Source of the DNA: Citrus sinensis | Taxonomy: Eukaryota; Streptophyta; Magnoliopsida; Sapindales; Rutaceae | Assembly (NCBI RefSeq): GCF_022201045.2 | Contig: NC_068560.1 | Coordinates: 26,181,501-26,245,500, forward strand | DNA: 64,000 nucleotides | Direction: 5' to 3' | Shown: piece by piece, positions 1 to 64,000 of the stretch | Layout: each line of letters begins with the position of its first letter | How positions within the stretch are numbered: position 1 is the first letter of the stretch | Position numbers and translations under genes: made by a program | The notes under the pieces: generated by a model | What the model was told of the DNA's origin: nothing | Seen by the model: the letters and a program-made list of their open reading frames with translations, nothing else | Database searches by the model: none

Positions 1-1995
1 TATCCTCGCCGATACAGTACCCCATCGATCATCGTGTATCTCGAGGCCTGAGCTCTAATCTTCCGAGCTCGCAGCTTATGTGGTGGTAATACCCCGTCTC
101 TAAGGTATGAAACTATCGGGTCCCTCCACGAGCATTTTTGTTCTATCCGCAACACCCCCAAATTCTGCTCGATGCTTGGGGTGGACTTCATTTCTAGAGG
201 GACCGACTTTGGCATTTTTGGGTCGGCTACTGCTGCCATCCTAGCCAAAATGTCTGCTCGACTATTCTGCTCCCTGGGGATTTGTACCACCTCCACTGCT
301 TCGAACTTCCCCATCATCTGCCTGACTATCTTCAGGTACTGTTCCATCTTCTCCTCTCTTGGTTGGAATCTTTCACTGACATGATTCGCAACCAGCTGGG
401 AATCAGTTCTGATCTTAACTCTGTCTGCTTTCACGGCCCTAGCCAATTCCAGGCCTGCTATCAAGGCTTCGTACTTTGCCTGGTTATTTGTGGCTGCAAA
501 TTCCAACTTTACAGCATAAGAGATCTCCTCTCCCTCTGGGCCTTCCAGGACGATCCCTGCTCCTGAACCCCGCTCCCCTGATGACCCATCTACAGACATC
601 TGCCATACTTGAGTTTCGTCATTGCCTATAACTGCATCTTGTTGACCTAAGCATGTTTCGGGCTCTGTGAATTCAGCTACGAAATCGGCCATTGCCTGGG
701 CCTTTATCGCTGCGCGGGGTTTATAGTCTATGTCGAACTCGCTCAGCTCCACAGCCCACTTGACGAGTCGACCAGAGGCATCTGGCTTGTGCAGAGTTTG
801 ACGCAATGGCTGGTTTGTTATTACCGAGACCGGGAATGCTTGGAAATATGGCCTCAACTTCCGAGCAGCAACCACAAGGGCAAGTGCCCATTTCTCCAAC
901 GGTGGGTATCTGGTCTCCGCGTCGAGCAGGGCCTTGCTGGTGTAGTATATCGGATACTGAACTCCTTCTTCCTCTCTCACCAGAACAGAACTGGCGGCCC
1001 GATCCGATACCGCCAAATACAGATACAACTTGTTGATGCGAGATTCCGGTTCTCCTCGTTCTACGACCAGGATCCTTGCTCGATCAACTTTACCACGACC
1101 AGGAGGTCTCCTAGTAATGCTTCTTCTCCAGATGTCCCTGCACACACAGACAAGTCAGAGTACGCCGGTTGTTCTCCCGGCGCAAACCCTCCGACGCTCA
1201 AGTAAGATATGAAGGTTCGGGGAACGTATGCCACAGGTCTTATGGCTTTTTTGTGGTTTCCTCTTTTATCTTGAAAATGCTCACCCTTTTACCTTCGTTG
1301 GCTACCTTTTTATAGGCTCCCTCTGAATCCCAGTTTTCCGCCTTTTTCGAGGCGGTCTGGGGCTCTGACTGCTGCGGTATGGGCAAACGGGGGATCTTGC
1401 GTGTTACGCCACGGTTCAGGGGAAAGCGTGGCTGTCGTGGTTCTGTGAGATCTTGCGTGTTACGCCACGATTCAGGGGAAAGCGTGGCTGTCGTGGTTCT
1501 GTGAGATCTTGCGTGTTACGCCACGGCTCAGGAGAAAGCGTGGATGTCGTGGTTCTGTGAGATCTTGCGTGTTACGCCACGGCTCAGGAGAAAGCGTGGA
1601 TGTCGTGCCTAGATTCTCGGGCTGGAGAGCATGTCTTGCCAACTGCCGTCGACCGGGTCTCCTCGCCCATCGACCTCTAGCCGGAATGGCCGTCTACCTT
1701 TTATAGGGAATTGGCCTCGCGGATGACAACATCGTGGACGAGCAGGATATTTCTGCTCCTGTTCCTCCGCGTGCCAGGCTTTTATGGAACACACCGGTTC
1801 GCAGAGCTCTGCCATCAGATATCTGCTCGTCATTCCTGGTCTCGTCGACATATTTATCCCAAACAGTATCTCTCCCAAACAACATGCACCATAATTGTTG
1901 TTCTGTTCAGCACAGTGGTATGCTGCTAGAAATTTTATGTGCATTTCTCCTTGTTATACACCAAAAATCAGCACGACATTTAATGTTGCCTAACA
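1..1995 (-). mobile_element. Ty3/gypsy LTR retrotransposon (Tat-like), broken remnant
   Basis: Read on the minus strand, about 1-1080 encodes the end of the reverse transcriptase region, an RNase H, a second archaeal-type RNase H and the very start of the integrase. The double RNase H is known for the Tat/Ogre lineage. To its right, about 1100-1995, lies what looks like the 5' LTR: on minus it starts near TGTTAGG, has a TATA-like box (cctataaaagg, about 1698-1707) and carries GC-rich 56-bp repeats. The element is incomplete, has several breaks and runs off the left edge of the window. It is an old fossil. LTR borders are approximate because the partner LTR is outside the window. Confidence 0.8.
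1393..1607. repeat. Four tandem 56-bp repeats inside the gypsy LTR
   Basis: Copies begin at 1393, 1449, 1505 and 1561, each opening with gatcttgcgtgttacgccac. The last copy lacks its final bases. Each unit holds a short inverted repeat (gccacg ... cgtggc) that could fold as a hairpin. Copies differ at only a few sites, and copies 3 and 4 are the most alike, so the array grew by local duplication. There are no spacers, so this is not a CRISPR array. Confidence 0.93.
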
Positions 1996-2316
1996 GTTAT
2001 TCGGTTCCATAACAAAGCCATTGATCGAAGCAGTTCTGCTGCGACACACAAAGACACTGGACACGGATGCAACTCATATGCAAAGTCTAGAAGACTTGAG
2101 AATCCTGCTCCTGGAAAACGGCGAAAACACTGATCAAGGCAGCAACCAACAAGCAGTCCCTAGGGCCAGCGGCTTAAGGCTGCTTATAAGTTATCCAACA
2201 ACAGTTCATTACTTTTGGAGAAAAGTTGATGTCAAATTCATGAGACCAGTGTTTGGTGGACGTGGGTTCGTGCCGTTTGTGCCTAGTAGTCCAACAGATG
2301 CAGTTGATGAAGCTTC

Positions 2317-4325
2317 TTGAATCAGAAGGTTAACCATTTAGTTGCAATATTATCATATTTATCGATGTTCAGGGGAAGGATTTCTGGGTGGGCATATCGG
2401 CTACTCTCTTTCGGAGTTAAGTTAGTACTCATTCGGCATGTGCTTTCATCTATGTCGCTTCATCTTTTTCATGTCCTGCGGCCACCTGCTACGGTCATTT
2501 AGATCCTTGAGAGGTTATTTACCAGATTCTTATGGAGTGATATTGATTCTTGATGGCGCATTCGTTGGTGCAGATGGCCATCTGTCTGTTTTCCAATGGC
2601 GGAGGGTGGTCTTGGAGTCTGTTCCTTTTCTAATTTGGCCGATGGTTTCGAGATGAAGCTATGGTGGCGGTTTCGAGACCAATACTCGCTTTGGGCTTCT
2701 TTCATGAAATCTAAATACTGTAAAATTGAGCATTCAAGTATGGTTCAATTTCGCTATCCTGCCTCTCCTCTGTAGAGAAGATTATGCTCTATTCATTGCA
2801 TTGCTGAACCTTATATTCGTTGGTTGGTTAGATCGGGTGATAGTAGTTTTTGGTATGATTGCTGGCTTGACTTTATGCCTCTCTTTCATTTTAATCCTTC
2901 AGCAGCTTCTATGGCCCCAATATCTTCTTTTTAGTGTGGTGTGGATTGGGACAAGGGGAAGCTTTTATCAATATTGCAATCTTCAGCTGTTGAACAAATT
3001 GTGTTAGTACTTATTTCTGGTACTGGGTTAGATATACTCTGTTAGGTTATATCTAGGGATGGGAATTTTTCTCTAAGGAGTAACTGGGAATTTGTACGTG
3101 GGTCCCGTAGCTAAAATGAGGTCTTTTTTTTTTTTTAATTTGGCAACAACATATTCCTTCGCGGGTTTCTTTTTCCTTGTGACGTTTATTGAATGGTTTA
3201 TTGGCCACGGATGATGCTTTGTGCTTTAGGGGTTTTCACATAGTTTATCGGTGTCTTTGTAATCGGGATGTTGAAATTGTCAAACACTTATTTTTGGATT
3301 GCCCAGTGGCAGCAGGTTTGGCGGCAGTTTTACGCAATGATTGGTCGTTTATGTCTCCCTTTTTTTTCTCCTCATGCTTTGCTTAGTCACTGGCGATGGT
3401 GTTACTATCCTTTAAAATATATTCGAGTCATTCTCCCATCTTTCATTCTATGACATGTTTGGAAGGCTCGAAACACTCTCGGATACGATTCAGTTGCCTT
3501 TAATATGAACACTGTTATTTTTATAGTGCTCTTGGATATTAGGCTAGTTAGTGACACGTTTGGTTTCAAGACATCTCAGTTGAAAGGCATTTTGGACACT
3601 CAGATTGGGGAGGGATTGAGGATTATCATGTCTCCCCGTAGACCACCTCGATTGGTTTCTTGGATGAAACTGCCACCAGGGGTGGTGAAGTTGAGTATGG
3701 ATGGTTATTCTAAGGGAAACCCATACATGACTGCTACTGATGGTGTTTTGCGATATCATCAAGGCACGATATTAGCCGCTTTTGGTTTCTTTTTAGGGCA
3801 CTAATCTATTCTTTTTGTTGAATTAATGGCTATGTTAGAGGGTTTAAATCTTGCTGCTCAACTTTGTTTTTCTAATCTTGAGGTAGAATATGATTCATCC
3901 ACTGTATTTTCTTGGGCTAATTCAAGTAGTTTTGTGCGATGGGATTTTACTTACCTCGTTGGGCGTGCTCAGGCATTGGATTCTAGCTCATCTATTATTA
4001 TCATACATGTTTTTTGAGAAGCTACATCTATTGCTGATTTTATGGCCAATTGGACTAGTACTCATCAGACCTGTCAACGATTTTTTAATCTTCGTGATCT
4101 TCCAACCGGTTTATCAGGCATTCTTCATTTGGATACTCTTGGAATTCCATACATTCGGCATTAATTATCTTGATTTGAATTGGTTTTATTGGTTCACTAA
4201 GTTATTTGCTTTTCTTGGGAGGTTTTGGTTTATATCTCCCTTATTATGTTCTTTCATTGATTAATTTATTTATATGTAGAAGTCCGACCTAACCCCCCAC
4301 CCTCTTGGTGGATGTAATATTATAA
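2317..4325 (+). mobile_element. Decayed L1-type LINE, 3' part with RNase H
   Basis: Short plus-strand reading frames in series resemble the end of a plant L1 ORF2. Around 2340-2500 there is a thumb-like segment (RISGW ... RLLSF, then LIRHVLSSM). Around 2600-2720 comes the WWRFRDQYSLWASFM-like segment, and around 3190-3370 a zf-RVT-like segment. At 3650-4165 there is an RNase H-like domain opening with KLSMDGYSKGNP. The pieces lie in different frames with stops between them, so the copy is dead. The 3' UTR seems to end near 4320 in a T- and A-rich stretch. The 5' end is missing or unrecognisable. Confidence 0.75.
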
Positions 4326-4669
4326 AATCCATGAAGAAACGTCAATAATTTTTAATTTGTTTAATTAATTTTACAATTTTGGTGAAGTGAGAGTTTTTGT
4401 AATTAGCAGAACATTTTCTTCTCTCATGTATAAATTTTGCAGAGAAATTCCTTTAAATCTATATTGCTATAAAAAAATTTATTTGTAGCTAGCAATGGCT
4501 GCAGCCCTGCAGTGTCTTTACGCATTGCTTCTATGGAAGCAGGAAGCAGCTTGTATGATTCATTGCTTGCTCTTTTACTTCTCATTTACCCTATATATAT
4601 ATATATATACTGACAAAAATTCTATGTTTCTATTTGCTGGAAATGTTTACCGGCCAAGATTATGTTGTT
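4326..4669. other. Intergenic, no gene recognised
   Basis: AT-rich sequence with a short (TA)n run near 4594-4608. A small open frame starts at 4495, but it has no intron signals or family resemblance that I can support. Its 3' part is interrupted by the hAT insertion that follows. Confidence 0.5.
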
Positions 4670-4677
4670 GCTGTGGA

Positions 4678-5576
4678 CAGAGGTGGACCCAAAACTTAAT
4701 ATTATTCCAGGCTAAATTTTAAAATTTATATTTTGAAGGAAACATAAAAATTTATATATAAAAATAAGTACATTAAATAAGAAGGAATACCAAAAATCTT
4801 ATCACTCTAAATATGTACTATATATGAAAATAATTATAAAAAAGAGTAGAAAATATAAGGCAACTCAAATATGAAAATACTATTTTTCAATTATAGAATC
4901 TGACATTGCAACCTATAATAACATGTAATTATATAAGGATTAAAAAATCAATTAAGAATTTCAAATTAAAATAGATCAATACATGAAATTACAATCAATT
5001 AAAAATTACAAGTAAAACTTTTATGTTTGAAGTGAAGTACCAAATTACCAGACTTAATAAATTAAACAGTTAAAAATTTATCTATCCTTTCAAATTATAA
5101 AAGTATTATTAGTCAAGGTTTCAATAATAAACTAAATTCAATTGAAAATAATATAATTGAATTAGGGACATATTTATAAATAAAATAAAAACTCTATTTT
5201 TGTAAAAAAAATTGATGAAAACATAAGGGTAATTGAGTTAGGACATATTTAAATATAAAATAAAAACTCTATTGTTATACTAAATTGATGAAAATATAAG
5301 GGTAATTCGGTAGAGACCTATTTGAATATAATATAGAAACCTTATTGTTATACTAAATTGATATAAAAATAAAAGTAATTAGTTAGGGACGTATTTGAAT
5401 ATAAAATAAAAACTCTATTGTTATACTAAATTGATGAAAACATAAAGGTAATTAAGTTAGGGATATATATGAAAATAAAATAAAAATTTTATTATTTTAC
5501 TAAATTAATGAAAAAATAAGGGGTATAAACGGTTTTTTCTGGACTAGACCGGGCTTCACGTTTAGGTCCGCCACTG
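4678..5576. mobile_element. Non-autonomous hAT element, 899 bp
   Basis: The ends are imperfect terminal inverted repeats: cagaggtggaccca on the left and, in reverse complement, cagtggcggaccta on the right (11 of 14 match). The element is flanked on both sides by the same 8-bp direct repeat gctgtgga (4670-4677 and 5577-5584), the target-site size of the hAT superfamily. CAG-starting ends with GTGGCGGA are common in plant hAT derivatives. There is no coding capacity. The inside is AT-rich with about five degenerate 73-75-bp tandem repeats. Confidence 0.88.
5162..5525. repeat. About five 73-75-bp tandem repeats inside the hAT element
   Basis: Units begin near 5162, 5238, 5311, 5383 and 5457, each with a gttagggacatattt-like opening, then aaaataaaaactctattgtt, then aaattgatgaaaacataa. 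Copies are diverged by single changes and short indels. They probably arose within this element, since I see no copies elsewhere in the window. Confidence 0.8.
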
Positions 5577-5584
5577 GCTGTGGA

Positions 5585-6041
5585 TTAAAATTATCATGCT
5601 TTGGATTACAGTTATCATACCTTAAATGATCTTACCGGGAGATAAGGTGAGAATATCTTTTTATCCCCGACATGTCATCCTTATTCATAATGGGTAGTTG
5701 ACAGGACATATAAGACAACTAGAAAGGAGTAATAGGTCATAAAATAATCACGATGTTGATGAAAAAAAGTATATTATTCCGACATGCCATTCCATTATAT
5801 CTTTATCTACGGATATGTCGTGTATGTTCATGATAATAGAGCAACATGTCGTATATTACTAAAATTATAGAACACTGCATCGACTTAAATGTTGCGGCAT
5901 GCCTCCCCATGCTTCCTCCTAAAACCCTTTAATTCAACAAAACCTCTCTCTCTTGCTCTCATGATCTGAATGAGATAATAATCATTGATCATTACGTAGG
6001 GGTTTGAATTCTTATTTCTTTTGTCACAAAAGAAATAAAAA
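5585..6041 (+). promoter_or_regulatory. Upstream region of the mL45-like gene
   Basis: This is the only gap between the hAT element and the mL45-like start codon at 6042, so it should hold the promoter and 5' leader. A CT-rich run (cctctctctcttgctctc, 5943-5960) is typical of plant leaders. I see no clear TATA box. Confidence 0.4.
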
Positions 6042-9000
6042 ATGGCATTTTTAAGAAGATTACAGAATCATGCTCTGAATAGAACGGTTGGGGTTTCAGA
6101 ATCTGCGTATCTGTAAGTGACCTTAATTTTTGAGTAATATCTGTTTGGTTCCGCGGAAAATGCAAGAAAGTTCTGATTTTGAGTATAAAACTTTTCTCTT
6201 TATTGTTTTTAGGAAGGACCCACTTTCTCATTTGGCTCATTGTTCAACGCATTTGATACTATTCATATATTTGTGTGACATCGTCCGTTTTCTTTGAGTA
6301 TAGAGTAAATGTGTTTGCATATTGAAGTTGAAATTTTTTTCATTTAGTTGAAGTCATTTTCATGTAAAGTTCATGTCTGTAGGCTTGGGAGCCCAAGAAG
6401 TTATTCAGGTGGTGTTTCAATTGGTAATTTTAAACAATGACTTACTACCTGAATTGCTCTTCATTATTGTTACTTTCATGCATGTTTTTTCTAAATGATT
6501 TGATGCACAAGCCTTTCCATCATTCATATGACATTCTGTATGGGCAGTTCCTGAAATTTACAGCCAGAATATTTCCTCTTGCTTATGTAAGGACCACGGC
6601 GCTCTTCCCTGGACCCATGGAAGCACAATGACACTCCGTTCTTCATTGGTAACTTTCTGTGAAAATACATATTAGAGTGATTGGGTTTTACTGTTAGTTT
6701 ATGATTGTATCTCTAGAGTCTGGGCTGATGTCTGTTTTGAATGTTCAAATTTAAAGATATTTAAAACGTTGTATTGCTTTTTCCTTATGTTAGGCTCCCA
6801 AATCACTGATCTATTTGAATGAAAAAAGGTTTGCAACTGCACAACCAAAAGCGCCTGCACAAGCACGGCAGATGGTGTGTTATCTTTACCTTGATATGTA
6901 AATAAGTGAACTTTTCTCCTTGTCACTTTTTTGCTTCTGTCAAACATGGTGAATTTTAATCACAAGCAAATGCTTTCTTAAGCAGGGTGCCCTTAAAGTG
7001 TCCATTTCGAGCCCTGGATTCATCTATGAGCCTTATGCACCTCGTGAAGCTATCCCATTTTGGCGGAGGTTAGTTGGATTTCAAGTGAGTTTTAAATTTG
7101 GTTTCCCAAGCTTATGTTTTTAAAAAAAAATTATTTCACCAGATAGGAGTGACTAGAATAATCCTTTAAATTAGTTGGCAGTATTTTGAGAAATTTCTCA
7201 TCAGCTATGTGTAGCTTTTATGTGCATTGCTTATCTTTGAGGATTCAAAATTTCTCTCATATATCGTGAAACTTTTTCAAATTAACGTCCATTTTGGTTG
7301 AAGGGAAAAATAGTCCTTTTAATTAATCTTGAGAGTTGAGATACGATTTTAGAAATGCTGCTGCTAAGGATTCTATCAGTTTGGACAGCATACTCACTCC
7401 TCGTTTTGCATTTCCAAATCTTCTATTCTCCACTTCTTATGGACATGGTAAGAGGAAATAAAAAGCTTATACTGTATTATTCTGGAGAAACAGTAGGGAA
7501 AACTAGTCAAATTCGCTAATTTTTCTGTAGGAAAATTTTAGACTCTGTAGGCTGGTGTCATTCTTTATTCACTTACCTTTTCTAGTTATTCTGAAGAATC
7601 TATTATATGTTTCTGTCCTTGTCCCTGATAGATTGTTTGTTGTTTTGTAACAGATGGTTCACAAGAGATGGCTGGAGAAGAACGAAAGATGATATCATTC
7701 TAGAGGTGAAGTTCTTATGTTCTGCCTATAATTTGTCATAAATTCTTGTTCAATCCATTTCTTTGTCTTCTATAATTATGCAATGGTTGGCACCTCAAAC
7801 CAGAATGCTCTATTGCCCTCCTCTCACCCTTTCTCTTTTCAGTTCCTCAATTGGTTTGTATAAGAATTGAATTTTATGACCCAAAAAAGAGAGAGAAATT
7901 GAAGCTGATCCTTCACCTCCTCTTCTGATGTCATGTGTGTCCTGTTGGGCTTCAAATATTTTGGTAGTTGCCTTGAGTTATTTATGTCTCTACTTTATTT
8001 GGTGTTTATATTAATCTTAAGGTTATCTGTTGAGTCACTCATTGATGCATGTACGACTTGTGTCCTCGAGGAACTCAACTCGGTGACACTTTTGACATCA
8101 CTACTGTCAAGTTTATTTGTGTGTCCAAATTTTAATTTGCAGCTCAAAAGTGCCTATGTGATTGCAAAGTTGAGGAAATCTGGTTATTCAAAACAGAAAT
8201 TCTACACAGAGGCTGTAGACTTGTATAAGGAGGTATGTTTTGTAATATTGTCTCCTTTTTCTAGAGATTAGGGATGTCTATTTGTTTGTAAAGGTTGCAT
8301 GGTACAGAATCAAATTTGAGAGCAAAAACCCTTTTTTTATTTATTTATTTTGGTGAACAAAGTCTATAATGGAATTGTCATTCATGTAACTACATGAAAA
8401 ATTTATACATTCCTAGAGGTAAATTTCCTTTGTTCTTAATTAATACAAATTGACCTCATTAGTGAGGCTTTGTCTGGCAGAAGAAAGTCAAGGATTCAAC
8501 TCTGTTTAAATGATGGAATTGTATAAACTTTTCTATTTTATGTATTCTTCCAAAACCAGAAAATATAGAACAAATTGTTTCCCGTGAGTCTAATGCTGTA
8601 CCTTTCCTTTTTATCTTTATTAGCATTCTGGTGATGTGATACGATTTTTTTTTTTTTTTTTGGAATCGATATTGGATTTTCTCTGTGCATGATGATGAAT
8701 GTGTTTCTTTTCCAGATAAACACTTTGATGGCAAATGGTGACAAAACATCATTAAGGAAAGCTGTTACGGAGAAAATGTATTCTGTATGCTTCTATTCTA
8801 TTTTTTTGCTCTTTTTTTCTTTTCTGTTTTTTTTTTAAAAGAGTCCCATTTTGAAAATTTGCTACTTAGAATGTTAGCTTCCACCCAAATTTTACATAGC
8901 ATATTGTTTAACTTCTGAGTCACTAACTACGGTTGTCTAATAACAGGCACTTAAGAACGAAATTAAACAAAGAGAATCCATGTGGAGTTCAGTTAATTGG

Positions 9001-10415
9001 GAATTGATTGAACCAATTATAAAGATGCGAACACTGCGTGCTCGGCTGGCAAGTGTTATTTTCAATTTTTAAAATTATAAGCCAGTTTCTTTGAACTGAG
9101 ACAATAATGCATCCCTTTACTTTTATGAGTTAAAACCTTCTTTTCTTTTATCATTTACAGATTGGTGTTGATCGAAATGACCTCAATAAAGTTTTCGTAC
9201 AGCTTACGCTCGAGTTTTTGGCGAAGCAGGTGCACTGTCCATATTAATTAATATTCTTTCTTATTTAATTGTATCTTAAATTCTTTTTAATGGCAATCAA
9301 GTGCCCAAATGGGCTTGTCCCATTCAAATTATAGTTCAGGCTGCGTAAAATTGACTGGTTAAATGAAGGGTTCTGATTTTTATTGTTTTTCAAAAGTGGT
9401 GGAGGCCTGTTGCTAAGTGACTGGTTATAGAGTGAAATTTGAAGGGAAAATTAAACAAAGCTAGGATTTAGGTCCCATAATTTGAGTTTTCATAATCTTC
9501 ATCTTCTATTAATATGTTTATTTAGTATTATAATGCTATGTATTTTTTATATTCACCATATCATAGATATCTTTATGCATTTAGACATCTTTGGAAAATC
9601 AAGTTATCACACTGTACATAGCATTTGCTACGTATTGATTTATGCATTGCACACTTTCTTCTTTTTTGTTTGGGAGCTAGTGATGGTTTATTTATTGTGT
9701 ACACCGGAATTTCTGGTTACATTTGACCGTAATTATTTCTTTTGCTTTTTGTTGAATATCCATTTGTTGAGAACTAGGCAAATTGTGTACCTCTTGTACT
9801 CTGCAGAAGTTTGAAGCATATGATTCAAAAGGTGTCACTGTTGCCGGAGATAAAACTAAGGAGGTAGTGTTTTCCTTTTTCATGGTTGCTTACAAAATTC
9901 TATTCAAATGTACTGTATATAGCATTTTTTGTTTATGAGTAAACAGCAATACAGGCATCAAAAGTTCAACAAGTTTTTCCTTTGTTCTGTGTAAATGTTT
10001 TTCTTGTGATGTTGGATTAGAAAGATCCAAGAATTTTTGCACAACTTTTAGGACAACAATCCATGTTGTGATGGATATTTGGAATACATTGTTTCCACTT
10101 TTAAGTCTGATGCTTTATTCACTAAGTTTCTTACCCTGACATTTTTAACTTCTGTTCTCTTGATTCCTCTGCAAGCGCGCTAACACATTAATGATTAGTC
10201 TAGTAATTTACAATTCGCTAATTTGAATCTAATTTGCCCTTTGGCTTATTTTTCATCATCTTACAGTAATACTAACATATATTTTTCATCCACTTACAGC
10301 ATTAACTGATGGTTTACATGCTTCTCAGGTTCTTGTCCGAGACATCTGGGTTTTTGAAAAATCTCTCTTTCATCCTGGGGCTTACTGGCGGCTGTGTGGG
10401 CGGATTAAAATCTAG
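6042..10415 (+). CDS. Mitochondrial large-subunit ribosomal protein mL45 / Tim44-like protein
   Basis: Exons I can support: 6042-6112, 6383-6423, 6794-6874, 6986-7068, 7654-7705, 8143-8232, 8716-8784, 8947-9048, 9161-9229, 9807-9863 and 10329-10415 (stop TAG 10413-10415). From 6794 on, every junction keeps frame. The joint between 6423 and 6794 does not, so a small exon is missing (a 57-nt candidate lies at about 6596-6652). The N-terminus (MAFLRRLQNHALNR) is Arg-rich and acid-free, like a mitochondrial presequence. Later parts include ELKSAYVIAKLRKSGYSK, ALKNEIKQRE and the C-terminal DIWVFEKSLFHPGAYWRLCGRI, matching the Tim44/MBA1-like fold of mL45, which tethers the ribosome to the inner membrane. 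The intron after 9048 starts with GC (gcaagt). About 275-295 residues are expected, a normal length. Confidence 0.85.
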
Positions 10416-11430
10416 TCTGGTGATCCTTTGAGTGGACAATAATTCTGTCATGCTGATGACCCAAGTACAATGTTATGTTTTGTTGCCCAATTTTGTATCT
10501 TATTTTTGTAATTTATTGAGTCCCTATAAAATAAAAAAATTTTCCTTGTGTTTTTTAATCAGTCGAGATCAGAATTCAGCGTAATAAGTTATCTCAGCTT
10601 CGTATTCTCCATTTTAATTACCTTCCGTAATGCAGTTCATTTTTGGGCGAGAATAACTGCATCAACAGATGATCTCAAAGTTGTGGCCGTGCATTTTTAT
10701 TTTGAGGAAAAATATAGATATAATGTTGGAGAGATTATCCTGTAAATATTGAAAACATTAGATTTGGGAAATCTTAAATATTATATCTTATAGATGAAAA
10801 GTTTATGGATAATTTTAGCAATTTACCTAACAATAAAGGTTTGATGTTGTAACAGAAGCTAAGAATCCAGAGATAAAAATCGCTCTTTATTTCTTTTTAA
10901 GTTTTATTTCTATTCTTTTTGTCTATTTTTATTTTTGTTTTGCTCAACTGCCCTTTGTTTTGCTCAGTTTAGCTAATTACTTAGCAGTTAGTTGTGTTAG
11001 TTGGCTTGTTACTTCAGCTGAGAGATTGAACACAGTGCTCCACAGAAGTGTAATTTCTGCAACTCTGGTGACATTATATAGGCTTGGATGGTATTTGCTT
11101 CAATTTGATAAGTGACCCATGCCAAGTTAGTGAAAATTGAAAAAGCTCTTCTCAATACAACAATCCTTCATAGAAAATCCATTTCAAAAATCTTTTTACC
11201 CTTCTTGTTTTCGTACAGAATCTTGTTGCTCTAAACAGAAGCTGGTTTGCCAGAAAACTTTTACAGTTCTGTCAAGCAGCAAAGAAAAGAACAAAACCTT
11301 TCCTAGTCAATTTATTCTCACAGCGCATTAACTTCTGCCAAGAAAGGCATCTTCTTAGCAGCCTTAACATTGATTTAACCGCTCCATTCACATTCACACA
11401 TCAAAAGGAAAAATATAATACGCTTGAGAA
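10416..11430. other. 3' UTR of mL45-like gene, then intergenic
   Basis: The first roughly 130 bases should be 3' UTR, with an aaaataaaa poly(A)-type signal near 10526-10537. The rest is AT-rich, and the short open frames at 10548 and 11137 look like chance. The last part (about 11340-11430) should hold the leader of the next gene. Confidence 0.5.
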
Positions 11431-12006
11431 ATGGATCAAAGGGAAAAGCAATTCCAATCTCTTAACATTTGCCGTAGGCTCTACAACCTCATGAAATTTT
11501 TAGCAAGGCACGCCCACAAGAGTATAATATCCAGCAGTTCTATGCCTCGCCAGATAGCTCAGGCACCAGCAGGATCCAATGAAGCCAGCTCTAAGAGTAC
11601 CCAAATGGTGCAACCCATGGCTCAAGCAACACCACCACATGAAGGTGAGCAAGCCAAGACCTCTAGCAATGAACAAGACATAGGCGGCAAGGGGGCATCC
11701 GAAATCGAACGCATTGGTGCTTCTACCACAGTTTCTCCTACACAATCTGAAGAGAAGAAGAAACTAGAAAAGGAAGCAACATTGCCACCAGATGCTTCTC
11801 AATCAAAAGCTCCAAAGAAAATGGTTAGCATAAATGAAAATATAGAGACAATCAAGATAAGCAAGAAGAAGAGCAAAAAGAAGAAAGAGCAAGAAGTGCC
11901 GGATGATTCAAAACCTTTGAAATCAATTTTAAAGGTGGCTTCAGATGTAGACAACAATTCAGACAGCCAAAGCGAAAGCCTTCTTAGTCGTGCAAATGCT
12001 GCATGA
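11431..12006 (+). CDS. Lysine-rich hydrophilic protein of unknown function, 191 aa
   Basis: Single-exon open frame from ATG 11431 to TGA 12004-12006. I do not recognise a named family. Residues 1-30 are basic with a short hydrophobic patch (RRLYNLMKFLARHAHK). Residues 31-128 are rich in Ser, Gln, Ala, Thr and Glu, probably disordered. Residues 129-140 (KKMVSINENIET) and 161-170 (KPLKSILKVA) are the least repetitive parts and look like short conserved motifs. Between them is a Lys cluster (KISKKKSKKKKEQ, 142-154) that would serve as a nuclear localisation signal. There is no signal peptide or membrane span. Codon use looks ordinary and the frame is long for such AT-rich DNA, so a real gene is likely. 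Its role is unknown. Confidence 0.6.
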   Translation: MDQREKQFQSLNICRRLYNLMKFLARHAHKSIISSSSMPRQIAQAPAGSNEASSKSTQMVQPMAQATPPHEGEQAKTSSNEQDIGGKGASEIERIGASTTVSPTQSEEKKKLEKEATLPPDASQSKAPKKMVSINENIETIKISKKKSKKKKEQEVPDDSKPLKSILKVASDVDNNSDSQSESLLSRANAA

Positions 12007-12614
12007 ATGATTTAAGGATCTAGCTAAAATTTTCTTCATTGCTATTAATGTAAGTAGTCAAAAGTGATTGCTTTATAGGCTTGATGCTGCAACCACGAGG
12101 TTGCTAGATTTATTCGTTCATTTACATTTTATTAAATGGAATTTTATGTCTATGTTTTACGGCCAGTTTCCTTTACATGGAAATTCATTAAAATTTAAAA
12201 TTTTAAATATGATAACTTGTTGTATGAAGTAAGCCATCTCGGCGGAGTAGAATAAAATACACTCTTCAATAACATTTTACAGTGTTTAAACACATTTGGT
12301 TCTTACTCCAGTAGTTATCTTTCATTATATTTTGTTTTACAGAAAACCATTGACGTGGTTTATGAATCATTATCACTGATGTATGTTAAAGAAAACTCCA
12401 ATTATATTTTTCATGAAACTTGAATAAAGATTATCTGCAATTGATACGAATAGAATAATCAACCAACTTTAGTTGGTGAATGAATGAAATTGATAAGAAT
12501 AGAATAATAATAATAATAATAATAAAGTAAAGCATCAAATATGACTAAAATATTTCACCAATTCTAATCAAAATGCTCAATTGCATAATGCATTGGTTTC
12601 CTTAAGAGCCTCTC
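12007..12614. other. Intergenic between the Lys-rich gene and GSH2
   Basis: Contains the 3' UTR of the gene on the left, a short (AAT)n run at about 12504-12528 and the GSH2 leader. I see no other gene. Confidence 0.5.
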
Positions 12615-17223
<4,609 letters not shown>

Positions 17224-17868
17224 TTAAACTAGCTTCCTCGCTACTCCCACTGACCCGCATGATTCATGATATTATATCATACACACAACCATTACATGCT
17301 CTCTCACAGGATCTAAACGTTGAAAGATTCAGTAAGAGCTCCCAGCTTGCTCAATTAATTGACATTCAATCTATGGAAGGAAGAGATACACAGAGAAGTT
17401 TCTTCTATAAATACCATACATTTTCCATTTTTACGAAAGCATTGAATTTGTAATGTGGGTATCGTGGCATGCCTTTTGTAATTTTTTTTTTGGGTAATAA
17501 ATGATAGTGCTTTCCAGTGTCTGAAGAATATTTGGAACAGAAGCACAATTTGAGATTTGTGTGACATATTGAACAGAGTAGATGGGAATTTGGATGTTAC
17601 CGAATTCCAGTCCAGGGTTAGAATAGTATCGAAATTATCTCAGAATAGTATCTAAATTATATCAGATCTAAGTAGTTAAGGCCAACAGAAAGGCAGACAT
17701 GTTTGGTAATTAACATGCAATAGTATTTTATAAAAGAATGTTACTGCATTTGTATTCACAAGAGAGATTTGTAACTAGTTTCTACAAACTATATTGCCAT
17801 CAAGTATCGAAAAGAGCCTAAAATGAACCAAAAGAATCATAAAAAGTGTCTCCTCTTCGAATGTAAGT
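17224..17868. other. 3' UTRs of the convergent GSH2 and DUF1068 genes
   Basis: GSH2 (plus) and the DUF1068 gene (minus) face each other tail to tail with 645 bases between stop codons. A possible poly(A) signal for GSH2 (aataaa) is at about 17496. No other gene is seen. Confidence 0.55.
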
Positions 17869-19475
17869 TTAGCTATCGTCTTTCCATCCATGTTCTCTAG
17901 CTCGTTTCTCCCACAATGCCGAGAGTCTGCTTTCCTCCCCAAGATCCTTTTCAGCCCTCTCCCTTGCCTCTTCACATGTTTCAATGCCTGCAGTGCATTT
18001 CTCTGCTTCTCTTTGGTAGTGGGAAGAGGCTTTCCTAGCATCCATTATCACTTCCTTAGACCGTTGCAGGGTTTCATTGGCTACACTTTTTTGTAATGCA
18101 AGCTCCTCTGAGAGCAATGCTACAGTATCCTTCTCCATTTCTGCACTCAATTCTGGATCATGTTTACCGCAGTCTGTGCAAATAAAAAAGAAAATGATTT
18201 GATAATTAAGAGGAAAAAAATAAGCCCCTTAAGTTTCATGAGGGGAAAAATTATAATCGTCATCTCCCTTTAGATATTCACCCTTCTGGCCTTCTTTATT
18301 GCCTTAATTTGAATTCTACATACGGTGACACCTATTAAGTTATACATAAATGACATTACTTTCCATACCGACAAACACATTATTATAACATATTTTCTTC
18401 TGAGGGCTGCAAAGTTCCCTGTTTTCAAGGACTAAATTGCCAGAACCATAGTACCACTACATCCAATTTGCATGGAGCACAAACAGTAACAGACAGTAAA
18501 AGAGATGCAAGACAGATAAACAGACCTGTGAATGAGTCATTGTTAGGTCCTGCAAGAAATATAAAAGTGAAAGAAGATTAAATAACAGAACCATGTTCTA
18601 GAAACTAAAAATGTATATTTTCAACAGAACAAAACTGTGAAATACAAGTATCTGCTTAAAGGTCAGTCACAGCCCTCAACGCTAAGCATAATTAATTCCA
18701 TAACCAGCATGAAGGCTTTTCTCAGTGTGAAAATTGCAAAACAAGAAGTTAACTAGCAGCACAGTAAATGACTGTTAGATAAACTGTCGGTAGTAACCTA
18801 GAGTTTCTAGATAATTAAATCATACTGAACTCACTCCATACAGACTTGCACTTTATAGTCGAAACAAAAAGCTATTCAATTATCATGACTTCTCATTTCT
18901 CATTCACTTCATGACACCATTGTAACAACAATTATGAAATGTGGCAACACGTGGATCCAAGAGTGTAACAGAACCAATCGGATACTAAAATCAGAGACTG
19001 AGGATGCACAAAGATCAGTCAAGAAAGCAAAATCAATGTGAACGATCATTGAACTTACTTGAAGAACACAATGATAAAACAGACCACGCAAACAAACCAA
19101 CTGATATTCCACTTCCATACACACCCCCCCCCCCCCCCCCAAAAAAAAGTTTCTAAAAGAAGCTCCACTAAACCTCTTAAAAATCAAATCTTTTCCTTAA
19201 CAAACCCAAATATGCAAACCACCAAAAGTTACCATTTTTGGGATAGTTTTAACACTTAATGCAAGTTCACACTCACCTAGTGGCAAGGCAAGGCCAAGTT
19301 CTGAAGAGCACTCGCAGAAACAAGGACATGAAGCAGGAACGACTGATGAATTCTTCTTTATGCGCGCATGAAATGGTGGCCCAACATTGTAGCCAACCAA
19401 AACCGCACCAACCAAAAACAAAACCAGCCGGTAAACACCTCTACTACAACGCCCTTTTTGCAGTGAATGAGCCAT
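17869..19475 (-). CDS. DUF1068 single-pass membrane protein, 175 aa
   Basis: Three exons on minus: 19277-19475, 18526-18549 (24 nt) and 17869-18173, all with GT-AG borders and joining in frame to 175 aa. One membrane span sits at about residues 15-32 (RLVLFLVGAVLVGYNVG). It is followed by a Cys-rich stretch (CPCFCEC, 50-56) and a charged, probably coiled-coil C-terminal half with the plant DUF1068 signature (QREAEKCTAGIETCEEAREKAE-like, then LSALWEKRAREHGWKD near the end). An upstream in-frame ATG at 19502 would add nine hydrophobic residues. I chose MAHSL because family members start in a similar way. The biochemical function of DUF1068 is not known to me; a type II endomembrane protein is plausible. 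Confidence 0.88.
19121..19148. repeat. Poly(C)/poly(A) run in a DUF1068 intron
   Basis: About 18 C in a row followed by eight A. On the gene's strand this reads poly(T) then poly(G). Its length is probably variable, and the exact count may be a sequencing artefact. Confidence 0.8.
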
Positions 19476-20903
19476 GTGAAGCTCAACAAGAAACCAAAAC
19501 AAAAAAGATCACCGCCAACGTCACATATTGGAATCGGTGGTACTTACATAATAAAAACGAAAATTTTCCGTATGAAAATCAGAGCTTTACACAAAGTGGC
19601 TTAAAAGAAAAAAAACTTGTGTTTTAGCAAAAATAAAAAATACCCAGATTGAAATATCAGATGCCCATTTCAAGATCAGGGTTTTAGACTCAAGATTCGA
19701 CTGCAACTCAAATTTCAAGACCAGACAGAATTCGTCTGTTAGGTCAGATGGGCATTAATTATTCAAAAAATGTGGCCACTTTTGCGTATTTTGAGAAAGA
19801 AAAGGAGACCAGATCCCAATAAAGTTTGCACAATGAGTAAGTAGGTACAGATGAACAGGCCCGGTTATGAATTTGGTGTTAAAAGAGAAAAACAAAAAAT
19901 ACAAGATATAATGATTGTGTTTGTTGCTTTTTGTTGTAGTTTTTAACGGAACCATCAGATTTAATGGAAGATTTGCGTGAACCAATGGGGAAGGTACAAT
20001 GAGTCCACATGGGCCAGGTCTTCACATGGTAATCTCAAACTCTGTCACTATCTCATTGGTTAGATTCCGTAGCCGTTTGAGCCAATTTACTTGCGAACAC
20101 ATAATAAATAAGCGAGGGAGCTTTCCAATGAGTTTGGTTTTGTATAAGAATTACGAAGATAAGAATGGAGTTCGATAATGCTTTTGATATCCCCACAAAA
20201 TGAAATCTATCTTTATCTAAAATGTATTTATCACATAAATTGCAGTACTTTAGTCAATTTTAATTTTTCTTTTCTTTCCTTTTTGGCTGATGTTGATCTA
20301 TAAACTAAAGTTTTTCCTCTTAATAAAGCCATTGCTTTGCTTAGCTTGTCGGTAACAATTTTCCAAGTTCTAGTTGCCCAATTCTTGATTTGGATAGTTT
20401 GAAAATGAATAGGTTGGTTGTTGGCAAGACATGAGGAGGATTCTACTCACTAGCCAAAATGAAAGTGCCATAAATCAATTTTGGCACCTAGTGTTAAGCC
20501 CCTGAATTTTTTTTTAAAAACGTTAGGCCCCTGAATCTGCTTGTGAAAAAAGGCATGTACGTTCTAACTTACAAGCATTGCTTAGATTAGTTCAGCACAC
20601 ATCATCTTTCAAGTAAAATGCAATCAAAAACAATCTTCAGCATCAATTATTTGCTTGGTTACAGAATGATGCTCGGTCATACATTAACCTAATTGTTAGC
20701 TAACGAAGAATTACAATCAAAAGTACAAAAGATACCACTTGTTTAGCTGGTAGTCTTATGGCATCACGGTGTGACTAAAAAGAATAATCACAAATTGCAG
20801 TTACAATATCCAATACTGTACCCTATGAATTTGGTCAATTTGCTAGTGGGATGCCCATGATGATGCTGATCAGTTCTTTACGGTTTGCAGCTTCAAATAT
20901 TTC
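19476..20903. other. Intergenic: DUF1068 promoter and 3' side of the PGM-like gene
   Basis: Upstream of the DUF1068 start and downstream of the phosphatase-like stop. It is AT-rich, with open frames only of chance quality. A short repeated phrase (gttaagcccctgaat near 20494 and gttaggcccctgaat near 20522) is all that I see. Confidence 0.45.
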
Positions 20904-23370
20904 TCATTCTTGAATTTTCAGGCAAGAATCTACTGGTCTGATCATGCTTGAAGATGATTCAGACGCACAATTAGCATCAGAGTATTCTGCATCATTTTCT
21001 TTCTCATCATCTTCTGAATCTATCATCAAATGGTCGAAAAACTCATCAAGGTACCAGGGACAGTTCTCATTCCATTCACCCCTGGTGGCATGAGCTCGCC
21101 ATTTTTGGTCAGCAATCATTTCGGGCGAGAGGCCCCATTCAAGCATTTCTTGGTCCGTGTGATGGATTGCTAAGCTATACTCTCCACCTTCTCCTAAGTG
21201 CATCACTCGAGTCTCACAGTTGCCTGGGTTATTTAAATGCTCAAACTGCTCAACTGTCCACTTGAACCACTTCATGAGAAAGACACGTGAAGTCAGGCCA
21301 TGAGATACAATAATCAGATTTAGCTCCTGGGAAGGGTCATGCTGAAGTCTATGCAAGTCTATGTCCCTCCAGAGGGATTCTAGAAAATCTGCAAAAATCA
21401 ATTGGTTTCCAATAGTATGAGTTACAAATCTCTCACTTGGTTCAATTATCTAATATAAAAGAAAGAACACAAAATAACACCTTTGATCATGACTCTACTT
21501 CAAAAAAGAGAAAAGAAAATGTCAGTTTTTTTGTCAAGCATATTAAAGGAGAAGCCTCTTCAATTCAGTAACTAAAGTTTGTCATTTCCAGCAACAGAAA
21601 CAATATTCATGTTTGCAGGAAAAATTGGTCAAATCAGTTATGCAAGTAATATCATTGGGTTAAAATCATGGGGCTTTAAAAATCACAAGTAGCCAAGCAA
21701 TTCAAGGGACAGAAATGTGAGTTACATGCAAAGACATTCATATTTCTCTCCCTAGAAATTGAATGCTTAGCCAATGGAAGACAGGAAAATGTCGACTAAC
21801 GTGATTTTCAATTATTTGCCTAGAATTATTTGGTTGAATTCCAAAGCGAGCTACGTAGCTCAACACGGTTAGTGATATTTCTTTTTGTTTGAACCGTTGA
21901 TGTAAAAGATATAATGTTCATAGCATGCATTGCATGACAAATTCTTTTCCACTTACCTCCTGTCCGGATCTAACAACGCTGTTTCTATTGCCTTTTTCAA
22001 TAAGCCAAATAGTAGTGCTAGGTAATAAAATACTAGCTGAAGAAAATTCAGCTTATAAAATAACCAATGGAAGATCAGACAGTCCTTGGCCCCTTCTCAT
22101 TCTTTCCAAGGAAACTACATGTGCTAGTAAGCCCGCCACAAAATTCACTTTAAAATTTTCATTATTTGCTTCTGCTTCAAAACCAATGAAAGCACTTTCA
22201 GAAATGTCAAGCCACCTTTCAATACCATATTTGAATTACTTTTTCTCACTTATTACCCACTAACTAGTTTCATGTTTCATTAGAAGCTTAAAGGAAGACA
22301 AACATTGTTCCAAAATATCTTCCAATGCCCACATGTTAACTAGCAACACAGAATCCACAAGCAAAAGCAAAACCATGCTACACGTTTGAAAAAATGACAA
22401 GAAACACAACACAATTGCAAAAACCATCCAAATAGTTCTTAAAATGCTTTCCTTGCTTCTGCTTCCAAAACCCCAAAAGCACTTCTAGAGTTTCGAGATA
22501 CCATTCTATTACCATTTCAAAAGACTCAGAGAGAGACCAAAAATTCAGATGTCAAATTGTCAAAATGTGAGTTTTCTTGCTCATTAAGATACAGCTATAT
22601 TCTATCTAAACAATTTACACACGCAATAAGCAAAAAGTAATTTCACTAAAACAACCAAACACTATATGAAAAACAACTAAATGATATTAGATTTTTTTTT
22701 TAATAAAAAAGAAAGTTGGAATAAAAAACATACTTGAAACACGGTCAAAAACATCTGCTGCCGACTCCCCTTCAGGAAATCTATAATAAAATCTTCCAAA
22801 CTTCTCCCTTGTTTCCTTTATTACTTTCATCCTCTCACTCACCTCCAAAATACAAAAAAAAAATAAAAAAATAAAAAAATTAGAAAAAACCAATTTAAAA
22901 TTAATAAAAAGCTAATAAAAGAAATGAACTTAATTAACTAATAATAGTAAGAGTTACTCTTTAGAATTTTCATTAAGCATGGTGTAATGCGGGCCCCACT
23001 AACGAAGTACCTGAAAGTTACCGAAATCCTGTTCGCGAATCCTGCACTCTTCTCTGACGCCAATTATACGCTTCCTGGAGAACGAGCGTCCGATCTCGCG
23101 GAGCGTCGACCGCGTGCGCTCGTACGGCGACACGTAGAAGTAGACGCGGTAGTCATTGGCGGAGCCGGAGAGCAATGAGCGGAGGCGGGCCCCGCAAGAC
23201 CGACCCTGGTGGATTCCGTCGGGCGTCAGGGGGATCTTGTTATCGGGCGTGGTGGCGTAGGCGCCGGTGTTGAGGTTCCCTTCCGACTCGCCGTGTCGGA
23301 CCAGGATGATCCGTTTCGGCAGCAGGTGCCTCTGGTGGCTGTGGCACTGCTGGTGGTTGTTTTGCAACAT
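20904..23370 (-). CDS. Phosphoglycerate-mutase-like histidine phosphatase (AT74-like), 317 aa
   Basis: Three exons on minus: 23011-23370, 22734-22842 and 20904-21388, joining in frame to 317 aa. The catalytic RHG motif is in LVRHGESEGN (His26), with the second catalytic His in LIIVSHGLTSR (about residue 186). Supporting Arg residues are seen in YVSPYERTRSTL. Other marks are FYYRFPEGESAADVFDRVS and GNCETRVMHLG. It belongs to the branch-1 histidine phosphatase superfamily. The best match I recall is Arabidopsis AT74 (At3g05170), of nearly the same length. It is probably not a glycolytic mutase, and its substrate is unknown. The tail (about 275-317) is rich in Asp, Glu and Ser. Exon 1 is much more GC-rich than the others, common in plant first exons. 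The gene looks whole. Confidence 0.9.
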
Positions 23371-24714
23371 TGTCGAGAAAATTACGACGCTTGCTTATTG
23401 TTATTTTTCACTTGATTTTGTTTGATTAGTAGGAACGAACGAATCCGCTTTGCTTTGCAGTTAGTTTTGTAAATTAATTTTAAAAGTTCTGTAATTGCTG
23501 TTGATTTATAGGCCTTCTTGCTTTTCGTGGGAGGTACGTGTAACATTTTTATAATAAAAAATGGTGGTCAATTATTGACTAATTTGAAGATTTGAACAAA
23601 TAACAAGTTAAAAATTTGTTTCTTTTTTTTAAAAAAATTTTTAATAGAAGAAGCTTAGAGTCGTAACATCGGGGTCCCTTGTTTGGAGTGAACAATAAAC
23701 CGAAATTTTTTGTTGGATTTGGTTTGGGAATTTCAAAAAATAGATTGAGAATTTCGGGTTTAATTATAAAATATTGAACCGAAATCAAAAAAAACCAAAT
23801 TGAATCATTTTTTTTTTGGGTTTAGTCTGATTTCTGCCCACTCCTAAACGCTACATGGTATTTTTAAAAAAAATTAAATATTATTTTTTCAATTTTCTAA
23901 TTTGATTTTTTAATTTGAAATTTTAAACAGAAAACTAAACCATAGTATTCAATTTTATTTTGACCTGGAATATTTAATTTTTTTCAGAAAAAATATCAAA
24001 TTGAACTGATAATTTTTTTGGGTTCGATTTGATTATGCCCACCCATACTTAGAAGTAAGAACAAATATAAATTACTTTTCTTTGTCACGTAATTTATTTT
24101 GTTCAAGTTAAACTAAATTTGTCAACTTAGGTTTTTTTTTTAAAAAAAAAATTGATTCTTTAGAAAAAGAAAAAAAAATCAAATCGATCCGAATCATAAA
24201 TTTTAATTAAAAAATGAACTAACAACTAAAATTCTTATTTGAATGGGTCCAATATCAAACTAAGAAATATTTAAATTTATCCGAAACTAATCCAATGATT
24301 CAGTTTGGATTTTAGATTTGTATGGTTTTAATTTCTGTAGCTCTATATTTCTACTTTGCGAGAGTATAACTTGATTTCATTATGGAAACTTTTTTTTTCC
24401 CCAAAATCAACAGCAGGTACCCGTATGGAAAATTATTATGAAAATTGTGTCCTTATATGTGCTTTTTATCAAAACAAAGGGTTTCAAATACTATTAACCC
24501 AAATGGTTAAGCTTTAAGCTTTTTCCTTCATTGAAGCATCGTGAGGTTTCAGTTCTTGCACGAGGATTGGTGCCTCGGTGGAATGCACCGTATAATTTAT
24601 AATGGTGAGAAAAAGCTTTTATTTCTTTTTCTAGAATATGTTATGAAAAGAAATAGTGCTTGCCAACTTTTGTTGAACAATTTTTTTTTTTTTTTTGCCC
24701 TTTTGAGTTGTACA
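23371..24714. other. Intergenic with decayed AT-rich repeats
   Basis: The PGM-like promoter should be in the first few hundred bases. From about 23680 to 24060 the DNA has two related tracts in the same orientation, each ending in a phrase like ttctgcccactcctaaa (about 23832) or attatgcccacccatactta (about 24031). They look like ends of old related inserted elements. I see no gene and no clear target duplication. Confidence 0.4.
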
Positions 24715-25703
24715 TAGGGATGGCAAAAATCCCCACGGGGACGGGTACCCTCGGGGATTTTCCCCATTCGGGGAGGGTACGGGGATAATTTTATACCCAA
24801 TTTTTTTTTCGGGGAGGGTACGGGGAAAATTTTTTACCCAATTTTTTATTCGGGGAGGGGACGGGGATGAGGTGGAATCCCCATCCCCTACCCATTTCCC
24901 TATTTTAATTTTTAATTTTATTTTTATTTTTAAAATTACTAATAAATAAATAACAAAATTATAAATATTGTTAAAAATAATAAATATCAAAATAGTTGTA
25001 TGTTGGGAAAGTGGTCACCTTTTGCCGGGAATTAGTTGAAGAGTATTAATTGAAGTTTTCACCAACTGTTTATTGCTTTGATTATACTGGTAGTAGTTCT
25101 TCTACTAGATCTACAGGGGATTCTTATAAGAAAGCAACCAAATGGATGATAGGTTTTGATGATTATGTAAACAATGGAGATTGTGCAGTTGTTGCAGATG
25201 AATTAGATTCATATTTGGATGAGAAAGTTATACCTCGGATGGAAGATTTTAATATTTTGAGTTGGTGGAAGACAAATGCTAATAGGTATCCTACATTAGC
25301 TCGAATTGCTAGAGATATTTTGGCAATTCCAATTACAACAGTTGCTTATGAATCAGCTTTTAACACTAGTGGTAGAGTTGTGAGCCCATACCATAACAGA
25401 CTTCATCCAAGCACATTGGAGGCCTTAATGTGCTGTCAAAGTTGGTTACGAGCTTACAATAGCGGTATGAGTTTATTTTAATATGATTAATTTAAAATCG
25501 AAAATAAAAAAAAATGTATTAGACTATTAGTTATTCGGGGACCGGGGACCCTCGGGGATCCCCTGTTATTATTCGGGGAGGGGATGGGGATTCTCTCAAG
25601 CAATTCTGACGGGGACGGGGAGGGGACGGGGACATATGTAAAATATCGGGGATGGGTATGGGGAGATTGGTCCCCTCCCCTCCCCTCCCCATTGCCATCC
25701 CTA
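24715..25703 (+). mobile_element. hAT element, 989 bp, with transposase C-terminal domain left
   Basis: Terminal inverted repeats tagggatggcaa on the left and tagggatggcaa in reverse complement on the right (25692-25703). It is flanked by the 8-bp duplication gttgtaca (24707-24714 and 25704-25711). Both subterminal regions are packed with ggggacgggga / cggggaggg phrases. The inside keeps only a 3' piece of a transposase gene (25050-25481), so this is an internally deleted copy that cannot move by itself. TIR and target size place it in the Ac-like hAT group. A shorter relative lies at 59535-60277. Confidence 0.92.
25050..25481 (+). pseudogene. hAT transposase C-terminal dimerisation domain fragment
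   Basis: Open frame of 143 codons. Residues from about 50 to 135 match the hAT dimerisation region: ELDSYLDE, then LSWWKTNANRYPTLARIARD, ILAIPITTVAYESAFNTSGR, and HPSTLEALMCCQSWLR. The catalytic part of a hAT transposase, which would lie upstream, is absent, because the element is only 989 bp. The first roughly 20 codons have no family match and the ATG is probably not a natural start. Codon use is AT-rich like the surroundings. Confidence 0.85.
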
Positions 25704-25711
25704 GTTGTACA

Positions 25712-26113
25712 GAAATGAGTTGAATTTGATTATTAAGGACATGAATGGTATGTATATAACGTGCGTTATCTCTTTGTAATAAGGTTTCTAGAAATGGAAA
25801 ATGAAAAGCTAGCTGGTGCTTACTAATGTTGGTGAAGCAGTCCTGTATAATAAGAATGGCCCGAAATCAAATCTTGATTCCTTTATCTTTGTTGTAGTTG
25901 CGTATGGAACATTTCTAGAACCTTCCATTTCATACCAACTTTTGACCAAACTTCCATTTTCAACATTTTCTACGCCATGGACTTTTGCATTCACCTAAAG
26001 AAGGATATAAACCAAGTTGGGATATATTCACATTTATAATCACATTTATAATCACATTTATAATCTTAATCGGACTTATGAATGAATGAAAAGAAATTGC
26101 TATCTTATTTGTG

Positions 26114-26152
<39 letters not shown>

Positions 26153-26459
26153 TATTTTTAAGTGGAGCGGTGAAAAATAAGTTGTCCTTATACAAATATA
26201 ATACGAAATTGAGACATGTGGTATCTGATCATAAAATACAAAACTTTAAATAATGAATTCGTGTCAACTCACATTTTCGGCGCGATACTGGAATACACAA
26301 ATAACTTTGCTTGTACATCTAATTTCAGGTTCCAAGCACAATTGGGAAGCTTTTGTGTCATTTTCTTATAAATGGATGATCTATTCCGCCGCTTGAGAAT
26401 ACAAAGAGAAGTCAGGGACTTACAAATAATAATTCCAAAACAAGGAAAACATAAAATGG
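25712..26459. other. Intergenic with short tandem repeats
   Basis: Holds three 12-bp copies of acatttataatc at about 26028-26065 and an (AT)n run at about 26118-26153. No gene is recognised. Confidence 0.5.
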
Positions 26460-26532
26460 TGGAGACGCGGGGAATCGAACCCCGTGCCTCTCGCATGCGA
26501 AGCGAGCGCTCTACCATATGAGCTACGTCCCC
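26460..26532 (-). tRNA. tRNA-Ala(CGC)
   Basis: The minus strand gives a full 73-base cloverleaf with discriminator A. The acceptor arm is GGGGACG paired with CGTCTCC (one G-U). The anticodon stem CTCGC/GCGAG closes the loop TTCGCAT, anticodon CGC. The T arm is CGGGGTTCGATTCCCCG. Box A-like (TAGCTCATATGG) and box B (GGTTCGATTCC) promoters are intact. There is no intron and no encoded CCA, as in nuclear tRNA genes. Confidence 0.95.
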
Positions 26533-26928
26533 TTTGGCTTTCAGGGCTTCAATTTTCTTTTAAAATAATAATTATTATTATTTTTTTTAAATTATATAGT
26601 ATATTTGGTCATTTCTGAGCCACTGAGACTTTTCTGCAAAAACAAGTCTGTGATTCTGAAAATGTGTATTCATTAAAATTTAAGGATCTGCGTGCAATGG
26701 TTTAGCCAGAAATAAAATGGGGTAAATTTAGATTCTTTAAAAAATTTGATTTTCCTAAAGTGTTTTAAAAGAATTTCATATATAACACACTCATTTACAG
26801 TGATTTTGATTATGATCATTTAATTTTCAGCCTGCATTTTTATTTATTATTTAGAGTCGGTAGGACAAATTAAAAATTTTATTTCCCAAATAATTTTTTC
26901 CGTTAAAATTTTAAAAAATATTTTCTAA

Positions 26929-27904
26929 GGGTGTGTTTGGCACCTAACATTACACCATACTACAACTCCGTATAGTATTAAATTAATACAATATCATGTT
27001 TGGCTAAAAAGGGATGTGTATAAGGCACTGTGCTAACGCGGTAGTTGCCACATTAGCTTGTCTTTTTTTTTTTTTACTTTTAATTTATAATATATATATA
27101 TATATATATAGTTTTTTAATTTCATGTAATATTAATTTTTATTTTTATTTTACATTATAATTATTAATATAAATTAATAATTTAAGAATTTAATATAACT
27201 AATAATAAAATTTTGAATAATATTAATTTAAAATTAAAATTAATATAAATAATAATATAAAAAATTATTACATATACTACAAAACTCTTACTTAAATTAT
27301 TCAGCATAATTCATTTTGTTAGTGAATATATTATAACAATTGTATCATTTTATTATTTTGGATTATCATGTGATATGTATAAATTTTTATTCTATCATTC
27401 TAAAATGACTTTTGAACTAATTTTGTAGGTTTTAACTATTTATTTTTGTTGTTATATTATTTAGAGATTATTTGATTAAATTATTTGCTTCGATCTTTAT
27501 TTCACAGGTTATATATTTAGAGAATATTGAAAATAAATTTTATGCTTTCAAAAATTAAAGGTTATAAGTTTTGATTCTTATGAAGAATTATAATATTGTT
27601 TAACATTTACCTAAAAAGTTTATTAAATTTTTAAAACTTAAGATTTTTTATTTAGTATTTTTCTAAGTATTAATAAATATTATTTTCTCATTATATAATT
27701 TAAATTAATCACAAAAAATAATACAATACAATGCAATAGCAGATATGGTCTAATTAAATATTAGTACAGTACAGTGCAACACTAAATATTGTACAATATT
27801 ATTATAATATAATAGTAATACAATACAATATAATACAATATACCAACAATCTAATATTAAAATAATAAAATACAGTATAATACAATATAATGTACAAAAT
27901 GCCC
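26929..27904 (+). mobile_element. Inverted-repeat element, about 976 bp (copy A of a family)
   Basis: Starts gggtgtgtttggcacc and ends with tgtacaaaatgccc. Along nearly its whole length it matches the reverse complement of 56604-57709, for example tttatttttgttgttatattattta and ataaatattattttct. The shared ends, best seen in copy B, suggest terminal repeats GGGTGYGWTTRRCAC. It is very AT-rich with no coding capacity. The outer border and target duplication are unclear, so I do not assign a superfamily. A PIF/Harbinger- or hAT-derived MITE is possible. Confidence 0.65.
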
Positions 27905-28338
27905 GCTATAAGAATTAAGATTCACTAGGACAACCACTTGTCTCCCTACATGACACTGCCAATCTCACACACAGATTGTTAAATGGAATTAATGATCCAA
28001 CAATTATAAAAACTATATTAATTTAATTGTACGGCCTGTTCCCTAACACAACTTGTGCTGAACCTGTTGATATGTTACAACATTAGTAATATGTACACAC
28101 GCACACGCACACACGCACATGCACACGCACACGCACACGCACACGCACACGCACACATATATACATACATACATACATACAAATATTTATATATATAGAG
28201 TAAATGGGAAGCTGGCAATGAGTCTCTCTTATTGACTGAATGTTTGACTTTTCCTGATATGGTTGCTTTCCTTTCATCCACTTCCGCGTCTGTGTGCATG
28301 TTAATAGATCAATGGCTATGGCAAAATACAACAAACTC
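27905..28338. repeat. Spacer with (GCACAC)n and (ATAC)n microsatellites
   Basis: A compound microsatellite at about 28092-28182: many acgcac/acacgc units, then acatatat, then four to five cata units, then (TA)n near 28188-28197. The rest is unremarkable. Long open frames on the minus strand here (Cys-Ala-Cys-Ala runs) are products of the repeat. Confidence 0.85.
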
Positions 28339-28420
28339 GTCGATATGTCCGAGTGGTTAAGGAGACAGACTTGAAATCTGTTGGGCTTCGCCCGCGCAGG
28401 TTCGAACCCTGCTGTCGACG
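28339..28420 (+). tRNA. tRNA-Ser(UGA)
   Basis: 82 bases, type II with a long variable arm (TTGGGCTTCGCCCGC). The acceptor stem GTCGATA pairs with TGTCGAC, with discriminator G. The anticodon stem ACAGA/TCTGT closes the loop CTTGAAA, anticodon TGA. The T arm is GCAGGTTCGAACCCTGC. There is no intron. A (T)n run for Pol III stop is weak immediately downstream (tttatttatgtttt). Confidence 0.95.
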
Positions 28421-28521
28421 TTTATTTATGTTTTGGCCCAAAACTCCAGAAGTATAGACCCCCGACGGCTATTTCCTGCAACGGCGGCCTGGCACAAGTC
28501 ACATCGCCATTTACCACTGCG

Positions 28522-29000
28522 GTTTTTTTTTATATGGTAAAATGGTTCCATTTCCACTAGAACAAAACAATTACAGTAAGTTTTTCGGAACCTCCTCAAT
28601 TCACACTCAAGGTTCTAAACTGAATAAGACCATTTTCACTAGACCATGCGCCATTAAGTTACAAGACTTAGGAGTATAAGCCATGTTATATTGATTATTT
28701 TGTTTTGTCAAGGCTCTTATCTCACCCATTATCCAATCCATATCTCCTCTACTAGAGTGACCCTTAAGAATAAAGTTGACAACATTCTTAAAATCAGACT
28801 CTATAAATAAAGGAGAAAGAGCAACATCTCTAGCTTTATTTCTTCTAAAATCGCGTAAGCTTCAGTAATTTCCACATCTCTTAAGCAAGGCTTCTTTGAT
28901 GTTGCAACAGCTATTACAGTTTCTTGATAATTTCTGATAATGCTCCTGAGTCCAGCAAAGCCGCCTTCCATGTCCATAGCTGCATCAGTATTAAAATTGA
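28522..29000 (-). mobile_element. LINE 3' fragment with RNase H-like domain
   Basis: Minus-strand reading gives RVT_3/RNase H-like protein segments (for example AMDMEGGFAGLRSII, SKKPCLRDVEITEAYAILEE and FIESDFKNVV), as at the ends of plant L1 elements. The run of T at 28524-28533 on plus would be the 3' poly(A). It is short, with stops, and 5'-truncated. I saw no convincing target duplication. Confidence 0.65.
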
Positions 29001-29487
29001 AAATTAGAGAATTGAATAAACCGAACTAATATAAGAGTTGAACCAAATCAAACCTATGTTAAACTGTTTGGTTCTTTTTTTTTTTCTTTTTTTCCGATTT
29101 AGTTCAACTTTCATTAGGAGGAATTGTAAGTAAGATCGATCATAATTGTTCAGTTTATAATTAGCTCATTTCAAATATGTTCATATGTGTCAAATTTTTT
29201 TAGACGAGCAAATGGATAATAATATGATGTATAAATATCTTGTTTAAGATTTTTTTTTTTTTCCCCTTATCTTAATAGTAGCGCCACCGCCATTTGACGC
29301 TTGTATCCACACGAGAAATGGAAATTTTTACTCATTCGTATATTTTAACAGGTTTTGTTGTCGAAAGTAGAAACAACCGAAAAAGGCCAAACTCATGGTA
29401 GAGAGTAATATGAATGAGCTACAAAGTAATCTTTTTTTTTTTTTTAGTTTTAATTTGTTAAGTGAAACTAGTGGAGGCATCTTTTAT

Positions 29488-29706
29488 TTATTTTTTGATA
29501 TTAATCACGAGGTATCCTGGGGAGGGCCCCAACTGTGGGAGGCACCTTTAAGCCCGTACCACAACCCAGACTAGAAGTCCCCGCTCGAACCGGGAGGCAC
29601 AGGTTCTCCCAATAAAGGCGACTTCCCTGCGACTCGAACTGGGAAGCAAACCCAGTCAAGACACTTAAGGGGACTCCATTGCCAGTGGAGCCAACACTTT
29701 ATTGGT
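29488..29706 (-). mobile_element. tRNA-derived SINE, 219 bp, with exact 16-bp target duplication
   Basis: On minus, the body starts CCAATAAAGTGTTGGCTCCA (box A-like TTGGCTCCACTGG) and includes box B-like GGTTCGAGCGG / AGTTCGAGTCGC. It ends in an A-rich tail (caaaaaataa). It is bracketed by identical 16-bp copies of tggaggcatcttttat at 29472-29487 and 29707-29722. This is the hallmark of LINE-driven retroposition. The perfect duplication suggests a fairly recent insertion. Confidence 0.85.
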
Positions 29707-29722
29707 TGGAGGCATCTTTTAT

Positions 29723-30707
29723 GAAAGTTCTTTAGTACACTATTAGTCAAACGTTCTTTTCATGGGTATGGTCAACAACTTCATCCTAAATTGTTTTTTT
29801 CTTATCATTTTCTACTTCTTCTAGTTTTTTCTATCTCAGATTCCATGAGTATGTCACTTCAGAAGAGTCCCTCTCCAGCCCTTTTTCAATGGAAAATGTG
29901 ATCAATTGTTCAATTCAGCCTGACCCACAAGCTCTGCTGACCGTGTGATCGAATATCCCATTCATCATGAGACCAAGTCAAACACTAAATTAATTAGCCT
30001 CTCCATGTCATCAAATCATATTTATCAAAAAAGTTGTCAACAAAACACCAAGCGCCTCTAATTGGGAACCCCGTGCACTAACCTATAACCTATACTTGCC
30101 CAAACAGAGAAAATGGAAATCTAAAAGTGATGGGATTTTTATTAATTCATTAATGGGAGATAATAGACACTTTCAAAAGATACCCTATTTATTTAAAACT
30201 TCTAAATTTAACTATCATTAACTAATTTACTTATCATCATAAATTTTAAAATACATCAAAAATAGTAAAATTAACTAAATAATGTATATATGATATGTGT
30301 AATTTGATTTAATATAATCATCACTTACACAATAATTTTCTAAAATAAATACACGCATATCATAATAATTTTTACTTATTGTGTGACTCATAAATTACCT
30401 TTCATGTATTCTAAAAATTTTACTCCCGACACGGGCAAACACAATTTGATCTGTTTGTTGCTCTCATATCCCCAGAAATTATACTTAATTCCTCCATTTT
30501 ATCTCCAAACTATGTGAGAGACACCTCACCCATAAAACCCCTGAAGCCTCTCTTGTTATGGCACGCATATGCAGCTAGCAGCATATGTATAGCCTGCTGG
30601 AACAATGTCAGTTTAGAGTGCAGACTTACAGTGCATGCATGCACACAAATTCACAAATTAAATCTTGTCCATATTGCTTCGGCATCCACGTGAACATGCT
30701 TATTCAT
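29723..30707. other. Intergenic, 3' side of the FAF gene
   Basis: AT-rich, with no gene recognised. The last roughly 200 bases probably hold the FAF 3' UTR. Confidence 0.45.
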
Positions 30708-31601
30708 TCATCTTGTTGGCACACAATGCTGGCGCCACACGTGCAGGTGGCTATGATGATGACGGCTCATATTTTGATGATGATGATAATCATGCTGACC
30801 CATCATCTCATTACACCTCCTAAACCCCTGTAACCTCCATTCCCCAACTCTTCCTTCTTCCTCTTTTTCATCTTCCCCTTCTAGGGTTTCTTCATCTTGC
30901 AGTTCTTCTTCTAGGCTTTCTTCTTCTTCTTCAACTTCATCACCTTCTCTAACGAGATGCAATCTCAGCCGTCCACCTTCACGGGAAGCGCGTAGAATCT
31001 CCGGCCTGTCAATCCTAACCTCAGTTAACTCTAGCCTCCCATCAGTCCTCACAGACCGGAGATAGAAACTAGGCTGACCGTTCCTGTTTAAAGACGAAAG
31101 CGGCGGAGGAAATTTCTTCGCCTCCTTCCTCTCACCACCAACCCCCCTACCATGACGGTAATCTTTTCTCCATCTGGCCTTACTCGAAGACTGATTAGAC
31201 ATCTCCTCCATCTGATGATCGTCGGCTGTCCTTTCATCAGAGCTCTCAAACCCCAGACTCTCAGTGCACGACATGAGCCCGTCGACGCCTCCGCCCATAT
31301 AATCAATGAAACCTATGGCCCCAGGGTCTTTCTTGGAAAACACAGATGGTGAACAAAAGAGAGGGCTTCTTGTTGTTGTTGTTGTTGCCGGCGGTGGGGA
31401 GGGCAAGAGCTTGGAAAACACGGATGATTCAATGACGTTATAAGAGCTAGTGGGTCTACAGGCATCATCACCGGCGCCGGGGTGTTTATTGCACGAAGAA
31501 GAAAAGTTGCTGTTGTAGTTGCTGTGGTAGTTGCTGTCGTCATCCATTGTGTTTGTTAAGCCGACGAATGAGTGAACACTCTTTTTACACAGACTCGTCA
31601 T
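30708..31601 (-). CDS. FANTASTIC FOUR (FAF)-domain protein, 297 aa
   Basis: Intronless gene on minus. The FAF domain (about 163-217) reads KFPPPLSSLNRNGQPSFYLR, then RTDGRLELTEVRI, then REGGRLRLHLV, the plant-specific PF11250 signature. It is followed by an acidic Glu-rich stretch (221-249), also usual in FAF proteins, and a His-rich tail (270-292, with about ten His). FAF proteins of Arabidopsis limit shoot meristem size through the WUSCHEL-CLAVATA circuit; the molecular activity is not settled. I chose MTSLCKKSVHSF at 31601 rather than the ATG at 31682, because the extra residues (CLCVCVYIHTHIY) are the translation of a TG/TA microsatellite. The N-terminal half is Ser- and Asn-rich, probably disordered. 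The gene is whole. Confidence 0.92.
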   Translation of the reverse strand: MTSLCKKSVHSFVGLTNTMDDDSNYHSNYNSNFSSSCNKHPGAGDDACRPTSSYNVIESSVFSKLLPSPPPATTTTTRSPLFCSPSVFSKKDPGAIGFIDYMGGGVDGLMSCTESLGFESSDERTADDHQMEEMSNQSSSKARWRKDYRHGRGVGGERKEAKKFPPPLSSLNRNGQPSFYLRSVRTDGRLELTEVRIDRPEILRASREGGRLRLHLVREGDEVEEEEESLEEELQDEETLEGEDEKEEEGRVGEWRLQGFRRCNEMMGQHDYHHHQNMSRHHHSHLHVWRQHCVPTR

Positions 31602-34600
31602 TACGTTGATTTGGGGATGAAATAAAGACAGAAATGGAACATATATATGTGTGTGTATATATACACACACACACAAACACAAAAGAAAATGAGGAGATTA
31701 AATATTGAAACTTTTGGGAAAGGGAGAGAAAGGGATGAGGGTATTAATAATATCCTCACGCCAAAGATAGAGGAGACAAATGGCGAAGCGAGTGCCAACG
31801 TGAACGCCTGAGCTGGAGTGATAGATTAGATCCCAATCGAGGAAACGGTGCTTGGTCCCACCAATTATGGCCTAAAACTTCGCTTCATTATCTGTCCATT
31901 TTACATTAATATTTACTAAATATGTATATGTATATGGTTCTTTGATTTATCATTTTATCTACCTGTTTTTCTTTTTTAGTTCTTTTTTTTTTTCCCTGTT
32001 GTTGGGTGAGTCAATAAGGAAATTTAAAGATGAGTGCTTTGAAGTGAGTGATAGATATATATCACAGGTAGGTAGCTAGCTGAATTTTAGTTTCTTTTGA
32101 GGCTGGCGTGCAGTTGCATGGCATCACATGAGTTGGCATGCGCATGGTTGTAATTACCATATATAATAAATTGTGTCGTCATTCGTTTCAATTGTGTATA
32201 TATGGTTCATAATTTTGATAATAAGAAGGTTACGCGTGTGAATTTTAATCTCGTATATTAGTTTGTAAAATATTGCTAATGTATCATGTACACAAAATTT
32301 GTTTTTAATGGGTACATGATTACTCATTTGGAGTTCAAAGTTTTCTTCTGGAATTATTATTATGTGGCTGTCGACAAGTCTATGTGGATTTCAGCTAGAA
32401 TTGACTGACTAGCTATAACCAAGCCGCATATGGAGAATTTAGTTGCAATCATTGGGGTTCAATTAATGACAATTTAATTGCAATAATTGGGGTTCATTTT
32501 ATAATTAATTTATTATAATACTTCTACAAAACGATAATGCCAATGAATTGAGTAGCTAATTTGAGTACTCAAATGAAGGTAGATGATTGGAGCTCAAATT
32601 AAACTATTCCATATCTTTCCATTGGTCAGTGTAAAGTGCAGCAATTAATTCATTGGTAGAGAGGCATGGACACGAACTGAAGATGAAGAATGAAACAAGA
32701 TTGCATATAGAAAAGACAAAAAGAGAAGAGAGGAAACATCATATTCTTTGCAAGTTGCTAAGGAAAATGTCATCTTCCTCAAAATGGGCAAAGTAGGCAT
32801 CCGGTGCATTGAAGGGTGCATGCCAGAGCTGAGGCTAAAAGTCGGGTAAGATTTTGTGACGCATATTGGCTGGCGGCGGCCTGCATGGACCAGCTATCAA
32901 TATTATAAATGGATTTTGCCAGCTGCTGCTTTTAGATTCTATATCGTACACGGTACACCATAAAATATTGTAACTTGAAAGGTATAGAGCAAGCTAGATT
33001 GTATAAGCTGGTAAGTTTGAAATTAAGGTGAAGCTTTTAAATAAAATGAAAAAAAACAATTATAGAAATGACTTAAAATTAGTGTCAATTACTTAAAATT
33101 ATTGTCAATTTATAACCAAAGATCATTTTAGATAATGTCTCTAATTAATACAATGTCGATATATGTTATTGATCATAACGGGAGGAGAAAAATTAAGATC
33201 GGGGTGCCACAATGCCAGCAGAATATTAAAAAAAAATTGGAATTTTTATACGAAGTCCACTAATTTCCTCCCTATACCCTCTTTTTATTTAAGAATCTTA
33301 GTATCTAGATAACTTTTTGCAAAACTACTTAATTAACTTTCCCTTTTGAGTTTCATAAATTCTCATCAGATAATTCTTTTAGTTACAAACAATGGTATTA
33401 CTAACTAGGAGGAACAGAACCTACAATTTAAAAATAAACATCAATAAATTTTTATTAGCTATGAAAGTTATTGGATTCCAATAAATTAATTTTTATCAAA
33501 CTTTTTGCCAATGAATATCAAGAAAAAAATTCTTATATATAAAAAGCATGAAATAAAAAACAAAATGTACTAAGAAAAGCTAGAAAAAAGAATTCAAAAG
33601 AGAGTGAAACTAAGTATTCAGTTTATTAAATGTGAAAATAGAGACAAAAAGATATTAGTTAAGGGTAATTTTGAGATTGTAAATTTTAAATCTTTAATAA
33701 TGAGTATAGAGAGGAATTTACTGGATTCAAATAGTCCCATTCTCATGCAAAATATGAAAAGTTAGTGTCAAAAGTCAATATTAACTCTTGCATACTTTAA
33801 TCTATAACTTAGCCCCGTAGTCATTTACTCAGAACTCTACCCTGGCAAAATCATATTTTAACTACCGACTGTCTTGGCTATTTTGTAAATTTTCTTTAAT
33901 TACATATATATATATATATATATACTCAGAAGGATGGTGACTCCTGTTAGTTGCTTCAATCGTCCAAGAGAACGGGTCAAATGATTTGATTTTAGCTGAC
34001 GTAAAATGGATATTCTGGGGCAAATTGAACCAAAACAATAGATCAAAAGGAGAATCTTTATACACACACACACACACAAATGTGGACCAAAGGTGGTATA
34101 TGACTATAACAAAGCCCACGTATGCTAGCTATTTTCAATCACAAACACCAAGTAAATTATTTTATTTGTATTTTTTTCAGTTGTGGTGACGATAGAGCAG
34201 AGCTTGGTGGTCATCTCTTCATCACATTTTGAGTGAACACAAAACTTTATGATCGCGATGCAACGTGCATGCATGCATGCATGGTCCTGTGATTACTCAA
34301 CATCAATCAGTATCATGATAAAGAAAGACTAATATTATTGCTTTTCTTGAAAACGTTGTTTCACTTCGATACAAAAGTAAATTTTCTGCTTTTCTGACGC
34401 AAAATTTGACGATCCGAAATAATTAAGTGTGTGTTGGTATCAATATATATATGCGGAGGCTAGGGTTGATGTATTTTCTTTATTTTCATCTATATCTTTA
34501 ATTATGAGTTAAATATATTATGGAGACTGAATTCTTGTCCTTTCACAGAATAAAAAGAGTAGGTTTCATGAATAAGTGTTCTGAGTCTTGGGTAGTTCAA

Positions 34601-35509
34601 TGGATAAAACACTCTACATAATGCAGAAGAAAATAAGAATAAATAAAAACTGTTAAATACGATGATTTAGAGTTCTTTTTTTATTTATGTATGTTATACA
34701 ATGGTCTTGATTACGACCACATTTAATTGATTTAGATCTTTTTGGTTGGCATCATTATATAATCTCTAGGATCTTTAATTAATTACCTGATACCTATCAG
34801 GATCTTCCTAACTAAATCCTTATTGTATTGAAAATTTAAGATTTGAATCGGATTATATAAAGATGAGAGGGGTTTGGAGTTGGTCGTTGAGTTTATTTTG
34901 TATAACAATATTGGATAAAAAAAAATCTATGTGAAATATTAACTTTCAAAGTCATTTGACCAATAATGGAGTGCTTGTGATGTTAAAAATCTTGCCGACA
35001 AGCTTTGGAAGGTTCGTCCGGAAGAATTTTCCAAGAAAGTGTGCTCAATGGGTGATGGATATGATCCATTATTAGTAGTTGTGGAGTCAATGTCTTGATG
35101 GTGATGAAGATCACATCGTTGGTGGGAGCCCTTGATGTTGCATACAATTACCACCCACATATATCTTATCTTCAAGAAAAAAAATATGAAAAATTATTAG
35201 CCACGTGGAAGGAGGGCATTTGTTCACGTGTAAAAATTAGTAATTTGTCTTGTACGTCTCTCTTAACGAGGACGATACAATTGGAACTTAATATGCATAG
35301 ATTTTTATATTTGAAGATCATTGGGGAAACTGTAAGTTGGCATTGTTACATTATTTGTATTTTGTAGACAGCATTTCATTGATTGAGGAACATTTTAATT
35401 GGAAAAATTCATACGTGCTAGTCATTTTACATCATTCGTACGGTCATCGAATTAAAATATATTACTTTTTTTTTAATTTTCCTTAAAAAAATAAATTTAC
35501 ATAAGATAT
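31602..35509. other. Long intergenic region upstream of FAF
   Basis: The first part holds the FAF promoter, with a (TG)n/(TA)n/(CA)n microsatellite at about 31639-31681, just upstream of the start codon. Other short repeats are (TA)n at about 33904-33925, (AC)n at 34061-34078 and gcatgcatgcatgcatg at about 34267-34282. Large AT-rich tracts carry no gene that I can recognise. A frame near 34985-35096 has a protein-like look but no start, splice sites or family match. Confidence 0.5.
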
Positions 35510-35895
35510 AATGACCAAGTTCTTTTTTTTTTTTTTTTTGGAAAAGAAAGTACGGCTTTCATTGCTCAACGAGAGAACAAGTACACAACTTCTGCTGGAA
35601 ATTCATCCAGCCATACAAAAGAGTCTACCTTCCAGAGAGCTAATTTGGCTAATGAGTGAGCTAGAGAATTACAATTCCTGTAAACATGTTGAGCTTTGAA
35701 ATTCTGGAAACTCCTCTTGGCCTCCAGAATGTCGAAGATCACCCAACAAAAGTCCATTAAAGTGCTACTCTTACTGTTGATAAGTTTAGTCACTCCTTTG
35801 GAATCAGACTCTAGAATAACTGAGACCGCCCCTGCCTTAAGGGCAACTTGCAAGTCCTTTAAACATATATCATAAGAATGACATGTCATTTACAT
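35510..35895 (-). mobile_element. LINE 3' end with RNase H-like domain and poly(A)
   Basis: Minus-strand frame 35566-35889 matches the C-terminal RVT_3/RNase H segment of plant L1 ORF2 (DLQVALKAGAVSVILESDSK, later HVYRNCNSLAHSLAKLAL). About 20 T at 35521-35540 on plus form the poly(A) tail of the minus-strand copy. It is 5'-truncated as most LINE copies are, and this short piece is almost stop-free, so it may be younger than the LINE at 2.3-4.3 kb. Confidence 0.75.
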
Positions 35896-36185
35896 GAAGT
35901 CTATATTTACAGTTGATACATGATACACTAATATTAAAAGACTTTTTAACCATCAACTTCATCACTAGGATCAAGAGCAACATTACATATCCTAAAATTT
36001 TTATTCTCAAAAATCTATCTCAAATGATATGATATTTATCAATTGGTTAGTAGAATAATACAATTAATTCATTTAAATACTGTAAAAGACTACCCACCAC
36101 TCAATTAATAACACGTATTTAGAATGAAATTTGAGATAAAAATTTTGGGATATTTATCACTACTCTCAGAACAAGTACTTAGCCC

Positions 36186-36854
36186 TCAAGCGCCTGTCGA
36201 GTGTGGAACTTTCTTACTTTCTGGGCTTGGGCGTGGGCTGGAACTGGGGGCCATATGAGTATGATCAGCAAATCCAAACCCTCTCCTATCGGTGGGGAAA
36301 AGCATGAATAGGAAGCTTGCAAAACCCCCAACAAGTATTGGCAAATGCATCAACAGTACATTTGTATTAGGCCCCGGATGTGGGAAAAAACAACGTCGCG
36401 CATCAGAGTTAGTTGTTGCAAACACCAAGAACACAAGCAAAGATGTAAATGCATGCACAAAATCAATCCATCGGATTTTATACGTGTCCAAATATACCCT
36501 CTCCTTCTCCTTGACCCCATATTCAATATCATTGTCTGCTTTCTCGCCCTCGTCCTCGTAGTCCTTTTTGTTGAAGATGTGTAGGCCATCGATAGTGGCT
36601 ATACCATAGTAGAGCTTGCCTTTGCTGTAGTAGCTATCAGTGAATGAGGAGAGAAAGCAAACAATTGAGCAGCCCGCAAGGGCAACTATAGAGAGGTACT
36701 TGTGTGCCGCCAGGCATGTGCCATTGTTTGACAATGAAGGCATCAGTGCTTGGTATGCAAGAACTGTGCCCGTTGGTAAAAGATTGGCTAGATTTGCTGC
36801 TGACGGACAATTTAGCTTGGCAACAGCTTTTGGCTTATCTAGACTTTGAGCCAT
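36186..36854 (-). CDS. DMP / DUF679 membrane protein, 222 aa (DMP10-like by position)
   Basis: Intronless, as DMP genes usually are. The N-terminal 20 residues are cytosolic. Four membrane spans follow at about 22-41, 53-73, 129-148 and 166-187, with a charged loop (95-125, Asp- and Glu-rich) between spans 2 and 3. DUF679 marks include LPTGTVLAYQALMPSL, CFLSSFTDSY, KIRWIDFVHAFTSLLVFL and the tail RRGFGFADH. DMP proteins sit in ER, vacuole or plasma membrane. Some act in gamete fusion (DMP8 and DMP9) and others in senescence; which role applies here is unknown. The Arabidopsis gene between GSH2 and SFP2 is, as I recall, DMP10, which fits this position. The Ser/Pro-rich C-terminus is likely flexible. 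The gene is whole. Confidence 0.93.
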   Translation of the reverse strand: MAQSLDKPKAVAKLNCPSAANLANLLPTGTVLAYQALMPSLSNNGTCLAAHKYLSIVALAGCSIVCFLSSFTDSYYSKGKLYYGIATIDGLHIFNKKDYEDEGEKADNDIEYGVKEKERVYLDTYKIRWIDFVHAFTSLLVFLVFATTNSDARRCFFPHPGPNTNVLLMHLPILVGGFASFLFMLFPTDRRGFGFADHTHMAPSSSPRPSPESKKVPHSTGA

Positions 36855-37620
36855 GGGGTAGAAATATTATAGTATGCTAGTTTCTTAAGAATTTGCTTGC
36901 TTAGTATGGTTTGTTAATTGGGCAGAAGTTATATATAAGCAAGCGAGGTGATGCCCCATTAAGATATTGCATAGTAAGTGGCGAATATGATCGCTTGATG
37001 TGAGAAGAAGCGACGGAGAATCCAATTAGTGCCTAATTAATCTGTTAGCCTCAAGAAATTATATATGGAACCAACATGTGGTTTACATATTCCATATATT
37101 ACAAACTTTCTTTACGCATTTAACTTCATCTCTCTGATGATAATCAGACATTTTATGTTCTTTCTAACCTTGGGTAGCAGTCAATCTTTTTCATGCTTTT
37201 TATATGCAATTATCTTTTACCCTCCAGTGGCTCAGATGAAAATAGAATAATTTTTAGTTTCAGCATTTATACTTTCAAATGATTCATCTGGATAGAAATA
37301 AAAGAGAACCCGAAAAGCAATTAATTAAGTGGAAGAACCTAAAGAACACTAAAGTGAATGGAACTTATTCATCAGAATCATTTGAACATAGCTGAACCTA
37401 AAATCAATCATATCATCTTTATAGCACTAAGAGCAGGGAAATGTCTACATTATTGTTTGCAATAAACTGTTACAATTTCCTTAAATTTCCTTTCAGATAA
37501 TAATTCCTAGTCCTCTTGACTTTGAACTATTCAAATATTACAATAAGACCGTTCTTAATATATCATTACGACGTAGAATAAAACAAACAAGAAAACTGAA
37601 CCATGAGAAATCCATCTTCG
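36855..37620. other. Intergenic: DMP promoter and ERD6-like gene 1 3' side
   Basis: The DMP leader should lie in the first 100 bases; tatataagc at about 36932 (minus: gcttatata) may be its TATA box. No other gene is seen. Confidence 0.45.
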
Positions 37621-40600
37621 TCAAGAAAATGGATTCATAGATGCTTGTATTTCTTCCAGTGTTCGCCCTTTGGTCTCTGGTACTAGCTTTGCTACGAACA
37701 GAACAGTTAAGCCGCAAATGGCTGAGAATGCAAAGAATGTTCCTGGTGAATTACAAGAGAGAAAATGAAAGAAAGATATCAGAATATGACAGTGTATGGT
37801 TCGTGTATCATATGATAAACTCAAGAAAACGAGAGGAATTGAACCAAAGTACTACCTGTGGAGCTCCATTTCATTAGAAAATTGAAAGTGAAAGAGATAA
37901 TCCAAGACCCTAACCAGCTAACCAATGTTACAAGGCTTCCAGCTGAACCTTTCATGTTTATAGGGAATACCTGAAGTGGTAAAATTAATGAATTCAGTTG
38001 AGTTACCTGTCTTAGTCGCATATTATAGATATTTCATTTTGAACACCATCAATCAAAATATGCAGAGTTAAATCTTTAATGTACCTCTGACATTATAACC
38101 CAGGGTATTCCTCCCATGCCTAATGAGAATGATCCTGTGTATACCTAATCACATGTTCGAAAATATGAACAAAGATATTATTTCAGCTACCAATCTGCAA
38201 AATCTATAACTTAAAGCAATACTTTTGGATAGCACGTAATCAATCCGATGAGGGTCAGAGCAAATGGTCTTAAGTTTTGAGAAGTCAGAGAAAAGCCTTC
38301 CTTGTATTCATTTTTATTTTCGTACATAGCAAGAGGAAAATAATATATAATTTTTTTTTTCCAAGCAAATATTCATTACCAGCACTCCAACTAGTGCTAG
38401 AAAAGGAGTTGCCTTTATCCACTGTTGAAGGTCCTGTAAAGGAGAAAGTTTGTATATTCTCAATGGAGATTTAAGAATGGGGAAACGGGAAAGAACGATC
38501 CGACAGATAATTAAACTTTAGTTTAGAACCTGGAAGAGAAATGACAAAGCGGCAAGGAGGCAACCCAAACATGTTCCAGCTGCAGACACCTGGAAGCATT
38601 AGCAGACTTCAGCATCCGCCATTAGTACAACTACATCCAAACATGGAACATATTCTTTTGCTTCTTACCAACAGAAGTGGCCGTCGTCCAGATTTATCCA
38701 TTAAAAGTACTCCCAACAGTGTCATTGGAATCTGCAGAAGCCAATTTCCAATGCTTTAGAAAAGCCTCTACCAGATTCCAAAAATTTAATTACAGCTAAG
38801 AGTCAATTACCTGAATAACAACCATTGCGATCATCCCAATACTACCAGAAAACCCTGTCATACAGTCAGAGATTCGAGCATTCATTTTCTCTCATTCCTT
38901 TTTATATCCCATTGACTGTACGAAGTATTCATAATTGGGCCTTCACTTACCAGCTGATATGAATATGGAACTTGCATAAAATGCAATTCCATTGACCCCT
39001 CCAAATTGTTGCAATACCATCAAGCCAACACCAACCTTAAAAGAATTTTAAATGCTTCAAAAAATAAAACAATTTATACAATAATTTGTCCAAAGGAAAA
39101 TTGCCTCAGCTAGATTGATTTTAAGAAGCTCACAATGAGGGAATGTGCGTATTTCCTCTGGAACAACTCAAGAATGCCACCTTCAGAAAGCCTCTCAAGG
39201 GTTTCTGTGTACTCCTATAAAATGAAGCAAAGCCACTCAGTTGTGGTTCTTACTCCTACCAGATGAATCAAATATTTCATATAAAATTAAGAAATTACTC
39301 TAATCTCGGCTGCTTCTTCAGAAATATCAGCATCTGCCCCCCTAAGGCGCTGCAGGGCGGCTTCAGATTCTATTCCTTTACCAGTCTTTGCCTGCAAATA
39401 ATTCATAAACCGTTGATGTTAATGTAAACCCCAAATTTAAAGAACCTATAAAATAATGCATGCGACTCACCAGCCATCTTGGTGATTCTGGGATGAAGCA
39501 TAGACCTATAAGCTGTACTAGACATGGAATAGTTCCTGAAATCAAAATAAAAGGATTCCCTTGTTACAGACACCCCTCAAATTACAATTCAACACCATAG
39601 GAACAGACGAAATTACCAATCAGAGCTAAGATCCGCCAGTTCAGAAAAGCTCCAATGAGATATGTCATTGACACGCCAATACATATCATCAACTGCAAGA
39701 GCAAAGATTAGATATTTAAGGATGCAATGATAATGGCTTGAACATTTTATAGAGATTAGTTCACCTGATGGACTGTTGTAAATCCTCCTCGAAGATTTTT
39801 GGGTGTGATTTCAGCTATATATACAGGTACCTGTGTGTGAGAATTAGAATAATCTTTTATCTGCTTCCTCAGCGAGTAACTGAACTTGAATTGCAATGCT
39901 CTGAAAAAATTACCACGTAAGAAAGGAGACCCATCCCATATCCCACCAACAGCCTTCCGAGATCTAGCCACCAAGCAGCCTTTCACAAACACTGAACTTT
40001 CAACATTGTGAACAATTGAGATTTAAGTATGAGAAGATAAGCAAAAGAAATCTTTGAAACATATACCTTTGAGAATACAATTATAACCCATCCAATGATG
40101 CAAACTATGTCTGAGAAGCCCATTGTCTGCTTCCACAAGGCACAAGGCAACCAAAAGATAAAAAAACAGACATTTGAAAGTAAATCAGAATGGAAACTCA
40201 ACAACATGGCCGGATACAACAATGGATTAGTAAGAAATACTTACACCTCTTCGGCCAATGTAATCCGCTATTTTCCCACTCATTATTGCACCTATCATAG
40301 CTCCGATCGTCAATATTGAACCGAAAAGTGAATACTGCAGATGAACGAGAAGAGAAAACTTATAAAGGGCATCCACAATGCGAAGAAACAAAGAGAAGCA
40401 AAACGGTATGTGTCAACTTATACTGAGCAAATACAGAGCAAAATTCATAATTTATATGCCTACCTCCGCGACAGAAAGACCAAGATCATTGGTTATTCCA
40501 GACTGAGCAGGTGATGAATACCCAATCTACAAACCAATCACAAAATTTTAGTCAATCCCAGAATTCAGACGACCAAGCAGATTCTGATCCTACATTTTCA

Positions 40601-40975
40601 ACTCAAGAAAGAAACAAAAGGTTTGCTGTTTATTCAATTAGTTTCTACTCACTATCAGACTAAAAAAGTTGCTACTCCCCTTATAATTCTCAGACTTATT
40701 ACATTCTTGAACATTCTCAATTACATTAGAGAGATACACAATTCATGCATCAAATACATTATATTAATAAATTTTGTGACTGGGTACTGTAGAATCAAGA
40801 GCGTACTACTTACAGCAGAACCAAAAACATAGGAACCACAGACAGCAACGAAAGTGCTGAGCACAACAGCACTTGTGGCAGAAGCACTTCCACTTCCACT
40901 CTCACCGCCACTACTGCCACCACCATGTACCTGAGACTTCTCCTTAAGCAAAGAGCTCGATAACCCTTCTTCCAT
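37621..40975 (-). CDS. ERD6-like monosaccharide transporter (gene 1), 474 aa
   Basis: MFS sugar:H+ transporter, probably exporting sugars from the vacuole. Eighteen exons on minus: 40814-40975, 40464-40526, 40245-40334, 40067-40126, 39914-39979, 39765-39830, 39617-39692, 39471-39535, 39299-39391, 39134-39214, 38951-39035, 38811-38854, 38669-38731, 38530-38589, 38380-38433, 38085-38144, 37856-37970, 37621-37742. All are GT-AG and join in frame. Marks are GRR after span 2 ([11 protein letters not shown]), [21 protein letters not shown] before the central loop, FGRR-type SGRRPLLL, and the final [12 protein letters not shown]. Twelve spans are expected. The N-tail [13 protein letters not shown] holds LSSSLL, the LxxxLL pattern reported to send Arabidopsis ESL1 to the vacuole membrane. 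It is head-to-head with gene 2, 2.1 kb away. Confidence 0.95.
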
Positions 40976-43049
40976 AACACTTTCTTTGCCAGAGATCACA
41001 AAAATTTCACACAAATGTTATTATCAATCCTTCGAGAAATTTCTTAAACAGAAGCTGAGACTTTGTTACATCTGCTTCAAGATTTTATGACAAAAAAAAA
41101 ACAAGAGTGGTCAACTGGATATGGATGGTCCCACACGAGTGACTTGTAAAGTTTTCTGTTTTTTTCCGTTTTGGTTGCGTATGCAGTTTGCTTTTTCATT
41201 ATTGCTGTGTTTATTTATTTTTATTAGGCAGGTGATCGTGAATATTACACCTCACAATAGTGCTTTTATTCACAACAATTTTGTCAAAGCCATTATGAAA
41301 AAAATGCCAAATTTGAGACGATGAGAACGAATATGATTCATATTTGATAATGATCAACGAATATGAATCATATTTAATAATGAATAAGATCCGATTTAGA
41401 TGATGAGTATTGAGGGTTGGTGACTAAGCGCCAAATATACTATATTAAGAAAATTGGGGGGATAATAATAATTTTCAGTTATTGATTTTTTTGTGTTTTC
41501 ATAAATAAAGATATAGTTCGTCAACTTGTATCAAATAAGCCCTCAAACAGTTTCTTATTAAATCCAAATAATCTTTTTTTTTTAAAAAAAATTGACCCCT
41601 ACTTCTTCAAGATTGACTTTGGTTGACTAGTTAAATAAAGTTAATTGAAAATTACTCAGTCGAGACATTAGTCACAAAGAAATAAAATTTGACTTGAAAA
41701 ATAAAATATAATCTTCAAAATTATAAAAAACAAAAAACAATGATACGTGAAAAATAATAATTATTTTACTCATTTAGTAAAATAATAATAAACGTGCTCT
41801 TTAAAACAAGTTATTATTTACTTACAATCACATAGACGCCATAAATAGTCTCAATTCATTATGCAAAGGAGACTCATGGTATTTTTTGTTACATTCATGG
41901 CTTGTATTACATTGCCTTTTTCAGTATAGAACTATAAAGAAGAATTACTACTATTACACAGAGGTATGAGAACTCACTATGTTAGTTTTTATTTCATAGC
42001 TTAACACTGCTTTTATTTTGAAACTTCAATTCTAGCCAAAACCATGAAGAAAGAAATTGAAAATTTTGAAAAAAAACTTGTGTTGGACTAGTCCACTACC
42101 TCACTAGCCAGCCACTAAAACTTTGTCAATGATCGAATAGACCATATAATTTAATAATATTAATTTTTTGCTGGTTTTAAATGGCATCCACTTATAATCT
42201 ATAATGAGACCCACAATTTTATAAATTGATAGAGCATTAGCAACTGATGCACAAGTCATTCTTCAGAGGACCGAACGTTATTGGAACTTTTTATTATTTT
42301 ATGTAAACGGTTATTTATTAAATTTATTTACTTAAAGAAGTATAAATAGATATAATTTTTTTAGCGAGTAATTAATAAATGAATTAAAATCTTCAAATAA
42401 AGACATATTTTATTTCCTTTTATAAATATCGAATTGGTACATTTTAGTTATTGTAGTAAACTCCCTGATTTTAGGATTAATCTACCAATCATATGTCTAA
42501 CAAACTATTTTAGAAGTAATTGTCTGATAATTTAAATTTACTAAACATGATATGAAATCATTTAAAACTTAATTATTTCAAAATCTAATATAAAAGTGAT
42601 TTCTTGAAAATCTAATAAAACAATCCCAAAAATACCCCATACTCTCTGGTTGTATTGTTGATAACTTCAGTATTAACAGGAAGTGAACAAATATATGATT
42701 ATTATAAAGTAAATAGAGGAAGATGAAAGGGGTTGGTTGAAAGAAACCAAACTGGAGATAGCAAATGAATACTACCTCAAATACGGGATGATTCAATTGC
42801 ATTTGCATTTGGATTTGGTGACTGTTTATAGTGAGCCAGTCAACAAATACTAAGACAAGTGTCAACAGTGGGGCCTGCACTCACAACTTAGCGTATTAAG
42901 TTGATAAAATTAGCAAATTAAACGCCAAGTGGGCTCCCAGGGGTTGTTATTTTAGCTAAACGCAAATTAGACATGCAGATGCTCCATGTAGTTGTCAAAA
43001 TAGACTTTGATTCTTCTTTCACTTGCACCTGTGAAAAAAACTGGGACAC
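40976..43049. promoter_or_regulatory. Shared upstream region of divergent ERD6-like genes 1 and 2
   Basis: The only space between two head-to-head transporter genes, so both promoters should be here, possibly with common elements. It is AT-rich. The leader just before gene 2 exon 1a (cacttgcacctgtgaaa, about 43020-43036) is conserved before gene 3 exon 1a. I see no second first exon for gene 1 in this space and no mobile element with clear ends. Confidence 0.5.
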
Positions 43050-46000
43050 ATGGAGAATCCTCAACAAAACTCGGAGGAAGGATTAATGCCAAAGTCTCCA
43101 CCTCCTCAGCCGAATCCTGCAATAGTTGCAAATGAAGTTGGTGAGGGCAGTGGCTTCCCAGAGAGTGATAAATCTTCAGCCACGCCAGTTGTTGTTCTGA
43201 GCACCTTGGTAGCCATCTGTGGTTCGTTTGCTTATGGCTGCACTGTGAGTATCATTCCACTGTCATCGTATATGTTCTTGTTTCTTGATCCTAATCTGGC
43301 TTTAAGTGTTTTTTTTTTTTTTTAAGTGTTTGTGTTTTGTGGAGAAATTAATAATTCTAATGAAATTTGAGTCTTCAAATTGATTTCCAATATTTCTATT
43401 CTATCTCAATCGTGTGGCTGGTATTAATTAAGTAAGCGTACATGGCTGGCAACTCTGACGATCTTATGTTTATTATATTTATATTTTTGTTAATTTAAAT
43501 AGGTTAGTGGGTGACTTTAGAGACGATCGTTGGTCAAAACTTTCAACATCACATGTTTGAAGGCAAGTGGGTTATTTATCGTAAGCATAAAAGTCATCTA
43601 TTATAATATATACTAATATCCGGAATAGGCGTAAAGATTTCTTGTTCTTCGGCAGTTGTCATTCCATTTTTTTCTTTTTAAAAATTTCATAGTAGTTGTC
43701 AAAACTTTTTTTTTCTTTTTTTTTTTTCATTTGCCTCTCGCGCTTTCATTCAAGAAAAATAATCATGGGGACATCAGAAAGCTTGAACGAAGGACTTCCA
43801 TTTATTGTGCGAAGGCCTGCGATTACTAATAATGAAGTTAGTAATGTTAGTGGCCTGAAAGAAAGTGATTCTTCAGCTACACCTGCTGTTATTTTCAGTA
43901 CCTTGGTAGCCGTGTGCGGTTCATTTGCTTATGGCTGTGCTGTAAGTTTGATTGTTGTTTTGCTGCCATCAGAGCAAATCAATATATTTTACTTGGAAGA
44001 CTAATCTCTATATGCTTGAAGATAATAGACGTTCAGGAAGCAGTTTTGATTAAAATCACTCTCATCATAGGCCACTAGTCAAACAAATAGCTTTTCATTG
44101 GCTGCAGTAATGGCTGGTTGATTGATCGATCGATTGATTATTGTTTTCAGATTGGATATTCATCACCTGCTGAGTCTGGAATGAGGGCAGACCTGCGACT
44201 CTCTGTGACACAAGTAAGTTGACCAAGCCCAAGTTGTCCATGAATGCAGAATCTAGAAATAAATAAAGAAAATCATATAAACTTTGGCAAGAATTTGTCA
44301 CTCTTGATACACACAGGCACATGCACACACGCACACACAACATCTATCAATGTTTATGCAGGCTAACTTAATTGATCATTTCTATTCTATGATCTTATAT
44401 ATTTTGATTCCTATAATTGACCATATCTTTCCGTTATTCTTCTCATTCTGCAGTATTCAGTATTTGGCTCCGTATTGACAGTCGGAGGAATAATAGGGTC
44501 ATTAGTAAATGGGAAAATAGCAGACCTCGTTGGTCGAAGACGTGTAAGTCATTCAATCTTCTGCATAATGTCTCACTGGATAGTATGAATTTTCAAAATT
44601 TTGAATAGTATGATTTTTCTTCTACCTTTATTCATAGTGTTTCAATTAACTGCAAGTGCAACAGGCTATGTGGCTATCGGAGTTATTCTGTATTGTTGGG
44701 TGGCTGGCAGTAGCATTCTCCAAGGTTTTTTTCCTTTAGCTTCTCAGTGTCGTTACAGTCATGTTTGGTTGGCTGCCTACATGAAAACTGTACTTAGAAT
44801 TTTATTTGGAATTAAATTGTTCCTTTTGGGTTCAAGATGCATATCTAGCTATATCTACTTGTAAAATGGTATGTCGATAGGCTGTAACTTACTTCAGTAC
44901 TTGTTGACAGCATGCTTGGTCACTTTATCTTGGACGATTTTCACTTGGGATTGGACTTGTACTTATGGCTTATGTGGTAAGTGATGTGAACAATTTCGTG
45001 GTTGCTGAATTCATGTGTGAGGCATCTGACAGCATTTGCATAATTGTTGCAAGACAGATACCTGTATATATCGCAGAAATAACACCGAAGAACATCCGGG
45101 GAGCATTTACAGCAGCTTTTCAGGTATATCTATGTAACTTAATTACATTGCTTGTTTAACTTATTATTAATGAGTATTTACTTTGTCATCAACTCTGCAG
45201 TTCTTGCTTACTTCTGGTCTTTCAGTAATGTACTTAGTGGGTACTGTTGTTTCCTGGCGAGCCTTGGCTCTAATTGGTAGCTTCTGCTTCCCCTGCTATT
45301 GATTTCATTTGCTTAATTGCTAACCCTTTAAGATCCTGATGTTTCTTTTTTATTTGATTTTCAGCTGCTGTTCCATGTCTGTTGCAAATTATTGGTTTGT
45401 TCTTCATTCCAGAGTCTCCAAGATGGCTGGTTAGTCCAAGTCCATAAACTTTTTTCCTGGTGGAATTTAATTTTGCAAAAAGCAGAAACTGGAGTCCCTA
45501 GCTTTTTGTTTAAGCTCTTGTTACTATGCTTGTGAACTAAGAGCATATTAAAATTAATGTGTATTTCTCTTTGCAGGCAAAGGTTGGTAGAGAAAAAGAG
45601 CTAGAAACTACTCTACAGCGCCTTAGGGGAAAGAATGCGGATATTTCAATGGAATCTGCTCACATCAGAGTAAAACTTTTAACTCTAATGTTTGAATATC
45701 CAATAAAAAGAAAATACATGAAAATAACTATATACCAATGGCACAATACAAGGAATGAGCATTCCATTATTATCTTACAGGAATATACGCAGACCTTTGA
45801 GATGGACTCAAAAGTTGGAATTTTTTACCTCTTTCAGCGAAAATACGCTTATCCACTCGTAGTGAGTCTTTAATACTCATATTTATACTTTTGTGATTTC
45901 GTTAATTGCCAGTTCTATGATTTTTAGATTAGATTGTTTAATTGGTTTAGGTTGGAGTTGGATTATCAGCAATGCAACCATTGTTAGGAGCAACTGCAAT

Positions 46001-47256
46001 TCAATACTATGCCAGCTACATATTTTCAGAAGCAGGTAAACAACAACATTTTGTACTACTTCATAGAACTCATGGATTTTGAAGGAAATAACAGTATGAA
46101 TCTTGTGTTTGTAATAGATTTTTCGACAAAAATTGGGAGTATATCCTTGGCTATCATTCAGGTAATTGACCATCAATCAAACATGGGATTTTTCCATTTG
46201 AAATACTCAGGAACATACAATTTCTTTTACAGCTTCCGGTTATTGGTGCATCGGTGCTCCTGACCGATAGATTTGGAAGAAGACCACTTCTTTTGGTAAA
46301 CATTTCAAAGAAACATATTCATCCCAAAATTATTAATTCAGAAGGTTGGCTAATTTATATGGCTAATTTATGGTGAAGTAATATTTATACAAATTCATCT
46401 ATTTGCAGGCTTCTACAATTGTGATGTGCTTAAGTCTTGCTATTATAGCTACGGCATTCGGCTTGCAGGTTCTTCTGAAACAAAATTTTTACACTTCTGC
46501 AGTTCTAATTTGCAATTCTCTTTGGACATATTTATGATTATTGCTTAAAATTTTTATGTGCAGGGCACACATCGTTGGAATGAGGTTACTTCAGTGCTGG
46601 TGTACGTTGGCATAATGGTAATATAATCGATGTAGAAAAGGAAAACTTGTCTCTATATGTTATGAGAGCTTACTTACATTAGAGGGTTTGCTGTAAAGAT
46701 TCTTTTTTATTGTTTTGTCTATCAATATGGAGCAAAAAGTGACTAATTGACACTGAATCTGCAATCAGGGGTTTAGTGTAGGTTACTCAATAGGCTTGTC
46801 AGGATTACCGAGTGTCGTAATGGCTGAGGTATATGACTACGTGATCTAGCTCTACATCTTTTCATGAATATCTCAACCAGAGTCGATACATGAGCCATTG
46901 AACTTCCATTTTCAGATATTTCCCATAAACATGAAAGGTTTAGCAGGAAGCCTGGTGATTTTCATCCACCACTGCATCAATTGGACCATTACATTCACAT
47001 TCCATTTCATGATGGAATGGAGCAAAACAGGTACCTGATACCCCTGATGCTTATACATTTTCCATTTCACAATCCTCTTTCTTCTGTGTTGCTCTCTAGT
47101 TACAAGCCTGTGTTGGCTGCTCTGGCAGGAACATTTTCGATATTCTGGGTCATATGCGCCACAGGTGTTGCGTTTGTTACATTCCTGGTGCCGGAGACCA
47201 AGGGACGAACACTTGAAGAAATACAAGCATCAATTACAAAGCTTTCTGGGAGATAA
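43050..47256 (+). CDS. ERD6-like monosaccharide transporter (gene 2), two alternative first exons
   Basis: First exon 1a is 43050-43244 and alternative 1b is 43765-43941. Shared exons are 44151-44213, 44454-44543, 44665-44724, 44911-44976, 45058-45123, 45201-45276, 45365-45429, 45577-45669, 45781-45861, 45951-46035, 46118-46161, 46233-46295, 46409-46468, 46564-46617, 46769-46828, 46916-47030 and 47129-47256. Both forms read through in frame (487 or 481 aa). Exon sizes from exon 2 to 17 equal those of gene 1, so the genes are close paralogues. Marks are [36 protein letters not shown] and [12 protein letters not shown]. The N-tails lack the LxxxLL of gene 1. One oddity is FIHHCINW where gene 1 has LVSWLGSW in span 11. 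The gene looks whole and functional. Confidence 0.94.
43594..43615 (+). promoter_or_regulatory. Candidate TATA region for exon 1b of gene 2
   Basis: The string atctattataatatatacta is found here and, identical, about 130 bases before exon 1b of gene 3 (49386-49405). It is TATA-like and lies about 150-167 bases upstream of the 1b start codon, inside what would be an intron if exon 1a is used. Conservation in otherwise diverged DNA supports a separate promoter. Confidence 0.5.
43765..43941 (+). CDS. Alternative first exon 1b of ERD6-like gene 2
   Basis: Begins ATGGGGACATCAGAAAGC and encodes 59 residues ([13 protein letters not shown] ... [16 protein letters not shown]), ending at a gtaagt donor in the same phase as exon 1a. 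The last 20 residues are the start of span 1 and closely match exon 1a ([17 protein letters not shown]); the tail before them differs. There is no usable acceptor before it that would join it behind exon 1a without repeating span 1, so the two exons should be mutually exclusive. Confidence 0.85.
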
Positions 47257-48698
47257 ATCAACATCACTCCACTGCAAGTGTAATAATAACCTGGTTTGGT
47301 TGGACTGCAAGTGTAAACTCCGCTCATAGGATGTGCTTGGTGCGACGCCCAGGATTCGACTGTACTGGATTAAAATGTATTAAGTTTAATACGGTACTAG
47401 ATTATAATCTCTATTAAAAAGTTTTAGTAATAATAGATTAATATTATTTGTGTACTTTATATTCTTATTAATTAATAAAATATTATTATCATTATTATCA
47501 TCATTATCATCATCATTATCATTATCATTATCATTCTCATTATCATTATCATTATCATCACTCCGGGCTAATGTTAATCGCTGACAATTTCTTTGTTGTC
47601 ATAGAAACCAAAGATAAATTTGTAGGGTCCAGTGATCATTTAAAAAAAAAAAAATAGAGGCTTTTTCCTAGCCGCACGAGTTAGTGGAAAATGATGGGCC
47701 CGGCCAGTTATTATTGCTGGGTTCTGGTAGTCTCCAAAGTTAGTTAATCCAGGCCCAACCAGTGGACCGAGCCGAAATTACAGTTAGCCTTTCCTTGGGT
47801 TTTCCGTCATTTCCATACCATTGAAACTCAAAGATTTTTATTTTATTTTCTTACTTAGCAGAAAAATGATTGTTGTTGAAACTTTTTCTCTTCACATGCA
47901 CAGCTTGCATGGAAAGTGATGCCGCATTGATTGTTTATTTATTTATTTATTTCAAATACTGATACGTTGCAATCAAAAGCCTAATGATTAAAGATATATG
48001 TCCAATCTGCATAAGATAAGAGTGGGACGGGAAGCCATACATATTACCCACATGATGAGTGTTTGGCTTTAGGATGGTGTTTATTAACATGTCTGCATGT
48101 AACTCTCACTAATTAGTATTTCTTCTTTTTATCATTTTTTTTTTAAAAGATAAGAGAATAGATAAACCTTGAGTTTATTTTTTTAAATTACTCGACCGCG
48201 TTCTTAGAGACAATATATATATATACCAACTATTTCGGATAATTAATTCTTGTAAGTTAACATGGTTCAGCTGGAAGCCAATATTTCTGCTCTTCGATTG
48301 TCCCCCCACTATTTTTTTTTTTTAATTACTTGAGGTTATTAGTTAGAACACAATTCATATTTTGTGAGACTCAGATAATTACTGAAAATAGTATTTTATA
48401 AAGAGGAAATTTTCCTTCCATATACTCAATTATACAATATAATTAAAAAAAAATTATCTCTCCATATTTTTTTTGAGGGGTTTAAATTGTGAGGACAATA
48501 ACCTTAATTATTGGGCCTAAAGTCAAGTAGCTTATTGTTCCTAGTAAAATTAAAATTAAAGTTTTTTTCTATTATCATAATATTGAAAAAACAAATTGTC
48601 AGGTGGGCTCTATGCAGTCGCATCATTTCAACTGTTTTTTTATAATTCCAATAATGCAGTGTTCTTTCTTTCACTTGCTCCTGTGAAAGAATTAGGAC
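47257..48698. other. Intergenic between ERD6-like genes 2 and 3
   Basis: Holds the gene 2 3' UTR, a (ATTATC)n microsatellite (about 47470-47562), a short (TTTA)n run near 47934-47952 and the gene 3 promoter. The leader cacttgctcctgtgaaa (about 48671-48687) matches the one before gene 2 exon 1a. Confidence 0.55.
47470..47562. repeat. (ATTATC)n/(ATC)n microsatellite
   Basis: Runs of attatc and atc units with a few changes over about 90 bases. It is likely length-variable between individuals. Confidence 0.9.
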
Positions 48699-51600
48699 AT
48701 GGAGAATCCAGAAAGCTTGGAGGAGGGACTAATAGCAAAGTCCTCACTTGCTCAGCCAAATCCTATAAAAATTACAAATGAAGTTGGTGAGCGCAGCGGC
48801 TTGCCAGGGAGTGACAATTCTTCAGCTACACCCGTTGTTGTTCTTAGCACCTTGGTAGCCATATGTGGTTCATTTGCTCATGGCTGTTCTGTAAGTAGCA
48901 TACCGTTATCATGCATGCTAGTTACTTTTTTTGTTTCTTGATCTTAAATGTGAAGAAGAAATGAGTAGATTACCATAAAATTGAGTTTTTTTATTAATTT
49001 TTAATTTTCTATCCTACCTACAATCATGTGATTGGTATTAGGTAAGCTTAGATGACAGGTCCAGTACTTTGATGTTAGATGGTGTGTATTTGTCAAATGT
49101 TTTTCACTTTCAGCAAACAGTGGAATAGTGTATTATGGTGGCTTACCAACTTGAGCAAATGGGATTGTTTCAAAGTTTCATTCTTGTTTTGAAATGCAGC
49201 TCAATTATCAATTACCAATCAACCGTTACTTTAAGCCAACGGAATAGGATCTTATGTCAATATGTTTAACATTAACATATATGTGTTGTTGCTTGGTGAC
49301 TTTAGAGAATAGAGATAAGCATTAATCAAAATTTTCATCATCAAATACATGAAACAGGTGGACTATCCTAATCATAAAAAAAATAATCTATTATAATATA
49401 TACTAGAAATTCAAATGCGTATAAAGATTTCTTCTGCGGCTGTCATTCCAATTTCTTATTTCATAGTTGTTGAATGCTGCTTTTTTTCCATTGTCCCTCT
49501 TTCGCTCAAGAAAAATAATGATGGAGACATCAGAAAGCTTGGAGGAAGGACTAATTCCGAATCCTCCACTTCTTGAGCCAACGCCTATGATCACCAATGA
49601 AATTGGTAATGGCGGTGGCATGTCTGAAAGTGATTTTTCTACTACACCTGCTGTTGTTTTCAGCACCTTGGTGGCCATATGCGGCTCATTTACTTATGGC
49701 TGTGCTGTAAGATCCATTGCTGTTTTTTTGCTGTCAGAGCAAGTCAATACATTTTTCTTGCAAGATTTATCTCTAAATGCTTGAAGATAGGAGGCTTTCA
49801 GGAAGCAGTTTTGAGTGAAATCACTTTCATCATAAGCTACTAGTCAAAATATTAGCTTTTCATTGACCGCAATAGATTGATTGATTGTTGTTTTCAGGTT
49901 GGATATTCATCACCTGCTGAGTCTGGAATGAGGGCAGACCTGGGACTCTCAGTGACACAAGTAAGTTGAGGAAGCCCAAGTTATTCATGAACACAGAACG
50001 TTAAAATAAATAAATAAATTCATATAAACTTTGGCCAGAATATGTCACTCTTGATGCACACACGTACACACAACATCTATTATTGTGTATGCAGATTCAC
50101 TTAGTTGATCATCACTATTATATGATCTTATACATTTTGAGTCCTATAATTGACCATGGCTTTCCCTTGTTCTTCTAATTCTGCAGTACTCAGTTTTTGG
50201 TTCAGTATTGACATTTGGAGGAATAATAGGTTCATTAGTAAATGGGAAAATAGCAGACGTCACTGGTCGAAGGGGTGTAAGTCGGTCGATCTTCCGTTTT
50301 ATGTCTCAATGAATAGTATGAAATTTCTTTTACCCTTCTCAATAGTATTTAATTAACTGCTAGTGCAACAGGCAATGTGGCTCTCTGAGTTATTCTGTAT
50401 TGTTGGGTGGCTGGCAATAGCATTCTCAAAGGTCTTTTTCCTTTAGCTTCTCTGCATCATCACAATCATGCTTGATGTGGCTGCCTGCATGAAAACTGTA
50501 CTTAGAATTTTATTTGGAATTAAATGGTCCTTTTCGTGTTCAAGTTGCATAACAAGCTCTATCTACTATTCAAATGGTCTGTCAATAGGCTATAATTTAC
50601 TTCAGTATTTGTTCATAGGATGTTTGGTCACTATATCTTGGACGATTTTCTCTTGGGATTGGACTTGCAATTATTGCTTATGTGGTAAGTGATGTGAACA
50701 ATTTCATGGTTGCTTAATTCACGTGTGAGGCATCTCACAGCATTTGCATCATTGTTCCAAGACAGATACCAGTATATGTCGCAGAAATAACACCCAAGAA
50801 CATCCGGGGAGCATTTACAGCTACTAATCAGGTATATATATCTCAATTATAATAATTAATATTACTTGTTTAACTTATATTTAATGAGCATTTACATTGT
50901 CATCAACTCTGCAGTTCTTGATTATGTCTGGTATGTCAGTAATGTATTTGGTGGGTACTATTGTTTCCTGGCGAGCCCTGGCTCTAATTGGTAGCTTCAG
51001 CTTGCCCTGCTTTTGATTTCATTTGCTTAATTGCGAAGCCCCTCAAGATTTCTGATGTTTCTTTGTCGTTTAATTTTCAGCTGCTGTTCCATGTCTGTTG
51101 CAAGTCGTTGGTTTGTTCTTCATTCCAGAGTCACCAAGATGGCTGGTGAGTCCAAATCAAAAGTTCATAATCTGCTTTCCTGGTGGCTTTTAATGTTGCA
51201 AAGCAGAAACTCGAGTCCTCAGCTTTTTGTTTAACCTCTTGTTACTATGCTTAGCTTTTTTGCTTAAGCTCTTGTTACTATGATTGTGAAACTAAGAGAA
51301 TATTAAAGTTAGTATGTATATTTATTTTCAGGCGAAGATTGGTAAAGAAAAAGAGCTAGAAGCTACTCTACAGAGCCTTAGGGGAAAGACTGCAGATATT
51401 TCTATGGAATCTGCTGACATCAGAGTAAAATTCCAGCTCTAATATTTGACTACTCAATAAATAGAAAACACATGAAGTATCTATAAATCTCTGGTACAGA
51501 ACAACCAATGAGCATCCCATATTACAGGATTACACGCAGACATTTGAGAAGGACTCGAAAGCTGGGATTTTTGATCTGTTTCAGCAGAAATATGCTTATT

Positions 51601-52959
51601 CACTCTCAGTAAGGCTACTTGTACTTTTTTTATATTTGTAAGCCCATTATATATCATATGTCCTATGATTTTACATTAGATTATTTAATTGGTTTAGGTT
51701 GGAGTTGGATTAATGGCATTGCAACCATTAGCTGGATCAGCTGCAATTGCATATTATGCCAGCTACATATTTGCAGCAGCTGGTAAATTGACAACATTTT
51801 GTACTATTTCGTAGAACTAATGAATATTGAAGGAAATGACAGTGTGGATTTTTGTTTGTAAAGATCTTTTGACAAACATTGGGAGTATATCAATGGCTAT
51901 CATTCAGGTAATTGACCATAAATCAAACGTAGGATTTTTCCATTTTAAATACTCAAGAACATACAATTTCTTTTACAGCTTCCGGCTATTGGAGTGTCCA
52001 TCCTGCTGACAGATAGATTTGGAAGAAGACCGCTTCTTTTGGTACACGTGTCAAAGAATTAAATTCATCCGAAAATTAATTGTTCAGTAGGATGGCCAAG
52101 TATGTATGTGTTTGTGTGTGTATATATATGTTCATATATTTGCAGGCTTCTACTATCGGGATGGGCTCAAGTCTCACTATTATAGCTTTGGCATTCGGCT
52201 TGCAGGTTCTTCTCTTACAAAAGTTTAGACACTTCTTCACTAGTTCTTACTTCTGTTTGAAATATTTTGATCATTGCTTAAAATATTTATGTGCAGGACA
52301 CCCATCTTTGGAATGATGCTACTCCAGTCCTTGTGTACATTGGCATAATGGTAATAGTCTCTATATATTGTGAGCTTACGGTAGAGGATTCTCTATAAAT
52401 AGTTTTTTTTATATATATATTTATTGTATAGTCTATCTAATTGGTGCAAAATATGACTGAATCTATGATCAGGGTTTCAGCATAGCTTATTCATTAGGCA
52501 TGGCAGGATTACCAAGTGTCATAATGTCAGAGGTAAATGACTACGTGATCTAGATCTACATCTTTTCGTGAATGTTCAACAGGAGTCGATAAATATTCCA
52601 TTGAACTTCAATATTTCAGATATTTCCTATAAACATCAAAGGCTCAGCAGGAAGCCTGGTGATTTTACTCCACAACTGCAGCAATTGGATAGTTACATAC
52701 ACTTTCCATTTCATGATGGAATGGAGCAGAACAGGCACCTGAAACCCCCCACCATATATGCTCATGCTATTTTCCACTTCACAATCCAATTTACTCTATC
52801 TTGCTCTCTAATTACAAGTCTGTGTTGGCTGCTATGGCAGGAACATTTTCTATATTCTGGGTCATTTGCGCCGCAGCCGTTGCATTCGTTGCATTTCTGG
52901 TGCCAGAGACCAAGGGACGAACACTCGAAGAAATTCAAATATCAATTACAAAGTTATAA
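48699..52959 (+). CDS. ERD6-like monosaccharide transporter (gene 3), two alternative first exons
   Basis: Tandem duplicate of gene 2. First exon 1a is 48699-48890 and alternative 1b is 49518-49706. Shared exons are 49898-49960, 50187-50276, 50372-50431, 50619-50684, 50766-50831, 50915-50990, 51081-51145, 51332-51424, 51528-51608, 51698-51782, 51864-51907, 51979-52041, 52146-52205, 52297-52350, 52473-52532, 52620-52734 and 52841-52959. Both forms are open (483 or 482 aa). Exon sizes are the same as in gene 2 except the first and last. Marks are [36 protein letters not shown] and [12 protein letters not shown]. The last intron begins gcacct rather than gtacct as in gene 2, so it depends on a GC donor with poor context. 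If it is not spliced, the C-terminus is lost. Otherwise the gene is whole. Confidence 0.92.
49384..49405 (+). promoter_or_regulatory. Candidate TATA region for exon 1b of gene 3
   Basis: Same atctattataatatatacta string as upstream of exon 1b in gene 2, here about 113-132 bases before the ATG at 49518. The flanking DNA is more diverged than this core. Confidence 0.5.
49518..49706 (+). CDS. Alternative first exon 1b of ERD6-like gene 3
   Basis: Begins ATGATGGAGACATCAGAAAG (either ATG could serve) and encodes 62-63 residues ending [16 protein letters not shown] at a gtaaga donor of the same phase as exon 1a. It is closer to exon 1b of gene 2 ([10 protein letters not shown] ... [11 protein letters not shown]) than to exon 1a of its own gene. 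The twin heads therefore predate the tandem duplication. Confidence 0.85.
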
Positions 52960-55900
52960 TAAATTTTATTACGGAACTCCACATTTGTCCAAACCATGCA
53001 TATGATCTTGGGGGCCAAATTTTAATAAAACTTTAGTATAACTGTATATGATCTTGGGAACCAAATTTAAAAAATGTTTGATTGCTGATGATGATGGTTA
53101 TTTATAATTAATAAAACATATAAACCGGATATGTGTTTAGCAATACATTTTTTTTTTTAATAGCAACACTCTTTGAATTTTAAAGTACTGTGTGCATAAT
53201 ACTTTATGAATTGATTATTGTAGCGTAGAACTTATAATATATTTTAAGAGATGTGACACAATTCATTAGATATTTATGTAATCACTTTTATGATTTACTT
53301 TCTAAAATTATTAGTGTAAAAAACACATTATTTTTTCAAGAATAAATAGGCGTATCTCATAACAAAATTTTCTTTATTTTTATAATTTATCGATAAAATG
53401 GCCAAAACCTGTTCACATTGTTTTCTTTTCTTCTTATTTATTTATTGCTATTATAGGACTTCCTTTTTTTTTTTCCTCACTTGGAAGACAGTACAAGTTT
53501 TAGGAAATGCCTCTCAGACATTTATGACGCTTGAATTTTAGAAACCAAAATGTAAATAGTTGTTATAATATAATACCGAAGAGGCCCTAATAAATATATG
53601 CATAAAATTTGCAATTCATGATTCAACCCCATTACATAGCTTTAGCAATTTAAACCTTGAGATTTTGGCAACAAAGCTGCGATGTGACTCTTCTTTAGCA
53701 ATCAATCAAAGCTTGGCGTGGCTTTATTTATTTGTTTCGTTGTCTAACTGTTTTTTGTCTTTATTGTACAGACGTTTACTAAAGTAGAAAGGTGGGGCTT
53801 TCAGCCTTTATTTAAGGGGACATCAATCATTCAGCAGTCATGGGCCATGATAGCAACGTAAAGCATTACCTCAATTTTCCTGCCCATCCCAAAAAGTCAC
53901 TTTCCCTTGAAGAAACTTTAAATCATCATGGAGAGATACTAGAAGAAAGCGCGAAGTGGGAGGAAACTATGAGGGTCAGTTTAGTAATATTATAATTTTA
54001 AAATGATTTCGCTAGTTGTGTGGTAAAAATAATTAATTGTGAAGAGAACCAGTCGAATGTTTGGTAAAATTTAATTTTAAAATTATTGTGAGTTTTAAAA
54101 GCAGTCGTATATATTTGATAAATCTTATTGTTAAACTATTATGAAAAAAATGATTGAGTTGAACATAATGTTGAATAAAATTTATTATTAAATACTATGC
54201 GGAGCACGTAATAAAGAAGATTACTTATAAATCATGATTCTTACACCAAAAACCTTAAATTGAAATACCTCAAATTTTATTAATCAAATCAACAAATCCA
54301 TAAATTTGATATTAAATATTTTCTCCCAAAGGGATAAATATTACAAAAGTTCCAAAAGTCTCTTATTCAGTTAGCAAAATTAAATAAATCTCTAACTTCA
54401 AAGATAAGCATGCTTCTCAAGAAAGCTACTCAATCTGCAAAAAGTAATGATTAAGGGTGAATCATCAAATTGGTGAGTAAAACCATTTCCAACGCACTAA
54501 GCTTATCAGGTATCAAAAATATTGCAAGCCTCCTTTTATCAAACCATATGTTGTAAATCATAAATTTCATAAAACGACTTATTACAACAAGATGACATAA
54601 AATTATATTAATTCAAAATATCAAAAGCATAGTTAATCATGGGAGCAAATCATATAACATGTATACAGAAAATAAAGTTAGCTAATGTCACACAGTGTCA
54701 CCTATACTTTCAGTAACTAGGACAGAAACAAAATTAAAATTAGAATATCGTATATATCTTCAGAACAAAAACCCAGTACTGATACATGACATATATATTG
54801 TATAATATGATTAGAATCAAAATCAAAATGACTGTGGATAATGAGCCAAAACATTTCAATTCATTTTTCATATGTAGAAACTTCCATGTAACACTTTGTA
54901 TTGTACGTGACATGCACTTCGGCCCTCTAGATGTGGCCCCCGCACAAATTTTCATAAGTAATCTTAATCATATATAGGAATCAAACATTCATATGAGATT
55001 CATAAAAGATCGTAATAAAGATTTAGACTTGCAAAATAAATTACATTCTAACAGTTTATAGACAATTTCATAAAAGATAATCTTTTAGCAAAATAAATTA
55101 TATATTAACAAGGCATATTTAATATTTTTTTAAACCACAAAAATAATAAAATTTTCAGATTTGAAAATATTTACATAAACTAATTTTGTAATGAAAATCA
55201 ATTAATTTTTAAGGAACTATAAAAATGTGTACTTATAGTAGTATTAAAATAATCATACATATCTAGTATATTAGAAATGAAATTACTTATAATAAAAGTA
55301 ATGATTTAAACAGACCTCTAACCCCTTAACAACCTCAAACACCTCAAACATCTTAAATAAATATAAGATTCAACTATTAACAACTTATTTGAAGAACTTG
55401 ATTTTCTAATTCATATCTTAGATTTATTGGGAGCAGCCTGATGCAACAAAATTCCCACGAATCTAAACTTGCCACGTTACCAACGTAGATGACAAGCTTT
55501 GTTCCTTTCCTTTTCATTGAATTAGGCATTCCCGCGCTATGTCACTCTACATATCGACTGAATTTTGTTCATTCAACATCATTGCATACTCCTTTAAACA
55601 AGGATAAAAAAAGAAAAGATATCCACCACAAATACAATGTGCCACTGGGGTCCTCTCTAAGTGCGTCCGGCATTTCACATCCGACATGATGGGGCACCTG
55701 GCACCCATGCAAGACATGAGTTATCCTGTGTTGTTAGTGCTCGAATTGAAACTTTAAAAATCAAATGACAGAGGACTACTATTGTATTACAAAAATGCCC
55801 TCTTCTTCCATCTAATCAATCAAACACATTCCTTCCATCTTGATTCCATCACTTCAAAGATTCAATTGCTTTAGCCACTCATAATAGGATTTCAATTCAG

Positions 55901-56603
55901 TAGTGATTTTGTTTTTGTACTAACTTCTTAACAAAGTTGTGATTGGTGGTTATTTGAATATAAATAACTGTTAAACTTATTATAATTTTTATCTTTTTTC
56001 TAGGCATCCACCATATAAACTTATCAAATCTATTTTTAAAAGAAAAAAACTCTCATATTCGCTATCATCTCTCTTGGTCTCTCTTTTTTCTTGAAGGTTT
56101 TATCTATTATTATCATAACCATAGAAAAAGAATTGATACTTCTTCATCATCCTCTATTAAGTACTGTAAAATAATTTCTTCTATGATTACAAAAGTAGAG
56201 TATAAAATATTTGAGAAAAGATAAAAACATAAAAATTAAAAGAAATTAGGGTTTTGGAAATTAGATTGACTAGACTGAATATTAATAGAAATATAAAAGC
56301 TATTTAACTTTTTAGGTCATTTCGTGTAAGGATAAAATAGATATTAACATAAAGTGATTAATAGGGACTGATAAAATATAACAACGGGGTCAAATATTAC
56401 TGATATAAAAAAATCTTTAACAAGATGAATATGATCCTTGTGTTTCACACAATTTATCCTTACGTTACATCAACTTCACTATAAAGCATTTTTGAATAAA
56501 ATGGGTGCATTAATTTCAACAAATTTGGATTGATGTTTTATATATTTTTTTTCTAGGATAAGACTGAAAAGTAGTCTCTCTAATGCATTCTATTATTATT
56601 ATA
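52960..56603. other. Long intergenic region, no gene supported
   Basis: AT-rich, with the gene 3 3' UTR at the left. A 51-codon frame at 53840-53995 (MGHDSNVKHYLNF...) and others near 55489 have no homology or splice support. Several stretches look like old inserts, but I found no matching ends. Confidence 0.45.
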
Positions 56604-57709
56604 GGGTGCGATTAACACACCGTATTATATTATACTGTATTGTATTATTTTAATGCAAGTGTATTGTACTATTTTGTATTCCATTAGCACTGTATTATAA
56701 TAGTACTGCACAATGTTTTTACTACAGTGTACTGTATTAATTTTTTGTGATTAATTAAATTATATATTTAGAAAATAATATTTATCAGTACTTAGAAAAA
56801 TACTAAATATAGAAATCTTAGATTTTAGAAATTTACCCTTTTTTTAGTATAAATGTTAAAAAAAATATCATAATTCTTCATACAGCTCAAAGCTTATGGC
56901 CTTAAATTTTTAGCAGCATAATATTTATTTTCCACTATTTTCCAAATATATGACCGGTGAAATAAAGACCGAGGTAAATAATTTAATTAAATAATCTTTA
57001 AATAATATAACAACATAAATAAATAGTTAAAACATATAAGATTGGTTCAAAACTCATCTTAGGATTATCAAATAAAAATTTATACATACCACAAGATAGT
57101 CATAATAAAGTGGTAAAATAGTTGTAACATATCCACTAGTAAAATGATTTTTTCTAAATAATTTAAGTAAGAGTTCTGTAGTATATGTAATAATATTTTA
57201 TATGATTATTTATATTATTATTATTATTATTAATTTCAAATTAATATTATTCAAATTTAAATATTTATTATTTGATATATTAAATTATTAAATAATAATC
57301 AATTTTTATATATTTATTACTATAATATAATTAAATAATGTAATTTTATGTTGTATTCTTATTTTTTATATTTTTTAAGTGTTTATTATTTGTTATGTAA
57401 ATTGATTAAATATTAATCAATTTTATATATTAATTGTCATAATATTTATTTAGCTATTTTTAATATCATATAAATTAAAATATAATGTAATATTATTGAA
57501 TAATAAATAATAAATTTATTAATTTGTATTAATAATTAAAATGTAAAAATATAAAATTATTATTATATTCAATTAAAAAAATTATATTTATTTTTTATTA
57601 TTTTAAAGTTAAAAAAATTAACTTCTAATGTAGCCACTTCTATAGCCAAACATGAGATTGTATTACTAATGCGATGCAACCTCATATATTGAGGAGTGCC
57701 AAATACCCC
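56604..57709 (-). mobile_element. Inverted-repeat element, about 1.1 kb (copy B of a family)
   Basis: Left end gggtgcgattaacac and right end, in reverse complement, ggggtatttggcac form imperfect terminal repeats. The body matches copy A (26929-27904) in the opposite orientation over nearly its whole length, with many substitutions and small gaps. It is non-coding and very AT-rich. The flanking triplet ata is present at both sides, but this is too little to prove a target duplication. Confidence 0.65.
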
Positions 57710-57991
57710 ATAGGGTTATAAAAGATTATTGTTGGATCTAAAATCCTCAAAAGTAGTCTCTCTAATGCATTCTTTTGCTATTATAATGGTTGATAGAATA
57801 ATGATTATGTTGAAAATTTATATTATTCATAGTTGTCCCTCCTCAGCAAATGTAGCCTAAAATGATAGAAAAACTTATGTACGTTAGGGATGACATCTTA
57901 ACATGTTAAGGTGGTGCACCCAAACAGATGAGAACCTGCTTTTGCTAGGCCTACTTGGTATTGTGATGGCACCATCGGTTTTAATGCTACA
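57710..57991. other. Short spacer between copy B and the copia element
   Basis: No feature recognised beyond a phrase shared with 56570-56600 (aagtagtctctctaatgcattct, repeated at about 57751-57773). That suggests a local duplication around copy B. Confidence 0.4.
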
Positions 57992-58240
57992 TGCTAACGA
58001 TAAGCAAGCTGGCAAGCTGTTAGCTATCGTGTCAAGTGAATTTGTAGCATGTGTGCTGGTTGTAACTAATTGCCATTTGGCAACTTATGATAGGTTATTA
58101 TTGGTAGTAAAGTTGTTAGTGAAGCTCAGCTGATATAAGTTAAGCTCAGAATACTCGTGTGAAAAGTTAGAAATTTCCAATAAAGTGAGAGCAAACAAAC
58201 ATAACCAATTTGAGCAATTGAGCATCGTCTTCGATTTCCT
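57992..58240 (+). repeat. 5' LTR of the copia element (approximate end)
   Basis: Shares with the 3' LTR phrases such as gtcaagtgaattt, gcatgtgt, ggcaacttatgatagg, agtaaagttgtt and gtgtgaaaagttagaaa. It has shorter internal parts than the 3' LTR. Confidence 0.75.
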
Positions 58241-59534
58241 TTTACTTTTTTTAGCCATTTAAACTCGATAGAACAAATTACCTTGTGTAGAGATCTTAAG
58301 TTCGTGTATTGATCAATTCCAATGGCCTTCAAGTTTTCATTAATTCTCAATGTCCAAATCAATTTCTCATTGAAATTGAAGGCGATTCACATAGATCTAA
58401 AGCTGAAAGTTCAAGACAACGCGAGAATCGTAGCTATACTGACTAGAAAAAAAGCTAACAATGGATGTTATCTTCTATGGTGGATAATGTGCTTATTATG
58501 ATGGTTCATTGTGACATTTCGCTCGAACGTTTGGAGAAGCTTGCAGAGATGCTCATGTCTCAGTCTAAAGCTCTTATATGCCTTTGAAAATGCAGATTCA
58601 AGCCACGAAGAAAGGAGCCTTTTTTTATCAGTGACTACTTCAACAAGATGAAGAAAATTGCAGACAGCCTTTGCTGTTGGCAGTAATCCTCTTCCGTCAA
58701 ATGAATTTATCATGCATTTATATACTAGCATAAACGAAAAATATGAGTTTCTTGTCATAAACATACTTGCTATGATGGAAAAAGATAATATCACTATTGA
58801 AGAATTATTTTCGTTGATGTTTTGTCGCGAGACTAGAATCGATATAAGTAAAAAAAAATGAAATTTTATATGATATGTCAGCTAATTTTGCTTAGGGAGA
58901 CATAAATAAGTTTAGTAATAACAATCAAAGGAGCTCAATGGTGGAAATTTTGGTGGATTTGATAATAATAAAAATGGATTTAATAGTGAGAGGGAAGTCA
59001 TTTGTCAAATTTATTTTATCCCTGGTCATGGAGCATTTAAGTGTAGAAATATGTTCGATCAGGACTTTATTCCTAGGTAAAAAAGAGGCGGTTTTAGGCC
59101 TAGAGATAGATTCTATTACAAAGGCTTCTCTGGTCCCTCTCCGAACAACTATAGCAAGGGTTTTGGTTTTCACAATTGAGTTGGCTTTGGGTTCCTTGAC
59201 AATATGGACCTATTTTTCAAGGCAATATTGCAAATCAGAATCCTAAATCCATGTATCCTTAAAGCTTTCTAACCCTTCAAGAACTACCAAGTTACTATTA
59301 TGGTAGATTTAGTATACCCAACACTCTTAAGGCAGAGTTGTTCTTATATTAGATTTTATACTCCCTCTGCTCCTCTAGCTAGTTATAGAGTTATTGTTGA
59401 TCTAGCTTGGTATATTAACTTAGTAGCAACCAATCACATCAACAAAGAAGAATGTGTCATTCACATCTTATTTTGCTTATTTTAGGACAGATAACTTACA
59501 TATAGGAAATGGTATGGCCTTAGATATTCAACAT

Positions 59535-60277
59535 TAGGGATGGCAATGGGGATGGTAGGGGAAGGGACTGATATCCCCGTATCCATCCTTGATATTTTGC
59601 ATATGTCCCCGTCCCCTCCTCATCCCCATTAGAATTGCTTAAAGGGATCTTTATCCCCTTCTGAATAATAAAAAAAGATTCCCAAGAGTCTCCGATTCTC
59701 GAAAATCTCTAAATAACTAACACATTTTTTATTTCTAAATTTGATTCAATCTATTAAAATAAAAAATTTAAATAAAAATAAAGTTTGATAATATATCTTA
59801 GTAAAATTTGGATGTTATAGCTTTAGCTTTTGCTTTAGTTTTTGTTTTATTTGATAAAAGTTAAAAATAAAAAAATTTTGGGCCAAGGCCTTTTGAATAA
59901 GACTTGATCAAATAGTAATTTAGGACTCCAATTTGTTAATTGAGCTAAAAACTTTCATAATATATTGTTATAAATATTTTGATATTTGTTATTTGTACTA
60001 ATATTTAATATTTTATAATTTAGATCTTATTACTTATTCATTAATATTTCCAAAAATAAAATTAGAATTAAAAATCAAATTGGTAAAATAGGAAATTGAG
60101 GAGGGGATGGGGATAAAAGCTCGTCCCCTTCCCTTCCCAAAAAAAGAAATTGGGTGAAAAAATCATTTTTGTCCCTTCCTCGAATAAGAAATTAGATATA
60201 AAATCATCTTCATATCCTCCCCAACTAGGAAAAAGCCCTAAGGGGTCCCGTCCCCATGAGAATTTCTGCCATCCCTA
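59535..60277. mobile_element. Non-autonomous hAT element (743 bp) inserted in the copia element
   Basis: Ends tagggatggcaatgggg and, in reverse complement at the right, tagggatggcagaaat. It is flanked by the 8-bp duplication ttcaacat (59527-59534 and 60278-60285). Its G/C-rich subterminal phrases (ggggatgg, gtccccgtcccctcc) are shared with the element at 24715-25703, so both belong to one family. There is no coding left. It landed in the copia element after that element was in place. Confidence 0.9.
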
Positions 60278-63200
60278 TTCAACATGTTGGGTATACTATG
60301 CAAAGTACATGCTTTGCAGCACAAATTTATCTTAGCAACATCTTTTATGTACCTACAATCACCAAAAACCTTTTAAATGTCTCCAAACTTCTTGCTGACA
60401 ATGATATTCTTATTGAATATTATAAAATCTTTTATTTCGTTAAAGCCAAGAAAACATGGATCATTTTCCTCAGGTGGATTCCTAGAGGAGGATTATATTA
60501 AGTTGAAGGTCTTGTTATAGTTTTTAATATTATAGTTTCTAATAATAACAGACCCAATATTTTTGTCTATCACTTTAGAATCTGTTTCTAATTCCAACAC
60601 TTTCAGCGCCAATGCTTAGTCACTTAAGTGTTTTTGAATGTATATAGTTTTACGAACAATTAATAAATGTAAACATTATTCAATTCAATAATGAAAATTC
60701 AAAGACCTTGTTTACTTTTTGTTCTAAGTCAGTTGACTATGATATTTGGTACAAGAGAATGGGTCATCATATTGTTCATGCTATTAAACAAATGAAGAAA
60801 CATCTTAATTCTAATTTTGATTTGAATAAAAATATTAAACCAAACTTTTGTAATGCAAGTCAGTTTGATAAATTCATATACAACACTTTCCCTCTACTGA
60901 AACTACCACCAATCAACTTTTAGAGTTTTGACAATATGATTTATAGGGACCATATCAACTCTTATCTTTTGAAGGCTGTCAATATTACCTTTCTATCTTA
61001 GACAACTTATTATGTTCACTTGGATCTTTGCTCTTATTACTAAATCCAAAGCCTTATAAACTTTTGCTGAGTTTCAACACAAGATAAAGAACAACATCAA
61101 TACTAAGATCAAATGTCTTCACACGTATTGGAGGAAAGTTTAGATTATTTACGTCTTATCATGCTGAATAAGGAATACAATTCAAGCATCCTTGTGCTTA
61201 CTTTCACCATCAAAATGGAAGAATTGAGCATAAACACATATAGAGTGGAAAGAAGACTTTCACTTTTAGTACAAGCACACTTACCATTAAAAATTTGGTG
61301 AAATGCTTTTCATACTACCACCCATCTCATTAATAGACTTCTTACACCCATTTTAGTGAACAAATCACCCTTTGAACTACTATTCAAAAAGAAACTTGAT
61401 TATTCAGTCATGAGAGTGTTTGGATGCGGTCATTTTCTTCATCTCAAAGTATATAGTCATCATTAACTTAAGTTCAGAACTAGTAGACGTATATTTCTTG
61501 CTTACCATTCACTCTATAAAGGTTATTTATGTTTTTGTTCTTTAAGAATAATCTACATTAGTAATCATGTTGTCTTTGATGAGTCTTGCTTCTTTTTTGA
61601 ACCCAGAGTTGATTTTTCTTTAGTTGATACTTCTTGTCCCTCTTTTTGTTATGGCACTCTTATTCTTTATTTTCATATGACTTTTTTTCTCCTTCTATAA
61701 TTCAACATGATAAGTCCAAATCTCAATCTTTAATAGTAACTATGTTCCCATCTTTTCTTTCTCCTCTACAATTGTCCATCTATTCACCTTTACATTCCAT
61801 CTCTCCACATACAAAACAAAGCTCTTTACTAGTTCATCAATTAACTTTTTACAATTCTCTATCCATGGTCATTCAATGATCACCATATCTAAAGCAAGGA
61901 TTTTCAAATCTAAACCTATATAGCTGCTTGTTTAATCAAACCAATAGATCTTTTAAGTGTTTCAGTTGTAATAATAGATTCCAAGTGGCATAATGTCATG
62001 AAAGAAGAATATCAAGCCCTAACGAATGACAAAACTTGGATTCTTGTTCAGCCTACTCATCTTTTTACAGTAGTTAACAATAAGTGGATTTTAAATCGAG
62101 CCATGTAGCGAAGGAATTTCATCAAAGTCAAGGGCTGGACTAAAATGAAATATTCAATCTATTTGTTAAATCTTATACCATCAGAGTAATTTTGAGCCCA
62201 ACTGTGCTAAATTATTAGATGCTGAGACAAATTGACATCAATCATGCATTTATTAATGGTTACTTGACTGAAGAAGTTTATATGTAGCAACCAGAGGCTT
62301 TATAGATAACATCAGACGTAATCCTATTTGTAAATTACATAAAGATTTATGTCCTAAAGCAAGCCTCTAAAGCATGGTTTGACAAACATAAGATGGTACT
62401 TACAACTCAGTTGGACTCACTCTAGATCAAATATCTCTTTATTTTCAAGAAAGTTCAGGGCTATTTGCTATTTGCTCTTGTGTATGTAGATGATATCATC
62501 ATCACATGTTAAAAAACTTAGCTAATACAACAGGTCATTAGTGATTTGCAGTATGCTTTTACACTCAGATCTTATTATTTCTTGGGTATTCAAGTCACAA
62601 AGAGTCAATTAGTACTCAATCTCTATCAATCCAAGTATTTACTTGACTAACTTGGCAAAGCAGAAATGCAAGATAGCACACCCAGTTTAACTCCTATAGG
62701 TTCTGAAGTTTCTCTCACCAAGACTGACAATGATTCTTTTTCTAATATTCCTATATAGAAGCACTATTAGAGCACTTCAATATGTCACATTGACTAGAAC
62801 TAAGATTGGTTTTCTAGTCAACAAACTCGTTCAATTCCTCACATCTCGAACCATTAATTATTAGCAAGCTTGTAAAAGGGTTCTCAAGTATCTTAAAGGC
62901 ACCATTCACCTTCGCTTGAGCTCTATCATTATGGTAGGTTGCAGATAGATTACTTCAGTAATACAGATTGGTAGGTGATAGGGATGACACAAGATCGGTT
63001 GCTGATTACCATGTGTTTGTTGGTCCTAACTTGGTATCATAGTGCTCTAAAAAGCACGCTATTGTCTTCGATCGAGTATTGAGTCTGAGTATATAGCCTT
63101 AGCAATGGCTACCTCAGAGGTATTCCTCTGAGATTGTTCTTCTTGTTCCTTCCATTCCAGTCATTTGATAACAAAAATACCACAACCTTGCCATGTAATC

Positions 63201-63398
63201 CCAAGTTTCATTCCAACACAAAAAATATTGAATTAAACGCTCATTTTATTAGGGAAAAAATTTCTCTCAATAGTCTTCAAGTTTGTTATGTTTCCAGCTC
63301 TGATCAAACTACATATATTCTTGTCAAGGCATTGACCTATTATCCTTTCTGTTACTTGCGAGACAACCTTACTTTACTAGGATGAGCTTGAAGGGAGA

Positions 63399-63672
63399 TG
63401 TCAAGGATAAGCAAGCTATAAGTTGATATGTCAAGTGAATTTATAGCATGTGTATTAGTTGTGAATTGCCATGTGGCAACTTATGATAGGATGTTATTAG
63501 ATTCTGGTGGTTATTATTAGTAAAGTTGTTGATAACTTTACTAATTCTCAACTTATTATTAGTTTGAGCTCAAAATTCTTAGTGTGAAAAGTTAGAAAGT
63601 AAAATCTAGATCATTATATTTATTTTCTCTCTAATTTTCTCAATTTCCAAACATAGTTGCAATTTTCACACT
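63399..63672 (+). repeat. 3' LTR of the copia element (approximate end)
   Basis: Starts TGTCAAGGATAAGC just after the purine tract. It is longer than the 5' LTR because of extra AT-rich sequence near its middle and end. Just beyond it, tggtatcattg (about 63675) resembles the Met-tRNA primer-binding site usual in copia elements. Confidence 0.75.
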
Positions 63673-64000
63673 ATGGTATCATTGTTTTAAAAATTAAGAA
63701 TTAGTCAATTCCTTCAAATCTGCCAAATGATAAGTTCTTATTTGTTTGGGCCCACCAACTACAAGTTTTCCAAATTAGTAAACTCTTACAAGTTTTTCTT
63801 TTACCTATATCCCAATCGATAAATGTCGTGTGCTTCCTGTCATGAAATTAATTGGTGAAGCAAACAAACAATTAAAGTAAAAATTAAGAAAATTAGGACA
63901 CGAAAATTTACGTGGTTCGACTTTTAACCTACGTCAAAAGGCAAAGATAGAATAATAAAATTTTACTAGTGAAAGTACTGAAGTATTTTAACTCACTATC
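63673..64000. other. Right edge of the window, repeat-like
   Basis: Begins with a primer-binding-site-like phrase. After about 63880, acgaaaatttacgtggttcg is a phrase I associate with plant repeat elements. No gene is supported, and the feature runs off the window. Confidence 0.35.

Follow-up and report, generated by a model that had tools for sequence, protein, structure and literature searches.

Two candidate first exons in tandem sugar-transporter genes of Citrus sinensis

The UGT1A and clustered protocadherin loci carry duplicated first exons, each of which is spliced to one common set of later exons. Among the sugar porters, three transcripts of human SLC2A11 (GLUT11) are described and attributed to alternative promoter use, and several human members are described as having targeting signals in the N-terminal tail (PMC7462842). 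Human SLC2A9 (GLUT9) is described as having two isoforms that are distinguished solely by the N-terminus and differ in sorting; removal of a dileucine pair left basolateral sorting unchanged (PMC3883675). A study of the ERD6-like (ESL) family gives 18 exons as the commonest structure (50.49% of 515 genes) and presents tandem arrays as common, naming Rutaceae among the families with ESL3c tandems; potential isoforms were removed there before analysis (PMC8450595). The terms “first exon” and “alternative” are absent from the main texts of PMC8450595 and PMC8415272, and our literature searches, directed at alternative first exons of ERD6-like genes, of plant sugar-transporter genes and of plants as a whole, returned no paper. 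Here we analyze a window of 64,000 nucleotides of Citrus sinensis contig NC_068560.1, with related copies elsewhere in the same tandem array, in which two neighboring genes (genes 2 and 3) each carry two potential first exons, or heads, termed 1a and 1b.

Gene models of the twin-headed copies

The preliminary description had placed four heads in front of genes 2 and 3. All four (Table 1) start with an ATG, are free of stops, are multiples of three in length (195 and 177 nt for 1a and 1b of gene 2, 192 and 189 nt for those of gene 3) and end at a GT donor; the single 17-exon body that it described behind each pair is borne out by complete frames through both genes. An error in the exon coordinates is rejected by the open heads and the complete gene models. 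The anatomy is that of alternative first exons: every head opens with an ATG, encodes an N-tail of some 40 residues and the beginning of span 1, and closes on a donor of the same phase (phase 0) that would fit the sole exon-2 acceptor. Depending on the head, the protein comprises 487 or 481 aa in gene 2 and 483 or 482 aa in gene 3. The 17 body exons of gene 2 are bounded by AG acceptors and GT donors, and the body introns of the twin-headed genes follow the GT-AG rule, the GC donor of gene 3 intron 17 being the only exception; acceptors were set on AG for exons 15 and 16 in genes 3 and 5 and exon 15 in gene 7, giving complete frames. The predicted proteins match the Pfam domain Sugar_tr, PF00083 (3.3e-81 for gene 2 with 1a, 7.2e-81 for gene 3 with 1b), and the PDB matches of gene 2 include GLUT and STP structures. 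From their anatomy and the general features of the family we take these genes to be ERD6-like (ESL) monosaccharide transporters.

Table 1. Features of the twin-headed genes and their neighbors (window positions unless prefixed C5)
Feature	Position	Strand	Remarks
Gene 1, divergent ESL paralogue	37637..40975	-	single head ~40814-40975; outgroup, not twin-headed
Gene 2, exon 1a	43050..43244	+	65 codons, donor GTGAGT; open, phase 0
Gene 2, putative 1b promoter/leader	43510..43764	+	homologous to gene 3; ATCTATTATAATATATACTA at 43596
Gene 2, exon 1b	43765..43941	+	59 codons, donor GTAAGT; open, phase 0
Gene 2, shared body, exons 2-18	44151..47256	+	1269 nt coding including stop
Gene 3, exon 1a	48699..48890	+	64 codons, donor GTAAGT; open, phase 0
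Gene 3, putative 1b promoter/leader	49295..49517	+	20-mer ATCTATTATAATATATACTA at 49386
Gene 3, exon 1b	49518..49706	+	63 codons, donor GTAAGA; open, phase 0
Gene 3, shared body, exons 2-18	49898..52962	+	model end is the second of two stops
Orphan first-exon relic, decayed	53900..53966	+	downstream of gene 3; resembles single head F4b, C5:26265694
Two further twin-headed copies	C5:26299355 and C5:26360260		69 and 130 kb downstream of gene 3

The twin-headed layout occurs in four gene copies rather than two, all with one head plus 17 body exons as an 18-exon structure, and either head gives a complete protein in every copy. These frames uphold the earlier claim that both heads have stayed open since the duplication. 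The two further copies, genes 5 and 7, are recent near-copies of the gene 3 type and thus add little independent evidence, leaving genes 2 and 3 as the independent comparison. Annotation with one start per gene would conceal the twin heads.

Age and origin of the heads

In the coding tree of the heads (186 of 216 columns kept, those filled in under half of the rows being dropped), the 1a exons form one clade with support of 99/98. Independent duplication of the head in each gene is rejected, both as a grouping of the two gene 2 heads (AU p 0.001) and as a joint clade of the six heads of genes 3, 5 and 7 (p 0.0008). The twin layout is therefore older than the duplication that gave rise to genes 2 and 3, as had been proposed; dS between 1a and 1b, at 0.72 for gene 2 and 0.53 for gene 3, likewise exceeds the value of 0.28 between the gene bodies. 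The accompanying proposal that each head resembles its counterpart in the other gene holds firmly for 1a. For 1b the coding tree disagrees, grouping gene 2 1b with 1a and the F4 and gene 8 heads (95/94), away from gene 3 1b, though a 1b clade imposed as a constraint is not rejected (p 0.125) and the noncoding flanks do pair 1b with 1b (43510-44251 with 49295-49998), just as they pair 1a with 1a (43014-43294 with 48666-48947).

The explanation of the whole that we favor, with moderate confidence, is that these are ESL genes with two mutually exclusive first exons that have separate starts, 1a having been captured from a neighbor. Transcription would begin separately upstream of 1a and of 1b, and the 1a transcript would skip 1b because the acceptors before 1b are weaker than that of exon 2. 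With both heads in use, a single plant gene would encode two sugar transporters identical except for the cytosolic N-tail and the initial residues of span 1. As to origin, 1a would have headed a tandem neighbor until recombination within the array removed that neighbor's body; the downstream gene would then have captured the 1a donor, and selection would have kept it.

Collapsed neighbors elsewhere in the array make the loss of such a body plausible. The orphan relic downstream of gene 3 matches the single head F4b with a score of 75 (shuffle maximum 27) and the heads of genes 2, 3 and 8 at no more than shuffle level; elsewhere a head is fused to exons 17-18, and an apparent two-gene fusion runs from a head through exon 8 and then from exon 3 to exon 18. 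Gene 5 records a recent recombination switch, with a gene 7-type head region on a gene 3-type body and a switch point between 49685 and 49742 in gene 3 coordinates, where exon 1b ends. A motif search identified seven other ESL heads, each single in its locus; twin heads were seen in only one clade of the array. The same search recovered no head in five further sugar-transporter loci; it also misses the known F4 and F6 heads and is thus not exhaustive. A tree of exons 4, 5, 7 and 8 that included the gene 8 pseudogene left the branches within the array unresolved.

A small local duplication of the head, with no loss of a neighbor's body, is a less probable but serious account of the origin, and it is compatible with any usage of the heads. 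It would agree with the lack of any body-exon relic between 1a and 1b at E 0.001. Against it, products of body deletion and fusion recur in the array, a switch has occurred at the head, and the F4 and gene 8 heads join 1a, albeit weakly (89/95), rather than fall outside both heads. Moreover, when the two heads of one gene are compared, the stretches immediately upstream of them are no more similar than shuffled sequence (gene 2: score 29, shuffle maximum 30; gene 3: score 25, shuffle maximum 35), so that a shared leader is not shown. A plain local duplication would look much like neighbor capture.

A broader version of the capture reading, which we put forward only tentatively, is that recombination in the array strips neighbors down to their heads, that the next gene takes up a surviving head as an additional first exon, and that later unequal crossovers, placed where exon 1b ends, move head pairs onto other bodies. 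The array holds apparent intermediates of this route (the orphan head, the head on last exons, the two-gene fusion and the switch at the 1b edge), which makes head capture in tandem arrays testable. If capture and shuffling do operate, N-tails, and possibly membrane targeting, would evolve apart from the transport cores, and gene 2 would have one isoform with a common tail element and one without. This element, of the form E-E-G-L-[L/I/M], is found in similar versions in the tails of many family heads in the array and may have a sorting role; in gene 2 1b it is altered to NEGLP. Under the favored explanation, too, the sorting of one of the two gene 2 isoforms may therefore differ. A literature search for the LXXXLL tonoplast motif found nothing, and the dileucine result in SLC2A9 is a reason not to make too much of the tail element in the heads described here.

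Selection, splice signals and use of the heads

Exon 1a is under purifying selection, like the body. Between genes 2 and 3, dN/dS is 0.37 for both, with 1.3% of the bootstraps for 1a at or above 1, and it falls to 0.08 in the span-1 part of 1a (bootstraps with dS zero or undefined were dropped). Of the two heads, 1a alone thus shows demonstrable constraint, the value for 1b being 0.78 and, with a bootstrap range of 0.31-1.99, not separable from 1.

This difference suggests that only 1a works as a first exon and that 1b is a still-open passenger, a reading we regard as unlikely. It is also favored by the 12-nt length difference and changed tail element of gene 2 1b, and by simulations of neutral substitution at distance 0.2 (n=4000), which by themselves leave the ATG and frame intact in about 25% of cases for 1b (23% for 1a). 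However, all four indels in the heads between genes 2 and 3 are multiples of three (three of them in 1b, one being a doubled ATG), against 12 of 40 noncoding indels. Furthermore, the 1b donor is GT in all four copies, and 1b is the head adjacent to the body, with homology between the genes reaching further upstream than for 1a.

The converse, that only 1b works, 1a being left over from an upstream gene since deleted, is slightly less probable still. It draws on the further relic heads in the array and on the DNA upstream of 1a, where the alignment of genes 2 and 3 breaks off at about -40 and the sequence beyond is at shuffle level (25 against a maximum of 27), so that a common 1a promoter is not supported. 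The constraint on 1a speaks against this account, and the ATG, frame and donor of 1a are kept in all four copies whereas the orphan relic has decayed; with 1a constrained, an origin from a lost neighbor would not on its own make it a mere relic.

Upstream of 1b, genes 2 and 3 are homologous over 255 nt at 71% identity, which is no more than neutral (the intron after 1b has 83%). The identical 20-mer within this region was rejected as a signal of constraint, as the body introns hold 4 identical runs of at least 20. A strict search for the TATA-box word upstream of eight heads matched only 1a of genes 3, 5 and 7, at -58. We regard two promoters per gene, the inference of the preliminary description, as likely.

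Splice signals were scored with a matrix of 46 donors and 51 acceptors from genes 2, 3 and 7, which are related copies, excluding GC donors. The acceptor of exon 2 scores 8.3 in gene 2 and 10.0-10.2 in the other copies, which is above every AG within 200 nt upstream of 1b in all four copies. The strongest such AG scores 7.6 in gene 2 (at -110) and 8.5 in genes 5 and 7 (at -79), and hence some splicing from 1a to 1b may occur. The donors of all heads are near the bottom of this within-family matrix (ranks 1 to 8 of 46); the T before their GT is present too in the single heads of genes 1 and 9. A single promoter upstream of 1a, with 1b as an optional internal exon whose early-ending 1a-1b-2 RNA would lower expression, is highly improbable: although these AGs lie behind pyrimidine-rich DNA and each of the three types of 1a-to-1b join that we modeled (in 4, 2 and 1 copies) meets an early stop, after 122, 89, 85 or 72 codons, gene 3 has no such acceptor (best 4.3), and 1b has its own ATG and a coding part resembling the single heads of F4 and gene 8.

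Comparison with described systems

Genes 2 and 3 share with the ESL family the 18 exons, the tandem array and the Sugar_tr domain. The first-exon arrays of UGT1A and the protocadherins are much larger; here there are two heads per gene, in several tandem copies. SLC2A11 is an animal gene whose promoter usage was shown by experiment, whereas for the citrus genes it is predicted from sequence. Genes 2 and 3 resemble human SLC2A11 and SLC2A9.

Anatomy of the twin-headed genes

In this genome (about 300 Mb in 11 contigs), the tandem array of ERD6-like sugar-transporter genes, part of which lies in the window (C5:26181501-26245500), continues to about C5:26.38 Mb. It comprises gene 1 (G1, minus strand), gene 2 (G2) and gene 3 (G3) in the window, the copies G5, G7, G8 and G9 outside it, and two outside fragments, F4 and F6. 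The preliminary description had placed two complete first exons (heads 1a and 1b) before a single 17-exon body in both G2 and G3. This anatomy is confirmed, now in four copies: all four proposed first exons are open, have lengths that are multiples of 3 and carry an ATG and a GT donor, and the G2 body yields a full-length protein with either head. With G5 and G7 included, 8/8 heads are open and 4/4 bodies complete, the acceptors of exons 15 and 16 in G3 and G5 and of exon 15 in G7 being set on AG, which completes the frames. All body introns are GT-AG apart from intron 17, whose donor is GC in G3, G5 and G7 (GT in G2); poor use of the GC site might alter the C-terminal end.

The G2 and G3 proteins match Sugar_tr, and that of G2 also matches GLUT and STP structures. 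PMC8450595 gives eighteen exons as the commonest gene structure of the ESL family. Exon 11 encodes the span-7 segment, in which G2 and G3 depart from human GLUT1 (SQQLSGINAVFYY in its alignment to G2); sugar binding may be altered.

Coordinates of features in and around the array
Feature	Window	C5
G2 exon 1a	43050-43244	
G2 exon 1b	43765-43941	
G2 exons 2-18 (+)	44151-47256	
G2 exon 11	45951-46035	
G3 exon 1a	48699-48890	
G3 exon 1b	49518-49706	
G3 exons 2-18 (+)	49898-52962	
G3 exon 11	51698-51782	
G3 GC donor after exon 17	52735	
Matching flanks of 1a, G2/G3	43014-43294 / 48666-48947	
Matching flanks of 1b, G2/G3	43510-44251 / 49295-49998	
Shared 20-mer, G2/G3	43596 / 49386	
TATCAT hexamer repeat	47481-47558	
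Orphan head	53900-53966	
Tandem repeat between F4 and G5		about 26270600-26295700
G5		26299355-26303621
G7		26360260
G8		26370293-26374825

Relationships of and selection on the heads

A motif search found seven single heads elsewhere, those of G1 and G9 and five more, each at a locus of its own, and none in five further sugar-transporter loci; the same search misses the heads of F4 and F6. A codon-guided tree built from 13 heads unites the 1a exons in one clade (support 99/98), and both the union of the two G2 heads as sisters (p 0.001) and that of the six G3, G5 and G7 heads as one group (p 0.0008) are rejected. The 1b exons are not united, G2 1b grouping with 1a and the F4/G8 heads (95/94); the data do not reject 1b monophyly (p 0.125) in this tree with long outgroup branches and a weak root. 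The noncoding flanks match between G2 and G3 around both heads and answer the question of pairing more clearly. The proposed correspondence of like heads holds for 1a in the tree and for both heads in the flanks, whereas the coding tree splits 1b. The two heads of a gene are further apart in dS (0.72 in G2, 0.53 in G3) than the bodies of G2 and G3 (0.28), and across genes the flanks pair both heads and the tree the 1a exons; the twin layout therefore predates the gene duplication, which bears out the earlier proposal.

G3, G5 and G7, with six of the heads, are recent near-copies of one another (dS 0 to 0.05), so the independent comparison is G2 versus G3. Here dN/dS, whose calculation for each exon the preliminary description suggested, is 0.37 for 1a (bootstrap 0.15-0.87, with 1.3% of replicates reaching 1 or more) and likewise 0.37 for the body; that of 1b, 0.78 (0.31-1.99, with 29% reaching 1 or more), is not distinct from 1. 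The span-1 parts give 0.08 (1a) and 0.42 (1b); the tails give 0.64 and 0.97, both statistically compatible with 1. Under simulated neutral substitution a head is still open in 23-25% of cases at distance 0.2 and in 8-9% at 0.39. Indels are multiples of 3 in 4/4 cases in heads versus 12/40 in noncoding DNA (G2 versus G3). We regard the sequence case for translation of 1a as moderate to good and that for 1b as suggestive.

Recombination in the array and a proposed source of exon 1a

F4, with a near copy at F6, retains one head and, close behind it, the last part of exon 17 together with exon 18. In G8, a head that lacks an ATG precedes decayed exons 2-8, and behind these stand frameshifted exons 3-18, among which no exon 12 is recognisable; G8 is a pseudogene that looks like a fusion of two genes. 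A decayed orphan head 3' of G3 (leader, ATG and about 40 nt) is matched by the F4 head and not by those of G2, G3 or G8. G5 is mosaic: up to and including both heads it is of the G7 type, and after them of the G3 type, with the switch in a 57-base interval around the end of exon 1b (between 49685 and 49742). Two contrary sites lie on the left of the switch (48955, 49614) and a few on its right; G5 looks like an unequal-crossover product. One such event would be expected to give the order G3, G5, G7 and the similarity of the blocks lying between them. The two longest aligned stretches of these blocks are 99.8% and 99.1% identical, but one block has about 15 kb of additional DNA and the other about 23 kb of additional tandem repeat. 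The repeat, with a period of about 121 bases from match spacing, spans roughly 25 kb between F4 and G5, and the sister block has about 2.2 kb of it. A separate repeat of 13 TATCAT copies lies just 3' of G2.

As the array shows both head exchange and loss of neighbours' bodies, the favoured origin of 1a is capture of a head from a neighbour that would have lost its body. Local duplication of a head to give the 1a/1b pair is consistent with our finding no body relic between 1a and 1b at E 0.001, but such body loss and head exchange do occur here, and we consider it the less probable course, though one of real weight.

Splicing, upstream DNA and the two predicted proteins

By a simple matrix derived from introns of the family itself, the acceptor of exon 2 scores above every AG within 200 nt upstream of 1b in 4/4 copies, narrowly in G2 (8.3 versus 7.6). 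The head donors are all low-scoring (rank 1 to 8 of 46), and their T before GT is common to other single heads, e.g., those of G1 and G9. Of the three kinds of 1a-to-1b join tried, at CAAG near the ATG (four copies), at -110 (G2) and at -79 (G5, G7), every one meets a stop, after 89 or 85, 122 and 72 codons respectively; hence a 1a transcript would need a splice to exon 2 to encode a transporter.

Before 1b, 255 nt of G2 align with G3, and an identical 20-mer, ATCTATTATAATATATACTA, is found upstream of 1b in both genes and in G5 and G7. Since the identity of 71% is not above neutral and identical runs of at least 20 also occur in body introns, this region shows homology rather than constraint, and the 20-mer is ruled out as a sign of the latter. 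Upstream of 1a, beyond about -40, the G2-G3 alignment scores 25, below the 27 reached by the best shuffle; the alignment ending there, the putative 1a promoters of the two genes, if both exist, would be largely different DNA. A TATAATT word stands at -58 of 1a in G3, G5 and G7 and is absent in G2.

Judged by eye, an acidic-leucine element recurs in the N-tails of many of this genome's heads (EEGLM, EEGLI, EEGLL, REPLI, TEPLL, REPLM), with deviants in G1 (EEGLS), one further locus (EEPFI) and G2 1b (NEGLP). Arabidopsis ESL1 is reportedly targeted to the tonoplast by an N-terminal leucine motif. The two isoforms of human SLC2A9 differ in the N-terminus only and are sorted differently, yet PMC3883675 shows that the dileucine pair is not the sorting signal; a targeting difference between 1a and 1b isoforms therefore stays a hypothesis.

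Two promoters making two proteins from each gene, as originally proposed, is the best explanation of this layout and a somewhat probable one. A literature search, with most subscription journals outside its cover, returned no report of alternative first exons in ERD6-like or plant sugar-transporter genes. Human SLC2A11 likewise has alternative first exons that share one transporter body, and its three transcripts are attributed to alternative promoter use (PMC7462842).
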